Positions 1-64,000 of a stretch of DNA of 64,000 nucleotides are shown in pieces. Both the position numbers and the translations under genes were made by a program. The stretch spans positions 1 to 64,000 of IMG/VR virus record IMGVR_UViG_3300037628_000362; one strand, 5' to 3'. The DNA comes from a virus. Under the pieces are notes generated by a model that was not told the origin of the DNA, made no database searches, and saw only the letters and a list, made by a program, of their open reading frames with translations. Every line of letters begins with the position of its first letter. Positions within the stretch are counted from its first letter, which is position 1.

Positions 1-4
1 TGAT

Positions 5-247
5 ATGATACCTCAGCAAAACCAAGGATGGTGGGTAAAGATGGAAAAGGAACATCCCAAGGAGTTTGAGTGGCTGGATGACTACTGCCGCCGCAACCTA
101 TGGGGGCCGCGCGCCGCCCTCAGGAAGCACTGTAATCAGCACCTAATATACGGATGTCTTGGTCGCGACATAGGGGAAACGTCCTTCACTCGTTGGATAC
201 ACCTACTGCAATCAGAGGACCGCCTTGGACAAGAAAAAGAAAAGTAA
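5..247 (+). CDS. Small hypothetical phage protein at left edge
   Basis: 80 residues, charged and aromatic-rich, with no motif I recognise. It lies directly at the window edge and overlaps the next gene by 23 bases, so it belongs to the operon that runs into the terminase. Its position upstream of the large terminase would suit a small terminase subunit or another DNA-packaging accessory, but no helix-turn-helix is evident and the length is short for that role. The upstream sequence is outside the window, so the ribosome binding site cannot be judged and the start may lie elsewhere. Confidence 0.5.
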   Translation: MIPQQNQGWWVKMEKEHPKEFEWLDDYCRRNLWGPRAALRKHCNQHLIYGCLGRDIGETSFTRWIHLLQSEDRLGQEKEK

Positions 248-1421
248 GAACCCGCTCGACTCTTCTGTGATTCCACCCCGAAACGCCAAAGTGCATCTTG
301 GTGATACGATCGACCAGGATCTATCTCCGGGCAAGAAGGGCACTGTTACTGAGGTGTCTACTGAGCCGTTGACGGAGGCTAAGGTTCTCTCTGATGCCGG
401 GATTGACTTGTCTGAGTGGGAGGTCGGGAGGGCTGAACCAGGACAATGGCAAGGATACGCAAAACTTAGTGATGATACAATCGTTATCACTACGCTGTAT
501 CGGATGAAGCTAACCCTAAGGCCCCGCCCGGATCGCTGGGCTATTGAGGCAACTGACCTTTTTACTAAGGCAATGAAGGACCATAGGCCGGATTACAGTG
601 GATGGAAGCCGCCGCGAAAGACGCAAGGGGAGTGGCTGGCGATCGTCGGCTTGTACGATGTCCACTTTGGAAAACTTTGCTGGGCACCGGAGACGGGGAC
701 ACACTATGACCTCAAGATTGTTCGCAGACTCTACCGGGATGCGATTGAGCGCACGATGGCAGCGTGCTGTCCATACAAGATAGATCGCTGGTATTTACCT
801 ATCGGCCAGGACATGTTACAGTGTGATGGTATAGCATCAACTACGACGGCCGGAACACCGCAGGACGTAGACGGACGCTATCCGAAGATTGTTGCAGCTT
901 GCGAGGAGACGTTAATTGAAGCGATTGACAAGCTGGTCAAGGTAGCCCCGGTTGAATGCAGTTATCATGCCTCAAATCATGATCGTCATGCCGCATTTCA
1001 TATAGCCCGAACACTCGCGGCACATTACCGAACGGTAAAATCCGTTACGGTCGACGCTGACTGGAGGGCAAGGAAGTACATGCAGTACGGCAAGACGCTT
1101 CTTGGATTTTCCCATGGCGACAAGATTAAGCCAGCCAAATTGGCTACGCTGATGCCGCACGAAGCGCCAGAAGCGTGGAGTAAGACTACTTGCCGTGAAT
1201 TTCTAACAGGCCATATCCACCATGAGCGCGTAATGACTACCGCGGCAGACCAAATGGGTTCAGTTACTGTTCGCAGTCTTCGCAGTATGTCCGGTCATGA
1301 TGCATGGCACTACGAAAGCGGCTGGGTTTCAGACCGTGCCACAGAGGCTCACCTGTATCATAAGTTAGGGAAAGATCAGCTTCATTTTACATTTGGTGTC
1401 AAAGAAGAGAGCAGCGCATGA
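225..1421 (+). CDS. Calcineurin-like metallophosphoesterase
   Basis: 398 residues. The conserved metal-ligand motifs of the calcineurin-like phosphoesterase fold occur in order: DVH at 145-147, GQD at 194-196 (the usual GD is extended), NHD at 251-253, SHGD at 296-299 and GHIHH at 329-333. The N-terminal 130 residues are a lysine-rich leader plus a domain I do not recognise. Such phosphoesterases are common next to terminase genes in phages; the substrate is unknown, and a nucleic-acid-processing role in packaging is only inference. The start is TTG, eight bases after an AGAGGA ribosome binding site. The stop overlaps the next start as ATGA. Confidence 0.85.
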   Translation: MDKKKKSKNPLDSSVIPPRNAKVHLGDTIDQDLSPGKKGTVTEVSTEPLTEAKVLSDAGIDLSEWEVGRAEPGQWQGYAKLSDDTIVITTLYRMKLTLRPRPDRWAIEATDLFTKAMKDHRPDYSGWKPPRKTQGEWLAIVGLYDVHFGKLCWAPETGTHYDLKIVRRLYRDAIERTMAACCPYKIDRWYLPIGQDMLQCDGIASTTTAGTPQDVDGRYPKIVAACEETLIEAIDKLVKVAPVECSYHASNHDRHAAFHIARTLAAHYRTVKSVTVDADWRARKYMQYGKTLLGFSHGDKIKPAKLATLMPHEAPEAWSKTTCREFLTGHIHHERVMTTAADQMGSVTVRSLRSMSGHDAWHYESGWVSDRATEAHLYHKLGKDQLHFTFGVKEESSA

Positions 1422-2203
1422 AAGTAATTGACATGACCGGAAAGCGATTCGGACTACTGGTAGTCATTAGCCGGTCAAAAGCCGTCAGCGGAGAGGCACG
1501 CTGGAAGTGTAGGTGCGATTGCGGGGGTTCGGCTGTTATGCGAGGAAATAGATTAAGAAATGGAAAACTTCCATCATGCGGCTGTCGCCCTAAAGGCTCG
1601 AAATCGAGGAGCCTGATTGGAGACCAGTTCGGGCTTTTGGTTGTTATTGATCGGGCTGAAAATTCAAAATACGGAAAGGTGCGATGGAAGTGCCTTTGTA
1701 ATTGCGGAAATATTTCTATTATTCAAGGGAACGCACTCCGTGGTGGTCAAAAGTCATGCGGTTGCCAGCAAGGCAGTTATACGCACGGAATGTCGTATAC
1801 CGGAACATATAATTCATGGAGAGGAATGCTTGAGAGATGCACGAACCCGAAACACATCAGCTATTACTTATACGGTGGCCGTGGAATTCAGGTGTGCCAT
1901 CGATGGAAGAAGTTCGAGAACTTTCTGACTGACATGGGAGAAAAACCGAACGGCAAGTCCATAGATCGTATTGATGGAAATTTCGGCTATAACCTTGCAA
2001 ATTGCAGATGGGCAACTTGTGTTGAGCAGAACAGCAACGCACGCAGTAATCGCTGGATTGAAACACCCCGCGGACGCCTGACCATCACGGAGGTCGCCAG
2101 TATCGTCGGCTGCACTTATAACACAATCCAATCTCGACTCAACCGCGGCTTCACCGGCGAGAAACTCTTCGCGCCACCAAGATCCCAAAAGCACCACAAA
2201 TGA
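1418..2203 (+). CDS. HNH-type homing endonuclease with tandem zinc ribbons
   Basis: 261 residues. Two similar N-terminal units of about 50 residues each carry a Cys-x-Cys-x-Cys-Gly knuckle and end in SCGC or PSCGC (about 1-60 and 62-118), which I read as tandem zinc ribbons for DNA recognition. The centre (about 125-210) has the pattern of phage HNH nucleases: YNSWRGMLERC, YGGRGIQVC, SIDRIDGNFGY and NCRWAT. The C-terminus looks like a small helix-turn-helix (TEVASIVGCTYNTIQSRL). It sits in the packaging operon with ATGA overlaps on both sides. Such genes are usually mobile and not needed for growth, so it is probably an insertion beside the terminase. Confidence 0.85.
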   Translation: MKVIDMTGKRFGLLVVISRSKAVSGEARWKCRCDCGGSAVMRGNRLRNGKLPSCGCRPKGSKSRSLIGDQFGLLVVIDRAENSKYGKVRWKCLCNCGNISIIQGNALRGGQKSCGCQQGSYTHGMSYTGTYNSWRGMLERCTNPKHISYYLYGGRGIQVCHRWKKFENFLTDMGEKPNGKSIDRIDGNFGYNLANCRWATCVEQNSNARSNRWIETPRGRLTITEVASIVGCTYNTIQSRLNRGFTGEKLFAPPRSQKHHK

Positions 2204-2304
2204 AACTCGACCCAATCATCATCCAGTACGCTCTTATGGTTTCAGGTTGTCTATGCTTCCTCGTAAGCAGCCTCATCGGTCTCGCGAACCACCTAAAACA
2301 ATGA
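2200..2304 (+). CDS. 34-residue single-span membrane peptide
   Basis: A short frame of 34 codons fits exactly between the HNH gene and the terminase. Its ATG overlaps the HNH stop (AATGA) and its TGA overlaps the terminase ATG (ATGA), the coupling used by the neighbouring genes. The product has a short polar start, then a hydrophobic stretch of about 20 residues (IIIQYALMVSG through SSLIGL) and a basic end, as expected for a small inner-membrane protein. Function unknown. The exact double overlap is the main support, and it also argues for the terminase starting at 2301. Confidence 0.55.
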   Translation: MKLDPIIIQYALMVSGCLCFLVSSLIGLANHLKQ

Positions 2305-4244
2305 CAGCCGAACACGACTACTACAGCGACGTGCCCCTCGACCTCGCCGGCAATCTGGCGTTCCGTCTCGATCTGCGCCGCCGGTGCGCAAAGTCCGCCT
2401 CGCTGCGAGCTGCCGTCATGGAAGCCTGCCGCACAGATGTCATGTTTTGGCTAGCAGCGTTTTGCTGGCTGTACGAACCCCGCGTGCGCTTCGACGACAA
2501 CGGCCGGAGACTTCCGAAGCAGATTCCATTTATCCCGTGGGATCACCAACCGGCAATCATTCGAGAAATCAAGAAGAACCTTGGCGTCATCGATATAGGC
2601 GTCGAAAAGTCTCGCGGAGAGGGCCTAAGCTGGATCGCTTTACTCCTTGCGCTCCACGACTGGCTGTTTAATCCGTTATCTAAAGTCGGTATCGTTTCTC
2701 GTAATGAGGCAATGGCCGACACTCCTGGGAACATGGATTCCCTTCTGGCCAAGCTGGACTGGGAGCTAACTAAGCTCCCGAAGTGGATGGTTGGCACAAG
2801 GAATACAGACTGGTGTCGGAATCGGGCTGACCACTCTCTTGTTAATCTTCGCAACGACGCTCAGATCAATGCCTTTGCATCAACTGCCGACGCTGGGCAT
2901 GCCGGCCGGTATGAGTGGTTTTTTTGTGATGAAATGGCACTGTGGGATGCCGGGAAGGATACGGCTTTCCTGAATGGGCTCCGAGAGACCACGTACTGCC
3001 GACTTGTAGTCTCGACGCCCCAGGGGCCGACCGGCGCGTACTACGAGTTTATGCACAACCCGAGTGGTGCGATCGTTCGGATTAGAGTCCACTGGAGTCA
3101 GAATAACTCGAAGAACCGGGGGCTGTACAAGCTGGATAAGGAGGGCGTCCCGATCGCCACTGATCCAGAAAATAAACCCCTGCCGTCTCACTATTCGCCA
3201 CCGAGTCAGGACGTGCTCGACCTATACTCGCGACTGCGGGCCAAGGGGTTCGTCTTAGGGGCGCGCCTCCGATCTCCGTGGTACGACCAGCAATGTGACA
3301 GAGCAGATGCAACACCTAAGAACATCGCCCAGGAGCTCGACATCGACTACGCCGGCTCTATGTACCGCTACTTCCGCGAAGAGTTCATGCAGACGGCCGA
3401 GTCGACTATACAGACACCGCAATCCAGGGGCGACATCACCTATAATCCAGAGGATCTCGACTTCACCTTCGACCGATCTGCGAACGGGCCACTGAAGATA
3501 TGGTGTGCGCTGGATCACAAAAATAAGCCACCTCGTCGACAGTACGCACTTGGAGCCGATGTCGGGACCGGACTTGGTGGCTCACATACCTCGAACAGCA
3601 CGGTCGTAGTGATCGACCTGCTGACCGGCGAGCAGGTTGCGGAGTTCGTGTCAAACACAATGGGCCCGAACGATTTCACGGATTACTGTATCTGCCTAGC
3701 CAATATGTTCCACGGTGCCTACTTGGCATGGGAAAATAACATGATAGGAGGGGTCTTCACAAAGCGCATCTTAGACCGCGGCTATCCGGACATCTATATG
3801 CGTACGATCCTCCACAAGCGCAGTAAGAACAGGACTAAAGAGGCCGGCTGGCGGACAACCCCGCAGAATAGGCCGATCATGTTTGCCGCTGTCTACAACG
3901 ACGTGAAGAAGGAGAAGCTCATTGTTCGGTCTGATGCGATACTGGCTGAATTCGGTCAATATGTCTACATTGGCGGGAAAATCAAGCATATTGGGGCAGA
4001 GCGCACTGATGACGACAGCGCCAAGGGTGAGGCTCACGGGGACCGGGTAATAGCCCTCTGTGTCGCTTGGCAGGCAGCGAAAGACCGTCCGTTGCCAGAA
4101 AAACTGCCCGAGGCCCCGACAAAAGACCCCCCTGTGGATACCCTGGCCTTCCGCGATCAGATGCACGAAAACGCCCGTTCTAAGGGAAATAGCGACTGGG
4201 ATGAAACGACCAACGAGTCCCTCGCCAGTGGCCGGAACTTCTAA
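2301..4244 (+). CDS. terL: Terminase large subunit
   Basis: 647 residues from the ATG at 2301; TTG at 2247 would add 18 residues but lies inside the upstream peptide frame. The packaging motor hydrolyses ATP to drive DNA into the prohead and cuts the concatemer. The ATPase half has a deviant Walker A around GVEKSRGEGLS (100-110), Walker B FFCDEMA with D210-E211, and a coupling motif VVSTPQG about 30 residues later. The nuclease half has the RNase H-like acidic residues: GADVGTG (D420), then AWENN, and DDDSAKGEAHGD (from about D570). Followed by 232 bases of weak coding potential before the portal gene. Confidence 0.9.
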   Translation: MTAEHDYYSDVPLDLAGNLAFRLDLRRRCAKSASLRAAVMEACRTDVMFWLAAFCWLYEPRVRFDDNGRRLPKQIPFIPWDHQPAIIREIKKNLGVIDIGVEKSRGEGLSWIALLLALHDWLFNPLSKVGIVSRNEAMADTPGNMDSLLAKLDWELTKLPKWMVGTRNTDWCRNRADHSLVNLRNDAQINAFASTADAGHAGRYEWFFCDEMALWDAGKDTAFLNGLRETTYCRLVVSTPQGPTGAYYEFMHNPSGAIVRIRVHWSQNNSKNRGLYKLDKEGVPIATDPENKPLPSHYSPPSQDVLDLYSRLRAKGFVLGARLRSPWYDQQCDRADATPKNIAQELDIDYAGSMYRYFREEFMQTAESTIQTPQSRGDITYNPEDLDFTFDRSANGPLKIWCALDHKNKPPRRQYALGADVGTGLGGSHTSNSTVVVIDLLTGEQVAEFVSNTMGPNDFTDYCICLANMFHGAYLAWENNMIGGVFTKRILDRGYPDIYMRTILHKRSKNRTKEAGWRTTPQNRPIMFAAVYNDVKKEKLIVRSDAILAEFGQYVYIGGKIKHIGAERTDDDSAKGEAHGDRVIALCVAWQAAKDRPLPEKLPEAPTKDPPVDTLAFRDQMHENARSKGNSDWDETTNESLASGRNF

Positions 4245-4394
4245 AACACCGTGACATTCGAGCGGCTGGTTGGTACACTAATTGGATGCAGAAGAACACA
4301 AATACTCGGCGGCAGCGTGGAAGGACATGCAGCGTTTGTGTCGGGGAGCGTCAGCAGCGGCCCCATACCGCTAGACCCGACCCCACAGTGACTG

Positions 4395-4490
4395 ATGGCG
4401 TCACGTAAGTTGGACGAAATAGCTGAGTCGGTATCGAATCCGGCCCGCCGATTTTTTGAAACAGGAGCAATCAAGAATGGACCCAAATAA
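4395..4490 (+). CDS. Possible 31-residue ORF before portal
   Basis: A 31-codon ATG frame overlapping the portal start by 14 bases; its product is charged and helical in character (ASRKLDEIAESVSNPARRFF). There is no clear ribosome binding site. Two other short frames lie in the 232-base gap after the terminase (GTG at 4251 to 4391, 46 codons, and a TTG frame of 30 codons). None is convincing alone; this one reads most like a protein. Confidence 0.25.
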   Translation: MASRKLDEIAESVSNPARRFFETGAIKNGPK

Positions 4491-6255
4491 CTCCACAGAC
4501 CGAGACCGTCTATTCAGGGCTGTCGAAAGTTCCTTCCGTTCCCTTGAGCCGTTTCGTAAGCTGAACCGGGGACTGGTTGAAGATTACGCTGGCGCCGGGT
4601 ACGGGGACACGAAGCCCCATCGGCGTGAGATGCACCTGAACCTGATGAATCAGGCCGTCGACGCATACACAATGACGCTCGCCGCCAACCGCCCCAGGGT
4701 GCTGATTACCACGAAACAACAGCAATTCAAGCCGTTCGCCAAGCGTTTTGAGATCGGCATCAATAACATGATCTCAGAGATTGGCCTGGAGTATACCCTC
4801 AAGCAATGGGTGATGGATGCCTTCTTCTGCATGGGCATAATTAAGGTGCATCTTGCCGATTCCGGCCAGGTCGAGCTTGAGCCGGACCTCTGGATGGATC
4901 CGGGCACTCCGTTCGCCTCAAACGTCAGCCTGGATAACTGGGTGCATGACGTGACGGCCCCTAAATACGAACAAGTGAAGTTCGCCGGCGACAGCTACAG
5001 GATGTCGTTCAAGGATGTCACAGAATCAGGGATCTACAAGGCAACAGAGGATCTACAGCCAACCTCAAAGGTAGCCGGAGGGGGCGACGAGAGGCTCGAC
5101 GCATTCGCATCTGGTACAGAGGTTGATGCCGACGAATTCGAGCCCATGATTGATCTGTGCGATATCTGGATTCCCCAGGACAATATGATTTACACGTTCG
5201 CTGTGAGCGATCGGAACTTCATGCAACTCAAGGGTGAGCCCCTGGCCGAGATGGAGTGGAACGGCCCAGAGTTCGGTCCGTATCATCTGCTCGGATTCAA
5301 CGATGTCCCGCAGAATATTATGCCGACTTCTCCGGCCTCGCACCTGGCCAGCCTGAACCGGATCATAAATAACATCATGCGGAAGCAGGCTCGCCGGGCC
5401 AGGAACACAAAAAAGGCCCACACGTACCCGCCCTCTGGAGACCCGGACGCCAAGAAGCTCGCTATGTCTTCCGACGACGACTGGGTCCAAGTTACGGACC
5501 CCTCGCAGATCGGCGAGGTGCAGATCGGCGGGGTCGACCCAAATCTCCAGGCGTTTATGATCGACTCGATCGATAAGTTCGATCGTATGGCGGGTAATCT
5601 CACCGCGATGATGGGCTTGGGTGTGCAGGCTGACACGGCCACCCAAGAGAACTTGATACATAAGGCCGCCAGTAAGAAGGAAGGCCAGATGTCGTACAAG
5701 GTTCTAGATGGTACGCGCGCGGTCATACGGGATCTCGGACAGCTTCTCTGGAATGACGAATTCAAGATCCTCCGCGGTGAACTTGCGATCCCGGGCACTG
5801 ACATGGTTGTCCAGGCAGACTGGACCCCAGAAGACAGGGAGGGCAATTTCCTGGACTACAATTTTGATATCGACATATTTTCGATGCCGTACCAGAGTCC
5901 CGGGCAACGGGTCCAGTCAATCATGCAGTTCCTCACTCAGATTTACTTCCCGGCAATCCAGGAGTTCCAGGCTCAGGGCGCCAACCTGAACGCGCAGCTT
6001 TTGACGGAAATCATGTCCGATCTGTCTAGTACGCCCAGAATTAGGGATTTGATCCAGTTCTCGTCACCATCCCTGGAGCAGGATCCGGGCCCGCAAACCA
6101 GTGTACATCCCGGCAATACGACGAGCACTTCCACGAGGCAGAATATCCCTACTGGCGGCACGACCGCCTCTCGCAGTACCGTAGCTCAGCAGGCGTGGCT
6201 TGGCCAATCACCGAACCCTGACCAGATCGCCTCGATGAACCTGCCACCGGCCTAA
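4477..6255 (+). CDS. Portal (head-tail connector) protein
   Basis: 592 residues from the ATG at 4477, which follows AGGAG by nine bases; an in-frame TTG at 4456 has no such support. The dodecameric portal forms the vertex through which DNA enters and onto which the tail is built. Evidence is the position after the terminase, the length, and family-typical sequence: an N-terminal part with AVDAYTMTLAANRPRVLITT, a wing/stem region, and a C-terminal helical part around PGQRVQSIMQFLTQIYFPAI, followed by a Ser/Thr-rich tail. It is followed directly by a GTGACAACGTGTCAC palindrome. Confidence 0.85.
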   Translation: MDPNNSTDRDRLFRAVESSFRSLEPFRKLNRGLVEDYAGAGYGDTKPHRREMHLNLMNQAVDAYTMTLAANRPRVLITTKQQQFKPFAKRFEIGINNMISEIGLEYTLKQWVMDAFFCMGIIKVHLADSGQVELEPDLWMDPGTPFASNVSLDNWVHDVTAPKYEQVKFAGDSYRMSFKDVTESGIYKATEDLQPTSKVAGGGDERLDAFASGTEVDADEFEPMIDLCDIWIPQDNMIYTFAVSDRNFMQLKGEPLAEMEWNGPEFGPYHLLGFNDVPQNIMPTSPASHLASLNRIINNIMRKQARRARNTKKAHTYPPSGDPDAKKLAMSSDDDWVQVTDPSQIGEVQIGGVDPNLQAFMIDSIDKFDRMAGNLTAMMGLGVQADTATQENLIHKAASKKEGQMSYKVLDGTRAVIRDLGQLLWNDEFKILRGELAIPGTDMVVQADWTPEDREGNFLDYNFDIDIFSMPYQSPGQRVQSIMQFLTQIYFPAIQEFQAQGANLNAQLLTEIMSDLSSTPRIRDLIQFSSPSLEQDPGPQTSVHPGNTTSTSTRQNIPTGGTTASRSTVAQQAWLGQSPNPDQIASMNLPPA

Positions 6256-6257
6256 AA

Positions 6258-6272
6258 GTGACAACGTGTCAC
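6258..6272. promoter_or_regulatory. Palindromic operator-like site 1
   Basis: GTGACAACGTGTCAC, a perfect GTGACA-N3-TGTCAC palindrome two bases after the portal stop and 33 bases before the next ATG. Flanking A-tract upstream and CATTG downstream match the site at 37807 over about 25 bases. Part of the dispersed family described under findings. Confidence 0.75.
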
Positions 6273-6305
6273 ATTGTACTTTTTCAGCAGAAACGGAGAA
6301 AAATT

Positions 6306-6635
6306 ATGAGAGATTTGAAGATTCGTGCTCATAAAACGCACTGCATTGGAGAAACGATTGAACTGACGGCCGGTTTTATCGATCAAGGCGATGTCAGAAC
6401 GGCTGTACCATTTGAGTTTGAAAAGCGCGGCCTTTACGAGGTAATCCCGGCATTCGCGACAATTGATGCAACAAACGCCCAGGTCCTTATGGATTCGCTC
6501 TGGGACTGCGGGATCCGGCCGACCGACGGAACAGGCAGTGCAGGCTCCCTGGCGGCCACTCAGCGTCACCTGGACGACATGCGCAATCTGGTAGGAAAGT
6601 ACAGTGGCATCAGGTTTGCGGAGGGATTGAAATGA
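6306..6635 (+). CDS. Conserved-looking small phage protein
   Basis: 109 residues from the ATG at 6306, after an ACGGAG ribosome binding site; a longer reading from a GTG inside the palindrome is rejected. No domain recognised. The C-terminal segment ATQRHLDDMRNLVGKY resembles small proteins found between portal and scaffold genes in many phages. It overlaps the next start by four bases (ATGA). Possibly a head-assembly accessory, by position only. Confidence 0.65.
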   Translation: MRDLKIRAHKTHCIGETIELTAGFIDQGDVRTAVPFEFEKRGLYEVIPAFATIDATNAQVLMDSLWDCGIRPTDGTGSAGSLAATQRHLDDMRNLVGKYSGIRFAEGLK

Positions 6636-7105
6636 GCGACAGATACCATTTCCGCAGAGAGGATAACGACAAGATTGTCGTCGTCGACTGGGAAACCATG
6701 ATGGGAATGGACGGGCTCGGGTGTGTCGAGTTGCCGGACGGGGTGATCGCTAAACGGGTACGAACGAGCGAAAAGAATCTCGGAAAAAGCCCCGGGCCAG
6801 GATTCGTAAATGGTCCACCAATCATCAGTGATTCGATGGGGTTTGGGGAATGCCAGTTCCATGAATTCCAGGAACATCTTGACGCGGCCAAGAAAAATGA
6901 CCCCAGAGTCGGTGGGGTTGAGTTCAAAAAAGACCCTATTGTGCCTGAATACTATCAAGTTCATTGCGATTCCCCGGGGTCCTGGAAAGCATACATGAGG
7001 TCAAGGGGCTTCCATGACCATAACTCACGGAACGGCTCTGGGGCCATGATTTCAGCGGAGCAGTTAGAGGATGCAAAGAGACTGATCCTCGAAAAATTCC
7101 CATAA
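6632..7105 (+). CDS. Hypothetical protein upstream of scaffold
   Basis: 157 residues, ATGA-coupled to the preceding gene. No domain recognised. The C-terminal third (from CDSPGSWKAYMRSRGF) is rich in His, Ser and Asn and ends in a charged helix. It is the last gene before an inverted-repeat promoter region that precedes the scaffold, so it is probably transcribed with the portal group. Function unknown. Confidence 0.65.
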   Translation: MSDRYHFRREDNDKIVVVDWETMMGMDGLGCVELPDGVIAKRVRTSEKNLGKSPGPGFVNGPPIISDSMGFGECQFHEFQEHLDAAKKNDPRVGGVEFKKDPIVPEYYQVHCDSPGSWKAYMRSRGFHDHNSRNGSGAMISAEQLEDAKRLILEKFP

Positions 7106-7111
7106 CAGACT

Positions 7112-7171
7112 ATTGACAAGCGTATTGGCTGCAATAATGATAGGAGAATCAAGACAAGCCAATACGTCAAT
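7112..7171 (+). promoter_or_regulatory. Promoter embedded in long inverted repeat
   Basis: TTGACA at 7113-7118, a 17-base spacer, then AATGAT at 7136-7141 resemble a sigma70 promoter reading into the scaffold and capsid genes. The same stretch forms an inverted repeat: CGTATTGGCT (7121-7130) with AGCCAATACG (7157-7166), extended by ATTGA (7112-7116) with TCAAT (7167-7171). The repeat could be an operator covering the promoter, or an RNA hairpin in the leader. Confidence 0.5.
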
Positions 7172-7188
7172 AGCGGAGGGAGTTTTTC

Positions 7189-8259
7189 ATGCCCGACCCA
7201 GACGCGCCTGAAAAAATTGAACTGAACGAGAGAGAGATTGCTATCGCTCAGGGTACTGACCCTGATGAGCCGTCGGAAGAGCCGGATCCGCAACCGGAGG
7301 CGCAGGTCGATGAGACGACCGACCCGCTGTCCGAAGAGCCCCAGGAGGAGACCGGGGACACTTCTGATAAGCCGTCTGATCCAGAACCGGAATCTGAACC
7401 GGTCGCAGAGGAGCAGCCCGAAGAGTGGGTCACGGGCCCGATCCGCGATCTCGCCGTAAGCTACGGCATGAATGAAGACGAGTTGAAAGACTTCGGCAGT
7501 GAAGAGGCATTCCGTAAGACTGCCGTTCTGTTCGATCGACATCTATCCGCTCCCCAGAAACAAGAGGAGCCACAACAGCAGGCTCCCCCGGCGGACCAGC
7601 CGCAAAAAGAAGAGACGCCTGCCCCCGAGAAGTTCGACATGGCGAAACTCCGTGAGTTGGACTATGACGCAGACAGCCTGAAGCTCTTTGAGCGTGCGGA
7701 TGCTGACCGGGAGACGATCGAGCGGCTTGAAGGGGCTGTCAAAGAAATGGGGCAGTTCATTGAGGCGCAGCGTGAATCCCAGAGGCAGGAATCCTCACGA
7801 CGGCTCTGGGATGAATTCCACGGCGCTGTTGACAATCACAACGAGGGTCGTTATGGTAAAAGTGTCGTCGACGGACATCCAACTGCTCTCTTAGTAGCGC
7901 ACGAGGACGCACGACGCAAGCTGTTCGATTCGATGGAGACAATTGTCGTTGGCCTCACTGCGAGGGCAAAGGACGCCGGTAAAGAGCCGGATATCCCGCC
8001 AATAGCGACCCTGATCGATCGGGCAGACATGCTGGCGTTCACTGAGGAGAACCGGACGGCAGAGATGAAGAAGATTCAGGAAGCTGCTTCGAGGCAATCG
8101 AGTAAGAGACGACCCGTAAGCGGAAGTCGGCCCGCAGCGAAGCCGGCACCGAAGCGGGAGCTTGAAGCTGGGGGCGACCCAGCCCAGGAATTGTACGACA
8201 ACCCGGAAATCAGCGCAATGTACGCGAAGCTACAAGAAGAGGAAGGCATGAAACCCTGA
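7189..8259 (+). CDS. Capsid scaffolding protein
   Basis: 356 residues, strongly acidic. The first 80 residues are almost entirely Glu, Asp, Pro, Ser and Thr; a second low-complexity Gln/Pro/Glu stretch lies at about 120-145; the middle (about 165-200) is predicted coiled coil (ERLEGAVKEMGQFIEAQRES), and the C-terminus is basic and then acidic. This composition and the position directly upstream of the major capsid gene are typical of phage scaffolds, which guide shell assembly and leave before DNA fills the head. The ribosome binding site GGAGGGAG is good. Confidence 0.8.
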   Translation: MPDPDAPEKIELNEREIAIAQGTDPDEPSEEPDPQPEAQVDETTDPLSEEPQEETGDTSDKPSDPEPESEPVAEEQPEEWVTGPIRDLAVSYGMNEDELKDFGSEEAFRKTAVLFDRHLSAPQKQEEPQQQAPPADQPQKEETPAPEKFDMAKLRELDYDADSLKLFERADADRETIERLEGAVKEMGQFIEAQRESQRQESSRRLWDEFHGAVDNHNEGRYGKSVVDGHPTALLVAHEDARRKLFDSMETIVVGLTARAKDAGKEPDIPPIATLIDRADMLAFTEENRTAEMKKIQEAASRQSSKRRPVSGSRPAAKPAPKRELEAGGDPAQELYDNPEISAMYAKLQEEEGMKP

Positions 8260-8261
8260 AT

Positions 8262-8276
8262 CTTACATAGTGTCAC
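8262..8276. promoter_or_regulatory. Degenerate palindromic site
   Basis: CTTACATAGTGTCAC has a perfect right half (TGTCAC) and two mismatches in the left half compared with the GTGACA-N3-TGTCAC family. It lies 54 bases upstream of the capsid gene start, the same placement as the strong sites, so it may be a weak member. Confidence 0.35.
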
Positions 8277-8329
8277 ATCGAAAAGAACCTAACCGTTGCG
8301 GAGGGCGGTAGCAATAAGGAGGCCAGAAC

Positions 8330-9373
8330 ATGGCATTGCTCCCCCACCAAGTCGACGACTTCGTGAACTTGACCATTGATAACTTCAAGCGTACCAAGTG
8401 GACCGATCTCTCGCTGGAACACCAGGAGTATTGCGTCGCCGCAATTATGACTGATCGCAAGATCATCGAACGCGGCGGCCCGCAGATCAATTTCAAGGTC
8501 CAGACCAAGAATACCGGTACCGCCAGACCCACTGGTCTCTTCTCGGTCGATCAAACGGCCGTCGAGGACCTGACGATCGAGGGCACCGAGACTTGGACCG
8601 CCACCACGGCGAATTGGTCTTACGACATTTACGAAGACCTCTTCCAAACCGATAAAGAGACGATCATCCGTGAACTGGTTGTGCGTGAGCACGCCTGCAT
8701 GAACGATCTGATCGAGTTGGCCGAACAGCAAATCTGGACTGAGCCGACGGGCAGCGAAACTGATGCACCGCCGAAGGGTATCCCCTACTGGATTCAGAAG
8801 GACGCCACCACCACTCCTGGAGGGGCGTTTAATGGCGGCAACCCGTCCGGCTTCGCTGCTGGTTGTGCAAATATCTCCAGTCTTACCGTGCCCCGTTGGA
8901 GAAATTGGACATTCGGGTACACCTCCATCACTTCCGATGATCTGGTGGCCAAAACCAAGAAGGCTATTACCTTTACGCGGTTCAGGGCGCCGAATCCGCA
9001 CCCCGAACTCGCCTTCGGAAAGGGCGACCAGTCTGCTATCTACACCACGTACCGAGTCCTGGAGCCTCTCGAAAGATTAGCCGAAACCCGGAACGACAAT
9101 CTGGGTAAGGATGTGGCCAGGTATATGAATCAGGTTGTGATCGGTGGAGTTCCGATTAAGTGGGTTCCGTACTTGGAAGCGAACGACAGCACGGACCCCC
9201 TGTACGGGGTACAATGGAGTTCACTGCGACCCTATTTCAAGCGCGGAGCAAATATGCGGCGAACGAAGAAGGATGCCCCGCGGCAGCGTAATGTTCGCGA
9301 AGTCCATTACGATAGCTGGTACAACTACATCTGCACCAATCGTCGACTTAATTGGGTCGGGAGCACCTCGTAA
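8330..9373 (+). CDS. Major capsid protein
   Basis: 347 residues, following the scaffold gene with an AAGGAGG ribosome binding site. It forms the icosahedral shell. Sequence features fit HK97-fold phage capsid proteins: an N-terminal arm with QVDDFVNLTIDNF, an E-loop region rich in Phe, Glu and Thr (FKVQTKNTGTARPTG onward), a long helix around ETIIRELVVREHACMNDLIE, and a C-terminal strand region with DPLYGVQWSSLRPYF typical of this family. Length is usual for the class. No protease gene lies next to it, so maturation cleavage is not indicated. Confidence 0.85.
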   Translation: MALLPHQVDDFVNLTIDNFKRTKWTDLSLEHQEYCVAAIMTDRKIIERGGPQINFKVQTKNTGTARPTGLFSVDQTAVEDLTIEGTETWTATTANWSYDIYEDLFQTDKETIIRELVVREHACMNDLIELAEQQIWTEPTGSETDAPPKGIPYWIQKDATTTPGGAFNGGNPSGFAAGCANISSLTVPRWRNWTFGYTSITSDDLVAKTKKAITFTRFRAPNPHPELAFGKGDQSAIYTTYRVLEPLERLAETRNDNLGKDVARYMNQVVIGGVPIKWVPYLEANDSTDPLYGVQWSSLRPYFKRGANMRRTKKDAPRQRNVREVHYDSWYNYICTNRRLNWVGSTS

Positions 9374-9425
9374 GGGTCCATTGGCCTTCACATACACATT
9401 CAAATCTCCATAAGGAGCTTAACAA

Positions 9426-10331
9426 ATGAACGGTCTGAGTATCTTAGGAAACACCCTGTTTACGGGTCACATGGGTGAGTCTGGCCGTGGCCCGTCGCCC
9501 CGGTTGTGGCGGAAGGCCCACGCGGCCCTGGTCGACCCCGTCGGCGATGACATGGCAACGATGATCTTCAATGACTTTGACAACATCAATACGGTTACTG
9601 CAACCACGGCCGCGGCCGTTATTGGCCCTGGACACGGATATCACGCCTTCTTCGAGGACACGGGCGACCTTGACGACATTACCCAGCTTGGCAATACTCG
9701 CGACGGCGTGATTCGGATTAGCGCAGGTGACGGCGCCGATGATGACTCGGTGGCCATTATGACCGGCGGTGGTCGGGGAAGCGTCGGCACGATCAGCAGG
9801 GCGGCAGCCGCCGCAAGGTTGACGATTTGCGAATTCCGATTCCGCAAGACACTCGTTGCCAATGACAAGGGTTCGGTATTTCTGGGCCTCGGCGAACAGC
9901 CTGCCAGTGCCATAGCCCGCGCCGGCGTAGCCGATGGGATTATCGGCGCTGACGACAATCTCGCCGATGACGACTCGATTGGGTTCCTGATCGATTCTGT
10001 CGATGGCGACGCACTTTCCTTCCGCTATATGAAGGAAAGTGGCACGGAGACGATTGTCATTGCCAGCGCCCAGACGTTGGTCGCCAACACGTTTTACAAA
10101 GTCGGGTTCATCTACGACCCCTCGGCACCGGAGTCTCAGCAGATCGCCATCTACATAGACAACGTGGAGCAATCCACCTACGTCACGGGCACGCTAATGG
10201 ATGTCTCGGCCGACTTCCCCAGTGGTGAGTTCATGAATATGTGTGTCATCAACAAGGGATCGGTCGGAACAACGCCCGACGATATCGAACTCGACTGGTG
10301 GAGCTTCTATCAGTCTGGAAAACTCAGCTAA
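9426..10331 (+). CDS. Virion surface protein, lectin-like fold
   Basis: 301 residues, next to the capsid gene with an AAGGAG ribosome binding site. The C-terminal 200 residues read like a concanavalin/jelly-roll sheet (YKVGFIYDPSAPESQQIAIY, followed by a final strand ending DWWSFYQSG). It is followed by a clear terminator, so capsid protein and this protein form the distal pair of one transcription unit, as expected for two abundant virion proteins. Probably a capsid decoration protein; function is inferred from position and fold only. Confidence 0.65.
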   Translation: MNGLSILGNTLFTGHMGESGRGPSPRLWRKAHAALVDPVGDDMATMIFNDFDNINTVTATTAAAVIGPGHGYHAFFEDTGDLDDITQLGNTRDGVIRISAGDGADDDSVAIMTGGGRGSVGTISRAAAAARLTICEFRFRKTLVANDKGSVFLGLGEQPASAIARAGVADGIIGADDNLADDDSIGFLIDSVDGDALSFRYMKESGTETIVIASAQTLVANTFYKVGFIYDPSAPESQQIAIYIDNVEQSTYVTGTLMDVSADFPSGEFMNMCVINKGSVGTTPDDIELDWWSFYQSGKLS

Positions 10332-10367
10332 GCGTATCGTAAGCGAGCGTGCTAGCCACGCATGCTT

Positions 10368-10410
10368 GACGGCGTCATTGCTTCCTCCGTGGCGTGGCGC
10401 CGTCTTTTTT
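10368..10410 (+). terminator. Rho-independent terminator after capsid genes
   Basis: Stem GACGGCG (10368-10374) with CGCCGTC (10398-10404), followed directly by six T residues. It ends the scaffold-capsid-decoration transcription unit. Confidence 0.8.
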
Positions 10411-10454
10411 ATTGACCCGACGGAGGGAACTCACATTAACGGAGGACAAACCTT

Positions 10455-11123
10455 ATGATCCACGTTCACGAAGCGGACTCTGAAGACCTGGCCCGTATCC
10501 TTGGGATAGAAGAGGGGCTATTGCCGAACGATCTGCGAGAAGAGGTTGCGCTTTGCACCCACGCCTTACATCGCGCCGGTGCGAGTGGCCGACTTGGTAC
10601 GATATCACTCATCGCCGCCTGCCGTAGACTCGGTTATGCCCCGCCCGAGCCGGCGACTGGTATCACCGGCCGCATTGACTGGCGCAAGATCCCGACTGAC
10701 GGCCGCGCTCTTGTCTACGTGGACATCAGCGAAGAAGAGAAGTCGGTGCCCGGTATCTACACCGGTCCGATTGCCTGCGGCACACTGGGCGTCCGCGTGA
10801 ATGGCGCTGAGAAGATTACTGAGTTCAATCGAATTCATGTGGCGCTCAGTGATGTTTACGACGAGCCGATCACCGACCTGGAAAGCATCTTTGGCGGGCC
10901 GCCTGACGCCGTGGATGATTCCCTGAAGTGGGAGGATGTCGAGGAAGGCGCTCCGCTGTTGGCCGAGATTGACGAAGAGGCCAAAGATGCGCGTTTCGTC
11001 AAGCACATTGACGAGGACATTGTATCCGTCAGAATCGATGGAGAGCACAAGAATAGGCGCCTCCCGAAGGATTCCGTGGCGATCGTTTCAACATTAGATG
11101 ATCGAATTAAGGAGGCCGTGTAA
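10455..11123 (+). CDS. Hypothetical head/tail completion protein
   Basis: 222 residues, acidic, after a strong ACGGAGGA ribosome binding site. The first 65 residues are helical (EDLARILGIEEGLLPNDL); the rest is mixed strand. No family recognised. Its position, first gene after the capsid terminator and coupled to a run of structural genes by a TAATG overlap, suggests a head-completion or neck component. Confidence 0.6.
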   Translation: MIHVHEADSEDLARILGIEEGLLPNDLREEVALCTHALHRAGASGRLGTISLIAACRRLGYAPPEPATGITGRIDWRKIPTDGRALVYVDISEEEKSVPGIYTGPIACGTLGVRVNGAEKITEFNRIHVALSDVYDEPITDLESIFGGPPDAVDDSLKWEDVEEGAPLLAEIDEEAKDARFVKHIDEDIVSVRIDGEHKNRRLPKDSVAIVSTLDDRIKEAV

Positions 11124-11656
11124 TGCAGACAGCCTATCCCCTGCGTAGAGCACTGGTCACCAACTCCACTGTCACGACATTCCCTGGAAAGTTGCCGCTG
11201 ACAGCAGCCCCATCAGGGGACGGTATTTTTGATATTTTCGATAAGAATCTTGTGCCACGCTTAGCTACGGACACGTATATGCCAGAGCAGATCGCGCTGA
11301 TCCCATTTGGCACCAACAATGACGATGAGACGTTTGATATGCGCCTCTGGGGGTGGAGTAAGGTACAGGGATCTGATATCTGGATTCCGCGACTGATCGC
11401 ACAGTTGGCCATCATCCTCGGTGATATCGCTGCGAATGCTGTGGGGACACTGCATTTTCTCGCCAACACAATCACCGTAACCGATGGGCCCTCCGACACC
11501 TCTCTGTACGAGTTAATTACACCCACCGCTCTTGAAACAGCGGCGTCAATCATCCTGCCGCTCGGCGGCGTACAGCACTTTGAGTTCGACTTTGACATTG
11601 GCACGGCCGCGACTGCCAACTGCTACTGGCGAGCGGTAGACAAGAGAAGGCAGTAG
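11123..11656 (+). CDS. Virion structural protein
   Basis: 177 residues; the start overlaps the previous stop (TAATG). Strand-rich and Thr/Ala-rich with little charge, similar in character to the product at 12129 (both end in a strand describing an aliphatic, Ala-rich sheet). No named family recognised. Context suggests a minor virion or neck protein. Confidence 0.55.
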   Translation: MQTAYPLRRALVTNSTVTTFPGKLPLTAAPSGDGIFDIFDKNLVPRLATDTYMPEQIALIPFGTNNDDETFDMRLWGWSKVQGSDIWIPRLIAQLAIILGDIAANAVGTLHFLANTITVTDGPSDTSLYELITPTALETAASIILPLGGVQHFEFDFDIGTAATANCYWRAVDKRRQ

Positions 11657-11673
11657 CGGATAGGAGTGAGGTC

Positions 11674-12126
11674 ATGCCAGTCGACATCGATCGATTACGC
11701 GATGAGCTAACTGACGACCCAGTAGCCATGGGCTACTCTGGTATGAATGACGTGTCGGCGACTGAGGCCCTTAATAGCCAAGATCGCGACATGCTTGGTC
11801 CGGTGGGCATGACAGCGCTGCGAGAGTGGGCCGCGATTGGCGCCCGCGCTTTCAAGGTCCGCCGAGGGATCGCCGACCCAGCCTTGTCGAACCAAGTAAG
11901 GAGCCTTTGTATCATCGCCGACCAGCTACTGGGAACTGATGATGGCGTACTTGACCCATCTAATCAGAAACATCTTGATCTCGTGAACGAACTAGTTGCT
12001 GCCGGCGTACTCTCGGCCACCGACCGAACGGCACTTGCACAGAAGGCCACGACTATTGTGAGCCGAGCAGCAGAAATAGGTCTACCACGAATTCGGTCTG
12101 GCAACGTCATGGAGGCGAGGTTATAG
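11674..12126 (+). CDS. Conserved phage structural-region protein
   Basis: 150 residues. It begins IDRLRDELTDDPVAMGYSGM, a pattern I have seen in many phages with a short acidic helix, DDP and GY-x-x-M, within genes between head and tail. The rest is helical (VRSLCIIADQLLG; LVNELVAAGVLSATDRTAL). Biochemical role is not established to my knowledge. It is spaced 17 bases after the preceding gene with a GGAG-type ribosome binding site. Confidence 0.6.
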   Translation: MPVDIDRLRDELTDDPVAMGYSGMNDVSATEALNSQDRDMLGPVGMTALREWAAIGARAFKVRRGIADPALSNQVRSLCIIADQLLGTDDGVLDPSNQKHLDLVNELVAAGVLSATDRTALAQKATTIVSRAAEIGLPRIRSGNVMEARL

Positions 12127-12128
12127 TC

Positions 12129-12677
12129 ATGCCAAATGAAATTCTTACCAAGTACGGAACGGCGATTGTCTGGGCTGACACCACCGACTACAGTAGCACC
12201 GTCAGCGGATTAGCTAGAACAGACCAGTTGGATTTAACCAGCGTCGCTCCCGCCGCCGCAAGACAAGGGGCCAAAAAGGATCTAGGGGCTACCCGGGCAA
12301 GGCAATATGCCGTCCTGGTCGGCTTTGAAATCGGAGCCAGCGCTGCAAGTGACGAGAATATTATAGTTTACTGGGGAGGTTCACCTAGTGCAACGGCCGC
12401 CAACGCGAATCCAGGCCAATTAACCGGTGCTGATGCTGATTATACCGGAACTACCGGCGACACACTAATGGACTCACTGAAGCAGCTCGAAGAGGTTGGT
12501 CCACTGGTCACCACTTCCGACAATACAACGGACGTACAGTACGGTCAGGTTGGTGTCCTCACGGACATTCCGCGATATGGCATGCCTGTTGTACTCAATA
12601 ATTCTACTGGATCACTGGTAGGTGATGCAGTAGAAATGTACGTTGCGTTGATCCCGCTGATTGACGAGGTGCAATAG
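12129..12677 (+). CDS. Virion structural protein, strand-rich
   Basis: 182 residues, Ala/Thr/Ser-rich with alternating hydrophobic residues, as in tail or decoration proteins. It starts two bases after the previous stop and shares its final stop base with the GTG of the next gene (TAGTG). No family named. Similar in style to the 11123 product. Confidence 0.55.
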   Translation: MPNEILTKYGTAIVWADTTDYSSTVSGLARTDQLDLTSVAPAAARQGAKKDLGATRARQYAVLVGFEIGASAASDENIIVYWGGSPSATAANANPGQLTGADADYTGTTGDTLMDSLKQLEEVGPLVTTSDNTTDVQYGQVGVLTDIPRYGMPVVLNNSTGSLVGDAVEMYVALIPLIDEVQ

Positions 12678-13558
12678 TGCTCCGTCAGCCGACATACAAG
12701 AGCGGAATAGCAAAACGCGGGATGTGCCAGCGGCCGGGCGATTGGCGGGAATTTTACACAGGATACTGTACGGCGCTGGGTCCAACCGATGACGTTCTTG
12801 TCGATCAGGGAGGACGAAAGCGTAACGGCGTATTGACTGGAATGGATCCGCCGACAGATTGGGTATTCGACGGAGGCGAAGGGTATTACGGGCTGGACTT
12901 AGACGGCACTAATGACAACATCGATTTTACCGGAACAGGATTCGGTAAGGTTGCCACATCGATACCCGGAACATGGTCTATGTTGTTCCGGTTCAAGATG
13001 ACCTCTTCGGCAGCGACACGGATATTCTCTGGGACCGGGACTGGCGGGACAGCACCGTTTATGTTCATTGGTCTTAATCAAGGCGGGGGCGATCCGGCGA
13101 CGAGCATTCGGGTTCAGCTTCGAGACACGTCTGGTAATATCCTGTCTGAAAGAACAGGGTCGACGAGTCCTCAAATCAACGACGGAAACGTTCATAGTAT
13201 GGGGGTCGTGAAGACCAGTAATAGCGCCGGGGGAATCGCGGTCTGTATCGATGGTGTGCCTCAGAGCATGACCAACCTCACCGATACCGGATTTGCCAAC
13301 CAGCCGAACTGGGATACTGGCATTCGCTTCGGAACAAACTCTGGTGCAACGGTTCAGTTTTTTGCTGGAACTCTATTCGACTTTCGGGTACTGACTCGCG
13401 AAGTGTCCGTAAATGAACTGATTGCCTATCATCGCGACTTCAGGGCTACCTACCGTCGGCGACGCACAGTGTTGTCTAGGCCCAGAATTGGCGGACCATT
13501 CCCGCACTATATTCATCGGGCTAATTCCCTAGGCGGAATGCAGGGGCTGGGCCTATGA
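12677..13558 (+). CDS. LamG/concanavalin-like jelly-roll virion protein
   Basis: 293 residues with a GTG start overlapping the upstream stop. Residues about 65-260 follow the LamG-like pattern: LDLDGTNDNIDF, then TWSMLFRFKM, NVHSMGVVKTS, IAVCIDGVPQSMTNL and FFAGTLFDFRVLTREVSVNELIAYHRD. Such domains bind glycans or act as surface decorations in phages. The C-terminus is basic. Probably part of the tail or capsid surface; the glycan target is unknown. Confidence 0.7.
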   Translation: MLRQPTYKSGIAKRGMCQRPGDWREFYTGYCTALGPTDDVLVDQGGRKRNGVLTGMDPPTDWVFDGGEGYYGLDLDGTNDNIDFTGTGFGKVATSIPGTWSMLFRFKMTSSAATRIFSGTGTGGTAPFMFIGLNQGGGDPATSIRVQLRDTSGNILSERTGSTSPQINDGNVHSMGVVKTSNSAGGIAVCIDGVPQSMTNLTDTGFANQPNWDTGIRFGTNSGATVQFFAGTLFDFRVLTREVSVNELIAYHRDFRATYRRRRTVLSRPRIGGPFPHYIHRANSLGGMQGLGL

Positions 13559-14286
13559 GTCTCATATCGTACACGCACGACCAGGATTCGGTGATACTAC
13601 GGGTTAAGATCCTGGATTCCTCCGTCAGCACAGGGGCTGGGAAAACCGGGCTTCTGTTCTCATCTGCCGGTCTCATTATCGGCACGATCGCCGACAAAGA
13701 AGCTACTACGACAGCATATACGCAAGCCGGGAGTACAATTGAGACAATCGTAGCCTTAGGGACCTACTCTCCACCGGCTGCCACTAAGTGCCGGTTCAAG
13801 GAGATTGACGGCACGAACCATCTGGGCGTGTACGAAATTCATTTAGCTGATGCTCGGTTCGCGGTGGCTTCAGCCAAGTCGCTGCTGGTGAGCATTAGTG
13901 GTGCGGCGAATGCGGCCGAGTGCGACGTGCTGATCCCGCTTACACAAACAGACCCGTATGATAATGTACGGGGTGGCATAACTGCATTACCAAATGCAGC
14001 AGCAGATGACGCGTTCGGATTGCCCATCAGCGACGCCGGTGGCCTGGACCTGGATAACATGGTTGCGAATGAGCTTAACGTGACGACTTACGCCGAGCCA
14101 TCGTCGGTCCCGGCTGCTACGGCTTCTATTCGGGCGATGGTTCACTGGCTCTTTACTTTGTCTCGCAATAAGGGCACGCAAATATCCACGACAAAGACGC
14201 TCCGTAATGATGCGGACGGCGCTGACATTGGAACTTCACCGATGAGTTCAGACGGTACGACCTTCACTAGGGGAAAATGGAGCTAG
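13555..14286 (+). CDS. Tail/fibre-associated modular protein
   Basis: 243 residues, ATGA-coupled. The N-terminal 130 residues form a strand-rich domain seen in phage tail proteins (STGAGKTGLLFSSAGL; GVYEIHLADARFAVASAKSL). A linker GLPISDAGGLDLDN at about residue 160 recurs almost identically in the 15858 product (GLPVSDAGGLDIDN), so the two proteins share an N-terminal module followed by different ends. Probably an adaptor or baseplate-like fibre component. Confidence 0.6.
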   Translation: MSLISYTHDQDSVILRVKILDSSVSTGAGKTGLLFSSAGLIIGTIADKEATTTAYTQAGSTIETIVALGTYSPPAATKCRFKEIDGTNHLGVYEIHLADARFAVASAKSLLVSISGAANAAECDVLIPLTQTDPYDNVRGGITALPNAAADDAFGLPISDAGGLDLDNMVANELNVTTYAEPSSVPAATASIRAMVHWLFTLSRNKGTQISTTKTLRNDADGADIGTSPMSSDGTTFTRGKWS

Positions 14287-14288
14287 CT

Positions 14289-15635
14289 ATGGCGGATAAC
14301 ACTACACTGCCGGGGACAGGAGAAGTCTACGCCGCGTCAGAAAAGACGTTCGGGGGCGTCCTGGCAAAGCACCAACGAGTTGACATAAATTTCTATGACG
14401 GGCCGTCTTGTGACGCCTTTGGTCGGATTCGTACATCAGATCCAGAAACGATTTTCGACAGCAAGCTTCTCCACGCAGACGATCAATCTCTGCTATGGGA
14501 CGAAGAGCTGATCTCCGGTACGATGGCCACTGCCGCCCCGACTGCCGCCAAGCCGTTTATCGACTTCACTAGCACTAACGTGACCGCAGGACGGAGAGTC
14601 CGGCAAACCTTTCAGAGGTTTAATTACCAACCGGGGCATAGTCAGCTAATTTTAATGACGGGGGTTCTGGAATTGGCTTCCGGCACTAAGACGGGGTGTG
14701 AGCGTAGGTTTGGCCAGTACGACGATGACAACGGAGTATTCTTTGAGAGCGATGCAGGAACGATTGCATTTACCATCCGAACTAACGACACCGGGTCCCC
14801 TGTTGACACTACCGTCGCACAGGCGAGTTGGAGTCTGGATACTCTTGACGGTGGCGCCGACGCCTCGAACCCTTCCGGCCTAACACTGGATGCGACAAAG
14901 GCACAGATTGTCGTATTCGACTACCAGTGGCTTTCAGTCGGTCGCGTAAGGGTTGGCTTCCAGATCGGCGGAATCACTCATTATGTTCACGCATTTAATG
15001 TCTCAAACACTTTACAAATACCCTGGACTAGTACGCCCAACTTACCGCTGCGATATGAGATTGTCACGACGACATCGAGTGGCGTATGTTCAATGCGCTG
15101 TATCTGTGGTTCCGTGATATCCGAAGGTGGTGTCTCGGATCGCGGAATTGTTCGCTACCGAAGCACGTCTGGCGCGGCGGTAACGAGTGCCGTCGAGAAT
15201 ACGCTTTATGTCCTAGTGGCGGTTCGGCTTAAAACTACTCATCTAGGAGGTTCTGTCAGGCCGATTTCCGCCAACATATTTATCGAATCCGCCAATGAAA
15301 AAGTTGAATGGGTGTTGCTCCACGGGGACAAAAACAACCCGCTAACAATCGGCGGATCACTAACCTACGCGGACTTCGCTGAAAGTATTTGCCAGACCGC
15401 TCTTGGGGCTACGGCCAATACTGTGTCGGGAGGTGTAGAAATTGACGGCGGATATTCGTTCAGCGGATCAGGAGGAGGAGGAGCAGGAGTTGCCGCCGGA
15501 GACACTCATTCGACGCTCCCACTTGGCGCGGCAATCGATGGCACTCGAAGCGAGCTTGTCCTGGCGTTCCGCCCGATCGGAGGAGTGAGCGCAGCAGATG
15601 TCGAAGGTTCCTTGAAGTGGCGGGAGATCACTTAG
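14289..15635 (+). CDS. Conserved virion structural protein (AFGRIRTS type)
   Basis: 448 residues from the ATG at 14289, which follows GGAG by seven bases; ATG at 14277 is the alternative. The segment DAFGRIRTSDPETIFDSK near residue 45, with RVRQTFQRFNYQPGHSQLIL and RRFGQYDDDNGVFFE after it, marks a family I recognise from many environmental phage genomes as an uncharacterised structural protein. The centre is strand-rich with a lectin-like look (RVGFQIGGITHYVHAFN). Glycine-rich hinge near residue 390. Possibly a fibre or capsid-surface protein. Confidence 0.7.
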   Translation: MADNTTLPGTGEVYAASEKTFGGVLAKHQRVDINFYDGPSCDAFGRIRTSDPETIFDSKLLHADDQSLLWDEELISGTMATAAPTAAKPFIDFTSTNVTAGRRVRQTFQRFNYQPGHSQLILMTGVLELASGTKTGCERRFGQYDDDNGVFFESDAGTIAFTIRTNDTGSPVDTTVAQASWSLDTLDGGADASNPSGLTLDATKAQIVVFDYQWLSVGRVRVGFQIGGITHYVHAFNVSNTLQIPWTSTPNLPLRYEIVTTTSSGVCSMRCICGSVISEGGVSDRGIVRYRSTSGAAVTSAVENTLYVLVAVRLKTTHLGGSVRPISANIFIESANEKVEWVLLHGDKNNPLTIGGSLTYADFAESICQTALGATANTVSGGVEIDGGYSFSGSGGGGAGVAAGDTHSTLPLGAAIDGTRSELVLAFRPIGGVSAADVEGSLKWREIT

Positions 15636-15636
15636 G

Positions 15637-15858
15637 ATGCCACTTATACCTATATTCGTTCAGAATGCCTTAACAGCCAGCGATAGTCTGTTATTGTCAG
15701 CTTTTAACTTTTGCGATCCATTCGATCATGTTCTTCCTTTTTCGGATGGGACGATCGACAGTGCTGATCGCGCTCACTTATGGGGCATGTATAGTGGCAT
15801 AGCTATCTCTGGAGGCATAGTTCCGGTTTGGGCCATTTACGCGGGGGCCAACACCTGA
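15637..15858 (+). CDS. Small hydrophobic protein between structural genes
   Basis: 73 residues, aliphatic and aromatic with very few charges. It starts one base after the previous stop and its TGA overlaps the next ATG (TGATG). No domain recognised; one segment (YSGIAISGGIVPVWAIYA) could span a membrane or pack inside a fibre. Position argues for a real coupled gene. Confidence 0.55.
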   Translation: MPLIPIFVQNALTASDSLLLSAFNFCDPFDHVLPFSDGTIDSADRAHLWGMYSGIAISGGIVPVWAIYAGANT

Positions 15859-17432
15859 TGGCTACGCGAGCAGCAGCATTCACGGCGACGTTCTTAGCTT
15901 GGGATACGCTCGCCAATGCGCCGAAAACCGGCGACACGGCAAACATTACACCACGGATTCTCAAAGACGGGACTTCGGCCGCCCTGACAGTCGCTACGGT
16001 AACTGAAGCCGACGCCACGAATCTCAAGGGGCTGTATAAGGTTGCCGTGAATGCGACCGAAGCTGATTTTGCTCAGATTGTAGTGGGTGGATTTAGCTCT
16101 ACGTCAGACGTAGAAATTATCCCCACTACATACCAGATGGAACGGCTTCCTGATGCCGCGCCAGATGAAGCTGGTGGACTTCCGGTCAGTGATGCCGGCG
16201 GGTTAGACATAGACAACCGGATGCTCGACGCCGGGACGGTGACGAATCTTAACACGATCTACGACGGAGTTGAGGGATTTGCCGGGGCTTATGCAGGTCC
16301 GCGGGGGCCAGGCGTCTATTATAACGATGCTGCGGCGAATACGAACACAGTCAACGGAACCGACGGTACTTGGAATAATCATGTTAGCACTCCCGCTACT
16401 GCGAAGACCATTGCCGACAGTCTTGGCATAGATCGTATCTATCTCGTTAAGAATTCGTCTTTCACTGTACCTGCGGCAATGGAGGATTACGAGTTCTTTG
16501 GCATCGGCGAGATGATGGCGAACACAATCGTTCTTAACTCGCAAGATGTAGATAACAGCTACTTCGAGAATGTGTTAATTACAGGAGATCAGGGCGGTAC
16601 GGGCCGGATGCAGGCCGAGGGTTGCGTTCTTTTATCTATTACCTCAATGGAGATTACGGCACTTCGACCTATATTGGCCGCGGGCACACTGACGCTGCGT
16701 AATGATTGCGCGTTTGATTTCTGGTCGTCTGCGGTTTCCGGTGGCGGCACTCCCATTATAAACATCGATTCTGTTGCTAACGTAAACACATATTTCCGAC
16801 ACGGTTCAGGGGGGCTCCAGGTAAATAACGCAGTGGCGACGACCGTCATGTCCGTTGAGACAGATGGACAGCTCATTATAGACGCGACTTGCACGGGCTT
16901 AACAATAGTCCCGCGCGGCAATTTATCGATTACAGATAATGGTACGTCAACGAGTCTGGATCGGGATGCAGCGATTAGCCGAACGGGCCTTCTTGGCGCG
17001 GACAGCACGCTGCCTGCAACAACGTTTTTCTCCGGCGTCACGGACTTAGGAGAATGGCTTGGCCTGATGGCCGGTAAGCAGGTCGGAGATGCCACTGCAC
17101 GCACAGAGATACGTGCTACCGGCGCAGGCTCTGGCACCTACGACGAGACGACTGATTCACTGGAGGCCGCACTCGATAGCCAGGACCACGGCGGAACCGG
17201 TGCCGATGCTGTAACGATCAATCTGGACGCCGCTGGAGACGACTTGGCCGACGCGGACGTTTGGATTTCAAATGACTCTGCCGGCACTAACGTGATCGCC
17301 GGAACACTCCAGAGTGACAGTAATGGAAACGTGACATTCCAGCTCGACGCCGGGAATACCTACTATTTATGGGTACAGAAGGACGGTGTCAAGTCAATCC
17401 AGGGCACACAATTTGTAGCCGTAGCGGACTAA
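15858..17432 (+). CDS. Tail-fibre-like protein with beta-helix region
   Basis: 524 residues from the ATG overlapping the previous stop; an upstream in-frame TTG is rejected. The N-terminal 115 residues repeat the module of the 13555 product, ending in GLPVSDAGGLDIDN. Residues about 190-390 have the short regular strand and turn pattern of a right-handed parallel beta-helix (VLLSITSMEITALRPILAAG; NLSITDNGTS), typical of phage fibres and tailspikes. The C-terminal 90 residues look like an immunoglobulin-like sheet (VTFQLDAGNTYYLWVQKDG). Likely host-recognition or tail-side structure. Confidence 0.65.
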   Translation: MATRAAAFTATFLAWDTLANAPKTGDTANITPRILKDGTSAALTVATVTEADATNLKGLYKVAVNATEADFAQIVVGGFSSTSDVEIIPTTYQMERLPDAAPDEAGGLPVSDAGGLDIDNRMLDAGTVTNLNTIYDGVEGFAGAYAGPRGPGVYYNDAAANTNTVNGTDGTWNNHVSTPATAKTIADSLGIDRIYLVKNSSFTVPAAMEDYEFFGIGEMMANTIVLNSQDVDNSYFENVLITGDQGGTGRMQAEGCVLLSITSMEITALRPILAAGTLTLRNDCAFDFWSSAVSGGGTPIINIDSVANVNTYFRHGSGGLQVNNAVATTVMSVETDGQLIIDATCTGLTIVPRGNLSITDNGTSTSLDRDAAISRTGLLGADSTLPATTFFSGVTDLGEWLGLMAGKQVGDATARTEIRATGAGSGTYDETTDSLEAALDSQDHGGTGADAVTINLDAAGDDLADADVWISNDSAGTNVIAGTLQSDSNGNVTFQLDAGNTYYLWVQKDGVKSIQGTQFVAVAD

Positions 17433-17436
17433 AGCC

Positions 17437-18117
17437 ATGACCACAACCCTCGAACTTGATTACGACAGTATCCGCAGGGAACTGGGGCGATTCTTATTCG
17501 GCGGCACCAACCGAACTCCGTCAAACTGGGACACCACAGAGGCCCAGGACGCCACTGACGTCATCGCCGCCGGCCTCCGGTCTTTCTACTGGCTCACGAC
17601 GGCCACTGAGCTTGGGAACCACTCCTGGTCGTTCCTGCGCCCAGTACGGTCGATCACAACGGCCGCCAGCACAGGGACATACCCCCTGCCGACTGACTTC
17701 GCCGCGATCATTGGCGACTTCACGTTTGCGGCTTCGAGCAATAAGGGCCGGATCGTGCGGATCGACGACGCGGATATCCGCAGCTTGTACGCCGGTGCTG
17801 AACTCTCCAGGGCCCCGGTATACTATTCGGTGCGGCCAAAGGAAAATCTTGGAGACAGGACGCTCTGGGAGGTCGTGCTTTACCCCGTGCCAGATAAGGT
17901 GTACGAACTCAGCTACCGCAGCGTAATCGAGCCTGCCATGCTCGACCAGGCTAACCCGATCCCTCTTGGTGGGGCCTCGCACGCAGAGACGATCCTGGAG
18001 GCAATCCTGGCCGCAGCAGAGAAGACCATGAAGCCGGAGAGCGGGGAAACCCTCCACCAGCAGAGATTCCTGCAACTTTTGGCGGCCTCTATACAAAGAG
18101 ACCAAGAGATTACATAA
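17437..18117 (+). CDS. Tail tubular protein A-like adaptor, copy 1
   Basis: 226 residues. It resembles the T7 gp11-type adaptor that joins portal and nozzle: early helical part with SFYWLTTATELGNHSWSF, then TYPLPTDFAAIIGDF, ALYY-like strands, WEVVLYPVPDKVYELSYR and a C-terminal helical bundle with GGASHAETILEAILAAAE. The same succession recurs twice more in the following 1.6 kb, one copy being split. A GTGACACGTTGTCAC palindrome follows the stop. Confidence 0.7.
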   Translation: MTTTLELDYDSIRRELGRFLFGGTNRTPSNWDTTEAQDATDVIAAGLRSFYWLTTATELGNHSWSFLRPVRSITTAASTGTYPLPTDFAAIIGDFTFAASSNKGRIVRIDDADIRSLYAGAELSRAPVYYSVRPKENLGDRTLWEVVLYPVPDKVYELSYRSVIEPAMLDQANPIPLGGASHAETILEAILAAAEKTMKPESGETLHQQRFLQLLAASIQRDQEIT

Positions 18118-18124
18118 TGGAAAA

Positions 18125-18139
18125 GTGACACGTTGTCAC
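18125..18139. promoter_or_regulatory. Palindromic operator-like site 2
   Basis: GTGACACGTTGTCAC, perfect palindrome with the centre in the opposite orientation to site 1. It lies 17 bases upstream of the ATG at 18157, overlapping where a ribosome-binding leader begins. Confidence 0.75.
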
Positions 18140-18156
18140 ATTTGAAGGTGAAACTC

Positions 18157-18483
18157 ATGCCATATCCAGTAAAAGACATCGAGCACGGCACTTACGAGTG
18201 GCTGGTACGCGAAATTGCGGGCTATTTATGGGGAAAGTACGACGAAGCCACGCTGGATCACGAGAAGCGCGGAAAGGTTCACTCGATCATCACCAGCGGG
18301 TATCAGCAGTTCCAGAGCCCCCCGCCAATGCCATCCGAGAACGAGCACAAGCCTGCGTCGCCTCCACACCAATGGACTTTCATGCAGCCGCTCGCTGAAA
18401 TCGCGCTGGTTCAGGACCAAAAGGAGTACGATCTGCCTGATAATTTCTCGGGTGTAGTCGGTGAATTCACGGTGAGACCATGA
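18157..18483 (+). CDS. Tail tube adaptor copy 2, N-terminal half
   Basis: 108 residues from the ATG at 18157 after AAGGTGA; a TTG within the palindrome is rejected. It matches the first half of copy 1: YEWLVREIAGYLWGK, WTFMQPLAEIALVQ, YDLPDNFSGVVGEF, then a stop just where copy 1 continues into its second half. The following ORF starts by ATGA overlap and supplies the missing second half, so this is a split gene: either true fission with translational coupling, a -1 frameshift, or a sequence error. Confidence 0.65.
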   Translation: MPYPVKDIEHGTYEWLVREIAGYLWGKYDEATLDHEKRGKVHSIITSGYQQFQSPPPMPSENEHKPASPPHQWTFMQPLAEIALVQDQKEYDLPDNFSGVVGEFTVRP

Positions 18484-19766
18484 TGGTAAACACATTCTCA
18501 ACAACCTACGCCTCCGCGGCAATCGTGCCCTCCCCAGGGACCGTGACGGATAAGCATGGCGGCCCGAGTGCCATTGCCATCGTCGATGAGCGGGAGATAC
18601 GTCAACTATCCGCGAACAAGCCCCAGACCGGAACACCGCGGTACTGTGCCCTTCGACCGCTCTTTAGTGATGGCGCGGGCCCACAGAAGTGGGTGGTCGT
18701 ATTCTACCCGACACCTAATAAGGACATGGCCGTCGAGTTCCGATACGGAGTTACTCCGCAGCCGCTGTCTGCGGATAATCCGTACCCGATTGGCGGCCGA
18801 CAGCACGCCGAGACTCTCTTACAGTCGTGCCTAGCAGTCGCCGAACTACGTGAACAAAAGGAGGCCGGAGCCCAGTCGGCCCGGTTCATGGCAAGCCTGG
18901 CTTCCTCGATCAAGCTCGACTTGGCTACAGCGGCCCCGACCGCCCCCGGGACATGGCCGTTCGAGGATATGCCGGACAGTCTGACAGTCACCAGGGCGTA
19001 CCTGAAGCGCCGTGCTGGGCTCCATATGGGCATCGGGGCGAATCAGGGCACCTGGAACCACCACCAGGCCCAGCAGGTCGAACTGGCTGTCCAGACCGGC
19101 TTGCGTCGTTTTTATACGCCTATTCCATTGCCGGGCGAAAAATCCGCATGGGAGTGGTCATTCTTGTTTCCTGAGGGTAATCTAACGACCGTGACGGCCA
19201 AGGGCGATTACGATCTCCCGGAAGACTTCGCCATGATAGACGGACCAATGACGTATGAGCCCGAATCAAACGTCCTGTACCCAGAGGTCATTCATGTCGG
19301 AGAACACCAATTGCGGTATCGCCGACAGCGTACCCAGGTGAGTAATCGGTCGGAATTGTTCGCGATACGGGTGAAAAACCCTGATGCCGGTACTGGCACC
19401 CGGTATGAGCTGCTTCTCTGGCCGACGCCTGACCAGGAGTACAATATAAAATATCGTTACAAGATTAACCCTGGTTCGCTGTCTGATGATACAGCGCAGC
19501 CGCTCGGCGGGCAACCCCATATGGAATGTGTCATCGCCTCGGTCCTTGCCGCCACAGATGAGATACTAGAGCGCAAGAGCCAATGGGACGCGCGGTATTT
19601 GCAGTCACTGGCCGCGTCCGTAAGCCACGACAGGAGAGTTAATGCTGCTGGAAGTTACGGCAGGAACGTAGACCGGTCCGACAGGCCATTGCAATTTAGT
19701 ATGCCCGATTGGCATGAATGGGACGACAATTTGACCCCGATTAACGGCGTCAGCGGTTACGCCTAG
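18480..19766 (+). CDS. Tail tube adaptor: second half of copy 2 plus copy 3
   Basis: 428 residues, ATGA-coupled to the previous ORF. Residues about 30-160 carry the second half of the adaptor domain (IAIVDEREIRQLSANK, KWVVVFYPTPNKDMAVEFRY, NPYPIGGRQHAETLLQSCLA). Residues about 165-400 are a complete further copy: LRRFYTPIPLPGEKSAWEWSF, YDLPEDFAMIDGPMTYEP, YELLLWPTPDQEYNIKYRY, LGGQPHMECVIASVLAATDE. The last 30 residues are unique. A complete adaptor ring would need one domain per subunit, so the fusion may place three domain types in the neck. Confidence 0.65.
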   Translation: MMVNTFSTTYASAAIVPSPGTVTDKHGGPSAIAIVDEREIRQLSANKPQTGTPRYCALRPLFSDGAGPQKWVVVFYPTPNKDMAVEFRYGVTPQPLSADNPYPIGGRQHAETLLQSCLAVAELREQKEAGAQSARFMASLASSIKLDLATAAPTAPGTWPFEDMPDSLTVTRAYLKRRAGLHMGIGANQGTWNHHQAQQVELAVQTGLRRFYTPIPLPGEKSAWEWSFLFPEGNLTTVTAKGDYDLPEDFAMIDGPMTYEPESNVLYPEVIHVGEHQLRYRRQRTQVSNRSELFAIRVKNPDAGTGTRYELLLWPTPDQEYNIKYRYKINPGSLSDDTAQPLGGQPHMECVIASVLAATDEILERKSQWDARYLQSLAASVSHDRRVNAAGSYGRNVDRSDRPLQFSMPDWHEWDDNLTPINGVSGYA

Positions 19767-19824
19767 TCGCTTGCAACTCCTGGCGATCCCGTTTAGAATA
19801 ACAGAATACCGAAAGGAAGAAAAC

Positions 19825-20193
19825 ATGGCCAATGAAATCACCGTCAGCGTGTCGCTCAATGGCGAGAAAGGCACGAAAAAGGACCGCCGCGCCTTTGGGG
19901 GTTTGCAGTTCGATATGGCTGGAAATAATTTCATCCATCACACACAGTCAATCGGCACATCCGAAGAGGCACTCGTTATGAGCGGAGATGTTACCGTTCC
20001 TGGGTGGGCCGTTTTCTTCAACCACGATGACACGAATTTCGTGGAGATCCGGCCAGCCACTGGGGTTGCCGACCTCGTTACCGTTCCGCCACAAGGCCCG
20101 GCGTTATTTAAGTTTGCATCGGACGCGACTGCGCCTTTCGCAATCGCTGACACTGCGACTTGTGACCTCGAATATTTGATCTTCGAAGCGTAA
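19825..20193 (+). CDS. Small virion structural protein
   Basis: 122 residues from the ATG at 19825 after AAGGAAG; a longer TTG reading has no support. Strand-rich, reading like a small beta-sandwich (GDVTVPGWAVFFNHDDTNFVEI). No family named. Lies between the adaptor genes and the nozzle gene, so probably virion-associated. Confidence 0.55.
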   Translation: MANEITVSVSLNGEKGTKKDRRAFGGLQFDMAGNNFIHHTQSIGTSEEALVMSGDVTVPGWAVFFNHDDTNFVEIRPATGVADLVTVPPQGPALFKFASDATAPFAIADTATCDLEYLIFEA

Positions 20194-20240
20194 CCACTAC
20201 CTGCGCCACACCTGAGCGCATTACCAAAAAGGAAAACCCT

Positions 20241-20939
20241 ATGTCCTCACCACATGGAATTCTGAAACGACTGCACACCGAGAAAGTCGGCTACAAGCAA
20301 CTCGACCCTGGCGACGCTGGAACTATTCAGCCCGATCGCCAGTTCTCATACTTTCCCGTCGTAAGCGGGGCGTCGGGCCAGACCCTCACGCTGGCGGATC
20401 CGGACTTTGCTGGCCAGGTCACAACTGTCGCCATGAAGACCGATGGCGGCGGTGACATTACAATCACAGCCGACTCGGCCTTCGATCAGGTCGGCAATAC
20501 CTCGATTGTGCTAGGTGACGTAGGGGACTCGATTACCCTTGTCGGCATCGAGGACGGCTCAGACCTGGAATGGCGGACTCTGGCACAGCACGGCATCGCT
20601 ATTTCCGTACTGGGATTCACTCTCGACGATGGTGAGAATATCGCCGTTGGCACGTCTACTGGCACTGAGATTGGCACTGCGGCTGCACAGAAGATCGGCT
20701 TCCATGGGGCGACGCCGGTGATCCAAGCTTCAGCAATGACGGCCGGACATGCGACGGTCACTCAAGCCGGGACTGATAGCGGCGACGTGGCGATCCAGGC
20801 CGCGGTGCAGAATACGGGATACGGGTTTGTTGATGCGGCCGAATTCGAGGCGATTGTTGCGATGGTAAGAAATAATAACGTACGGATGCTAGAGGTAGAG
20901 AATATCCTGGAAGGTAAAGGATTCGTCGCGGCAAACTAA
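20241..20939 (+). CDS. Structural protein with GTxxGTxIGTA-QKIGFHG motif
   Basis: 232 residues. The segment GTSTGTEIGTAAAQKIGFHG near residues 140-160 is a motif I recognise from many phage head-fibre, decoration and tail proteins, usually a strand-turn that precedes a trimeric or fibre part. The N-terminal half is a strand-rich domain (TVAMKTDGGGDITITAD); the last 35 residues are helical. AT-rich leader with AAAGGAAAA. Virion role inferred from the motif and place. Confidence 0.65.
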   Translation: MSSPHGILKRLHTEKVGYKQLDPGDAGTIQPDRQFSYFPVVSGASGQTLTLADPDFAGQVTTVAMKTDGGGDITITADSAFDQVGNTSIVLGDVGDSITLVGIEDGSDLEWRTLAQHGIAISVLGFTLDDGENIAVGTSTGTEIGTAAAQKIGFHGATPVIQASAMTAGHATVTQAGTDSGDVAIQAAVQNTGYGFVDAAEFEAIVAMVRNNNVRMLEVENILEGKGFVAAN

Positions 20940-21022
20940 TAACGTCAATTAGCCTGAGCGCTGAACCGGGGCCTTGCGGCGAGTGCGCAACTGCCCGGCA
21001 ATCAGAACAGGCGGCAGAGGAT

Positions 21023-21052
21023 AATGGATCCGGGCACTCGCCGGGTCCATTC
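21023..21052 (+). terminator. Hairpin before the nozzle gene
   Basis: ATGGATCCGG (21024-21033) pairs with CCGGGTCCAT (21041-21050) with one G-T wobble and a seven-base loop, followed by a short T-rich stretch. It lies between the structural genes and the ribosome binding site at 21060, so it may terminate weakly or protect the 5' end of the nozzle mRNA. Confidence 0.45.
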
Positions 21053-21071
21053 CTTTGTTCAGGAGGCCCGT

Positions 21072-24000
21072 ATGGCCGAAGAAGGCATCAGGATCCCGTT
21101 CCCGGTCAAGGGCCTGGTCGAGAACTACGCTTTTGAGGAGCAGCCCTCGGGAACCACCGTGGACTGCGAGAACGTCCGCGCCTACGATCCAACGACAGGC
21201 CGCAGCAGGGGCGGACAGCGTGCCGGAACTAAGAACGTTCTCTCTTCAGCGATCGCCGCCGGTGACATTCAGGCGATTTCCAGCGTCACCTATAATCCGG
21301 CTCAGTCGAACACCCCAGGCACGACGCTGGAGACCCCAGGCAACCTCGTATTCGAGGACATTGCGTTCAAGACCGATGGAACCAAGCTTTATATCCTCGG
21401 AAGTGACGCCACCCTCGTCGAGCAATACACGATCACCGCCTGGGATGTTTCCACTGGATCGGCTGACAGTAAGACGTTCGATGTGTCCAGCGAAGAAGGC
21501 ACGCCAACCGGCCTGTTCTTCCGAGATAACGGCTCGAAGATGTTCATCGTCGGTCGGGCGCAGAGTAAGGTGTTTCAATACACCCTGGATACCGCCTGGG
21601 ATGTAAGTACGGCTGTTTACGACTCCGTGAGCCTGGATGTATCTGGCCAAGTCAGTACCATTGATGGAATTTTCATCGGATCTTCCGGATTAAGGATGTA
21701 TCTCGTCTCCGGAAGCACAGTTTATCAGTACAGTATGATTACGCCGTGGGATCTAAATACGGCCGACTACGATAATGTGAGCCTCTCTGTCGGGTCAACC
21801 TCGTACGGGCTGTACTTCGAGGATGACGGCACGACGATGTTCGTGGCTCGTTCCACCAGTGTCGCACAATACGCCCTCTCTACGGGCTGGGCCCTGAGCA
21901 CGGCCACCGCACTCGGGTCCATTAACGTCAACGAGGACGACTCGATTCGCGGCATAGCGTTCCAGAGCGACGGCACCACCTTTTACTTGGTTGGCAGCGA
22001 GAATGCCAGGATTTACGAGTACGAGTCCAACGCTGCCTGGAACCTTACTGGTTTCTCGACCTCCGGCACGACGGCCGTGTCAACGTTCGCGTTTGGTGTC
22101 GACGACGTGTTTTTTGACGCCAGCGGGTTACGTATGTACGTGGTGTCGTCAGGGGATGCGGCGGTCTACCAGTACGACCTGACCTTAGCATGGGACGTGA
22201 GTACGGCCAGCTACACTGAGTTGTCGAAGTCTGTGAGTGCCGAGGACACCGCGCCTACCGGGGTATACTTCAAGAGCGATGGCCTGGTAATGTGGATCGT
22301 CGGCGACACTAATAATACGGTGTACCAGTACACACTCAGTACCGCGTGGGATGTTTCCTCGGCCAGCTATGCTTCCCTGAGCTTCTCTGTGGCGACTCAG
22401 ACGACATCACCGTCCGGGATCTGGATTCAGTCTGACGGTTCGAAGATGTTTGTATCCGGAACGGCTGGTGGACTCGGTGCCGGCATTTACCGTTATAGTC
22501 TCTCGCCGGTATGGACTTTCAGTACGCCACCGTCGTATGACACTAATACGCTTGCCGTGGCGGGCGCCCACGACATATACATAAAGGGCAATAATGGCCG
22601 CCAAATATATGTCCTAAAAGACGACGGTCTGACGTACTACAATATGTCAACGGGCTTCGATTTGTCCACCGCAACCGAGTTCACTGACATTAAGATAGGG
22701 AACGCACAAACATATCGCGGACTCTCTTTTAAGGATGACGGGGGTGCCTTCTTTATCGCCGGTGGAACCACCGAATCTATTTACGGCTATACGCTTGAGA
22801 ACAATTGGGACATAAGCCTATACGAGAGCAAGTCGCTTGATGTATCGCCTGACGACACCGACCCAGAGGGACTGACATGGGGCGATAGCGGTAATTCGTT
22901 ATACGTCATTGGTAATCAAAACAACCGTGTGTATCGATACACTTGCAGTACGGCATATAGCGTAAATACAGCCTCTCTTGACAGTAACGCCAATACGACG
23001 GCGAGTGGCCATGGCGGAATAGCCTGGAGTGATGACGGGCTTCAAATGTTCTTCACCGAGACAGGGGGCACTACTGTTCAGCAATGGACGAGCACGCTAC
23101 CATGGGTATTTGGATTACCAAATAAAAGCAAAGACATCTCTGGTCAGACTAGTACCGCAGCAGACCTGGCATTCGGTGATAGCGGGAAGAAGCTGTATAT
23201 CATTGATGCGACTAAGGTTTACCAATACAACCTCTCTAGTGCGTTTAATATTGACACGGCCACCTACGTCTCAGGCAATGACCTCTCTATCGCCGCCGCC
23301 CAGGACACCGCTGCCACTGGAGTCGCCATAAGCTCCGACGGATTAAAGCTGTTCGTAGTTGGAACGTCTAATGATAAGGTCCACGAGTATACCCTAACCA
23401 CCGCATGGGACTTATCTACCGCCATCTATTCCAACTACTCGTACGATGTGAGTGAGGAGGACGGGACGCCAACTGGCATTACTTTCAAGTCGGACGGGTC
23501 GAAGTTTTACATTTCTGGGACAGGAAATGACGGGGTATTTCAGTACGATACCCGCAATAACTGGAGCACAGCCGTCCATACCGTACTGACTACATTACCA
23601 CTGGATCTCTCGACGCCACTCCGTAGCGACATTACGTTCAAGACTGACGGAGCAAAGGTTTATGTCGTTAGCGCTGGGAGCGGGATTATCGACGAGTATA
23701 ACCTTACTACGCCGTGGCTCGCTAGCACTATATCCGCCTCTATAAATAGTCTGAATGTACGATCGGAGGATATTAACCCGTCCGGCGCATTCCTGAAGGC
23801 AACCGACGGTACGGAAATCTACGTGCTCGGAAAAACGAATGCTTCCGTTTACCAGTATCACCTGTCCTCTGGCTGGGATCTGTCATCGGCAGGAGCCGTT
23901 ACGGATACCTTTAGTGTAGCGGCCCAGGATGGTTCTCCGGAAGGAATTTTCATCGGAGACTCTGGTACGAAGATGTATATTCTGGGTGGCTCCGGAAACC

Positions 24001-26417
24001 GAGTATATCAATACACCCTCTCGGTGGCCTGGGAATTAAGCACAGCACCGACGTACGCCAATAAAGCGATCTCACTCGCGGCCGTTGAGACATCTGCGAC
24101 GGGCATCTACTTCGAGGACGATGGCACGACAATGTTCATCATCGGGCAGGCGACGGGTGCGGTTCATAGATACACCTTGTCTGTTGGCTGGGATGTGAGT
24201 ACGGCAACCTACGATGGTCAGGCGATAGATGTCTCTGCCGAGGAAACAGCACCCACTGGTGTAGGTTTCCATTCAGACGGAAGTAAAATGTTCACCATCG
24301 GGACGGTCGGCACGAAGCTGTATGAGTACGGTCTGTCATCTGTCTGGGACCTTATTGACTTCACAGACGAGTTTACTGACATCGTTGAAACAGTCCCAAC
24401 TGGCATTGCCTTCAGTGCGGACGGCCTAGTGCTGTACGTTGTTGGTAGCGACACAGCAAAGGTGCGCCAGTACGACCTCACGACTGCCTTTGATACGCAG
24501 ACTGCCACCTACGACGATCTGTTTGATCTATCCACTGAGGGCACGAACCCTCAAGCCGTCTCTGTCAATGCGGCTGGTACTAGGCTGTTTATCCTGGATG
24601 GCACGAATGCCAGTATTCAGCAATACACGATATCAAGCGGCGATGTCGCTACGGCCAGCGTTGATGCCGCTGACGTTCTGGACGTGTCTGGTGATGACAT
24701 TGCACCAACTGGCATGGTGTTCGGATCGTCCGGCACGAAAATCTATGTCACGGGCCCCACGACTACTGCCACGGTTTACGAGTATACGACAACCGCCGAC
24801 GATCTGAGTACCGCTACGGCAACCGGCGAATCAAAGGTTGTCTCAGCCGAAGACACTTCGCCACAGGCTATAGCCCTGAACACCGACGGGACGAAGATGT
24901 TTGTCCTAGGAAGCCAAAACAATCGCGCCTACGAATACGCACTCGGAACGGCCTATGATCTGAGCGGAACGGTAACGTACAGCAATGCCAATCATTTCGT
25001 CGGAGGTCAGGATACGTCACCCACCGGACTGGCCTTTAATGCCGTCGGGGATCGGATGTTCATGATCGGCACAGTCACCGCTCAAGTCTGGCAGTATTCT
25101 GTCATAGCCTTCGATTTTACCGCCTTCCGGCTCCGGAGTATCCTGGCGGTTCACGAGGGAGACATCTACCGGGTCGAGTCAGGAACGGCCCTTCTTGCCG
25201 GTGGCGGGAGCGACGCACTAGACGATACGCTCAACGTGTACGTCTATGGCCAGGAGTTCTTTGGTTCGGTCTACTTCGTTGACGGCACAAACTACGTCGT
25301 GCATAACGCGGCCGGGGACACTACATTGACCTGGACTGCAACCGCCGGAACGCTGCCGGTCAATAGCACTGCGACTGCCCGCCTAATCGCCCTATACCGT
25401 GGCCGACTTGTTCTGTCCGGCGTAGTAGGAGACGATCACAACTGGTTTATGAGCGCCGCGGGAAATGCACTGGACTTCGACTACAGCCCGTCGACCGTAA
25501 CACAGACCCAAGCGACATCCGGAAATAACTCTCCGGCGGGCCTCGTCGGGGACGTTATCACTGCCCTAATCCCGGTGACCGACGATCTGCTGCTGTTCGG
25601 ATGCGATCACTCGATTTGGAGAATGACTGGCGACCCTATGGCTGGTGGCCAGATCGATCTAGTGAGTGACATAACTGGCATGAGCTTCGGGCGGGCTTGG
25701 TGCAAAGACCCCAGCGGGAGAGTGTACTTCTTTGGCAGGCGGGGCGGCGTCTTCTACACTAACGGGAGTGAGGTAAAGCGGATCAGCTCCCAGGCAATTG
25801 AGGAGCGGCTCGCGGTTATCGATCTCTCGGATCACCGAGTCGTCATGGTGTGGAACGACAGGTTCATCGGTCTGGACGTGTTCATAAGCCCGAACGTCGC
25901 TGCAAGCTCCACCACCCACTATTTCTACGATGTTCGGAACGAGTCATGGTGGCCGGTGGCGTTCACTGACACGGACCACAATCCCCTTGTGGCGGTACTG
26001 ATGGACGGGGACGACATTGACGATCGTGCCGTCTGGATGGGTGGTAGAGATGGCCAGATCCGCAGTTGGGACGCGACGGCCGACGACGACAACGGCACTG
26101 CGATCAGCAGTTACGTGGTTTTGGGCCCCATTGGAGCTACTGACAGAGAGTCTATTATCACAGAACTTTCCTGTGTCCTTTCACAAAACAGTGACACTGT
26201 GCTATACTCGGTTTTAGAGGGGAACTATGCTGAAGTGGCCTCGGCGGCCTCGGCGTCGTTCTCAGGGTCGTTTACGGCCGGCAGAAGCACATTCCATTAC
26301 CCCCGCACGAAGGGGTATTCACAATACGTTAAACTGGAAAACTCGACCCTCAACACCGCATGGGCGATTGAGGAGATTCGGGCAAGGCTGGCTCCGGCCG
26401 GCAGAAGGACATTCTGA
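21072..26417 (+). CDS. Giant tail nozzle protein with propeller-type repeats
   Basis: 1,781 residues from the ATG at 21072 after AGGAGG; an upstream ATG at 21024 lies inside a hairpin. The first 80 residues (IPFPVKGLVENYAFEEQ, TTVDCENVRAYDP) and the last 430 residues (from FRLRSILAVHEGDIYRV to RARLAPAGRR) read like tail tubular protein B, the T7 gp12-type nozzle. Between them, about residues 88-1345, lie some 25 repeats of about 50 residues built on AWDVSTA, PTGVYFKSDGxxM and VYQYTLST. The repeats resemble beta-propeller blades of environmental phage and bacterial surface proteins. Normal nozzle proteins are about 800 residues, so the propellers are an insertion, probably displayed at the tail tip. 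Confidence 0.8.
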   Translation: MAEEGIRIPFPVKGLVENYAFEEQPSGTTVDCENVRAYDPTTGRSRGGQRAGTKNVLSSAIAAGDIQAISSVTYNPAQSNTPGTTLETPGNLVFEDIAFKTDGTKLYILGSDATLVEQYTITAWDVSTGSADSKTFDVSSEEGTPTGLFFRDNGSKMFIVGRAQSKVFQYTLDTAWDVSTAVYDSVSLDVSGQVSTIDGIFIGSSGLRMYLVSGSTVYQYSMITPWDLNTADYDNVSLSVGSTSYGLYFEDDGTTMFVARSTSVAQYALSTGWALSTATALGSINVNEDDSIRGIAFQSDGTTFYLVGSENARIYEYESNAAWNLTGFSTSGTTAVSTFAFGVDDVFFDASGLRMYVVSSGDAAVYQYDLTLAWDVSTASYTELSKSVSAEDTAPTGVYFKSDGLVMWIVGDTNNTVYQYTLSTAWDVSSASYASLSFSVATQTTSPSGIWIQSDGSKMFVSGTAGGLGAGIYRYSLSPVWTFSTPPSYDTNTLAVAGAHDIYIKGNNGRQIYVLKDDGLTYYNMSTGFDLSTATEFTDIKIGNAQTYRGLSFKDDGGAFFIAGGTTESIYGYTLENNWDISLYESKSLDVSPDDTDPEGLTWGDSGNSLYVIGNQNNRVYRYTCSTAYSVNTASLDSNANTTASGHGGIAWSDDGLQMFFTETGGTTVQQWTSTLPWVFGLPNKSKDISGQTSTAADLAFGDSGKKLYIIDATKVYQYNLSSAFNIDTATYVSGNDLSIAAAQDTAATGVAISSDGLKLFVVGTSNDKVHEYTLTTAWDLSTAIYSNYSYDVSEEDGTPTGITFKSDGSKFYISGTGNDGVFQYDTRNNWSTAVHTVLTTLPLDLSTPLRSDITFKTDGAKVYVVSAGSGIIDEYNLTTPWLASTISASINSLNVRSEDINPSGAFLKATDGTEIYVLGKTNASVYQYHLSSGWDLSSAGAVTDTFSVAAQDGSPEGIFIGDSGTKMYILGGSGNRVYQYTLSVAWELSTAPTYANKAISLAAVETSATGIYFEDDGTTMFIIGQATGAVHRYTLSVGWDVSTATYDGQAIDVSAEETAPTGVGFHSDGSKMFTIGTVGTKLYEYGLSSVWDLIDFTDEFTDIVETVPTGIAFSADGLVLYVVGSDTAKVRQYDLTTAFDTQTATYDDLFDLSTEGTNPQAVSVNAAGTRLFILDGTNASIQQYTISSGDVATASVDAADVLDVSGDDIAPTGMVFGSSGTKIYVTGPTTTATVYEYTTTADDLSTATATGESKVVSAEDTSPQAIALNTDGTKMFVLGSQNNRAYEYALGTAYDLSGTVTYSNANHFVGGQDTSPTGLAFNAVGDRMFMIGTVTAQVWQYSVIAFDFTAFRLRSILAVHEGDIYRVESGTALLAGGGSDALDDTLNVYVYGQEFFGSVYFVDGTNYVVHNAAGDTTLTWTATAGTLPVNSTATARLIALYRGRLVLSGVVGDDHNWFMSAAGNALDFDYSPSTVTQTQATSGNNSPAGLVGDVITALIPVTDDLLLFGCDHSIWRMTGDPMAGGQIDLVSDITGMSFGRAWCKDPSGRVYFFGRRGGVFYTNGSEVKRISSQAIEERLAVIDLSDHRVVMVWNDRFIGLDVFISPNVAASSTTHYFYDVRNESWWPVAFTDTDHNPLVAVLMDGDDIDDRAVWMGGRDGQIRSWDATADDDNGTAISSYVVLGPIGATDRESIITELSCVLSQNSDTVLYSVLEGNYAEVASAASASFSGSFTAGRSTFHYPRTKGYSQYVKLENSTLNTAWAIEEIRARLAPAGRRTF
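21336..25110 (+). repeat. About 25 in-frame propeller repeats (about 150 bp each)
   Basis: In-frame protein repeats of about 50 residues inside the nozzle gene. Landmarks per unit: an AWD(V/L)ST start, an acidic turn, PTG, a DG-x-K-M strand and a closing (V/I)YQY(T/S)LS strand. Units near 22,190-22,400, 23,400-23,530 and 24,180-24,330 are closest to consensus; several in the middle have lost the AWD start. They diverge enough at DNA level that this is old duplication, not recent expansion. Confidence 0.75.
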
Positions 26418-26641
26418 TGAGAATTCCTGAGGAAAATGAAGACCTTACTGGCAAGGTTTGCGTATGCTCGATCGGGCGTCTAGGGCTGGTAGTTGGCAGG
26501 GAAGATATCGGCTGGGGTTTAACGTACGTTGGTTTGGCCCTGGATACACGAGAGTGCAGAACATGGGCTAGCAGACACCCGGTTGTAATCGCCGATAACC
26601 CCTTCGAGTATTACCGCCGCCTCAAGCCGAAGCAGAAATAG
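26417..26641 (+). CDS. Small SH3-like hypothetical protein
   Basis: 74 residues, overlapping the nozzle stop by one base (TGATGA). Pattern of short strands (GKVCVCSIGRLGLVVGRED, then GLALDT) suggests a small barrel. Similar small proteins occur beside structural genes in phages; function unknown. Confidence 0.5.
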   Translation: MRIPEENEDLTGKVCVCSIGRLGLVVGREDIGWGLTYVGLALDTRECRTWASRHPVVIADNPFEYYRRLKPKQK

Positions 26642-26653
26642 GAGAACATTCTG

Positions 26654-27721
26654 ATGGCAAAATACTTACAACCGAGCGCGGCCCCGCTATTTCAGGGCAC
26701 TGTTGGCGGGGCTGGCCCTACACCGTCTGTCGGGAAGCCGAAGCAATATCAGTACCGTGGCGGAGTCTCGGACCGCGGGACCAACGCGCTGCTTGCACAG
26801 ATGCAACAGGCTTACAATGCCGCCAATACGGCGAACTACGATCGGTACGGGCAGATCCTCGGTGGCTACGACCAGTTAGCCCAGGACACCCAGCAGCTCG
26901 CCGGCACTCAGCGGCAACAGGCTTTACAGCAGCAGGCCGGGGCTGCTCAGAGAACACTGTCTGATTTCGACGTGACCTCGGGGCAGATCGGGCGCGGATA
27001 TCAAGATCGTCTGGGCCGGAACCTCGGGTACGTCGAGGATGTGGGTGCGTACGAGCGGGACCGGATCGCCAGGTCATCCCAACAAGGCCAGGCTCGGGCC
27101 GACCAGAGTGCGATCAACCGAGGGCTGTATAATACGACCGTAACTGGGGCCATGCAGCGTGGAGTCCAGTCTGACGCGGCCCAACAGAACCTTGCACTTT
27201 CCGACCAGTTAGCCAGGATGCGAGCGGATATCGACACTCGACTGTCCGGTGACGCGCTGTCAGCCCAGCAGAGCCAGCAGCAGCAGCGGCTTGGGTACAT
27301 GAGCCAAGCTTCAGGACAGCAGGCCCAGACTCAGCGATTCTACGATGAAATGCTGGGGCGCGTGTCCCAACAGGTCCCGTCCGAACGGCTTCGTTTCATG
27401 GAGGCCAGGACTGACGAGGGGCCCAGCCAGGAATCTATGGCGAATATCATGCTCCAGGCTGGTCAGCAGGAACAGGCCCAAAAGCAGGCTGACCGGGATC
27501 GCTGGCTCGACTGGGCGAAGGTAGGGGTGGCAGGAATTGGCGCTCTCGTACCGGGTGGCGGAGCGATGTCGACGGTGATGCAAGGCATGATGCCGGGGGC
27601 GCAGACGAGGGTCCCGCCGCCATATATGTCGCCGAACGCGATTCCTTCGCCGTCTACTGGCCGTACGCAGCAGTACCGTGGCTACGTTCCTGATTTCTGG
27701 CCCAATACGATGATCGCGTAA
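26654..27721 (+). CDS. Internal virion/pilot-like protein, Gln-rich
   Basis: 355 residues, rich in Gln, Ala and Arg. After a disordered Gly/Pro start, residues about 50-260 are long helix with Gln runs (QQAYNAANTANYDRYGQILG; QQALQQQAGAAQRTL). Residues about 280-315 form a Gly/Ala-rich hydrophobic stretch (AKVGVAGIGALVPGGGAMS) that could insert into a membrane. Composition and place between nozzle and the large internal proteins resemble T7 gp14-type ejection proteins. No sequence match is claimed. Confidence 0.55.
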   Translation: MAKYLQPSAAPLFQGTVGGAGPTPSVGKPKQYQYRGGVSDRGTNALLAQMQQAYNAANTANYDRYGQILGGYDQLAQDTQQLAGTQRQQALQQQAGAAQRTLSDFDVTSGQIGRGYQDRLGRNLGYVEDVGAYERDRIARSSQQGQARADQSAINRGLYNTTVTGAMQRGVQSDAAQQNLALSDQLARMRADIDTRLSGDALSAQQSQQQQRLGYMSQASGQQAQTQRFYDEMLGRVSQQVPSERLRFMEARTDEGPSQESMANIMLQAGQQEQAQKQADRDRWLDWAKVGVAGIGALVPGGGAMSTVMQGMMPGAQTRVPPPYMSPNAIPSPSTGRTQQYRGYVPDFWPNTMIA

Positions 27722-27746
27722 AGTTTTTGATACTTATGGCACTTAT

Positions 27747-28066
27747 ATACTTGACTCATCATATCCGGCAGGCACGAAGGGAACCTTAAATGCCCAGACG
27801 TAAACGCTGTGCTCGGTGTCATCGTATTGTGGTGAAACATTTTCGGCGTACCAAATTACCCGTGACCGTGAAGCGTGATTACGAGATTGGCGAGATGGTT
27901 GACTTTCAAGCGTGCTCGATCTTTTGCGTGATGTGCCTCCATTCGTTGTCGACTACACTATACGGCGGCACATCGGAAGGCCAGAACGTTCACGTGCAAG
28001 CTTCTTCTTATGAATTTTTCCGAGTTGATGGTCAGCAAGTAGCATAGTGAATAATGAGTCAAGTAT
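27747..28066. repeat. 13-bp inverted repeats around a one-gene cassette
   Basis: ATACTTGACTCAT at 27747-27759 is exactly inverted as ATGAGTCAAGTAT at 28054-28066, flanking one small gene. Outside them an 8-base direct repeat TTTTGATA occurs at 27725-27732 and 28073-28080. ACTTGACTCATCA recurs at 40148-40160, again upstream of a small gene. Could be a cassette boundary or a pair of promoter/operator elements. Confidence 0.45.
27790..28047 (+). CDS. Small zinc-ribbon-like protein (moron candidate)
   Basis: 85 residues. A CARC pair near the N-terminus and a C-x(4)-C-x-x-C arrangement (CSIFCVMC) in the centre suggest a metal-bound ribbon; the first third is very basic. It interrupts the run of internal virion genes, has intergenic space on both sides unlike its tightly packed neighbours, and is bracketed by inverted repeats. 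This fits an acquired accessory gene with its own control; function unknown. Confidence 0.5.
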   Translation: MPRRKRCARCHRIVVKHFRRTKLPVTVKRDYEIGEMVDFQACSIFCVMCLHSLSTTLYGGTSEGQNVHVQASSYEFFRVDGQQVA

Positions 28067-28079
28067 CTAAGGTTTTGAT

Positions 28080-28661
28080 ATGACGCATCTCTTCGAGAAA
28101 CTGCCACTCATCGCTGACACGAAGGTTGACGTGAAGGTGCGCCGGTTCATCGCTGTCCTGCGCCAGGCTATCATCGATGGGGATTTACTTGATGAAGATG
28201 TCACGTACACCGCCGGCGGAATGATTCTCGGCGGGCTTACGGCGGGAGAACTGGTCACATCTGATAGCTCAGGAAAACTGATTTCATCGGACACAGACGA
28301 GGTTATCGACGATCGGGTGTCTGCGTTAATTCAGGACGGAACGGGCATTACGTGGACTTATGTAGATGCGTCAGACTCCCTAACGGCTGACTTACAATCC
28401 GCGACGACGGCAACTCTCGGCGGCATTCGGAAAGGGGATGCAGTCGATGATTCTGAGCAATCCGCGATAACGCTGACTGCTGTTACTGATCCTGCCGACA
28501 CTCCGGCGTCTGCGGATGCACTGCGGGACGATCTGGTGGCCAATACGATTCCTGACCTCAAGACCAGGGACACTGAACTGGAAACCGCGATTGAGACGTT
28601 GGCCGGAGAAGTTAACGATCTCCTGTTTGAACTCCGCAGCGGCGGGATTCTGAGTACGTAA
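28080..28661 (+). CDS. Fibre-like minor structural protein
   Basis: 193 residues. The segment LIQDGTGITWTYVDASDSLT is typical of phage tail-fibre and minor structural proteins, followed by a repeat-like stalk (SATTATLGGIRKGDAVDD) and a C-terminal helix, likely a trimeric coiled coil (RDTELETAIETLAGEVNDLL). The ATG overlaps the right TTTTGATA repeat of the preceding cassette, with TAAGG as the ribosome binding site. Confidence 0.6.
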   Translation: MTHLFEKLPLIADTKVDVKVRRFIAVLRQAIIDGDLLDEDVTYTAGGMILGGLTAGELVTSDSSGKLISSDTDEVIDDRVSALIQDGTGITWTYVDASDSLTADLQSATTATLGGIRKGDAVDDSEQSAITLTAVTDPADTPASADALRDDLVANTIPDLKTRDTELETAIETLAGEVNDLLFELRSGGILST

Positions 28662-28678
28662 ACACGAGGGAGTCAATA

Positions 28679-29854
28679 ATGCCGATCACGATCAAGCACG
28701 GGGCCGACCCGGCTCTCCTTGGTAGCCTCGCCTATAGGACAGGCCAGTCTAAGGCCACCACTCAGGGACATGACCAACGCAGCCGTCAGTTCACTGACCT
28801 GGCGAACATCATCAACCAGACCGTCGAGGGCCGCTCTCGTCGGCAGTACCGCGAGGGTATTCAGGAACGTCAGGACCGGCAGTTCCAATACGGGGTTTAC
28901 CGGGACGCGATGGGTCGTGAAGATAAAGAGCGGGCGCGGCAAGACCTGTTCACGAAGGAATCAAACAAGATGTCCGGGGCCCAGTTAAGTGAAATCTCCG
29001 GCCAACTCGCACAGGCCCAGATGTCTGATCGTAAAGACGCCGACAACTGGCGTGCCCGGCTTAAACAACTCAGGGCGACTGCCCTTACTCCAGGGCAGCT
29101 CCGTGAAGGTTACGCCACACTGGCCACCGATCTTGAACGCCTCGGGATCATGCAGCAGATCATCAAGCCATTAACTAAAGACCAGAAATTCGACCAGACC
29201 GTCGTAGAAAGGGATGGAAGACAGTTTGCATTAGGCATGCGCAATGGCGAGCAGACCGTTACGCTGATCCCAGACCCGAAGACCGAGAAGGACGATGAAT
29301 TCCTGAAGGCATTTGAAATAATCCTCAGGCAAAAGGAGCTGGGCTTAAAGGACGGCGAAGTTCTCAATTACGGCGCCGCAGCCAAGGAAACTGCCGCACT
29401 TATGAGGGCAATGGCTATGTTCAAGGAAAGCCTCAAAGGTGGCGTGGAGTCCCAGTCGGCGGCGATCCCGATGCTCAATACGTTATTCCCGAACCTAGAT
29501 CAGGCACCGGTAGGCGTGCCGTCGCCGATAATGCCAGATGGCCAAGCTCCGTCGCCACCTGCTACTCAACAGCAGCAAATCGGCCCCCGCCGTGCAACGA
29601 TCAAGAAGAAGCCGGGCGTCCCAGAAGAAATCTCACGGCTTGGAATGTGGAAGAAACGTCTCGATAAGATGTCAGCAAAGATTGCCAAACCGATCGCGGA
29701 AATGAACGTAAAGGAAAAGAAGACATTACGTTCCGACTTAGATATGTTCTTGCGTGAGATAATGGAGTCGGAAGAGGCCGTACAATTAAGCGCAGAGGAA
29801 ATGGAGTTAGCCGAGCAAGTCATGGCAATCTATAAGCAGGCGGGGGATCTATAA
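28679..29854 (+). CDS. Internal virion protein, helical
   Basis: 391 residues, highly charged, mostly helix. The first 120 residues are Arg/Gln/Asp-rich (NQTVEGRSRRQYREGIQERQ), a loop region with Gly, Pro and Gln at about 285-310 precedes a basic patch, and the C-terminus is a helical bundle (IAKPIAEMNVKEKKTL). It lies directly upstream of the 2,013-residue protein, one base apart from its start, which is how ejection-protein genes are arranged in podoviruses. Role in DNA ejection is inference. Confidence 0.6.
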   Translation: MPITIKHGADPALLGSLAYRTGQSKATTQGHDQRSRQFTDLANIINQTVEGRSRRQYREGIQERQDRQFQYGVYRDAMGREDKERARQDLFTKESNKMSGAQLSEISGQLAQAQMSDRKDADNWRARLKQLRATALTPGQLREGYATLATDLERLGIMQQIIKPLTKDQKFDQTVVERDGRQFALGMRNGEQTVTLIPDPKTEKDDEFLKAFEIILRQKELGLKDGEVLNYGAAAKETAALMRAMAMFKESLKGGVESQSAAIPMLNTLFPNLDQAPVGVPSPIMPDGQAPSPPATQQQQIGPRRATIKKKPGVPEEISRLGMWKKRLDKMSAKIAKPIAEMNVKEKKTLRSDLDMFLREIMESEEAVQLSAEEMELAEQVMAIYKQAGDL

Positions 29855-29855
29855 T

Positions 29856-32800
29856 ATGGGCCTTGCTGATGACTTTGACGCCTGGAAATCAAAGCCAGCC
29901 GCGACCGACAAGGGCAGTGAAGTACCTATCGATACACTTGTCGAGAAGTTCGAGCGATGGAAAGCCCCGCGGGCCATAAGCGAGCCTCTGCCTGCACCAC
30001 TATCGCCCACTCAACCCGGGCAGCGACCTTTGCCGGAGCCCGGGTTTGCGCCGAAGACCGCGGAGACAGTGCCCGCCGCATCGGCTCAGATTCCGAGGTC
30101 CATGCAACCAGAGCAGCGCACATTAAGCCCGGAGGAACAGCGGCAGTGGATTTCCGATAAAGATAAGCGAGACCGGAAGCTTGCCGAGGAGTACGTGGCA
30201 AGTGTCGTAGAATCAGGCGGAATTTTGCCCGAGGACGATATCTATACTGAACCTGACCCCGGCCCTATTAGTCCGCAGGAACAGGCACAGGCAGTGCATA
30301 GAAACTTGCGAGAAGGATTGCCTGGGTATAAGAACGCTCTTGTCAGAACTATTGGGCAGGGCCTCGCTGGCGCAGGTAGTCAGTTCGCATCGCTGGCCAG
30401 TCGACTAGAAGGCGAAGATGTAAAGGCTGACGAAATAAATCGCCTTAATCAGATGTCCGAGCAAGCTGCCGCAATGGAAGATAAAAACTCTATAATCAAC
30501 AGGAGACTTCTTTCTGGCGGTCGGAGTGCCGTAAATTCCCTGGCGACGATGATTATCGGTAGGGCAGCCGGCCTTCCTGGCATGATCGGGCTATTTACTG
30601 CTGAGTCAGTAAATCAAGCCATCACTGATGGTCGGGATGCTGGGCTCTCAGGAAGTAAGTTGGTCGCACATGCGGCAACGCAAGGGGCCATTGAGGGAGT
30701 CGTTACGTGGATATTCTCAAAAATTGGTCTCGGTGGCGTTGAATCAAAGCTGGCTTCCCGAGCGATCCTTAGTGCGGGCCTGAAGGAGGCAGCCAAAAAA
30801 ACAGGTAAAACTGTCGGCGGCGAATGGACAGAGGAACAGATTATATTATTCGGACAGAGCCTAACGTCCTCCCTCGCTGGCGTACAAGACCCTATGACTC
30901 TTGTGCATGAGGATGGAAGCTTTCGCGATAAAGACGGAAATTTCACGCCGTACATCGAGTCTGTAATTGACACGTCTGTCGCGGTCTTCATTATGTCCGG
31001 CACTGTCAGTGCCCCAGATATCGCATCCGCTGGAATGCGACAGATTGGTGGCCGGAAGCGTAAACCACTTGGCGAACCAGAAGGAGAAACTGATGTTTCA
31101 GAACCAACTAAAGTCGATGAGCCCGTGGGAGAGGACCCTACTAGTCAGCCAATTACTCCACAAACTCAACTGCCGGATGACGGAACGACAGTGGAACGTC
31201 CTCCCAGTGAACCTGGAGCAGTCGATGAGCCAGCAGTTATTCCTGACGAAGCCGAGCCTGCCCCGGAAGAAGAAGTACCGGCCGGGGACGGGGAAGCGGT
31301 ACTAGAACAAGCCCGGTCACAGCCTGGGGTTTGGACGCGGGTGCCTGCGGGCGCGGCGCCACCCAGCTTGCCGGGCATTGAAATAAAGAAGACGATCGAC
31401 GGTACGTACATTCGTTTCACAGAAGGAGAACCTGATGCCCAAGAAACTCCACCAGAAGTTGTCCCGCCAAGCAGCGAAGAAGGGCTTGAAGGGCAGCAGC
31501 CAGAAGGCGTACGTGTACGGGACGCTGCGGAAGCAGAAGAAGAAGGCCCGGGGAGGGTAATCGGTCCCCAGTTGCCAGCACAACCGGAACCAGAGGTGCC
31601 AGCGGCCGAGGTGCCCCCAGAAGCTCCTGTGAGGTCCGTAGACGAGCCCGAGGTAATCCGGGCAAGGTTTATCGATGATCTGGAACGTGAGGGCGTGGCT
31701 GTCGCACCAGACGGATCAACGGTTAAGATAGTGCCTGATCCGGGCAAAAAGGGCCGTTTTATAGTTGAAACAGCAACGGCCAGCGGAAGTTCCATAACGA
31801 AAGGCCCATGGAGGGGGTATACGCGCGACCAAGCCATCGAAATCGCCGCCACTGGGATTGATTTCGCTAAATCTCAAGGCGCTGGGCCAGAAGAAGCAGG
31901 GCCGCCTGGTCAGCCATCTCCGCTCGCCGCCGGCGCCATTTCTCAAGAGTTACAGGACATACTTGACGCCGGCAAGCCGGAGAAAATCGTTGTCGAACCA
32001 ACTGAGCCAACCACAGAATTGGCATTTCAGCCTGAAACCCCTGAGAAACCACTAAGTGACACGTTGTCACAACCGGCAGAGACGCCCCTTGAGCCTGAAA
32101 GGAGGACAGAATGGATTGCTGATCGCGGCATGGAACACATAGCGACCGCGGCTGACGGCTCTGAGGTGTACATAAAAGCCGATCCGACGAATGAAGGCCG
32201 GTTTGTAGTGGAAGTCGTCAAAGACGGCATGCGCGAAATAAAGAGAGACCCGAAAGAGGGATATGCCTTTAAGGGATACACTCGCGAAGAGGCCGTGAAG
32301 AGGGCCCACGAAGAGGCTGGTGTTTCAGAAACACCGAAGAAGAAGTCAGTCGGAAAAAAGAAGCCAGTCAAGAAGAAGAAGTTGTCACCGGCTGCTAAAC
32401 GGGACGTACGGATCAAGGAATTGCGACGGAAGAAAGAAGACGCCAAAAGGGCCATAGAGAAGACTAAGGAGACTAAGGAAGCGGCAGAGAAGCCCGTCAA
32501 GAAAAAGAAGTCGGACAGTGACGCCGGAAAATCCACGCGGATAGGTGCCACTAGAAAAAAGCGGCTGGGCAGTAAGATCACTCGGTCCTCGCTAGCCAAG
32601 ACATTTCCTGGAGCAAAGATAAAGCCAGCCCCTAATGGTTGGCACGTGGAGATCGGCGATTCATTTTTCACAGTCGAGCTGACAGACGAGGTGGCTCCAG
32701 TTGATTGGAAGGCAATAGAGGCTTCTGGCGTAAAGGTGTCGGCAAAGCTGCGAGGCCAGATAGCTGTTGCCGGATCATTTTCGCTGAAATTACCGGACGG

Positions 32801-35800
32801 GACTAAGCATAGTGGGCTTGGCTTAATTCGCCTACTGAGTGGCCTGGCCGATGAAGCAACCCTACGGCACGAGGCTTTACATCTGGCCCGGCAAGCTGGA
32901 CTTCTTGGGGAAGCTGAATGGCAAGCCCTTGTAAAAGAGCACGCGCCGGATTCTAAGGTTCAGGAAATCCAGGAAGAGCGGGTCGCCAATGCTCGTGAGA
33001 TCGAGCGTACGGTTCCAAATATTTGGGGTCGGGTGCGGTCATGGCTTCGACGCCTGCTCTCAAGTATAGGAGTAACAGAATATCAGTCTCGTGACATCCA
33101 TCTACTGCTTGGCGAATCTGGATTCTGGCACCGACCGGCAAAACCGCGAGGCGATGTTACCGTAAGGTACCAGCTCCTGAGAGGTCGCCCTGATTTAGCG
33201 AATCCAGCTTACGATCAGCCTGCCCGGGATCTAGTGACCGAGGCAGATGAACAACGCAAACTGGAGGGTAGTCCGGGCGTGCGCTCGGACATTGAGGTAC
33301 AGGCGAACGCCGACGCCCGGCTAAAAAATGATTATTCTCGTGAACGGGCCAACTTATTGGCTAAGGGTCGAAGCGGGCGGATGCTAGATGATGTGGAAAC
33401 CGTGATAGCTAAGTCGATCGTCAACCGTGAGGCAATGGAGGCGATTCAGTCTGGCGATATTGGACGCAAAGAGGATACTATCGCAATAATTGAGTCCTAC
33501 CGGAACACAGGGACCGAACAGGCACGAGCTTTCCGCCAGCGAGTAGATCCAGTTGAGTCCCCGGCCGAGCGAATAGCCAGGGCACTGACTGAGGCAATTT
33601 TCAGTCCGCCTACTAAACAGCGGAACCGTCGCGACAAAGACCGTAGCAAGGGGAGAAACGAAGAGGCGGATAAGATTAACCGGGACTGGGCCAATAAATT
33701 CGATGAGCTAAAGAAGAGGCTGGCCCTGCTGGGTATCGACATCAATGAACTGCACCGTCTCGGATATTCACGTCGCCAAGCTGCTCGCGCATTACAGGTG
33801 ATTTCCCAGGCACGCGCGGACGGGTGGGATAAAGTTTACGAATACTGGCGCAACTCAATACTATCGGCACCTACGACCCAGATGGCCAACCTGACCGGAA
33901 ACTTTGGAAACGCCGTATGGTCATTGACTGCGGAACGACTGACCGAAGCGTTAGCGAATTCCGTTATCGGCCGCCCTGAGGGGGCGCAGTTTGGTGAATA
34001 CAAGCACATACTAGCAGGACTCCTTCCAGGGCTCTCGCGGGCGTCGCGTAACTTTTTCATTACATTTGACACGGAAACTCCGACGTTCGAGGACCAACTT
34101 GGACGTGCAGGGAAGTTTCGTATTGAAGACCCTGACACTAAGATTTCTGGTGATAAAGGGCGAACTATTCGGATGCCGCAGCGACTATTACTGGCCGTGG
34201 ATGACTTCGCCAAGACATTGTTCGCCACTATGGAAGTTGGAGCTAGGGCCTACAGGATAGCAAAGGACGAAGGGCTTAGTGGCGATAAAATGCGGATACG
34301 TATGGCCGAGCTAACTGACGATATCGAATCACCGGCATGGGAAGCGGCGTATAATTCCTCGCTAGAAATGGCTTTCCAGCAGAAAGGCACCCAGCTTGGC
34401 CAGAAGATTAAGCGGCAGGTACTGTCGGGGAGAAAGGATGTTCCTGCAATACGGTATGTGCTTCCATTTGTGATTACTCCGATCAATATCTTTGAAACCG
34501 GCCTCAAAAAATCTCCACTAGGATCGCTCGGCATAGGAATGCGGATGTATCAGAACTACCGGGCAGGGGAGCCAGTTCTAAAGAACACGAGTCGGGAAGT
34601 AGCACAGCAAATATTAGCCTGGGGTTTAGTCTTGCTCTTAATGGGAAACGATGATGATGATCCCTGGATTACTGGCGCTGAGGAGTTAACTGGAGCACGC
34701 GAGGTAGGCTACCGCACAATTCCGAAACAATCAATAAAGTTCGGTAACACTTGGCACAGTTATCATCGCATTGAACCGTTTGCGACAACACTTGGACTTG
34801 CCACGGATTGGGTCAACGCGGTTCGTAGTGACGATCCTGGACGACAGTTGAGCACTCCGTTCCGCTCGCTGGTCGGGCAGATGAAGGAAAAGACGTTTTT
34901 GACAGGAGTCGGAGATATCATTAAGGCGTTTGAGGCGGAAGATCCAGAGGAGAAAGCAGCTCAGTGGGCCAGTAATTTCGCGACTAGCTGGGTTCCGAAT
35001 ATCATTCGCTCGCAAGATCGTGCAATGGATAATTTCTACTATAATCGGCGCGTCTGGGGTAGTGGCAATGATTGGTGGGCTAGTCTCGGAAAACGTACAC
35101 TGCAAAAATCTGAACTGCCACTTAGTATTCAGGAGTACCCAATTTATGATGTTTGGGGTCGCCCAGCCGCCCGTTCCGAAGTTTCTGAATTCCCTGGAGC
35201 AGATTTTCTTTACAGGATGTTCGTTCCCGTGAAGTTGCGACAGGAAGACATTTTCATCGCCGACCGGTTACTGATGAACTACAATAATATGTCACCAGAC
35301 GAAGCCCGTTATCCACGGACACCCCGTCCGTATTACCGTAAGGGGCGAGAGACGATTTACATGAGCGATGGTCAGTATGCCGATTATGTTCGCTTGGCCG
35401 GCGAGACAGCCAGTTCCGCACTTGAGTTATTTCCACTGGACCCAGAAAATCCAACTCGAACAGACGTAGATATCATCGGCGATGTAGTATCTGGATCACG
35501 CCAACGTACGAGGGATCTCCTGGTGAAACACTGGAAGGATAGAGACGGTGATATAAATGATGTTCAGCGTAAGTTGATAGAGTACGCCGACACGCAGGCA
35601 AAAAAGACCGTAAAGAAAATGGCCAAGACTGCCTTACTTGGCTACCGGTATCCAGGGAAAGATAAGGACGAAACGGAGGCCGAGTATAGAGAGCAAGAAC
35701 GAGAGTACCTAGAAGCCGCGAAAAACGACCGCGACTGGCTCCGTAAGCACCAAGATAAGCCGGTTGTGAAAGGGGTTCTGTCGAGCACTTGGCGGACAGA

Positions 35801-35897
35801 CAGAGCCAAGCTGCTCGGCTCTAATCTCACGGGGCGCGGACAATCAAGGCAGATCCAACGGAAGAAACGGAACTTGGCTAAAAAATGGCTTGACTGA
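29856..35897 (+). CDS. Giant multidomain internal virion protein with HExxH peptidase motif
   Basis: 2,013 residues. Order: disordered N-terminus; a Gly/Ala helical region (about 160-400); Pro/Glu-rich linker (about 415-600); two copies of a 70-residue domain (about 600-668 and 750-822, sharing DGS, GRF(I/V)VE and GYTR(D/E)(Q/E)A); a Lys-rich linker (about 830-900); a region with LRHEALHLARQ (H1005-E1006, H1009), the zinc-peptidase HExxH signature; and a C-terminal half with SAPTTQMANLTGNFGN and a short hydrophobic segment near 1586. This build resembles polyvalent internal virion proteins that are injected with DNA. Enzymatic activity is not shown by sequence alone. It contains one GTGACACGTTGTCAC site in its coding sequence. 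Confidence 0.7.
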   Translation: MGLADDFDAWKSKPAATDKGSEVPIDTLVEKFERWKAPRAISEPLPAPLSPTQPGQRPLPEPGFAPKTAETVPAASAQIPRSMQPEQRTLSPEEQRQWISDKDKRDRKLAEEYVASVVESGGILPEDDIYTEPDPGPISPQEQAQAVHRNLREGLPGYKNALVRTIGQGLAGAGSQFASLASRLEGEDVKADEINRLNQMSEQAAAMEDKNSIINRRLLSGGRSAVNSLATMIIGRAAGLPGMIGLFTAESVNQAITDGRDAGLSGSKLVAHAATQGAIEGVVTWIFSKIGLGGVESKLASRAILSAGLKEAAKKTGKTVGGEWTEEQIILFGQSLTSSLAGVQDPMTLVHEDGSFRDKDGNFTPYIESVIDTSVAVFIMSGTVSAPDIASAGMRQIGGRKRKPLGEPEGETDVSEPTKVDEPVGEDPTSQPITPQTQLPDDGTTVERPPSEPGAVDEPAVIPDEAEPAPEEEVPAGDGEAVLEQARSQPGVWTRVPAGAAPPSLPGIEIKKTIDGTYIRFTEGEPDAQETPPEVVPPSSEEGLEGQQPEGVRVRDAAEAEEEGPGRVIGPQLPAQPEPEVPAAEVPPEAPVRSVDEPEVIRARFIDDLEREGVAVAPDGSTVKIVPDPGKKGRFIVETATASGSSITKGPWRGYTRDQAIEIAATGIDFAKSQGAGPEEAGPPGQPSPLAAGAISQELQDILDAGKPEKIVVEPTEPTTELAFQPETPEKPLSDTLSQPAETPLEPERRTEWIADRGMEHIATAADGSEVYIKADPTNEGRFVVEVVKDGMREIKRDPKEGYAFKGYTREEAVKRAHEEAGVSETPKKKSVGKKKPVKKKKLSPAAKRDVRIKELRRKKEDAKRAIEKTKETKEAAEKPVKKKKSDSDAGKSTRIGATRKKRLGSKITRSSLAKTFPGAKIKPAPNGWHVEIGDSFFTVELTDEVAPVDWKAIEASGVKVSAKLRGQIAVAGSFSLKLPDGTKHSGLGLIRLLSGLADEATLRHEALHLARQAGLLGEAEWQALVKEHAPDSKVQEIQEERVANAREIERTVPNIWGRVRSWLRRLLSSIGVTEYQSRDIHLLLGESGFWHRPAKPRGDVTVRYQLLRGRPDLANPAYDQPARDLVTEADEQRKLEGSPGVRSDIEVQANADARLKNDYSRERANLLAKGRSGRMLDDVETVIAKSIVNREAMEAIQSGDIGRKEDTIAIIESYRNTGTEQARAFRQRVDPVESPAERIARALTEAIFSPPTKQRNRRDKDRSKGRNEEADKINRDWANKFDELKKRLALLGIDINELHRLGYSRRQAARALQVISQARADGWDKVYEYWRNSILSAPTTQMANLTGNFGNAVWSLTAERLTEALANSVIGRPEGAQFGEYKHILAGLLPGLSRASRNFFITFDTETPTFEDQLGRAGKFRIEDPDTKISGDKGRTIRMPQRLLLAVDDFAKTLFATMEVGARAYRIAKDEGLSGDKMRIRMAELTDDIESPAWEAAYNSSLEMAFQQKGTQLGQKIKRQVLSGRKDVPAIRYVLPFVITPINIFETGLKKSPLGSLGIGMRMYQNYRAGEPVLKNTSREVAQQILAWGLVLLLMGNDDDDPWITGAEELTGAREVGYRTIPKQSIKFGNTWHSYHRIEPFATTLGLATDWVNAVRSDDPGRQLSTPFRSLVGQMKEKTFLTGVGDIIKAFEAEDPEEKAAQWASNFATSWVPNIIRSQDRAMDNFYYNRRVWGSGNDWWASLGKRTLQKSELPLSIQEYPIYDVWGRPAARSEVSEFPGADFLYRMFVPVKLRQEDIFIADRLLMNYNNMSPDEARYPRTPRPYYRKGRETIYMSDGQYADYVRLAGETASSALELFPLDPENPTRTDVDIIGDVVSGSRQRTRDLLVKHWKDRDGDINDVQRKLIEYADTQAKKTVKKMAKTALLGYRYPGKDKDETEAEYREQEREYLEAAKNDRDWLRKHQDKPVVKGVLSSTWRTDRAKLLGSNLTGRGQSRQIQRKKRNLAKKWLD
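32056..32070. promoter_or_regulatory. Palindromic site 3, inside a coding region
   Basis: GTGACACGTTGTCAC, perfect, within the 2,013-residue gene about 2.2 kb from its start. No gene begins nearby, so here the site cannot be an ordinary promoter operator; a transcription-blocking (stoperator-like) or DNA-organising role would fit. Confidence 0.6.
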
Positions 35898-35956
35898 TGG
35901 CATGCATGAAGTACAGTGGTAGTATCATCCCGTTAACTTGACCTATGGGATTTCCT

Positions 35957-36217
35957 ATGAAAAAAGCCAAGAACGAAAAAGAAGCGCGGAAAATACAGGA
36001 GACCTATCAAGGCAAGCCTCATGGCTGGATACAATGGAAGGGCACGGATGTCTGCATGGACATTCACTGCAAATGCGGATATCAAACACATATAGATGGC
36101 GATTTCGTGTATTCAGTCAAATGCCCAAAATGTGGGACAGTCTATAACTGTAACGGGCATATAGAGTTCATTGAGCTAGAAGAGCCTGAAGAATTTGTTA
36201 GCACGCCCTATCCTTAA
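35957..36217 (+). CDS. Zinc-ribbon small phage protein
   Basis: 86 residues from ATG at 35957 (ATG at 35945 would add four). Two CxC/CxxC pairs, CKCG and CPKCG about 25 residues apart, form a zinc ribbon followed by an acidic C-terminus (IEFIELEEPEEF). Small proteins with this arrangement are widespread in phages. First gene after the virion module. Ligand unknown; nucleic-acid binding is the usual guess. Confidence 0.6.
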   Translation: MKKAKNEKEARKIQETYQGKPHGWIQWKGTDVCMDIHCKCGYQTHIDGDFVYSVKCPKCGTVYNCNGHIEFIELEEPEEFVSTPYP

Positions 36218-36235
36218 CTACGGAGGACATTTGAC

Positions 36236-36655
36236 ATGCTAGACAAGATAAATTGGGACGGCGACCCCGCTGATTACAAGACTCGTGACGGAGCTGATAT
36301 TATCGCGTTTGGTCGTTACGCCCTTCCCTTACCTCGCGGCGAAACTCACTGGGCCGTACCTGTAGGTACTTTCCCGCGGTCCTATTACTTCAATGGCCTA
36401 TACGTAAAGAGCGTCGAGCACGGCGTAGACATCATTCTTAAGATAAAGCCAATGCCGTCCTGTGTGGTAGCAGTCGTTGAAGGTACTCTCGGACTTTTCA
36501 TTCAGCCACTGTCGTGGATTAGTCCAGCGTATTCCAACAGCACCCGCTATAAATTCCAGGCACAGCGGGTCGGAGATCACTGTGCTTGCTGCAACGGACA
36601 TGGCATAATGATCGACGAGGGCCTGATACTCGGCGTGCCGGAACCTGGCGCTTAA
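36236..36655 (+). CDS. Hypothetical protein before terminator
   Basis: 139 residues after a strong ACGGAGGA ribosome binding site. Mixed strand pattern, with a C-terminal CACCNGHG motif that could bind metal. No family recognised. It is the last gene before a strong terminator, so it may end the late transcription unit. Confidence 0.6.
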   Translation: MLDKINWDGDPADYKTRDGADIIAFGRYALPLPRGETHWAVPVGTFPRSYYFNGLYVKSVEHGVDIILKIKPMPSCVVAVVEGTLGLFIQPLSWISPAYSNSTRYKFQAQRVGDHCACCNGHGIMIDEGLILGVPEPGA

Positions 36656-36689
36656 TGGAGGATTTCTGCGTAATACAGCAACTATGCCG

Positions 36690-36729
36690 CCCCGTCACGA
36701 GTCTTCTCTCTGCTCGTGACGGGTTTTTT
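36690..36729 (+). terminator. Strong rho-independent terminator
   Basis: CCCGTCACGAG (36691-36701) pairs with CTCGTGACGGG (36713-36723), loop of 11, then six T residues. One of the clearest terminators in the window; it closes the rightward late unit that includes the internal virion genes. Confidence 0.9.
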
Positions 36730-36760
36730 CTTGCGCCGGCTTGACTTTCTGCCAAGCAAA

Positions 36761-36781
36761 CCTAGTGTTGATTGCACTAGG
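36761..36781 (+). promoter_or_regulatory. Operator-like hairpin with upstream -35-like box
   Basis: CCTAGTG (36761-36767) and CACTAGG (36775-36781) form a perfect 7-bp inverted repeat with a 7-base spacer. A TTGACT box lies 20 bases upstream (36741-36746). There are no T residues after it, so an operator or promoter element for the small genes that follow is more likely than a terminator. Confidence 0.35.
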
Positions 36782-36811
36782 ATATCACCTGTTCTTTCTT
36801 AGGATGTAGCT

Positions 36812-37069
36812 ATGGGCAAAACCGTCAATGATCGTTGCTGGGCGGCTCTCTGGAGATCGCGAAATAAGCTTGACGGAGAAATCAGCCACTTAATGACCGT
36901 CCACTGCGTTCCCGTGTTATTCAGGACAGCCAGGGCCACAACGGAATGGATCCGGGAGCATTACGGGTACATCGCCACTCGAAAGGATTTACGGGCGGAG
37001 CCGTATGGATGGAGAATGCCGATTCCTGTCCGTGTTGAGATCACCGTAAACTCAGGGAGTAAAAAGTAA
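36812..37069 (+). CDS. Small hypothetical protein
   Basis: 85 residues, basic, Trp/Arg-rich. No domain recognised. First of three short accessory genes between a terminator and a palindromic operator; its stop overlaps the next start (TAATG). Function unknown. Confidence 0.5.
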   Translation: MGKTVNDRCWAALWRSRNKLDGEISHLMTVHCVPVLFRTARATTEWIREHYGYIATRKDLRAEPYGWRMPIPVRVEITVNSGSKK

Positions 37070-37389
37070 TGGCTATTCGACCGGTGAGGGTAAGAACGTT
37101 CACGCTCAGCATCAATCAGCGCTGGTGGGAATCACCTGGTGGTGTTGATCTCTGCCGTTGCATCCTGGAAAAGTTTGTGGTATTGCCGAAGCATCTTGAG
37201 ACTTTGGAAGTTCGGATTTTCCGACAGGCGAAAAAAGGGGCATTCAGGCTTGCTAGCGATTATTGGCGGCAGTGGGGTGTCGACGGTGAACGAATAGGGT
37301 TTATTATGAATGTGGAAGTCTACCTTTCTGAGGTCAGTGAGTATACCCGTAGACCCCTGTACGCTGAAATTTGGTACGACGAACCGTGA
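37069..37389 (+). CDS. Small hypothetical protein
   Basis: 106 residues, mixed sheet and helix, basic in the first half (LPKHLETLEVRIFRQAKKGA) and ending in a short strand. Coupled to the preceding gene by TAATG. No family recognised. Confidence 0.5.
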   Translation: MAIRPVRVRTFTLSINQRWWESPGGVDLCRCILEKFVVLPKHLETLEVRIFRQAKKGAFRLASDYWRQWGVDGERIGFIMNVEVYLSEVSEYTRRPLYAEIWYDEP

Positions 37390-37425
37390 ACCCAGTAATA
37401 ATTTCACTATTTTTGAAAGGTAGAA

Positions 37426-37764
37426 ATGAAAAGATCCTACTCGAACGTGATGTACGTTACGCCACACGATTTTGACTTGGTTGTAAATGGCACCTCGACT
37501 GCGACCACCAGAATCGGAGACCGGCGTAAAATATGGCCAGTCCGGCATCGCCTTGTGATCGTCGATAATACAAAAAATGATCGACGGCTGGAGGCTGAAA
37601 TCGTCTATAATGAGTTAATGAATCTTCGAGATGTCTCCAGAACTCAGGCCGGGACCATCGGCGGGTACGGAATTAAAGAACATTACGATGATTTCACTTC
37701 TATTTACTCTGGTTCTGATGACAGCACTATTTTAAGCCTGGTTGGATTCAGGGTACTGGCGTAG
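37426..37764 (+). CDS. Putative ASCH/PUA-like domain protein
   Basis: 112 residues. FDLVVNGTSTATTRIGDRR at about 17-35, a middle strand describing RLVIVDNTKNDRRLEAEIVY, and a final region with YGIKEHYDDF and ILSLVGFRV follow the layout of ASCH domains (a PUA-like fold that binds RNA or modified nucleosides). The GxKT-like turn is replaced by GTSTATTR. Assignment rests on pattern only. Ribosome binding site GAAAGG. Confidence 0.45.
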   Translation: MKRSYSNVMYVTPHDFDLVVNGTSTATTRIGDRRKIWPVRHRLVIVDNTKNDRRLEAEIVYNELMNLRDVSRTQAGTIGGYGIKEHYDDFTSIYSGSDDSTILSLVGFRVLA

Positions 37765-37806
37765 GGTAGCTTTTATTCCCCACCCGTGTTATCGTAGATG
37801 TAGAAA

Positions 37807-37821
37807 GTGACAACGTGTCAC
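37807..37821. promoter_or_regulatory. Palindromic operator-like site 4
   Basis: GTGACAACGTGTCAC, perfect, 33 bases upstream of the ATG at 37855. Same spacing and nearly the same flanks (AGTG...CATTG, ACTTTT) as site 1 at 6258. Confidence 0.75.
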
Positions 37822-37854
37822 ATTGCACTTTTCCCCGCAATCGGAGGATGAAAA

Positions 37855-38514
37855 ATGAAGCGCTTTTGGCTGACACTGCTTTTGGTAGGTCTTCTTTCAC
37901 ACGCCACTCAGGCCGCTCAGGGCTACATCGTCATCGACGGACTCACTCCAGGCCGGCATTACGTGGCCTTCGAGATCGCCGTTGGCTCCGATGGCACTGT
38001 CACCGCTGTTCCTCTGAAGCAGATTGGCAATATTGCCCTGAAACCCCCTGTTATCGAGATTCCTCCTCCGGACGGGTTCCGTGCATCGATCAAAAACCTC
38101 GCCGCCGCAGTCCCGGCACACGATCATAAGGACCGGGTGGCGGCGGGGCTCTCGGCCGTCTATATGGCCGTCTCAGCGAAGCTGGGGTCTGGTGAGATTA
38201 CAGCCCAGCAGGGGCTCCAGGCGATCGACGAAGCCAGTGACGTGATTCTGGGGGCCCTTGACTCCACGGATCACTGGACAGAGTTCCGGGCCGGCCTAAA
38301 GGTGGCGATTAACAACCTGGAACTCCAAGAGCCTAATGACCTGGCGATCGCCCTGGTAGTGGCAGCCGAGGTGCTGTCTGGTAATCAGTCGGTTGCCGAC
38401 CTTCTGCCCATGATCACCATGTTAATCGACGCTATCGTAGATCCGGATCGTCGCCCGTTTCTTAACATGATCCTAAAAGCTGTAATCTCTATCCTGCTGG
38501 TACGGGGGCTGTAG
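37855..38514 (+). CDS. Secreted hypothetical protein
   Basis: 219 residues. N-terminal signal peptide: basic start, hydrophobic core (FWLTLLLVGLLS) and a likely cut after about residue 20 (HATQAAQG). The mature part has a short sheet domain and long Ala/Leu-rich helices, with a hydrophobic C-terminus (MILKAVISILLVRG). It lies two bases before a metalloprotease gene and downstream of a strong operator site. Could be a periplasmic partner in lysis or superinfection exclusion; no homologue recognised. Confidence 0.6.
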   Translation: MKRFWLTLLLVGLLSHATQAAQGYIVIDGLTPGRHYVAFEIAVGSDGTVTAVPLKQIGNIALKPPVIEIPPPDGFRASIKNLAAAVPAHDHKDRVAAGLSAVYMAVSAKLGSGEITAQQGLQAIDEASDVILGALDSTDHWTEFRAGLKVAINNLELQEPNDLAIALVVAAEVLSGNQSVADLLPMITMLIDAIVDPDRRPFLNMILKAVISILLVRGL

Positions 38515-38516
38515 AG

Positions 38517-39563
38517 ATGAATCCAGTTCAAGAAGCAAAGGCCGGCGGCAACCTAATTGGCATAGGGCTCTGGGATCTCGCAAAACTTCGGGCCAACATG
38601 GCTCTCGAAGACCCTCGTGCCGGTCCCGAGAAACTACTCGGTACGCCGCCTGCTTGTAAATGCGGATTCCCTGACGCCGGCGACCCAGAGATTGCAGAGG
38701 GCGATGTCGATGTGATCCAGCGGTGCCTCGACTGCGACGAAGAGCATGCCATAGCACTAAAGAAGGCCCATGCTAGCCGTCTGGCCAGAAAGGGGTCTGG
38801 TTCGTGGGGTCACTGCGTAACGGGATATCCAGATTATCACTCGACAACGTACGGAGTGGATATTCTTTCATTTCCGACGCGCTACTTCCGTGAACTGACT
38901 GATAAAGAGAAGAGAAGCCTGTCGTGGCTGGATAGCCCATGGTGGGGCTGGAGTGTCCCAGAGGTCATGGATAGGTTTTCCGGAAAAACAGTCTTAGACG
39001 CCTGCCTGATGATCGGGATCGAGGAGACGTACCGCCGCGTTGGATGCGCTCATGTCCGAGTGGACAGTAAAAAAGAAGCCAGTATCTGGATAAAGGCCCG
39101 ACCGATGCCCGGAAGCCAGACCGGCATTGGATGGTTCCCTGAGCCAGGGTGTCGGTCTAAGGTCGAGTTCCATATCGACAGCTTATGGAACCCAAGAGAC
39201 TTACACTCTCTGATTTGTCTGTTCGGCCATGAGTGCGGCCACTGTAACGGCCTGGAGCACACGTTCGCTGGTCAGGCTCGACATCACGGCGTCATGGGCT
39301 ACGACGACAAGACTCCCTACGAGGGATTCAGTACCGGCCAGGGGGCGCACACGCTTCCGCGGGACCCAAGCCGGGATGTTCTGGAAAGATTTTACACGCC
39401 ATCTACGGTTCCTCCTCTCAACGGGCCCGAGCCTCCACTCACGCAATTGACTCGCAGGCCCAGCGAGGAGGAATTCGACGCACTTCAGAATCGGATCGGC
39501 CTGGAGCTGGCAGATTTCCGCGGGCAATATTACGGGACAGAGAGCGGCCCGATAATCTGGTAA
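38517..39563 (+). CDS. Metzincin-type metalloprotease
   Basis: 348 residues. It carries the complete metzincin zinc signature HECGHCNGLEH (H238, E239, H242, H248), and a Met-turn HHGVMGY with M260. The N-terminal 100 residues include a CKCG and a CLDC pair, likely a small zinc-binding domain. No signal peptide. The domain resembles matrixin-type peptidases used by phages and bacteria to cut proteins or peptide cross-links. It sits in a probable lysis/exit neighbourhood next to a secreted protein and a holin-like protein; the real substrate is unknown. Confidence 0.75.
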   Translation: MNPVQEAKAGGNLIGIGLWDLAKLRANMALEDPRAGPEKLLGTPPACKCGFPDAGDPEIAEGDVDVIQRCLDCDEEHAIALKKAHASRLARKGSGSWGHCVTGYPDYHSTTYGVDILSFPTRYFRELTDKEKRSLSWLDSPWWGWSVPEVMDRFSGKTVLDACLMIGIEETYRRVGCAHVRVDSKKEASIWIKARPMPGSQTGIGWFPEPGCRSKVEFHIDSLWNPRDLHSLICLFGHECGHCNGLEHTFAGQARHHGVMGYDDKTPYEGFSTGQGAHTLPRDPSRDVLERFYTPSTVPPLNGPEPPLTQLTRRPSEEEFDALQNRIGLELADFRGQYYGTESGPIIW

Positions 39564-39585
39564 TAGGAAGTGAGATAACTAAGCC

Positions 39586-39873
39586 ATGCAAGAAAAGCAA
39601 CCTATTGGCCCGCGCGAGTTCCAGTGGCATTTTGGATGGTACAGCACTAAGACTCACGCAGTTCATTTCAAGACGGCGGGAAAGGCAAAATATAATCAGT
39701 CGGTTAGGAGTCTTTGCGGTGCGTTTGTATATCCGTTTTCACCTCCGAGTGGAAAATGGTCCGAGTTTCAGGAGCGAGCACAGGCAAGGAGCCAAGGTGC
39801 TGGTTCGATGTGTAAACATTGCATGAAGCGTGTTTCGGCAATAACGAATGAGCATAAACCAGAGGGGGCATAA
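39586..39873 (+). CDS. Small hypothetical protein
   Basis: 95 residues, basic, with a C-terminal CKHC pair and an earlier single Cys. No domain recognised. Closely packed between the metalloprotease and a membrane protein. Confidence 0.5.
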   Translation: MQEKQPIGPREFQWHFGWYSTKTHAVHFKTAGKAKYNQSVRSLCGAFVYPFSPPSGKWSEFQERAQARSQGAGSMCKHCMKRVSAITNEHKPEGA

Positions 39874-39875
39874 AC

Positions 39876-40097
39876 ATGAACCTACACATCGATCTTGACG
39901 CCGCATTAGGCATCGCTGGGCTGGCAATTACAGTCATTGGGGCGTGTCTGGGAGCCTGCTGGATTCTTTGCAAGCGCCTGACTAAACTTTCTGGCTCAAT
40001 CGACAAACTCGGTGCCCTACTCGACCTTCGCATCGATAACCTGGAGAAAGAGTTACGGAAGCTCTGGGATATCGTGAACACAAGAAAAGTGAAATAA
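39876..40097 (+). CDS. Holin-like single-span membrane protein
   Basis: 73 residues. A transmembrane helix (about 10-35: GIAGLAITVIGACLGACWIL) is followed by an amphipathic coiled coil (IDKLGALLDLRIDNLEKEL). Small proteins of this shape are common class III-like holin candidates or spanin-like partners. Two bases after the preceding stop. Function inferred from shape and neighbourhood only. Confidence 0.5.
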   Translation: MNLHIDLDAALGIAGLAITVIGACLGACWILCKRLTKLSGSIDKLGALLDLRIDNLEKELRKLWDIVNTRKVK

Positions 40098-40174
40098 TTC
40101 TTGCACTTCCCGAAACACAACCTACGTTTGTTTGTCGTCAAACTATTACTTGACTCATCAACGGAGAAATAGTG

Positions 40175-40660
40175 ATGAACGGAAAAGTAAAGCGGTTCCC
40201 GTTGCGGGATATCTTATCTGTCACGACAGGCCGTTTACTGACCAAAGGCAACGGTCCTAGCGACAACGGCATCGGAGCCCTGTATGACTTATTAGGACAC
40301 ATGACCGGCGGTTCGCCATTCACACATCAGTTACCGCGGTTCGCCGAAGAGTGTAAGCCCTGGCTGTATCGTTGGTTTCCGGAGCTGGCCGCGGCAGAAT
40401 CAGGCTCCGCGATGAAAAGCCTTGATCTTTGGGTCAGCAAAGCCCCGTCGTGCCCGGACGAAGGTGTTAAGATGTGGCTGGCGGAACTCAAAATGATGAA
40501 CCCGGATCTTCAGGACGAGTACGACGTGGGGCAAATTCAGGCCGACGACCACGACACTAGGGACCCGCTCGATGAACTTGTCGCAATGCGCGGGTCCGAC
40601 GAAGGAATCTTTCCCGTTCTTGTAAGTCCTAACGAGCCAAGTACGTCAGTCCTAAACTAA
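40175..40660 (+). CDS. Conserved phage protein, unknown function
   Basis: 161 residues from ATG at 40175, after ACGGAGAAA. The run FPLRDILSVTTGRLL, DNGIGALYDLLGHMTG and LPRFAEECKPWLYRWFPEL is shared by small proteins in many phages next to replication genes, where it is annotated only as a domain of unknown function. It is preceded by ACTTGACTCATCA, the same 13-mer as at 27749. It opens the recombination/replication module. Confidence 0.65.
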   Translation: MNGKVKRFPLRDILSVTTGRLLTKGNGPSDNGIGALYDLLGHMTGGSPFTHQLPRFAEECKPWLYRWFPELAAAESGSAMKSLDLWVSKAPSCPDEGVKMWLAELKMMNPDLQDEYDVGQIQADDHDTRDPLDELVAMRGSDEGIFPVLVSPNEPSTSVLN

Positions 40661-40686
40661 AACGCTCACACCAGAGCACCAAGTAG

Positions 40687-41583
40687 ATGAAGTGTACAAC
40701 TGATCTCATTGAGCCAGTAGCCCGTCGTTGGCGTGCTCACGTAAAGGAAGTAATCGAGGGTCTTCCGTTCGCCGATTACTGCGAGATCGTGGCAATGAAC
40801 TCCTCGACGATCGTGGAGGGGATCAACGACGATCACGAACTGTCGATGCATCATCTTCGCCATGCGTGGCTGAATCCGTTAAAGGACACCCCGGCGCGTA
40901 AGTGGGGCAGGATGATGCATACGCTGCTGTTCGAGCCGCATGAGTTCGAGGAGAAGTACGCGATCTGGAACGACGGCCCGAAGGTCGGGCTGGGCTACAA
41001 GAATTGGAAGCACGAGAACCGTGGTTGCGAGATCATCGGCTGGAAGGAGCAGGTTGATTGCGTCCACGCCGCTGCCGCATTCCTCCAGAATAATAAGATT
41101 CAGGAGATCATCAAGGACTGCGTTCCAGAACTGACGCTCTTGACACCGACAGATGGCATCCAGTGTAAATGCAAGATCGACTGCACTACCACGGATCGTA
41201 GACTCGTTGACTTCAAGACGACCAGAAGGAAAAGTGCCGCCGGATTCGGGCGGGATTTCTTCGGCTACAAGTACGACATCAAGCTCGGCCTGTACCGCTA
41301 CTGGCTCCGGCAGCATTACGAAGGCGACTGGCCGTGCGAAGTCATTACCATGGAGAACGAGCCCCCGTTCTACACTCGCGTCATACCAATACCTCACGCC
41401 GTCCTGGACCGCGGTGAGGAGATCGGGCTCAAGGTGATCCGTGCATTGCGTGAGGCGATCGACAGTGACTCTTGGCCGGGCTGGGATAACGGAGAGTACA
41501 CTGATCTCGTCGTTCCGATCTGGAGTATGCCCGACGATGAAGTTGATTACGAAGGAGTACAGGAGATCAAACATGGAGACTGA
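40687..41583 (+). CDS. PD-(D/E)XK nuclease (RecE/DUF3799-like)
   Basis: 298 residues. Resembles phage PD-(D/E)XK exonucleases of the RecE/Cas4-like group: conserved H78 in GRMMHTLLFEP, then the core KIDCTTTDRRLVDFKTTRR with D165, D175 and K177, and a downstream helix with YRYWLR. Such enzymes resect double-stranded DNA for phage recombination or help DNA replication. It overlaps the following gene, whose product may be the partner protein, and an SMC-like ATPase follows. Confidence 0.8.
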   Translation: MKCTTDLIEPVARRWRAHVKEVIEGLPFADYCEIVAMNSSTIVEGINDDHELSMHHLRHAWLNPLKDTPARKWGRMMHTLLFEPHEFEEKYAIWNDGPKVGLGYKNWKHENRGCEIIGWKEQVDCVHAAAAFLQNNKIQEIIKDCVPELTLLTPTDGIQCKCKIDCTTTDRRLVDFKTTRRKSAAGFGRDFFGYKYDIKLGLYRYWLRQHYEGDWPCEVITMENEPPFYTRVIPIPHAVLDRGEEIGLKVIRALREAIDSDSWPGWDNGEYTDLVVPIWSMPDDEVDYEGVQEIKHGD

Positions 41584-41953
41584 ACAATTCACCGGCGCAT
41601 CTTCCGTAATGAAGGGCGATACGCCCTGGCTTGCGTCAGAGGATATTATTGATGCCGGTGACGTGATCGTGGAAATCGAGGGGATTTACCTGCATCGTGA
41701 CGCAGTGTTTGATGATGGGCGCAAGGAAGATGTGTACGCCCTGGGTTTCGTGGGTAAAAAGAAACATCTAATCCTGAATGCCACAAACCGCCAGCGGATA
41801 GTAAAATTGACCGGCACAGGTAAAACAGCATCCTGGATCGGTCAAGTGATCGCCCTGTACGTTGAATACGGAATCCGGAAGCCAGGCGGCGTGAAGGGCG
41901 AGACGACGTGCGGGATCAGGATTAGGGAAAAGGTGCCTGTTCAAGAAAAGTGA
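41573..41953 (+). CDS. Conserved recombination-associated small protein
   Basis: 126 residues from the ATG at 41573 after AGGAG; it overlaps the nuclease gene by 11 bases. The stretch LILNATNRQRIVKLTGTGKT, WIGQVIALYVE and a final GIRIREK is a pattern I recall from proteins next to phage exonucleases, without a firm function. Strand-rich, so an OB-like or single-strand-binding partner is possible. Stop overlaps the palindrome region. Confidence 0.6.
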   Translation: METEQFTGASSVMKGDTPWLASEDIIDAGDVIVEIEGIYLHRDAVFDDGRKEDVYALGFVGKKKHLILNATNRQRIVKLTGTGKTASWIGQVIALYVEYGIRKPGGVKGETTCGIRIREKVPVQEK

Positions 41954-41964
41954 CAACGTGTCAC
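41950..41964. promoter_or_regulatory. Palindromic operator-like site 5
   Basis: GTGACAACGTGTCAC, perfect. Overlaps the stop of the preceding gene and lies 27 bases before the ATG at 41992. Confidence 0.75.
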
Positions 41965-41991
41965 ATTTGTAAACCTAAAACGGAGGAAACC

Positions 41992-43317
41992 ATGAAAGTT
42001 CTGCGCTACACCGTCCACAATTTGATGCGGATTTCCGATCTCGACCTGGACCTCGAAGGCCGCCACCTGTTCGTGATCGGCGGAAAGAACGGCGAGGGCA
42101 AGACCTCCGCCACTTCCGCTCTCCTAATGGCCCTGTGCGGCCGATCCGGGATGGACTGGCCTGAAGTGGCACTGCGTGAAGGGCAAGATGAAGGATGGGT
42201 GAAGGTCGAACTGGCCGGCGATGCCGTACTCGAAAATTACACGGTTGAGTTGAACCTCAAACGTCGTCGCGGCGGGACTGTCATTGAGGGCCTGAAGATG
42301 ACGGACTCGGACGGCAAAACGCTCACCGGACCTCGTGATATACTGAAACAACTGTACCACAATAGGGCGTTCGATCCACGGGAGTTCGAGACCGCACCCA
42401 AGAAGGCCCGCCGGGAGTGGCTGATGTCCCTAGCCGGTCTGGACTTCAGCGAGGATAAGGCTAAGCGAAAGCGGATCTTCGATGAGCGAACCGTCGTCAA
42501 CCGAGACGTGCATAAGGCCAAGGCCAAGCTGGAGGACATGGCGTTTCACAGTGACGCGCCGGAAAAAGAGGTCTCGTCGTGGGACAGGATGCAGGAAGTC
42601 GATCGGAGGCAGAAGCATAACGCGAAGCTCGACAGCCTGAATGAAAAGTTCGCTGGGTGCCAGCGTAGTATCGAAGAGTCAATGGCAGCCGCCCGTAGAC
42701 TCGCCGATGAGATCGAAAAAACCGAGGCCCTTCTTCGTGTCAGGCAGAGTCATTTCAGGTCGAACGCCAGTGAGCAATCGGCACTCCAGGACTCCATTGA
42801 TTCGATCAAGTACGACATAGACCATTTTGTGCAGCTCGATGTTGAGGAGATACGGGACAAGATCAAGACGGACGGTGAGAACAACCAGAAAGTCCGCGAG
42901 AACGTCGTTCGTGCGGCCCAAAAAGAAGAGCTGACCGACCTATCGACAAAAGTGTTCGATCTCACTGATGCTATCCATGCCATCGACGACAAGATTCAGA
43001 ACGCCCTGAACGATGCCCAGTTCCCGGTCGCCGGGCTGTCAGTCGACGACGACGGGGTTCTCTGGAATGGTCTACCGTTCGAGCAGGCGTCCCAGAGCGA
43101 GCGGATTGTCGTTTCAGCCAAGATCGGACTGGCGGCCAACCCAGAGCTTCCGCTGCTTGTGACTCAGCATGGCTCGGATCTCGACAGGGATACGCTCAAG
43201 AGCCTGGAGTCGTTCCTGGCGGAAGAAGACGCCCAGATGATCTTAGAGGTCGTGACACGCACAGAGGAGGATGAAGAACTATGCTCGCTGGTCATCGAGG
43301 ACGGTAAAGCCAAGTAG
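41992..43317 (+). CDS. SMC/RecF-like AAA ATPase
   Basis: 441 residues. Walker A GGKNGEGKTSA with K37, followed by a coiled-coil middle (about 160-330) and an ABC-like signature region (QASQSERIVVSAKIG) near 365. The Walker B position reads LPLLVTQHGSDLD, so the usual catalytic Asp-Glu is not evident; this could mean an altered or weak ATPase. SbcC/RecF/Rad50-like phage proteins assist exonucleases and recombination. It follows the nuclease and its partner, supporting that role. Start ATG after GGAGGA; a longer GTG reading from inside the palindrome is rejected. Confidence 0.75.
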   Translation: MKVLRYTVHNLMRISDLDLDLEGRHLFVIGGKNGEGKTSATSALLMALCGRSGMDWPEVALREGQDEGWVKVELAGDAVLENYTVELNLKRRRGGTVIEGLKMTDSDGKTLTGPRDILKQLYHNRAFDPREFETAPKKARREWLMSLAGLDFSEDKAKRKRIFDERTVVNRDVHKAKAKLEDMAFHSDAPEKEVSSWDRMQEVDRRQKHNAKLDSLNEKFAGCQRSIEESMAAARRLADEIEKTEALLRVRQSHFRSNASEQSALQDSIDSIKYDIDHFVQLDVEEIRDKIKTDGENNQKVRENVVRAAQKEELTDLSTKVFDLTDAIHAIDDKIQNALNDAQFPVAGLSVDDDGVLWNGLPFEQASQSERIVVSAKIGLAANPELPLLVTQHGSDLDRDTLKSLESFLAEEDAQMILEVVTRTEEDEELCSLVIEDGKAK

Positions 43318-43347
43318 TTGAAGCCATCTGAGTAGCCAGGCTATAAT
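43318..43347 (+). promoter_or_regulatory. Sigma70-like promoter for GroES
   Basis: TTGAAG at 43318-43323 and a perfect TATAAT at 43342-43347 with an 18-base spacer. It lies just after the ATPase stop and 42 bases before the GroES start. The best-matching sigma70 -10 box I see in the window. Confidence 0.65.
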
Positions 43348-43388
43348 GGAGTCTCATTTCAAACCCTAGTAAAACGGAGGATCTTTTA

Positions 43389-43757
43389 ATGACCGACTTG
43401 AAAGTAGCAGCGTTCCCGGATGACGGGCCACTCGTTCCACATCCGCTGACCTTGGAGAACCTTCCTATCCCACTCGGCGACTTCGTGCTGATCGAGCCGA
43501 TTGACCAGACTGTCTCGGACGGCGGAATCCGGCTGCCAGAGGGCGCAGACATGGGGCCTAACCGCGGCCGTGTCTTGGCTGTTGGCCCAGGGCGATGGGA
43601 GTTCGGCGCACTGATTGAGCCAAAGGTGGAAAAGGGAGACTTGGTTCTACTGTTGTTCGCCTACGATCGTCCAGCCGAAATCCCGCATAACGGACAGAAG
43701 TTGATTATCATTCGTGAGAGGGCGATCATCGCCAAACTGAACCCAAGGAGCCTGTAA
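43389..43757 (+). CDS. groES: GroES-like co-chaperonin
   Basis: 122 residues. Features of the Cpn10 fold: an N-terminal extension of about 28 residues, then LGDFVLIEPI, the mobile-loop region (SDGGIRLPEGAD), GRVLAVGPGRWEFG, VEKGDLVLLLF and a closing IIIRERAIIAKL. Phage GroES proteins (such as T4 gp31) help the host GroEL fold the phage capsid protein. No groEL gene is nearby, so the host GroEL would be used. Own strong promoter just upstream; the tRNA cluster follows. Confidence 0.85.
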   Translation: MTDLKVAAFPDDGPLVPHPLTLENLPIPLGDFVLIEPIDQTVSDGGIRLPEGADMGPNRGRVLAVGPGRWEFGALIEPKVEKGDLVLLLFAYDRPAEIPHNGQKLIIIRERAIIAKLNPRSL

Positions 43758-43815
43758 AACGGAGATGGTGGCGGGGACGTTTTGCCGTGGTCCCGGGCTA
43801 ATACGGGGCAGTTAT

Positions 43816-43903
43816 GGCCAAGCATTATGGTTGTGGATCAGTCGTCACAGGCCGAAGAGGCAGATGATGGATGATTGGCGGGTTCGATTCCTGCCCTTGG
43901 TCC
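43816..43903 (+). tRNA. tRNA-like element 1 (noncanonical)
   Basis: Acceptor-like GGCCAAG (43816-43822) pairs with CTTGGTC (43896-43902), and a T-arm with loop TTCGATT has a 6-bp stem GGCGGG/CCTGCC. Total 88 bases. I cannot fold a normal D-arm or anticodon arm in the middle. It shares its last 29 bases exactly with element 2. Perhaps a degenerate tRNA or a tRNA-mimic. Confidence 0.35.
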
Positions 43904-43907
43904 TTAT

Positions 43908-43977
43908 GACCAAGCTCGTGATTGGGTCCACTGTGCCCCGGGCCGTGGATGGCGGGTTCGATTCCTGCCCTTGGTCC
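43908..43977 (+). tRNA. tRNA-like element 2 (noncanonical)
   Basis: Perfect 7-bp acceptor GACCAAG/CTTGGTC, a 3-4 bp D-arm-like stem GTG/CAC and the same 6-bp T-arm as element 1. The anticodon region is too short by three or four bases and cannot form a 5-bp stem with 7-base loop; no anticodon can be assigned. Its 3' 29 bases equal those of element 1, so one arose from the other. Confidence 0.4.
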
Positions 43978-43981
43978 TTGA

Positions 43982-44052
43982 TGTGGGCTAGTGTAATGGT
44001 AACATACGGGCCTCATACGTCCGTGCTATCGGTTCGACTCCGGTGCCCACCA
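43982..44052 (+). tRNA. tRNA-Met-like (anticodon CAT)
   Basis: 71 bases with a good cloverleaf: D-stem GTGT/ACAT, loop with GG, anticodon stem CGGGC/GTCCG with 7-base loop CTCATAC (anticodon CAT), variable TGCT, T-stem ATCGG/CCGGT with loop TTCGACT. The acceptor TGTGGGC/GCCCACC has an unpaired first position (T1, C72), reminiscent of initiator tRNAs but with different bases. CCA is not encoded (A then TTT). Either elongator Met, or Ile if C34 is modified. Confidence 0.7.
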
Positions 44053-44114
44053 TTTATAAGCACAAACACTAATGAGATCCCTGGCGGCCGGCGGCGGGGA
44101 CGTTTTGCCGGTGC

Positions 44115-44172
44115 ATACGCCAATGTTCTAAGGCGGGCGATAGAGACTCCAGTTCGATTCCTGGGGCGTATA
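44115..44172 (+). tRNA. tRNA-like element 4, lacks D-arm
   Basis: Acceptor ATACGCC/GGCGTAT pairs perfectly and a T-arm-like stem CCAG/CTGG has loop TTCGATTC (8 bases). Only 27 bases lie between, too few for D- and anticodon arms. Truncated tRNA or a tRNA-like signal. Confidence 0.3.
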
Positions 44173-44336
44173 CTAGAACCCGTGAGAAGGCCCTTAACCG
44201 GATTCTAGTCACTGAAGGTGAGGCTTTGAAATCCAGTAGACTGCTGGGTTCATTTACGCTGGGTAATGACCGTCGCGGGAAGCACCCGCCGCTAAATTAC
44301 CTGGGGCCGTTATTTTACCTCAACCAGGAGGATTTA

Positions 44337-44516
44337 ATGAGATTGGCAGCTATCGAAAAACTTGTCGTCGCGCTGATCGTCGTTATGGTGTTACTGATCG
44401 CCGGATCCGTGGGATGCTTCGTGTATGTCATCAGTGAAGCCGGTGGCTGTAGGGGAGTTGTAATTGAGGTCGGCAAGGGGATTAAGGACATATCCAGCGA
44501 GATCAATAAGGACTAA
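44337..44516 (+). CDS. Small membrane protein
   Basis: 59 residues from the ATG at 44337 after a perfect AGGAGG; a longer TTG reading is rejected. One strong transmembrane helix (VVALIVVMVLLIAGSVGCFV) then a short charged tail. Function unknown. Confidence 0.55.
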   Translation: MRLAAIEKLVVALIVVMVLLIAGSVGCFVYVISEAGGCRGVVIEVGKGIKDISSEINKD

Positions 44517-44522
44517 CTTATT

Positions 44523-44717
44523 ATGAATAAAAAACAACTTCTAGTGGATGCAATAATTGGGCGTGGCTTCCGGAGCATACAACATTCCGTGGCTATGACA
44601 GAAGAGGGACTCGCTCGATTCAACGGAAATCAACATAACGAATCTTGGGAATGGAAACGTAATAGCCTTATGGAAATGGAGACGACTCAACTGAAAGCAA
44701 TCTACTGCGAGGACTAG
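44523..44717 (+). CDS. Small hypothetical protein
   Basis: 64 residues, six bases after the previous stop and one base before the ParB-like gene. Charged, with FNGNQHNESWEWKR in the middle. No domain recognised; only the packing supports it as a gene. Confidence 0.45.
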   Translation: MNKKQLLVDAIIGRGFRSIQHSVAMTEEGLARFNGNQHNESWEWKRNSLMEMETTQLKAIYCED

Positions 44718-44718
44718 T

Positions 44719-45486
44719 ATGAAGCTGAATATCGACCCCGATCTTGAGAACTACCTGACTCAGCCTAAGTCGCCAACAGACGACATGCTGACCGCTCTCA
44801 TTAAGCGTGACGGTGGAGTAGGCCACGAGCACGCTATCACCGTCTGGGAGGGCAAGGGAGTCATTGTCGACGGGCATCGTCGCTATCGGATCTGCCAGGA
44901 ACTCGACCTCCCGTTCGCTGTCGTCGAGCAGAAGTTCAAGGACATCGATCAGGTTAAGTCTGAAATGCGACAGATCCAACTCAGTCGCCGCAACTCGACT
45001 GGCCGCGTACGAGATTCCCTGATGACAGAGGAGCTTGAGTACCAGCGGTCCATGGGAGCCGGAAAAGGGGATTCACTCCAGGCCGTAGCGGATAGTGTCG
45101 GGACGACGACTCGCACCGTTCGCCGAGCCAGTAAGCGCACCGAGGCCGAGAAGAAGCTCCCGCAGGAAGTGTCAGACCGGATCAAGTCCGGCGACCTGAA
45201 GGCGTCCCAAAGGGATGTTATCGCCCTGGCTGCGAAAGACCATACTGAGATCAAGGAAGCAGTTGCTACAGTGGATTCCGGCGACTGTAAGACAATCCAC
45301 GAGGCGCTTCGGCAGATGGACGACACGCCGGAGTTTAATATCAGGCAAGTCAAGTCAGATGCACGGGCGGCGGCTGTCACGCTACTAAAAGCTCTCGACG
45401 CTCTCCAGGAGCTTCAGAGTAGCCCTCGGCACCAGAGCGTAATCCGAAAGGCAAAGAGTATTCTGGAGTGTTTGGATAAGTGGTAA
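44719..45486 (+). CDS. ParB/Srx-like DNA-binding protein
   Basis: 255 residues. VDGHRRYRICQELDLPF (D51, G52, H53, R54, R55) matches the GxxRxxA-type ParB/Srx motif, followed at about 130-150 by a helix-turn-helix (LQAVADSVGTTTRTVRRASK) and a Lys/Asp-rich C-terminal half. Phages use such proteins as nucleases or as DNA-binding regulators and segregation factors; no ParA ATPase is seen, so plasmid-type partition is not supported. Confidence 0.75.
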   Translation: MKLNIDPDLENYLTQPKSPTDDMLTALIKRDGGVGHEHAITVWEGKGVIVDGHRRYRICQELDLPFAVVEQKFKDIDQVKSEMRQIQLSRRNSTGRVRDSLMTEELEYQRSMGAGKGDSLQAVADSVGTTTRTVRRASKRTEAEKKLPQEVSDRIKSGDLKASQRDVIALAAKDHTEIKEAVATVDSGDCKTIHEALRQMDDTPEFNIRQVKSDARAAAVTLLKALDALQELQSSPRHQSVIRKAKSILECLDKW

Positions 45487-45507
45487 CTCGAATGAAAGGA
45501 GCAAATA

Positions 45508-45783
45508 ATGGGCGAACCTATTTTCCATAGCCATTTGACTGACGAGCTTCCGCAAGATCATCCACTTGCCAATGAAGATGTATATTGCCAAACACACAGA
45601 TCACTTGGCTGCTGCGACTCCTCTATGCTTCACGCATTTAATAACGAGTGCATGAGGACATGGGTGGAGTTCGCTGACAAAACTGTCTGTGCCGAAAGCT
45701 TTGCGAAGTTTCTTTTACGAGGGAATGGCGTCCTTAGCGACGCTGCCTTTGTATCCTTTGTCTCTAAATATTCTGACAAATAA
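45508..45783 (+). CDS. Small hypothetical protein, Cys-rich
   Basis: 91 residues after AAAGGAG. Contains several Cys and His (CQTHRSLGCCDSSMLHAFNNEC is broken here: C at about 27, C at 34-35, H at 42, C at 48) that could coordinate a metal. No family recognised. Confidence 0.5.
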   Translation: MGEPIFHSHLTDELPQDHPLANEDVYCQTHRSLGCCDSSMLHAFNNECMRTWVEFADKTVCAESFAKFLLRGNGVLSDAAFVSFVSKYSDK

Positions 45784-45797
45784 CTAAGGAGTAGGAT

Positions 45798-46196
45798 ATG
45801 ACGTGCCTCGGCAACTTACTGGTCCCAAGCGAACAACAGTTTGAATCAAGACGAGTATGCGAACTGATCGTGTATTTATTTAAGCGGATCTCAATACATC
45901 CGCCATATTGGGTGATTGATGCCGCGAACGAATGCTACGGAGACGTCAGGCGGCTCGATGAAGCTACTAAGATTCTCTGCGAAGCTTGCCGCAGTCTAAA
46001 TGAAGGCCAGGTCAACGTGTTCATCTACGACGGAAGAAATGCTGGGGCACGTAGATTGGCTGACTGGTGGGATCGACACCAGGAATTGGATCGACGTAGA
46101 GTTGACGAGGAGGAGAAGTCTCGCAATAAGATTCTATTAAGGGCTCGTGCGATCAGAAAATTGACAGTAGAGGAAAGGCAGGCGATAGGTCTGTGA
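45798..46196 (+). CDS. Hypothetical protein before helicase
   Basis: 132 residues, helical, Arg-rich at the C-terminus (RNKILLRARAIRKLTVEERQ). The stop overlaps the GTG start of the helicase. No domain recognised; the coupling suggests a replication accessory. Confidence 0.5.
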   Translation: MTCLGNLLVPSEQQFESRRVCELIVYLFKRISIHPPYWVIDAANECYGDVRRLDEATKILCEACRSLNEGQVNVFIYDGRNAGARRLADWWDRHQELDRRRVDEEEKSRNKILLRARAIRKLTVEERQAIGL

Positions 46197-47728
46197 TAAC
46201 CTTACCAACCCTCTATGACCACCAGGCCACCCAGGTCAACGATGTTCGCAATGCGTTCCGACGCCATAAGGGCGTGATATTATGCGCCCAGACAGGCGAG
46301 GGAAAGACGCGCGAGGCAAAGCACATTATCGGTCTAGGCGTCAACCGCGGGCCATCTAAGGGACAGAGTGGTAACTTCCTGTTTACTGTCCGCCGCCGTG
46401 GTCTGGTCGATAATGCCAGTAATTCATTCAACGAATATCCCGTGCTCCCACACGGCGTCATTATGAGCGGAAAGGAAACATCTTTCGATCGTAATGTACA
46501 AGTGGCGTCGATTGACACGCTTCTTTCGTGGTGGGCAGAGGATGGGCAGTATAGCGGACCGCTCACTTTTGATATGATTTGTTTTGACGAGTGCCACGCA
46601 CATCACTCGAAGCTAGCCACATTTCTGAAGGCCCACAGGACAGAGCGTCGCAGACTGGGCCTTATGCCTGCTTATGTGCTTGGGCTCAGTGCAACTCCAT
46701 ATGCCAAGGGTCTATGTGATGTATACGGAGAGATCGTTAAAGGGGCGAGGGTTGATTGGTTGATACAAAACGGATTCCTCGTACCCTACCGGTACTTTGA
46801 AGGCACGAAAGGAAAGCTTGATCTCCTAGTTAAGCAGGGAAACGGGTTCACTCGTGACAGTAATTCCGCCGCCATGGGCGGCCTGTCCGGTACTATGGTC
46901 CGCGACTGGCTCCGGCTTGGCGAAGGGAGACCGACAATCGGGTTCTTTTTGCGGCGTCAGCACGCACGTGATGCCATGGATGAACTTGAAGCGGCTGGTA
47001 TTGACACTCGCTACGTTGACGGCGACACTAGCGATACTATCCGGAGGTCCCTGTTTTATGGATTAGGTGAGGGCCACTTTAATTATCTAACAAACGTCGA
47101 CGTTGTAGGACGCGGAACAGATATCCCGAGGGTATCCTGTATTCAACTTTGCTTAGGGATTGGCAGCGTTGTTCAATTTCGGCAAAAGATTGGTCGCGGA
47201 AGCCGCGTGCATCCGCTGAAGAAAGATTGCATTGTAATCGATCACGCAGACAATGTACATCGCCTCGGTTACTTTGAAGACGATGTTGACTGGACTATCG
47301 ACGCCACGCGGGATACTGTAAAGGACCATGAGGCCCGCCCTTCTATCACCTGCCCGAAGTGCAAGGCCGTGTACCGAGGCGGGAAATGCCAGATGTGCGG
47401 TTATGAACCAACACAGCGCGAGCGGAAGCAGCAGAAGCTTCAGTTCGACGGCACCGAACTTCAGGAAATCAACCGCAGCACTCACAAACGCGGTGAGTAC
47501 AGCCACGAGAAGTTAATGGTATCGAAGCTTTTTATGGCTGGTCGCGCTGGCCTTACATTCAAGGCGGCGGTTGCAATAGCCGGACAAGAGGCTGCTAAAA
47601 AAGGCCAGAAATTCCGAGTGCCACATAAAGTCAAGATAGCCGGCCAAGATTACTACATGCCGGAATACGGCTCGCCAGACGGTGAACGACGAGTCCGGGC
47701 TCTGTTCCCAGTTACAGCGGGGAGATAA
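46193..47728 (+). CDS. SF2 DEAD/DECH-box helicase
   Basis: 511 residues, GTG start overlapping the previous stop (GTGATAA). Motif I AQTGEGKT (K38), motif II DECH (D132-H135), motif III LSATPYAKG, motif VI QKIGRGSRVHP. The Walker Lys, DECH and arginine finger are present, so a working ATPase is likely. After the helicase core a zinc ribbon CPKC...CQMCGYEP lies at about 385-405, followed by a basic tail. Phage helicases of this type unwind DNA at forks or during recombination. It precedes the primase, as in many replication modules. Confidence 0.85.
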   Translation: MITLPTLYDHQATQVNDVRNAFRRHKGVILCAQTGEGKTREAKHIIGLGVNRGPSKGQSGNFLFTVRRRGLVDNASNSFNEYPVLPHGVIMSGKETSFDRNVQVASIDTLLSWWAEDGQYSGPLTFDMICFDECHAHHSKLATFLKAHRTERRRLGLMPAYVLGLSATPYAKGLCDVYGEIVKGARVDWLIQNGFLVPYRYFEGTKGKLDLLVKQGNGFTRDSNSAAMGGLSGTMVRDWLRLGEGRPTIGFFLRRQHARDAMDELEAAGIDTRYVDGDTSDTIRRSLFYGLGEGHFNYLTNVDVVGRGTDIPRVSCIQLCLGIGSVVQFRQKIGRGSRVHPLKKDCIVIDHADNVHRLGYFEDDVDWTIDATRDTVKDHEARPSITCPKCKAVYRGGKCQMCGYEPTQRERKQQKLQFDGTELQEINRSTHKRGEYSHEKLMVSKLFMAGRAGLTFKAAVAIAGQEAAKKGQKFRVPHKVKIAGQDYYMPEYGSPDGERRVRALFPVTAGR

Positions 47729-47729
47729 C

Positions 47730-48140
47730 ATGAAACACTTCAGGATAAAATCACTACGGAACACCATCACAAAGTGGCACAGGAGGCTGACGAGCTTCGT
47801 GGTGACCAGGAAGCGATTCGAGAGTGAGTTGGCTCGACGTGATGGAGCTATCTGTGAGTTAAGAAGTAGATACAAGCGAGAGATTACGGATAGCATTAAG
47901 ACGGCGCAAGCAATTATCAGAAGGTGCTCGCGTATCGACTTTCAACAGCGGGATTGCACTGACACGTACGCAGTCACAGTGTCATTCGACGCAAGAATGA
48001 TGAGTCTCGGCCACCCGGATCAGCGTGAATTAGCAATGATCGCCCAGTGTGTAGGTAGAGACGTGGAGTGTGAAATTTCCCGCTCCAGGTTTATTCAACC
48101 GCCTGAATCGAGACGGGAGCATTCGCGGCTGCGGAGATGA
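47730..48140 (+). CDS. Hypothetical basic protein
   Basis: 136 residues from the ATG after GGGGAGA; basic and helical, with a C-terminal part of mixed strands. It overlaps nothing and is two bases before the primase start. No domain recognised. Confidence 0.45.
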   Translation: MKHFRIKSLRNTITKWHRRLTSFVVTRKRFESELARRDGAICELRSRYKREITDSIKTAQAIIRRCSRIDFQQRDCTDTYAVTVSFDARMMSLGHPDQRELAMIAQCVGRDVECEISRSRFIQPPESRREHSRLRR

Positions 48141-48141
48141 C

Positions 48142-49041
48142 ATGAGCAACGAAGTATGGCGACAAGCCTCGAAGCGCGAACCGTGCCCGATCTGTGAGAA
48201 GCCAGATTGGTGTTCGCTCACCGGTGTCGAGGGTGCGATCGAAGTGGTCGTTTGTATGCGAGTCGAAAGCGACAAGCAATGCAAAAATGGCGGTTGGCTG
48301 CATCGGCTGCGAGAATCCACTGGCCAGTATTCGCCTCCCCCAGCTAAGCCGAAGACAATCTATGACACCGCCAATGCCGCGGTATCGTCCCTGGAAGTCA
48401 ATCGCGGTAAACGTTCGGCCCTGTGGACCTACCACGATATCGACGACGATCCGGTGGGCGTGATCGTGCGATGGGATCGTCCCGACGGCAAAGACATCCT
48501 CCCAGTGTCCCGCAACGGCATGGGCTGGGTCATCGGCGGCATGACTGAACCGAGGCCCCTTTACTGCCTACCGGACCTAGCCGGAGCGGATCGGGTGTTT
48601 ATCTGCGAAGGCGAAAAGGCGGTAGACGCGGCCCGTTCGATCGGGTTGACAGCCACTACATCACCTCACGGTAGCATGAGTGCCGCCAAAGCCGACTGGA
48701 CTCCGTTAGCTGGCAAAGAATGTGTGATCCTGCCTGACAAGGACGAGCCGGGTTATAAGTATGCCGACGATGTGGCAGCGATCCTGAAAACCATGAAGCC
48801 ATACCATAAGATCCAGATAGTTCACCTGCCTGGCCTGGGCGAACACGGTGATATAGTAGATTGGTTGGCGGGGCGACCGGATGCCGTCGCAGCTCGCCGG
48901 CAAGTGGAAAGCCTGGTCGCCGACGCCTCTGGTCTAAATGATTCCAGAATAGACCGCATAGTGAGTCTGACTGAAACCGTATTTGATCGGTGCTCGGAAC
49001 TAAAGACTCTGGTTGATGAGCTACGTGACGGGGGGGAATAA
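48142..49041 (+). CDS. DNA primase-like TOPRIM protein
   Basis: 299 residues from the ATG after GGAG. N-terminal zinc-binding cysteines CPICEKPDWC and VVVC lie at about 13-40; the TOPRIM domain has ICEGEKAVDAAR (E156), then CVILPDKDEPGYKYAD with D199 and D201. This is the primase core of phage DnaG/gp4-type proteins, without a C-terminal helicase; the separate SF2 helicase upstream may supply that role. The C-terminal 60 residues are helical. Confidence 0.8.
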   Translation: MSNEVWRQASKREPCPICEKPDWCSLTGVEGAIEVVVCMRVESDKQCKNGGWLHRLRESTGQYSPPPAKPKTIYDTANAAVSSLEVNRGKRSALWTYHDIDDDPVGVIVRWDRPDGKDILPVSRNGMGWVIGGMTEPRPLYCLPDLAGADRVFICEGEKAVDAARSIGLTATTSPHGSMSAAKADWTPLAGKECVILPDKDEPGYKYADDVAAILKTMKPYHKIQIVHLPGLGEHGDIVDWLAGRPDAVAARRQVESLVADASGLNDSRIDRIVSLTETVFDRCSELKTLVDELRDGGE

Positions 49042-49397
49042 TGGGAAGGGCAGTTGAAAAGCCATTTGCCGGGGGAACGTGGTCAAAGGCCAAGTTCTTT
49101 GGGTTCCTGCGCAGCAACCTACGCAAGACTAGCCGTAAGTTCCCGGCGAAGCGGCAGGCCGAGGAAGCCTGTAGGAGAAAGCTGAAAGTCAAGATCGGAA
49201 ACCAAGTATGGGAGTACCAGTGTGCCGGGTGCGGCCACGGGTATAAGCGAAGTGAAGGAAACATGCACCATATCACGTCGGCTGGCAGCCTGAAGTCGTT
49301 CAGGGATCTCCCTGGCTTTGTTAAGCGGCTATTCTGTGAGGCTGACGGGTATCATTTTCTGTGCGAGGAGTGCCATGACAAAATCCACAAAAAGTAA
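49041..49397 (+). CDS. HNH nuclease-like protein (NinG-type layout)
   Basis: 118 residues with one-base overlap of the primase stop. CAGCGHGYKR, NMHHI, FRDLPGFVKRLFC and CEECHDKIHK follow the zinc-bound HNH fold found in small phage recombination nucleases. Basic N-terminus. Probably a structure-selective or recombination nuclease. Confidence 0.65.
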   Translation: MGRAVEKPFAGGTWSKAKFFGFLRSNLRKTSRKFPAKRQAEEACRRKLKVKIGNQVWEYQCAGCGHGYKRSEGNMHHITSAGSLKSFRDLPGFVKRLFCEADGYHFLCEECHDKIHKK

Positions 49398-49557
49398 CTT
49401 CGAGATCGGCTGGGACGCCTACGCAGCCGGCAAGACGATACTCGACAATCCAAACGAGTATCTCACGCCCAAGTGGGAGTGGCACCGTGACGGATGGTGG
49501 GCAGCGTACGAGTGGCAGCGTAAAACTAGTTTATTCACCAAAAAAAGGAGAAAATGA
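49375..49557 (+). CDS. Small hypothetical protein
   Basis: 60 residues from the ATG after GAGGAG; it overlaps the HNH gene by 23 bases. Trp-rich (WEWHRDGWWAAYEWQR). No domain recognised; starts upstream of 49375 are rejected because they lie deep inside the HNH gene. Confidence 0.45.
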   Translation: MTKSTKSNFEIGWDAYAAGKTILDNPNEYLTPKWEWHRDGWWAAYEWQRKTSLFTKKRRK

Positions 49558-49558
49558 A

Positions 49559-49825
49559 ATGCCGGAATACGACAACAATATGAGTGGAGTTCTGCGCAGG
49601 GACGATGCGCCAAAGCGTGAAGGCAAGAAAGATCGGGACTTCAGCGGCTGGTGTGAGATCGATCATACGGAGTATTGGATTAGCGGATGGACAAAGACTG
49701 CTGGCCCGGAAGCAAAGCAGCCCGGCCGCAAATTCTTCTCGCTATCCTTTGAGCCGAAGAAGGAACAGGCCCAGCAGCAAGCACCGGCCAGCGAACCAGG
49801 GACTGATGACGACATACCGTTCTAA
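49559..49825 (+). CDS. Small protein with SSB-type acidic tail
   Basis: 88 residues from the ATG after AAAGGAGAAA. The core has strands (GWCEIDHTEYWISGW, FFSLSFEPK), a pattern I recall from many small phage proteins, then a Gln/Ala-rich linker and a C-terminus TDDDIPF, very like the DDDIPF tip that bacterial SSB uses to recruit repair and replication enzymes. Too short for a normal SSB OB-fold domain of about 110 residues, so it may be a minimal single-strand-binding or SSB-tip mimic. Confidence 0.55.
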   Translation: MPEYDNNMSGVLRRDDAPKREGKKDRDFSGWCEIDHTEYWISGWTKTAGPEAKQPGRKFFSLSFEPKKEQAQQQAPASEPGTDDDIPF

Positions 49826-49836
49826 GGGGAAGTGAA

Positions 49837-50238
49837 ATGAGTGAGAACCATGTCGTCACCGTGACATTCGGGACGTGGCGCCTTCAATCGTATGCAACCA
49901 CCGACAACCTGCCAGATGCCGAGCGGCTACGTATACGCGCACGAAAACAAGGGTACACTGATGCAAAGATCGAGACTCAGAAGGACTTCCGCAAAAAGAC
50001 GAGACAGGGAGACGGAAGCGTGGGAGTGGCGCAGCAGGCTAGTGGCTCGTATCGGGAAATGCGAGGCGTGCGGACACAACCTAGTACATCCGTGGCGGGA
50101 CAAGCCGCGGCATCTAAGCCTCCTGTGCGTCCACGAGATCGCGTGCGGGCCGTTGCGTCAGAAAGCGATCGACAAGCCATACGCAACGCTAGTGACTTGT
50201 CATTGGTGCAATTGCGAGAGGATGACCGATCGAACTGA
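49837..50238 (+). CDS. Hypothetical protein with possibly extended C-terminus
   Basis: 133 residues. The first 55 residues (VVTVTFGTWRLQSYATTDNL, through IRARKQGYTDAKIETQKDF) read like a complete small domain; the rest has Ser/Arg/Ala composition typical of an out-of-frame reading and lies under the well-conserved HNH-like gene in another frame. Either a true long overlap, or the original stop has been lost. Confidence 0.4.
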   Translation: MSENHVVTVTFGTWRLQSYATTDNLPDAERLRIRARKQGYTDAKIETQKDFRKKTRQGDGSVGVAQQASGSYREMRGVRTQPSTSVAGQAAASKPPVRPRDRVRAVASESDRQAIRNASDLSLVQLREDDRSN

Positions 50239-50377
50239 GTGGCCCGAGGCTCGGCAATTGGCCACGCTGAAGCGGTCCAGACCAGATGACTACGACTTGG
50301 TGGCGTACAACCGCCTAGTAAACCCAAACGCCCCTGAGCGGATAACCCAAGCGGAGGTAGATGAGCATGAAAATTGA
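49961..50377 (+). CDS. HNH-like zinc-binding phage protein
   Basis: 138 residues from ATG at 49961 (ATG at 49892 would make 161). CEACGHNL, then a conserved block around CGPLRQKAIDKPYATLVTCH and CNCERMTDRTEWPEARQLA, and ADDYDL-type ending RPDDYDLVAYNRLVN are typical of a family of small phage replication-region proteins with an HNH-like zinc knuckle. Function unproven. Overlaps the 49837 ORF in another frame. Confidence 0.6.
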   Translation: MQRSRLRRTSAKRRDRETEAWEWRSRLVARIGKCEACGHNLVHPWRDKPRHLSLLCVHEIACGPLRQKAIDKPYATLVTCHWCNCERMTDRTEWPEARQLATLKRSRPDDYDLVAYNRLVNPNAPERITQAEVDEHEN

Positions 50378-50627
50378 AACCGGCGTAATGGTAATGAAAG
50401 ACGGGAAGGCGTGGGGGATCGTCTACGAAGATGGCCAAAGTGCCTGCTCTGGATGGATTGATGTTGAATCAGCTCCGATTCACGATCCGAAATACTGCAA
50501 GAAGACAACCGACGTTACCTTTGAGCACAGTCACCACACGACGGAGTTGGAAACGGCAAAACTTGTTGAAGTAAAAAGGATAACGACCGTGGAAATTCTC
50601 GAACAGAACGATGAGGGAAGTAGCTAA
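50367..50627 (+). CDS. Small hypothetical protein
   Basis: 86 residues from the second ATG, nine bases after GGAGG; the ATG at 50361 is too close to it. Strand-rich with His and acidic patches. Stop overlaps the recombinase start (TAATG). No family recognised. Confidence 0.45.
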   Translation: MKIETGVMVMKDGKAWGIVYEDGQSACSGWIDVESAPIHDPKYCKKTTDVTFEHSHHTTELETAKLVEVKRITTVEILEQNDEGSS

Positions 50628-51229
50628 TGCCTAGCTTCACCCAATACATGACGCTCAATGAGATCCACACGGTCCTAGAAGACCTCCGCCTGCGGTCTAT
50701 CTGGAGCGTATCGTCGGCCGTCAACCGGATCATCGTGCGGCTCTCGCTCGGCGCTGGGCTCCGCTGCATGGAAATCGTTGGCCTCAATGTAGGTGATCTC
50801 GTTCTCGGTGGAAGTTGCCCGGTCATCAACGTACGTGGCGAGACAGCGAAGGGCGGCAAGCCGAGAAAGGTGCCCTTGTTCTGGGACCGGCAGACACTTG
50901 CCGACCTGGCTAACTGGCAACGGCACCGCACTGAGGTCATGGGTGCCACGCGTGGAGATCCATTCGTTTGCGGAGTCTGCCAGACAAATCGAGGTGGCCG
51001 GCTGATACGGTCGATGGCGGCAAAGCGATGGAAGACAGCGATTAAGTGTCTGGGGACCGATCGGGTGTCTCAACTGTCGATCCACTGCGGCCGGCACAGC
51101 TTTGCCTCGCACGCCGTTCGAGCTGGTCGTACACCGGCAGAGTTACGCGACGCCCTGGGCCACGCGAATATCACCACCACTGAAACCTACCTGCACTCGA
51201 TCCCGACTGAGTGTGGGGATTTATTCTGA
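50627..51229 (+). CDS. Minimal tyrosine recombinase (integrase-like)
   Basis: 200 residues, only the catalytic domain. Full set of residues: R46 in GAGLRCMEI, a Lys region (AKGGKPRKVPL), H153-x-x-R156 (HCGRHSF), H179 (LGHANITTTE) and Y188 in ETYLH. The usual N-terminal core-binding domain that clamps DNA is missing, so it resembles XerH- or phage-type minimal recombinases or a trimmed integrase. It could integrate the phage, resolve dimers or manage repeat sites. No excisionase is recognised. A CCA-encoding tRNA lies 0.9 kb downstream. Confidence 0.8.
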   Translation: MPSFTQYMTLNEIHTVLEDLRLRSIWSVSSAVNRIIVRLSLGAGLRCMEIVGLNVGDLVLGGSCPVINVRGETAKGGKPRKVPLFWDRQTLADLANWQRHRTEVMGATRGDPFVCGVCQTNRGGRLIRSMAAKRWKTAIKCLGTDRVSQLSIHCGRHSFASHAVRAGRTPAELRDALGHANITTTETYLHSIPTECGDLF

Positions 51230-51241
51230 AGGAGAATCGAT

Positions 51242-51709
51242 ATGAGCGAGAATGACCGGAGTTATTTTGCCACACCACTGGCCGACGTTCCGCCGGCAAT
51301 AAATAGCACGTCCTGGTACCCTCCTGTTCACATGGAATCCGGCGACACACAACAGCAGTTCTCGACCGGCGCCGTACGCGACCAGGTAGAAGACAAGCCT
51401 CGGCCTGATCTGATCTCGCCATTCGCAGAAGAGCGGCTAGGTGAGTGGTTGCGCCTCGGCGCAATTAAGTATTCCGAGCGTAATTGGGAAAAGGGGATTC
51501 CGAACGCTAGGTGCTTCGCGTCATTGAAGCGCCATGTAATGTGGTTCAATCAGGGGGACACGAAAGAAGATCACCTGGCAGCCATTATTTTCAACGCAAT
51601 GGCGATCATTCATAATCAAGAGATGATCGATCGTGGAGTCCTGCCGGCGGAACTAGACGACATGCCGAGGTATGTCACGGTCACAGAAGGTTGCGAGACG
51701 CTCAGGTGA
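51242..51709 (+). CDS. MazG-like dATP/dGTP diphosphohydrolase (DUF5664-type)
   Basis: 155 residues. FSTGAVRD, then KPRPDLISPFAEERLGEWLR, GAIKYSERNWEKGIP, RCFASLKRH and DTKEDHLAAIIFNAMAIIH match the family of phage nucleotide diphosphohydrolases annotated as dATP/dGTP diphosphohydrolase (all-alpha NTP-PPase). Members alter dNTP pools, and in some phages (S-2L type) the MazZ member supports replacement of A by 2-aminoadenine. No PurZ or DpoZ gene is visible here, so that system cannot be claimed. It converges with a leftward gene, overlapping by 57 bases. Confidence 0.7.
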   Translation: MSENDRSYFATPLADVPPAINSTSWYPPVHMESGDTQQQFSTGAVRDQVEDKPRPDLISPFAEERLGEWLRLGAIKYSERNWEKGIPNARCFASLKRHVMWFNQGDTKEDHLAAIIFNAMAIIHNQEMIDRGVLPAELDDMPRYVTVTEGCETLR

Positions 51710-52003
51710 ATCTATAACCCACTGAGCTTTTGCCTTATATACAGTCGTCAAGCCATTTTCTCGCGAAATTGTGAAATAAGTTCCGTATTTACTCCAAGTC
51801 AGGCTACCCACTTCCTTACGGACTTCAGGCTCCGCGTCATTCGTGACCCAAATCGGTGGCCACGGCTCGGGCTCAGGTCGGCAGACGGGCTTCGTGATTG
51901 TAATGACGATGAAGTCTCCATGGTCGACGACTTCGTATTCATCTGCCCCAAAGACAGACTCGTCATCATCCTGATTGGTTATTGAAATACGGTACTTACT
52001 CAT
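51653..52003 (-). CDS. Hypothetical protein, convergent with MazG-like gene
   Basis: 116 residues, after CTGGAGAC. N-terminal sheet (SKYRISITNQDDDESVFGAD), a Pro-rich turn (PEPEPWPPIW) and a second sheet part. No family recognised. Its 3' end overlaps the 3' end of the 51242 gene. First gene of the leftward arm as seen from the left. Confidence 0.55.
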   Translation of the reverse strand: MSKYRISITNQDDDESVFGADEYEVVDHGDFIVITITKPVCRPEPEPWPPIWVTNDAEPEVRKEVGSLTWSKYGTYFTISRENGLTTVYKAKAQWVIDSPERLATFCDRDIPRHVV

Positions 52004-52045
52004 TTGCGTGTCTCCAGAAAAAAACGAATGGCGTCAGGGTGGTGG

Positions 52046-52130
52046 TTAGTCGGAATTCTCTTAGTCGGGCTTAGTGATTCGGGTATTCGGATTAGTCGGA
52101 TATGAGTGGTTCTGAATTCGGGTATTCGGA
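52046..52130. repeat. Direct repeats upstream of leftward gene
   Basis: ATTCGGGTATTCGGA occurs at 52077-52091 and 52116-52130 (39-base period) and TTAGTCGG at 52046, 52061 and 52092. This fills the otherwise non-coding 52004-52163 between the 52003 gene start and a tRNA. Perhaps regulator or recombinase binding sites. Confidence 0.5.
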
Positions 52131-52163
52131 GTTCCCCGGCCGTTTAGTGTCCGCCCGGACGAC

Positions 52164-52238
52164 TGGCTTTCGATACTGGATTTGAACCAGTAACATCAAG
52201 ATTGATATTCTTGCGCTCTACCACTGAGCTAATCGAAA
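52164..52238 (-). tRNA. tRNA with anticodon AUC (Asp by codon)
   Basis: Perfect cloverleaf: acceptor TTTCGAT/ATCGAAA, D-stem GCTC/GAGC with loop AGTGGTA, anticodon stem CAAGA/TCTTG with loop ATATCAA, T-stem ACTGG/CCAGT with loop TTCAAAT, discriminator G73 and encoded CCA. The anticodon reads ATC (A34-T35-C36), which pairs with GAU Asp; a normal Asp tRNA has GUC. G73 and G10 agree with Asp identity, A34 does not. Lies between repeats and a leftward gene. Confidence 0.85.
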
Positions 52239-52330
52239 AAAAACGCAACGGTGAAACCGGTTACACCTACGGCTTTGGGTGCCGTGCGAACCCTTCACCC
52301 TACGCACGCCATTCTGTATTCTCGGACTCC

Positions 52331-52672
52331 TTATGCTGTGGCCTCAATCTTAGCCTGGGCCTCAACCTTAGCCTGGGCCTCATAAAAATCTGTCGTCACG
52401 ATATCTCCAACGTCGATCACCGTTCTCCAGTTGGCCTGTTGGATCGCGGAGTCGACCATCCTCAGTCGCTTGGCGCAGTAGTCGTACTCGCGAGTCACTT
52501 GCGAGAGTGTCAGCTTCGGAACCTGGGCGACAACGTCATCGATCCCATCTTCAACACGCTGTCGCCTGGCCTTGACCTCGAACAGATCCCGGTCTTTGAT
52601 GCTACCGATCTGATCGACCTTTTTCTGAAGTTCCTTGCGTATTAGCAAAGCTTCAGCCAATTTGACATTCAT
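52331..52672 (-). CDS. DIP1984-like coiled-coil protein
   Basis: 113 residues after AGAGGAG. LAEALLIRKELQKKVDQIGS at the N-terminus and RLRMVDSAIQQANWRT later follow the layout of DIP1984/septicolysin-like proteins: long helices flanking a short loop. The last 20 residues are Ala/Glu/Lys repeats. Function of the family is unsettled; despite the name, a toxin role is not shown. Confidence 0.6.
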   Translation of the reverse strand: MNVKLAEALLIRKELQKKVDQIGSIKDRDLFEVKARRQRVEDGIDDVVAQVPKLTLSQVTREYDYCAKRLRMVDSAIQQANWRTVIDVGDIVTTDFYEAQAKVEAQAKIEATA

Positions 52673-52749
52673 CGGGATACTCCTCTATTGGCAGGGTAAT
52701 GCGCCGGTAGTATCACCCCTGAGTGGTTATTATGGCGTTCCGGCGCCGC

Positions 52750-52989
52750 CTATGCGGCCTTACGTGGCCGACGTGATTTGAGACGATCGAGGGGAGCAAA
52801 AGCGCCCTCTATGATCTTGGCCTTGAGTGGCTTACATCCGTACTGAGCCATGTACACCAGCACGGATGCTAGGCTTTTTGGATTGACATGGCCGCGGTGT
52901 CGATGCTGCTGGACCGTGTTGACTGTTTGCCCTGTCAAGCGGGCAATTTCACGGTAGTTGTAACCGAATTCGCTGGCATCCCGCGACAT
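52750..52989 (-). CDS. Helix-turn-helix regulator candidate
   Basis: 79 residues from the ATG at 52989 after GAGGAG; a longer start is rejected. Residues about 10-32 (YREIARLTGQTVNTVQQHRHRG) form a classical helix-turn-helix; the rest is helical with a very basic end (RLKSRRPRKAA). Upstream, at 53033-53047, lies a degenerate copy of the GTGACA-N3-TGTCAC palindrome, which would fit self-regulation. It is the clearest candidate in the window for the protein that binds those palindromes. Confidence 0.65.
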   Translation of the reverse strand: MSRDASEFGYNYREIARLTGQTVNTVQQHRHRGHVNPKSLASVLVYMAQYGCKPLKAKIIEGAFAPLDRLKSRRPRKAA

Positions 52990-53032
52990 GTTATCTCCTC
53001 GAAAGAGTTGTGATATTACTATCATCGCCAGT

Positions 53033-53047
53033 ATGACACCGTGTAGT
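53033..53047. promoter_or_regulatory. Degenerate palindromic site upstream of HTH gene
   Basis: ATGACACCGTGTAGT: left half with one mismatch, right half with two, compared with GTGACA-N3-TGTCAC. Lies 44 bases before the HTH gene start on the minus strand. Confidence 0.35.
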
Positions 53048-53311
53048 TCACTTTTTTTGTTCGCCTTCGACCGGTAATTGGGGCACAGCGGTGTCGGGTT
53101 TCGGCCCGGAAACCGCTGCTATGACATTACCACCCCGATCGACCCACATATCGCTCTCCTGGCCGGCTCCAGGAATGTAGTTGACGTATTCGCCTCGTCT
53201 CCGCCTGATAGTCACTTCCCCAGGGATCATCCTGGCGCCCTTTGCGAGATCGACAGCGTCTTCACTGTCACCTCCGAGCGCTATTGCCATTATCGCGAGA
53301 GGGTCAAGCAT
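53048..53311 (-). CDS. Small hypothetical protein
   Basis: 87 residues after AAGGAAAG. Hydrophobic N-terminus then a region rich in Arg, Gly and Asp (GEVTIRRRRGEYVNYIPG). No family recognised. Just upstream of the HTH gene on the same strand. Confidence 0.5.
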   Translation of the reverse strand: MLDPLAIMAIALGGDSEDAVDLAKGARMIPGEVTIRRRRGEYVNYIPGAGQESDMWVDRGGNVIAAVSGPKPDTAVPQLPVEGEQKK

Positions 53312-53351
53312 GCTTCTTTCCTTCCGTAAGTGTAAGTAAGTAGAACCAGGA

Positions 53352-53385
53352 CAGCGCTGGCAGGCGTGACTCCCGCCAGCGCTGG
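53352..53385 (-). terminator. Strong hairpin after secreted-protein gene
   Basis: CAGCGCTGGC pairs with GCCAGCGCTG (10 bp, loop of 13). It lies just downstream of the 53398 gene on the minus strand. No T-run follows, so a structural or rho-linked terminator, or RNA processing site, is likely rather than a classical one. Confidence 0.45.
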
Positions 53386-53397
53386 GTCCGATCCTAC

Positions 53398-54021
53398 TTA
53401 CTCTCCAACCGGAGGTAAAGGACGAACACTTTTGCCGACCGCCTCACCAACAGGAGGCAATCTGGTGACAGAGAGGTCGGCAGAGTCAATCGGAACAAGG
53501 TACGCAGCAGTAGTCGGCTTCGGAATCCGACGCGGGCCGTCCAGCCGCTTTAGGATGGCGTCGAGGGTCTTTTCCAGGTCTCGCAGTTTGCGTTCCTCGG
53601 GCGTCTCATTAGCGGCAGGGGAGCCACATTTCTTCTGCTCCGGCGCCCGCTTGGCCGTCTCGGCATAGGCGTGAGTCGATGCGGACAGATGAATCCGCGG
53701 CGTTGTCTCAAATGGCGTAAGTCCAGGGAGCTTGAGTGACGGCAGCCCAAATCGAATCTCGGGAATCACCACCTCGGCCCCGGCGATTCCCCAGCCCCTA
53801 GTCGGCCCTTCGATCTCACCGTAACGGGCTGCCGGGATGTCGAAAGTTTTGGCCTCACGCTTTTTTGGCTCGGCCTTTTTCTTGCTCTTGACGGCGCATC
53901 CACAAGTAGCTGCCGGACGATCGCAAGACTGCTTGTGCTTCAGCCAAGCGAACCACTCGGCCCCGGCGCGCCCGGTCAATAGCAGGACCGCCGCGGCAGT
54001 GAAAAGGATCGTTCGTTTCAT
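53398..54021 (-). CDS. Secreted hypothetical protein
   Basis: 207 residues from the ATG at 54021 after GGAGG; a longer frame upstream is rejected. Signal peptide MKRTILFTAAAVLLLTGRAGA then a Cys-containing segment (CDRPAATCGC), a very basic stretch (KSKKKAEPKKREAK) and a Pro/Leu-rich central part with strands (AEVVIPEIRFGLPSLKLPGL). C-terminus carries LPPVGE twice. Exported by the host and may act at the envelope; no homologue recognised. Confidence 0.6.
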   Translation of the reverse strand: MKRTILFTAAAVLLLTGRAGAEWFAWLKHKQSCDRPAATCGCAVKSKKKAEPKKREAKTFDIPAARYGEIEGPTRGWGIAGAEVVIPEIRFGLPSLKLPGLTPFETTPRIHLSASTHAYAETAKRAPEQKKCGSPAANETPEERKLRDLEKTLDAILKRLDGPRRIPKPTTAAYLVPIDSADLSVTRLPPVGEAVGKSVRPLPPVGE

Positions 54022-54070
54022 CTTTCTGGCCTCCGTTTGAGATGTGTGAGTAAGACAACCCCAGGCCGAG

Positions 54071-54355
54071 CTACCGGCCCGTGGCAGTGCTACTCGCTTG
54101 CATTTCATCCAGTACGGCCTGAATTGTACCACCAGTCCATTGACTGTCGTGGTCGTCAGCGAACCAGCCGATCCATTGCGAACCTGACCGCTCAATGTAC
54201 GCTAGCCGTCCACCGAGATTGTATTCCCGGCCATTAGGGCGGGCCCTGCCGTAGAAACGACTCCGCTTTGGCCGACCGTAAGACGTGTGTTTGGTACGCC
54301 GCTTAGCTGGCCGGGAATTCGCTTCCTGGTCTGCTCGGATTTGCTTGGTCTCCAT
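54071..54355 (-). CDS. Small basic hypothetical protein
   Basis: 94 residues after a perfect AGGAGG. The N-terminal 40 residues are very basic (RPAKRRTKHTSYGRPKRSRF), suggesting nucleic-acid binding; the rest is a short sheet (YIERSGSQWIGWFADDHDSQ) and a helix. No family recognised. Confidence 0.55.
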   Translation of the reverse strand: METKQIRADQEANSRPAKRRTKHTSYGRPKRSRFYGRARPNGREYNLGGRLAYIERSGSQWIGWFADDHDSQWTGGTIQAVLDEMQASSTATGR

Positions 54356-54364
54356 GGTTTCCTC

Positions 54365-54592
54365 CTACGCATCGAGCATGATATGAACGAACCCGTCATG
54401 CTCGGCACAGGGGTTTCGTTCTGGTTTGCCTGCTAGTGCCTCCGAACCTTCCCGTCGGATCTGCCACCCGTTTTCGGTTCCACAGGGGTTTCGGAGTTCG
54501 GAAAATGTAACGACATCTTCGTCGCTCCAGTGTACAGGAACGCAGACTTGACAGTCCAAGGCTCCACTGTGTGTTACGGCTGGGAGGTTCAT
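54365..54592 (-). CDS. Small hypothetical protein with palindromic leader
   Basis: 75 residues from ATG at 54592. Cys/Asp-rich (CQVCVPVHWSDEDVV; CGTENGWQIRRE; NPCAEHDGFVH), so a small metal site is possible. A palindromic operator-like site at 54620-54634 lies 28 bases upstream on the minus strand. No function known. Confidence 0.55.
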   Translation of the reverse strand: MNLPAVTHSGALDCQVCVPVHWSDEDVVTFSELRNPCGTENGWQIRREGSEALAGKPERNPCAEHDGFVHIMLDA

Positions 54593-54619
54593 GTTACTTC
54601 TTATCGGCGATCGGGCCGA

Positions 54620-54634
54620 GTGACAACATGTCAT
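54620..54634. promoter_or_regulatory. Palindromic operator-like site 6
   Basis: GTGACAACATGTCAT, one mismatch in the right half. Lies just upstream of the minus-strand gene starting at 54592 and overlaps the 3' end of the gene ending at 54631. Confidence 0.65.
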
Positions 54635-54969
54635 ATTGGCTTATTCGGCGGTTCTGTGCCTGATTTGAGTTTTTCTGCGACCACCTCTTTCAACCTGGCG
54701 ATCTTTGCTCGGACATTCTTAATATCTGCGTTGGAAAGTTCACCGTATGTAGGCTCGACGCCGAGATCCCGCGCAATCGTAGGTCCTGCACAAATGTTCG
54801 TTACACAGGCTCTTATTGTTTTCGCGATCAACCAAATTGCGCCCAGTATGACGATATTTCTAATGCAGTCTGTCGCGAAATCCTTAGCCAGATACCAGAT
54901 GGCGAAGGTGAAAGCCCCGTCCCCTAGCTTATCGAGACTTTCCAGAATCAGCTTCAGTTCGTCAAACAT
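54631..54969 (-). CDS. Membrane-associated hypothetical protein
   Basis: 112 residues from ATG at 54969 after AAGGAG. Amphipathic N-terminus (FDELKLILESLDKLG), a hydrophobic segment (NIVILGAIWLIAKTI) and a basic helical C-terminus (KNVRAKIARLKEVVAEKLK). Could be holin- or antiholin-like, or a membrane anchor; pure inference. The 238 bases upstream hold no gene I can support, only a 12-base palindrome AGTGATATCACT near 55031. Confidence 0.5.
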   Translation of the reverse strand: MFDELKLILESLDKLGDGAFTFAIWYLAKDFATDCIRNIVILGAIWLIAKTIRACVTNICAGPTIARDLGVEPTYGELSNADIKNVRAKIARLKEVVAEKLKSGTEPPNKPI

Positions 54970-55207
54970 CGTTTTCTCCTTGTTTTGATCGAAATTTACA
55001 CGTGTCAATTTCTGCCAATCCGCCGGATTTCAGTGATATCACTCAGCGTCCCCAGGAGCCCGTATTTGGCGTTTCGTGCTCTCAGGGGTCAAATGACACC
55101 GATAATAGGCCCAGATTGCCAGGAACCGGCCGGCTTGCGACCTGCGAGTTGTGTTAGCGAGGTTTACGGCGTCGGAGCGGCATCGTGTCGTCCGCTAGGT
55201 TAGCGCG

Positions 55208-55774
55208 TTATTCTAGACCATTGACGCCGAATTTCCTTCCTGCCAAGGCTAGAATCTCGTCGCTAAATGCGTCCTGTTCATTCGGGCTGGATAAGTTATT
55301 CACCCAGGACACGGCGCAATCCACCGAGGTTTTGATTTTTTCTCTATCGACACGCTCTCTCATCTCGTCCCCCATTGCTGAGATCAGGGCGAGAGCTAGG
55401 TGATAGGCCCTTTGTGATACTGGGCTTAGATTTTTGGAGTCGCGGCCTTTGCCTTGCTCTGGATTATTCCAGTACATATATCTCACTTCCTTTCTAATAA
55501 TCACGATTCCGAGGAGGTGACATAATTGCCACTCCATGTCATGTCGCTCGAAAAACTCGCCCAACGTGTCGCTGCCGCAACATTCACGGACAAATCCGTA
55601 CTTTGGCGGATCCCTGGCGTCATCTGGTAGGTTTCTGGCCCGCCTTAAGGAATCCGCAGCAGCCTTTTTCATCTTCGCAAAGAGATCCTTCACCCAGTCG
55701 TCGCCGCGTGGCGTGGATTCAAAACAAATCCATGTCGGCTTCGGTCGTCGAAAGTAGCCTGTTATCCAGTTCAT
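55208..55774 (-). CDS. Hypothetical protein
   Basis: 188 residues, ATGA-coupled to the upstream membrane-protein gene. Helical with a Cys pair (VRECCGSDTLGEFF) and a Tyr-rich centre (RKEVRYMYWNNPEQG). No family recognised. Confidence 0.5.
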   Translation of the reverse strand: MNWITGYFRRPKPTWICFESTPRGDDWVKDLFAKMKKAAADSLRRARNLPDDARDPPKYGFVRECCGSDTLGEFFERHDMEWQLCHLLGIVIIRKEVRYMYWNNPEQGKGRDSKNLSPVSQRAYHLALALISAMGDEMRERVDREKIKTSVDCAVSWVNNLSSPNEQDAFSDEILALAGRKFGVNGLE

Positions 55775-56049
55775 TTTGGCGGCCTTTTAATCGATATCCC
55801 GTTGATTATTGAGATGGTGCCCAGCATGACGAACACCCAAGCGGTCCAGTCAGGTGGGCTGATCCAGCGCCGGCCGCCAGTCTCGCCGAAGAGACCGCCC
55901 TGTGTGGGTGCCGGAGGGATCAGGCCGACCTTAGCTACGATCCGCTCGGCGTTCTCGTGCAGCGTGAACGCATCGACAGCGTGTAGCTGAATACCAAGGA
56001 TCAGGGCCAGGATTCCGAAGATCAGGAAGTGATTGCGCGAGATATCCAT
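55771..56049 (-). CDS. Two-span membrane protein
   Basis: 92 residues after a GAGG-type site. Helix 1 (HFLIFGILALILGIQLHA) at the N-terminus and helix 2 (TAWVFVMLGTISIINGI) near the end, with a charged loop between them. Coupled to the downstream gene by ATGA. Unknown function. Confidence 0.5.
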   Translation of the reverse strand: MDISRNHFLIFGILALILGIQLHAVDAFTLHENAERIVAKVGLIPPAPTQGGLFGETGGRRWISPPDWTAWVFVMLGTISIINGISIKRPPK

Positions 56050-56071
56050 ATTCTACCTCAGTGCCAATCGA

Positions 56072-56120
56072 AAAGAGCCGCGGCCGGCCAGGAAGTGGAG
56101 CTACCGACCGACCGCGGCTC
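56072..56120 (-). terminator. Terminator after the 56181 gene
   Basis: On the minus strand GAGCCGCGG pairs with CCGCGGCTC, followed by TTTTCG. It lies downstream of the 56181-56834 gene and isolates it from the next leftward genes. Confidence 0.7.
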
Positions 56121-56154
56121 AGCGTCTAACTACCATTGCTATTCATCGGCGATA

Positions 56155-56944
56155 TGACGCGGTGACATCATTGAAAATGCCTACGCAGCGGCGCGCCTGG
56201 CCCGCAAGGCACTTTGCGAATTTTTCCCCAATATCCATATCGGACTAGCCGCCTCAATCTCGATCTGAAGACTCTCGGGCAGTTGCGCATTCGCCGTGGC
56301 CCACTGCGAGATAACTGACAGTAGTACATCGTCTGGAACCTCAGAAAGAGTTCTGCAGAGCAGGGACCGGGAATCTTTGAGTTCTTTATTTTCCAGCCGC
56401 AGATCGTCGAGCTCGCCGACGGTATTTTCTGTTACCAGTAAAAGACGAGCTGACGACACGGCCAGGTCTTTCTCTTTTTGCTTCCGACTCTCCAGGGCCA
56501 GGTTAATTTTTTCCTTCCTCGCTGCAATCCGCTCCATCGCCGCTAATATCGCCTGTTCAACCTCGCCTTGCGTAGGCTGCTCAGAGTCCACGATAAATGG
56601 TTCGTTTCCCTGACAGCCGCTGGCATTGAGCACGCCGTCGGATGTGAAGTTGAATCCGCCGAGAGGGCCGTAATGTCCGTCGCCATGCTGCAACAGCGCC
56701 CGGCGGATCGGCTCCGACAATCTGGTCACTTCCACTGCCAGATCCACCCTTCTGGGGATATTATTCCCAGTCCTTAATCGTTCGTCATGCACCCATTTGT
56801 CTGATCGGCAAACCTTGACAGTGATTTCCATCATAACCTCCGTGTAAAGTAGGTGTCCGGGCCAACATAGTGTTGGCCCTGTGTATCCCAGATCGGCATT
56901 CTCAAACGTGACGCGGTGACATCATTGAAAATGCCTACGCAGCG
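56155..56944. repeat. 36-bp direct repeat at the ends of two paralogues
   Basis: A 36-base sequence is identical at 56155-56190 and 56909-56944. It covers the last codons, stop and downstream leader of two tandem paralogous genes and contains TGACGCGGTGACA. It marks the duplication boundary and could recombine to delete one gene. Confidence 0.7.
56181..56834 (-). CDS. Paralogous hypothetical protein A
   Basis: 217 residues from ATG after GGAGG. Same layout as the next upstream gene (56935-57570): N-terminal MEIT-V strand domain with a conserved Leu-Ser-Glu-Pro turn (RLSEPIRRALL), a helical coiled-coil middle (ERIAARKEKINLALESRKQK), and a C-terminal part ending in Ala-Ala. Function unknown; duplicated in tandem. 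Confidence 0.6.
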   Translation of the reverse strand: MMEITVKVCRSDKWVHDERLRTGNNIPRRVDLAVEVTRLSEPIRRALLQHGDGHYGPLGGFNFTSDGVLNASGCQGNEPFIVDSEQPTQGEVEQAILAAMERIAARKEKINLALESRKQKEKDLAVSSARLLLVTENTVGELDDLRLENKELKDSRSLLCRTLSEVPDDVLLSVISQWATANAQLPESLQIEIEAASPIWILGKNSQSALRARRAAA

Positions 56945-57570
56945 TTCCTGATCTCCACGGTGCCGAAGACCCATTTTTTCGGCGACGCATCCTCAATGAT
57001 TTGCATAACTTCTTGCTTCGACTTCCCACTGGGATTCGGCACCTTAGAAACCGCGTCCAACTTAACCTCTTTCGGGACGCCGGAAAGGAACTCAGAAAGG
57101 ATGTTTCGCTGCTTTTCGATCTCAGCAGCGGCTTCTTCGGCATGGCCTCTGTGCTTTCGTAGAGCATCAAGCTCCTCGGCCAATAAAACGCGAGCCGTGG
57201 CCAGGTCTTCGGCAATCTTCGCCTCGGCGACCTTTGCGCCGAATGCCTTTTCTTTCCTCAGCTCGATTCGCCTGTAGGCGTCGAAGATTGCCCGATCAAC
57301 CTGGCCAGTAGTAGCCTCAATGGCGTCCAGGATGAAATGCTCGATTCCCTGGCCAGCGGTAATGGCGATCCGGTAGTCCTTGTCGTAGTTAAGGCAACCG
57401 ATACTGCGATACTGACCGCCGGATGCTGACAGGAGAATCTGTCGCGAAGGTTCGGTAAGATTCGAGACCTTAACGACCTTTAGATAATCCTTGTTCGTAT
57501 TTTCGCTAGTCCTTAAATTTTCCCTCTCAATCCAATCGTCGGTCCGTTGCAGCGTAATCGTGATTTCCAT
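56935..57570 (-). CDS. Paralogous hypothetical protein B
   Basis: 211 residues from the ATG at 57570 after TTGGAGGA; a longer start is rejected. Shares the MEIT start, the LTEPSRQILL turn, the helical middle (AIFDAYRRIELRKEKA, ARVLLAEELDALRKHRG) and the closing Ala-Ala with protein A. Identity is modest at protein level but the 3' ends are identical at DNA level, so the copies have recombined there. A degenerate palindromic site lies at its 5' end. Confidence 0.6.
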   Translation of the reverse strand: MEITITLQRTDDWIERENLRTSENTNKDYLKVVKVSNLTEPSRQILLSASGGQYRSIGCLNYDKDYRIAITAGQGIEHFILDAIEATTGQVDRAIFDAYRRIELRKEKAFGAKVAEAKIAEDLATARVLLAEELDALRKHRGHAEEAAAEIEKQRNILSEFLSGVPKEVKLDAVSKVPNPSGKSKQEVMQIIEDASPKKWVFGTVEIRNAA

Positions 57571-57638
57571 ATCAATCCTCCAAGAGAGTAGGAATCGAGG
57601 CCGGCGACATGCTAGCCCCTCGATGATAGTATCGGTAT

Positions 57639-57653
57639 CTGCCATGGTGTCAC
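57639..57653. promoter_or_regulatory. Degenerate palindromic site upstream of paralogue B
   Basis: CTGCCATGGTGTCAC, right half perfect, two mismatches in the left half; lies 70 bases before the 57570 start on the minus strand. Confidence 0.35.
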
Positions 57654-57675
57654 ATTACAAAGAGTGCGCATAAAG

Positions 57676-57713
57676 AACCCCCGGCCAAGCGGTGGAGCAG
57701 GCCGAGGGTTGAA
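57676..57713 (-). terminator. Terminator after the 57739 gene
   Basis: On the minus strand AACCC-x-CGGCC pairs with GGCCG-x-GGGTT, followed by CTTTAT. Downstream of 57739-58338. Confidence 0.7.
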
Positions 57714-57738
57714 AGGAAGTGACAGTATTTGTTATCGG

Positions 57739-58338
57739 TCAGGTGCCGTCCGGGACTTCAGTCGTTTTGTGATCGGGCTCATCCTCGCCGTTACTGCGGC
57801 TGGTGAATCCGGCGAGATCGGCGGCATTACTAAGATCCTCTGCACAACGATCGCATACGAAAAGCCCTTCGTCATCAGTCACAATCGCGTTCGTCTGGCC
57901 GAGATGGCACCCACATTCGTAACAGTCGACCGGTTCAAATGGTCGGTCGTATATGACTGGCTCATCCGTCTCGATATCAGCGGGGCAGGGCTTTACTGGC
58001 TCGAGGGCCTTCCGCGCTGCTTCCTCAGTCCGGCGGCGCCTAGTCTCTCGATTCCGCCCTGCTTCATACCCTTCGCCCCAGAATGAAAGCGAGAATAAAA
58101 ACGTCGCCCATGTCCATCCCTGGTCGCGCGGCAGAAGTGCCACGACATCTTCCCGGTCCCTGCTCTGCCCCCGTTCTTTCCAGCCGCCATCCCCGTCGTC
58201 TTCGTCGATGTAGATTCCATGCGGGCCGAGGTGGATCTGGTGACGTGTTTCGCCAGATGACGAATCACGGCAGACGAATATCGCATGGGCATAAATCAAG
58301 GAATTACTGGCGTCGATAAACGTTACTCCGGCGAACAT
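57739..58338 (-). CDS. Hypothetical protein with zinc-like pairs
   Basis: 199 residues after GGAGGG. N-terminal sheet with an internal YIDEDDGDGG turn, then a membrane-like segment (WATFLFSLSFWGEGYEAG), and in the last third two CxxC-type pairs (CYECGC and CDRC) that could bind zinc. No family recognised. Confidence 0.5.
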   Translation of the reverse strand: MFAGVTFIDASNSLIYAHAIFVCRDSSSGETRHQIHLGPHGIYIDEDDGDGGWKERGQSRDREDVVALLPRDQGWTWATFLFSLSFWGEGYEAGRNRETRRRRTEEAARKALEPVKPCPADIETDEPVIYDRPFEPVDCYECGCHLGQTNAIVTDDEGLFVCDRCAEDLSNAADLAGFTSRSNGEDEPDHKTTEVPDGT

Positions 58339-58363
58339 CGCTTTCCCTCCTTTTAGTGGTGAT

Positions 58364-58576
58364 TCAAATATCGTCCACTAGCCCAAGCCGCTCTGTGACG
58401 ACGCGCACCGTATCTACGATCGACACGTCTGGTTTGTCATCTCCAGAGTGGTTATAAACCCATCGGGACGCGATGTGGCACGCTTCAACCACTAAGCACA
58501 TATTGATAGTGGACCGGGCGGCCGCACCGACTAATGCGATGGCTAAGTCGGCAACCTTTTCTTCTGGTGTTTTCAT
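58364..58576 (-). CDS. Small hypothetical protein
   Basis: 70 residues, helical, after a weak ribosome binding site. Contains MCLVVEACHIASRWVYNHSG. No family recognised. Ten bases after the upstream gene on the same strand. Confidence 0.45.
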   Translation of the reverse strand: MKTPEEKVADLAIALVGAAARSTINMCLVVEACHIASRWVYNHSGDDKPDVSIVDTVRVVTERLGLVDDI

Positions 58577-58585
58577 GGCATTTTC

Positions 58586-59086
58586 TTACCGTGAGAGAAT
58601 AAGGCGAGCCACATCTTGCAGTGTGCCGTCAAGAAGAATCGTTTGTCCCGAGCATGTCCGGCCCCACCAATCCCCGTATTTGTTGCGCAGCAGGGGTTGG
58701 TCTAGCTCGTCCAATTCACGGGCCAGTTGTTCCGAGATGAGCCACCACTCTAACACTTCTTTCGGGTCGAGATCAGAAATTGCGGCCCGGTAATCATCTA
58801 GGCCAGTAAGATCCTCGTGACCGTCACGGTGGATATCCAAATACTCGCGACATTGCGACACGGTCCAGTCAGACGGATCAGGATGGAGGTTTTCTACCTC
58901 GTCCCAGGAGAACGCTTCGCCGACCTCGCCGCCGTCCACTAGACAGCCGCCGGCCGCACCTGATAACATCAGTAGGCCATCAACCAGCGAGGACTGGCAA
59001 TAATAAACATCGTTTCGTAAGAGTGCTTTGGCCCGCTCTTCTACGTCTTCATCGGTCACGTCTGGTCTGGTTGCTAGTTCGGTCAT
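58586..59086 (-). CDS. Hypothetical acidic protein
   Basis: 166 residues after a perfect GGAGGTGAT. Acidic (GEAFSWDEVENLHPDPSDW), with helices; ends LLDGTLQDVARLILSR. I have seen similar proteins in phage early regions without assigned function. Confidence 0.55.
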   Translation of the reverse strand: MTELATRPDVTDEDVEERAKALLRNDVYYCQSSLVDGLLMLSGAAGGCLVDGGEVGEAFSWDEVENLHPDPSDWTVSQCREYLDIHRDGHEDLTGLDDYRAAISDLDPKEVLEWWLISEQLARELDELDQPLLRNKYGDWWGRTCSGQTILLDGTLQDVARLILSR

Positions 59087-59152
59087 CTCATCACCTCCGT
59101 TATAGGGAATAGGAACAGGCCAAGGCGGTCAAGTGACAGCCCTGGGCTGTTG

Positions 59153-59389
59153 CTACTTGGCTTGAGCCGCCAGGTATTGCCGTAAGGGCACCTCGCAGTC
59201 CTCGCGGAAAGGTACGTCAAGAAACTCTTTCCTAGTCCAGATATCAGCCGGGACGGTACTCCATACTTTTCTGAATCCTACGCTTCGAGCACGTAGCCAG
59301 TTCTCAATTACCTGTTGTTCTTCATTAGTATCAGGCAGGATATACAGATTATCAAGGCCATTGCCATTCCCGTGTGTGCTGGTTTGCAT
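59153..59389 (-). CDS. Small hypothetical protein near divergent promoter
   Basis: 78 residues after GGAGGTGAC. Ser/Thr-rich start then helices. First leftward gene after the palindromic site at 59442 and the rightward promoter at 59520, so it is divergent to them. Confidence 0.5.
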   Translation of the reverse strand: MQTSTHGNGNGLDNLYILPDTNEEQQVIENWLRARSVGFRKVWSTVPADIWTRKEFLDVPFREDCEVPLRQYLAAQAK

Positions 59390-59441
59390 CTCGTCACCTC
59401 CCTGAGTTAGAAAACATCAAGAACTACTGGCAATATCGGAA

Positions 59442-59456
59442 TTGACAACGTGTCAC
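59442..59456. promoter_or_regulatory. Palindromic operator-like site 7
   Basis: TTGACAACGTGTCAC, one mismatch. It lies between the leftward gene at 59389 and a strong rightward promoter at 59520, a good position to control both directions. Confidence 0.7.
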
Positions 59457-59519
59457 ATTGAGTATTTCGGCTGAAATAGGTCGATTTTTGCCTAAAACTG
59501 GATTGTCTGGGTCAGGTGC

Positions 59520-59548
59520 TTGCCAGGTCGGGCGCCGTGTGCTATACT
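59520..59548 (+). promoter_or_regulatory. Strong rightward sigma70-like promoter
   Basis: TTGCCA at 59520-59525, 17-base spacer, TATACT at 59543-59548. Within the leftward arm it is the only clear rightward promoter; transcription would start near 59555. Confidence 0.65.
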
Positions 59549-59551
59549 GGT

Positions 59552-59752
59552 GTGAACGACATAGCCCCAGATTGGGCAAGGAGTGAGGGAGCACGACGCA
59601 ACCATAGGCTATTGCCACTCCAGGACGAGCGACCGAGAATCGCGTTCGAGTCCATCGCAGTAGAACAAACCCGAAACCACGGGCGCGACCTTTGCCAGGT
59701 CGAAGAGCCTGAGCGGCGACCGGACGAAGTGTCTGCGGTCGTAAATGGCTGA
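59552..59752 (+). CDS. Rightward hypothetical protein (possibly leaderless)
   Basis: 66 residues if translation begins at the GTG at 59552, only four bases after the -10 box, so it could be leaderless; an earlier GTG at 59516 lies inside the promoter. Charged Arg/Glu/Asp-rich with helical character (AFESIAVEQTRNHGRDL; EEPERRPDEVSAVV). No domain recognised. Confidence 0.4.
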   Translation: MNDIAPDWARSEGARRNHRLLPLQDERPRIAFESIAVEQTRNHGRDLCQVEEPERRPDEVSAVVNG

Positions 59753-59939
59753 GTATCGGGAGCCCGAGGGCCGGCGCGTCAAAACCGTCGGCGAGCGTGC
59801 GTGGGCTATAAATTTCGCGGGTACGGGGGTTGTGCGCTTACAGGTGGCCTATCTAGTCCCAGTTGGTACAAGTGAAACGTTCACCATCTTGATGTGGCAG
59901 CGCACAGTTCACGTATGGTTTAATAGGTTAGCCGAATAG
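59745..59939 (+). CDS. Second rightward hypothetical protein
   Basis: 64 residues, overlapping the previous ORF by eight bases (ATGGCTGA), a common coupling. Strand-rich with an aromatic end (MWQRTVHVWFNRLAE). No family. The remaining 59940-60144 holds a possible 26-codon frame at 59984 after AAGGGG and a repeated CTACGTGGC; nothing convincing. Confidence 0.4.
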   Translation: MAEYREPEGRRVKTVGERAWAINFAGTGVVRLQVAYLVPVGTSETFTILMWQRTVHVWFNRLAE

Positions 59940-60144
59940 TAGGCGTAACCATAGAAATAGCAAGAACATAGAGAAGGGGCGCAATGAGTTACCTGGCATC
60001 ATCGGCACCGGTCTGTCTACTACGAGGGATGACGCTCTTTCCAGTTGCGGTCCGGTTCTTCTAGGCCGTTTTCTATCCTGTCGTCGAATAGAATCTGCCA
60101 TGCTTCTACGTGGCTGGCCGTCAATTAACAGCCCGGCCCGGTTA

Positions 60145-60489
60145 CTACGTGGCAGCCAATTCCTTTAGACGTTCCTCGGCCTCCGCTTCCCAGTCTTCCG
60201 CTTCTTCTTCCCTGCCGTACATTTCCAAAAGGCTCTGGATAGCCTCTTGTTCCGTGTCGTAGGCGCTGGTGTCAGTATAATCTAAGTAGCCCGGCGCCGA
60301 CAATCGGCACAACCAGCGTACTTGTGGCTCGGGTAGCTCGTCATTGAGTGGCCTACCGCTGAGGTAGTCGGCCAGGCCGGCCGTCGTCTTGACTAGGCCG
60401 GACACGGCAGTTTCGACCACATCGAGCCCTTCGGTCGTCTCGATCTCATAACACTCGCTTTTCCAAACATACGGTTGCATGAACGACAT
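60145..60489 (-). CDS. Hypothetical acidic protein
   Basis: 114 residues after GGAGGTGAC. N-terminal sheet and an acidic C-terminus (EEEAEDWEAEAEERLKELAAT). No family recognised. Confidence 0.5.
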   Translation of the reverse strand: MSFMQPYVWKSECYEIETTEGLDVVETAVSGLVKTTAGLADYLSGRPLNDELPEPQVRWLCRLSAPGYLDYTDTSAYDTEQEAIQSLLEMYGREEEAEDWEAEAEERLKELAAT

Positions 60490-60586
60490 TTGTCACCTCC
60501 ATTGTCGTGGTGTATCCTGGGGACCATCCCCACTAATGTCATCGGCCGGATATCCTGACGGTGTGAGATATTCGGGCTGGGCGCAT

Positions 60587-60620
60587 AAAAAACCCCGGCG
60601 CCATGAAGCTGACCGGGGTT
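60587..60620 (-). terminator. Rho-independent terminator on minus strand
   Basis: On the minus strand GAACCCCGG pairs with CCGGGGTT, then TTTTTTATG. Ends transcription of the gene at 60627-60941 and separates it from 60145-60489. Confidence 0.85.
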
Positions 60621-60626
60621 CTGGGG

Positions 60627-60941
60627 CTAGATATCACATTGTACCGCGCGGCCGGCAGCTAACTCCACGCATGCGATATGTGCCCGGGCGATTCGGTCGC
60701 CTACTCCCGTTGTATCTGGTGCCTGTATCCGAGCCAGCCCGGCCAGTTTATCCAATACGGCAATCATCACTGGGTGTTGGTTCCGTAAATCCGGACCGCG
60801 GTTTGGCGTCGTGTCGATAAATAAGACAAGGTTTCTTAGTATAGCACGAATATTATCGGTACATTGGACATCAATGGCCCACTGTGCCGCTATCTTCGTA
60901 GCCTCGTCTGCTTCGATATGTATACGTGTCGCGGTTGCCAA
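60627..60941 (-). CDS. Hypothetical protein with TTG start
   Basis: 104 residues. Start is TTG, six bases after a perfect AGGAGGTGA ribosome binding site; no nearer ATG exists. Helical with QWAIDVQCTDNIRAILRNLV in the centre. Function unknown. Confidence 0.55.
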   Translation of the reverse strand: MATATRIHIEADEATKIAAQWAIDVQCTDNIRAILRNLVLFIDTTPNRGPDLRNQHPVMIAVLDKLAGLARIQAPDTTGVGDRIARAHIACVELAAGRAVQCDI

Positions 60942-61146
60942 AAGTCACCTCCTGTTCGAGTTGAGAAAGATCAATATACCGGTTGTATCGACTCAATCAG
61001 GCCGGCGTCTTGGCCAGAATGCCATAAAACGCGATATTGACGAGAAGGGCCCTGGCTGTCCGTTTATGGCCCTCGGCGCGTTTCGGGTAACATAGTGAGC
61101 CGATATCTGGTCAATTGGGCGTGGCTGGCTGGTGAGTGAGCGCAAA

Positions 61147-61187
61147 AAGCAACCCCAGGGCAACGTTGGGCTGGCCGGGGGTTGTGA
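61147..61187 (-). terminator. Terminator after 61190 gene
   Basis: On the minus strand AACCCC and GGGGTT close a stem with an imperfect inner part, followed by GCTTTTTG. Ends the small gene at 61190-61489. Confidence 0.7.
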
Positions 61188-61189
61188 GA

Positions 61190-61489
61190 TCAAACCGAGG
61201 CAAGAGGTATATGCTCGTTTAGCGCAGGGAATTCCTCGTCTTGATGAGCCTCAATAAAATCGTAAGCTTCGGCGATCATGTCGGACGCGGTGCGATTACA
61301 GCCCTTGCAATCCACCGTTCCGTCGGTGCGTCCACAAAGGCACGGTTGCCACCCCATCCCGCACGCGACACCTGGAAAGTCCCAATCAGAATCGATTAAG
61401 AGAGTTTCGTCTGCGTAAGGATCGCCGCCCTTCTCTACGATCAAGAAACCGACTGGAGCGTATTTCCTATCGAAGTACACGCTTGCCAT
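61190..61489 (-). CDS. Small hypothetical protein, Cys-rich
   Basis: 99 residues from the ATG at 61489 after GGAGGTGAT; the longer start is rejected. The CACGMGWQPCLCG and DCKGC segments suggest a zinc-binding knuckle. No family recognised. Confidence 0.5.
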   Translation of the reverse strand: MASVYFDRKYAPVGFLIVEKGGDPYADETLLIDSDWDFPGVACGMGWQPCLCGRTDGTVDCKGCNRTASDMIAEAYDFIEAHQDEEFPALNEHIPLASV

Positions 61490-62123
61490 AAAATCACCTC
61501 CGTTCGAGTTGAGAAAGATCAAATCCGGTTTGTGGCTTCGGTTCGATCGGCCGGCTGAGTCCAGCTATTCCGGCCGGAAGATCGGATTGACCTGATGGAC
61601 CAGCCCCACAAAGCACGTATAGCGGGCAAGGAAGTAAGGGAGGGAGGGAGCTAGGGCGAAGCCCGAGGACAGGCTATGCCATAACGTGCTATGTGGTAAC
61701 AGGTTAGGTCAGATCATGGTGTGAAATACGGTGCGGACGGTAGCAACCATGCGATATGAGCCCAGCCCGGCCAGAGTGTAGTCAATGTGATCACACGAGA
61801 TCAAATGTGTAGTCAATGTGATGACACATAGGCACGATCACTACACGCGCCCGCACGCACGCATGTACGCGCATGTATAGTGGCCCTACAGCCCACCAAT
61901 ACTGGTCGACTTGGTGTCATATTGACCAGTATGCGTAGAGTATGAGGGTTAGGCATGACGTAACGTGTGGGTAGCACAGGGGTTATGGGTAAGATAAAAC
62001 GATAGGGGCCCCATGGGGTCGTCATAATCGATCCACACCCCCCGACCCCGTCTCCGTACGGATGTTAGTTAGCCACCATCTAACTCTGTACCCTATTTTG
62101 AACCACTACCCCCCGATTATAGC
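61490..62123. other. Repeat-rich non-coding control region
   Basis: 634 bases without a supported gene. It holds GTGTAGTCAATGTGAT twice (61776-61791 and 61807-61822, 31 bases apart, three helical turns); a 9-bp inverted repeat ATACTGGTC (61899-61907) and GACCAGTAT (61924-61932); one copy (61718-61736) of a 19-base sequence whose exact inverse lies at 62803-62821; and G-rich and alternating purine-pyrimidine stretches. Fits an origin of replication or a regulatory hub. Confidence 0.55.
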
Positions 62124-62750
62124 CTATCGGATAGTACCGGTCCTGGCGATATCCAGCAGTAGATCACGGAACTCCCGCGGCGTCGCCCCGCGTATCCTGG
62201 TCTTATCTTTCCCGCCAATCATCGCCATAACGCCGATCCTGCGTGCTTTCTCGTATCCGTACCGCTCTAGGGCTTTTGGATGAATCCTCTGTTTTGCCCT
62301 ATCCCAGTTAAGCTCCGGACGATCAATGCCAACGACGTACAGCCAAGTCGGTTTCCTGCTTATGTGGCCGTAGTGGCCCTGCTCGACATAGCAAGTCCAC
62401 CCGTCGTAATCATCGGCCTCGATCCATCCTTGGCCTATTTTCGGGGGTTTCAGGCCGAAATACTTCCATGCCTTAGAATAGGCCGGGTGCTCTAAAACAC
62501 CGCAGTAGTTACGGATAGCAGTTAAGGCCGAAGAAAAGCAGCCTTCGTCCTCGCCGAGCCTGAATTGGTGTGGTTTCCTAGTGGATCCGTGCCAGAATCG
62601 ACCCCATCTCTTGCATGGTGGATGTGCGATTACAGGGTGTGGACCGGTGTATTTTCTGGCGTCCCTGGACTCATCCCAAGGATCGACATCGGGAATCCCG
62701 TAGTAGGCACCACCTGAATCAACGAAAAGTGCGACAACTGTTATTTCCAT
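62124..62750 (-). CDS. Conserved phage protein with HPPC motif (methyltransferase-like?)
   Basis: 208 residues. FVDSGGAYYGIPDVDPWDE, GPHPVIAHPPCKRWGRFW, then VLEHPAYSKAWKYFG and VEQGHYGH form a pattern widely shared by phage proteins. The HPPC within a SAM-type spacing reminds me of the catalytic motif of cytosine-5 methyltransferases or similar DNA-modifying enzymes, but the SAM-binding motif I is not clear. No good ribosome binding site is seen. It is bracketed by the 19-base inverted repeat. Confidence 0.6.
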   Translation of the reverse strand: MEITVVALFVDSGGAYYGIPDVDPWDESRDARKYTGPHPVIAHPPCKRWGRFWHGSTRKPHQFRLGEDEGCFSSALTAIRNYCGVLEHPAYSKAWKYFGLKPPKIGQGWIEADDYDGWTCYVEQGHYGHISRKPTWLYVVGIDRPELNWDRAKQRIHPKALERYGYEKARRIGVMAMIGGKDKTRIRGATPREFRDLLLDIARTGTIR

Positions 62751-62833
62751 ACGTAACTGTAGGTTACGCTATCAAGAACTTCAAGCGGACGGCCACCGAC
62801 CCCCGCACCGTATTTCACACCTATACCCCCATA

Positions 62834-63040
62834 TCAGAGCTTATCGAGTAGTTTCTGCCAGCCACGGTGGCTATCTTCTATCAGCCCTTCTAAAGCCTCT
62901 ATTGCGTTCAGTGCCTCCTCTAGGCAGTCTGTCGTGGCGTCCAGGGCCCTTTCGCAGTAATCTCGGCATAACCGGCGACAGCCAAGATTAGCACACTCCC
63001 GGTTTTCCTTAATCAGCTCTCTGACTCCTTTATACTTCAT
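62834..63040 (-). CDS. Small Cys-rich helical protein
   Basis: 68 residues from ATG at 63040 after CAGGAGAACC; a longer start runs into the palindrome. Cys at several places (CANLGCRRLCRDYC) with helices on both sides. A palindromic site lies 18 bases upstream. No family recognised. Confidence 0.5.
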   Translation of the reverse strand: MKYKGVRELIKENRECANLGCRRLCRDYCERALDATTDCLEEALNAIEALEGLIEDSHRGWQKLLDKL

Positions 63041-63057
63041 TTCGGTTCTCCTGTTTT

Positions 63058-63072
63058 GTGACAACGTGTCAC
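63058..63072. promoter_or_regulatory. Palindromic operator-like site 8
   Basis: GTGACAACGTGTCAC, perfect. It lies just upstream of the minus-strand gene at 63040 and just beyond the end of the gene at 63069. Confidence 0.75.
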
Positions 63073-63272
63073 ACGGGCTTTTCCAGCGGTGCTGGCCGGA
63101 TCTGCCAAAGCGGCACGGTCAGGATCTTGGTCTCCGTCCCTGGTCCGTATTTACCAAACGCCTTCACATCGGCGTACTCTCCTGATGTGCTGAGCACGAC
63201 GCCAGTGAGCGGATACCCTCTGGCATTCTGGAGGTTGCTGAAAATAACGAGATCGTCTTTTTTAATCATCAT
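63069..63272 (-). CDS. Small SH3-like hypothetical protein
   Basis: 67 residues from the ATG at 63272 (a second ATG at 63269) after AAAGGAG. Short strand pattern (KKDDLVIFSNLQNARGYP, GVVLSTSGEYADVKAFG) suggests a small barrel. Sites at 63284 (upstream) and 63058 (downstream) bracket it. Confidence 0.5.
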   Translation of the reverse strand: MMIKKDDLVIFSNLQNARGYPLTGVVLSTSGEYADVKAFGKYGPGTETKILTVPLWQIRPAPLEKPV

Positions 63273-63283
63273 GCTCTCCTTTT

Positions 63284-63298
63284 GTGACACGTTGTCAC
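63284..63298. promoter_or_regulatory. Palindromic operator-like site 9
   Basis: GTGACACGTTGTCAC, perfect; 11 bases upstream of the ATG at 63272 on the minus strand. Confidence 0.75.
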
Positions 63299-63323
63299 AT
63301 GCCCATAACTTCCGTGATTTCGA

Positions 63324-63536
63324 TCAGTTTGGCCGCTCAACGCCCCGAAGCAGCCCCGCTGCCCATTGAAGCTTACTGCCGACTTCCTTGATTTTGGCTG
63401 CACTTATCGGAAATACGTGGATCTCCGTGCTGCCGATTTGGAGGATAAGTTTTCTGCCGCCCTCGGGACCGTCGTGCGGGTGGATCGTGGCGCAGATATA
63501 CTCCGGCTTCTCGTCCAGTAGAATTACAGTGGCCAT
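63324..63536 (-). CDS. Small hypothetical protein
   Basis: 70 residues after AAGGAGA. Mixed strands (TVILLDEKPEYICATIHP, LILQIGSTEIHVFP) and a C-terminal helix. No family recognised. Confidence 0.5.
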   Translation of the reverse strand: MATVILLDEKPEYICATIHPHDGPEGGRKLILQIGSTEIHVFPISAAKIKEVGSKLQWAAGLLRGVERPN

Positions 63537-63637
63537 TTTTGGTTCTCCTTATCAACTAGATTTGCAGGTTTTCCTCGTGTCATCCCGAACACTATGCCCG
63601 CTATTTGCGTCAAGTCAAATCGCGCACTAGTGGAAGA

Positions 63638-63823
63638 TCAGATATTTTCATGGACATCCTCTCGGTGAAACTCAATATCAGTCACCTCAATTTCCTCGGC
63701 GACAAACTCTCCTTTACCAGCTTTCACGAGGCGATGTGCGTCATCGGCGCTCTCGGCTGTGATTATGTACTCCTGGATTCCGTGAGCTTCCTTAACTGTT
63801 CCCGGTACGATATATTCTTTCAT
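63638..63823 (-). CDS. Small acidic hypothetical protein
   Basis: 61 residues from ATG at 63823 (ATG at 63835 would add four). Sheet-helix-sheet (MKEYIVPGTVKEAHGIQEYI; EESADDAHRLV) with an acidic end. The palindromic site at 63850 lies 26 bases upstream. Confidence 0.5.
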   Translation of the reverse strand: MKEYIVPGTVKEAHGIQEYIITAESADDAHRLVKAGKGEFVAEEIEVTDIEFHREDVHENI

Positions 63824-63849
63824 CTTTCGTCTCATGGTTCTGGTTAAAA

Positions 63850-63864
63850 GTGACAATGTGTCAT
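63850..63864. promoter_or_regulatory. Palindromic operator-like site 10
   Basis: GTGACAATGTGTCAT, one mismatch, between the 63823 gene start and the stop of the gene at the right edge (both minus strand). Confidence 0.65.
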
Positions 63865-64000
63865 CTTGACCTGCTTTCCGGCCGCCAGTTCCAGACCGGA
63901 GGCTTGCCTGAGATTTCAGGCAGAAATATGCCGTCCGCCTTATCTGGCCGAACCCACTTGGCCATGAAGTCTAGTTTACCATTTCGTTCGACCCGGTAGA
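63861..64000 (-). CDS. Partial gene running off the right edge
   Basis: About 45 C-terminal residues are visible, ending at a TGA (63861-63863). The reading contains RVERNGKLDFMAKWVRPDKA and PEISGKPPVWNW, polar and protein-like. The 5' end lies beyond the window; function not identifiable. Confidence 0.5.
   Translation of the reverse strand, partial: YRVERNGKLDFMAKWVRPDKADGIFLPEISGKPPVWNWRPESRSR

Follow-up and report, generated by a model that had tools for sequence, protein, structure and literature searches.

An asparagine-type phage tRNA with the anticodon AUC and a putative role in reading GAU codons

What would a phage gain from a tRNA that presents adenosine at the wobble position of an aspartate anticodon, and is such a tRNA an aspartate tRNA at all? 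The question arises from bases 1–64,000 (hereafter the window) of a 76,696-base IMG/VR virus contig belonging to a bacterial virus. ARAGORN calls two tRNA genes in the window, a tRNA-Met(CAT) at 43982–44052 (+), which scores 48.5 bits against Rfam, and a tRNA-Asp(ATC) on the minus strand, the RNA sequence of which is UUUCGAUUAGCUCAGUGGUAGAGCGCAAGAAUAUCAAUCUUGAUGUUACUGGUUCAAAUCCAGUAUCGAAAGCCA. The latter gene and the features which bear on its interpretation are listed in Table 1.

Table 1. Coordinates of the tRNA(ATC) gene, its parts and the associated features of the contig
Feature	Position	Strand	Evidence
Entire tRNA gene (75 nt, with the encoded CCA at 52164-52166); G73 at 52167	52164..52238	-	ARAGORN; Rfam RF00005, 66.7 bits
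Anticodon AUC (A34 U35 C36) in loop AUAUCAA (A32, A37, A38)	52204..52206	-	ARAGORN anticodon position 33; sequence
5' acceptor strand UUUCGAU; U1 pairs with A72 (52168), asparagine/glutamine-type first pair	52232..52238	-	Sequence; class statistics
3' acceptor strand AUCGAAA, pairing 7/7 with the 5' strand	52168..52174	-	Sequence
Short direct repeats directly 3' of the tRNA: TTAGTCGGA/G (three copies), ATTCGGGTATTCGGA (two copies)	52046..52130		Repeat search
Catalytic domain of a tyrosine recombinase/integrase (200 aa), at a distance of 0.9 kb from the tRNA	50627..51229	+	PF00589, 7.9e-19; PHROG 216 integrase, 1e-24; translation
RNA-ligase-like gene, 3' part in window, motif KLDGS	63861..64000 (contig 63861-64568)	-	PF09414, 4.2e-15; PHROG 548 RNA ligase, 8e-5; translation

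The gene is a member of RF00005, its score standing against a gathering threshold of 29 bits (E 2.5e-12 for the window). All stems are Watson-Crick (acceptor 7/7, D 4/4, anticodon 5/5, T 5/5), the cmscan alignment flags no broken pairs, and the TTCAAAT loop and the G18-G19/G53-C61 features are present. The first-pass annotation had described an intact cloverleaf with G73 and an encoded CCA, as well as an ATC anticodon with A34; ARAGORN and Rfam bear out both descriptions and supply the strand, which had been left unstated. The anticodon loop reads A32 U33 A34 U35 C36 A37 A38. Since a tRNA-specific pattern with TATC has one match in the window and none in 100 shuffles, a chance origin is ruled out. 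In computed folding the cloverleaf is not the structure of lowest energy, a rival hairpin involving A32 and C36 being 1.3 kcal/mol better (-19.5 vs -18.2); approximately 27% of 841 sampled tRNAs fail the same naive folding test. A scan around the gene for promoters and terminators gave no match.

The “Asp” label of this tRNA derives solely from its anticodon. We compared the remainder of the molecule with the tRNAs of the fetched loci, comprising 121 tRNA(GTC) and 54 tRNA(GTT). The combination of U1-A72 and G73, present here, occurs in 49 of the 54 tRNA(GTT) and in none of the 121 tRNA(GTC); 116 of the latter combine G73 with G1-C72, which the window tRNA lacks. Position 38 is C in 98/121 tRNA(GTC) and A in 53/54 tRNA(GTT), and here it is A. 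Thus, among the tRNA-Asp features G73 is present and G1-C72, G34 and C38 are absent, while among the tRNA-Asn features U1-A72 and G73 are present and the GUU anticodon is replaced by AUC. When the anticodon is masked, asparagine-type tRNAs predominate among the closest of those sampled, the top matches being Ile/Met(CAT) and one Asp. Judged by these sequence marks the body is of the asparagine type, and the identity of the tRNA as tRNA-Asp is consequently doubtful; a glutamine-type body would be the second choice, since U1-A72 with G73 also marks part of tRNA-Gln. Of the earlier proposal that the tRNA decodes GAU as aspartate, the decoding of GAU agrees with published data on A34 tRNAs (PMC11066159) and the amino acid is what the asparagine-type body calls into question. 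A search of IMG/VR for the same tRNA body with other anticodons gave no match, and no direct ancestor was found.

In the two-codon boxes of Asp and Asn, A34 is very rare, yet it recurs in unrelated phages in tRNAs with intact stems, as counts of pattern matches in IMG/VR and GTDB reveal. The U33-A34-U35-C36 tRNA pattern was found in 15 stretches among 2.9 million viral contigs of IMG/VR; ARAGORN calls a tRNA(ATC) in five stretches other than ours (L008, L011, L014, L015 and L016), and three further near-identical copies are tRNA-like without an ARAGORN call. By comparison, the same pattern with GTC matches at least 120 stretches, and with ATT it matches 40, of which 21 carry a called tRNA(ATT). 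A similar ATC pattern matches 26 stretches in GTDB genomes, nine of them with a called tRNA(ATC). The window tRNA is one member of a small but recurring group of phage A34 tRNAs. The previous statement that bacteria hardly use A34 outside Arg-ACG holds broadly, with the qualification that phages and bacteria have a limited number of such genes with ATC and ATT. Within the limits set by the wording of our queries, we found no literature on phage tRNAs with either anticodon. Phage tRNA-Asn(ATT) genes recur at IMG/VR loci L184–L221, the ARAGORN-called ones mostly with no GTT tRNA detected alongside in the same stretch. In Chitinophaga skermanii (L035) a G34A copy of tRNA-Asp adjoins several normal GTC genes, and offers a test of A34 decoding in nature.

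The explanation which we favour, at roughly even odds (a probability of about 0.5), is that the gene specifies an intact phage tRNA with an asparagine-type body, the anticodon of which has turned to AUC, and which reads GAU by unmodified A34 and is likely charged by aspartyl-tRNA synthetase (AspRS). Its asparagine-type marks are U1-A72, G73, A37-A38 and a D loop without a 20a base, and AUC would have arisen most simply from GUU or AUU through changes at positions 34 and 36. The step from AUU is easy to imagine, as the AUAUUAA loops of the tRNA(ATT) genes at L212 and L217 differ from AUAUCAA solely at position 36. If expressed, the tRNA would read GAU alone through A34:U3 pairing. In E. coli an engineered A34 tRNA with AUC read GAU (3.5%), and no reading of GAC, GAA or GAG was detected (PMC11066159, Table 1). 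We infer, rather than observe, that the gene is transcribed and its product charged, and also the amino acid it carries and any benefit to the phage, such as nuclease-proof reading of GAU.

Several points count against this favoured explanation, among them the hairpin which competes with the anticodon arm, the occurrence of U1-A72 with G73 in part of tRNA-Gln and the loss of G34. The codon use of the phage genes, a check proposed for the late genes in the first-pass annotation, revealed no enrichment of GAU, which makes up 43.6% of the Asp codons (GAC, 56%), in line with the other NAU codons and with no rise in any region; codon compensation is therefore not suggested. In addition, no relative which conserves the tRNA(ATC) was found: megablast against phages, and searches via the integrase, helicase and terminase, recovered no close relatives of this phage, the helicase giving two matches of only 27–28% identity.

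In bacteria the identity elements of tRNA-Asp are G73, G10, G34, U35, C36 and C38, and its G1-C72 and G2-C71 pairs are strictly conserved; the identity elements of tRNA-Asn are G73, G34, U35 and U36 (PMC9976931). Since the window tRNA keeps U35, C36 and G73 of the AspRS set and has lost G34, C38 and G1-C72, slow aspartylation is the best guess: AspRS would be expected to charge it, at a low rate. U1-A72 is required for the amidation of Asp-tRNA-Asn, and in tRNA-Asp G1-C72 and U20a prevent this reaction (PMC9976931). The window tRNA possesses the U1-A72 signal for GatCAB and neither G1-C72 nor U20a (D loop AGUGGUA, no 20a base). In hosts having a non-discriminating AspRS together with GatCAB, part of the Asp-tRNA may therefore be amidated to Asn-tRNA and asparagine be inserted at GAU. 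The tRNA may also be uncharged, because G34 is a strong determinant for both AspRS and asparaginyl-tRNA synthetase (AsnRS).

The loss of G34 for both enzymes is one of the points which suggest decay, the main rival to the favoured explanation, according to which a phage tRNA-Asn has suffered drift of its anticodon in the absence of selection and no longer takes part in translation. The combination of A32 (found in 9 of 958 sampled tRNAs) with A34 and C36 is unusual, the hairpin competing with the anticodon arm is the better structure in silico, and tRNA-like remnants are found on the same contig (43816–44170). Random decay, however, would not favour a tRNA in which 21/21 stem pairs are intact and the conserved loop bases are kept along with G73 and CCA, and unrelated phages repeatedly carry A34 tRNAs whose stems are intact. 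The intact stems weigh against a long period of decay, and on balance we regard decay as the less probable account, although it is the strongest competitor. An association between A32 and A34 (4/41 vs 5/823; p 0.0005) is given little weight, being post hoc and counting the window tRNA itself.

Somewhat less probable again, although plausible by analogy, is that the tRNA evades nucleases. A34, which here replaces the G34 of NAY tRNAs, would shield it from putative anticodon nucleases of the colicin E5 type that cut NAY tRNAs at G34/Q34-U35, and would thereby sustain the decoding of GAU. There is a precedent in the anticodon-loop mutations of phage tRNAs, which have been proposed to evade host tRNases (PMC10264068). 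Of the four GUN families, the two that were scanned (as ATC and ATT) both include A34 tRNAs, mostly with no G34 copy detected in the stretch, and an RNA-ligase-like gene lies on the same strand as the tRNA. The latter is consistent with evasion because this type of enzyme is able to repair cut tRNAs; the protein is possibly a tRNA repair enzyme, its best PHROG being 38169, of unknown function (3.9e-55). Against evasion, a tRNA restricted to GAU would leave the GAC majority of Asp codons unserved.

Two further proposals are each improbable, to a similar degree. The first is recoding. That the phage exploits the amidation signal and the absence of both antideterminants, with the tRNA charged with Asp, amidated by host GatCAB and a fraction of GAU read as Asn during infection, seems doubtful; the idea is derived from identity rules. 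If true, it would mean that a virus encodes a missense tRNA.

The second is tRNA-dependent lysogeny, considered here because of the tyrosine integrase situated 0.9 kb away and the intervening short repeats. The tRNA would lie in or beside attP and would replace a host tRNA lost upon integration, as has been described in mycobacteriophages, where the phage tRNA must match the isotype of the disrupted host tRNA (PMC10865867). Inspection of the integrase translation by eye located the residues R, K, HxxR, H and Y. The repeats adjoin the tRNA on the side facing the integrase, where the genes change direction and the GC skew switches, and CCGAATACCCGAAT is confined to this cluster (chance 0.01); they could represent integrase (att) arm sites, an origin or regulatory iterons. 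Three observations make this role doubtful. The 25-nt 3' segment of the tRNA (T arm and 3' acceptor), used to seek the host, matched 0 of 84,980 GTDB species genomes, a search through which a 10-bp core would slip; the whole contig contains no second copy of the tRNA segment which might serve as an att site; and a tRNA which reads only GAU cannot replace the essential tRNA-Asp(GUC) or tRNA-Asn(GUU).

That the anticodon reflects a mistake of sequencing or assembly is very unlikely: the gene is known from a single contig with no relative for comparison, but the change from GUU to AUC requires two substitutions, A32 would be a third oddity in an otherwise perfect tRNA, and the related AUAUUAA loops occur at L212 and L217. 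The least probable alternative, raised in the first-pass annotation, is deamination of A34 to inosine, which has a general precedent in tRNA-Arg(ACG) and would permit the reading of GAU and GAC; it finds no support. In E. coli, AUC tRNAs with A34 read GAU and no GAC, no inosine was seen in tRNAs whose bases 35 and 36 are both other than those of ACG, and TadA was blocked, where tested, by changes at 32, 37 or 38 of the loop (all PMC11066159); this loop has A32. I34 would read GAA (Glu) as well, and the Pfam matches of 64 scanned phage ORFs include no TadA-like gene.

Other parts of the contig deserve mention. The non-coding region 43760–44190 (+) contains several tRNA-like remnants surrounding the tRNA-Met(CAT) gene. 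Among these TGGCGGGTTCGATTCCTGCCCTTGGTCCTT is present in two copies and GGCGGGGACGTTTTGCCG occurs twice, and 7-bp acceptor-like pairs (GGCCAAG or GACCAAG with CTTGGTC, and ATACGCC/GGCGTAT) enclose middles of the wrong length. One remnant gives a weak tRNA-Sec score (21 bits, below threshold). Elsewhere there are matches to a GroES-type co-chaperone, a sigma-70 region 4 protein, a ParB-type protein and an N6/N4 DNA methylase.

So seldom are genuine unmodified A34 tRNAs met with that knowledge of their decoding comes mostly from engineered systems (PMC11066159); the phage A34 tRNAs for GAU and AAU constitute natural test cases. The mismatch between an asparagine body and an aspartate codon permits a sharp and inexpensive test between deliberate mistranslation, nuclease-proof decoding and a relic. 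It is also a caution that labels given to phage tRNAs from the anticodon alone can misname the amino acid.

Among known systems, the phages with tRNA-dependent lysogeny (PMC10865867) resemble ours in having a tRNA gene near a tyrosine integrase; their tRNA has to match the disrupted host isotype, whereas here no host site was found and a tRNA restricted to GAU would be unable to complement. The tRNase-evading phage tRNAs (PMC10264068) share with the window tRNA an altered anticodon loop. The anticodon AUC itself is shared with the tRNA-Asp(AUC) of L008, L014, L016, L035 (Chitinophaga) and L042 (Acidobacteria). The L035 and L042 tRNAs, unlike ours, are true tRNA-Asp bodies (G1-C72, C38) with G34A, and several others have A73; none of these tRNA(AUC) other than the window tRNA has U1-A72 with G73. 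Bacterial and phage tRNA-Asn (GUU) have in common with it U1-A72, G73, A37-A38 and the TAGCTCA..GGTAGAGC body, and differ in carrying GUU and C32 rather than AUC and A32. The phage tRNA-Asn(AUU) (21 calls, including L191, L212, L217 and L221) likewise combine A34 in a NAY two-codon box with intact stems. They have U36, and so read AAU, and different acceptor stems, whereas the window tRNA has C36 and would read GAU; two of them, at L212 and L217, share its loop, A32-U-A34-U-Y-A-A.
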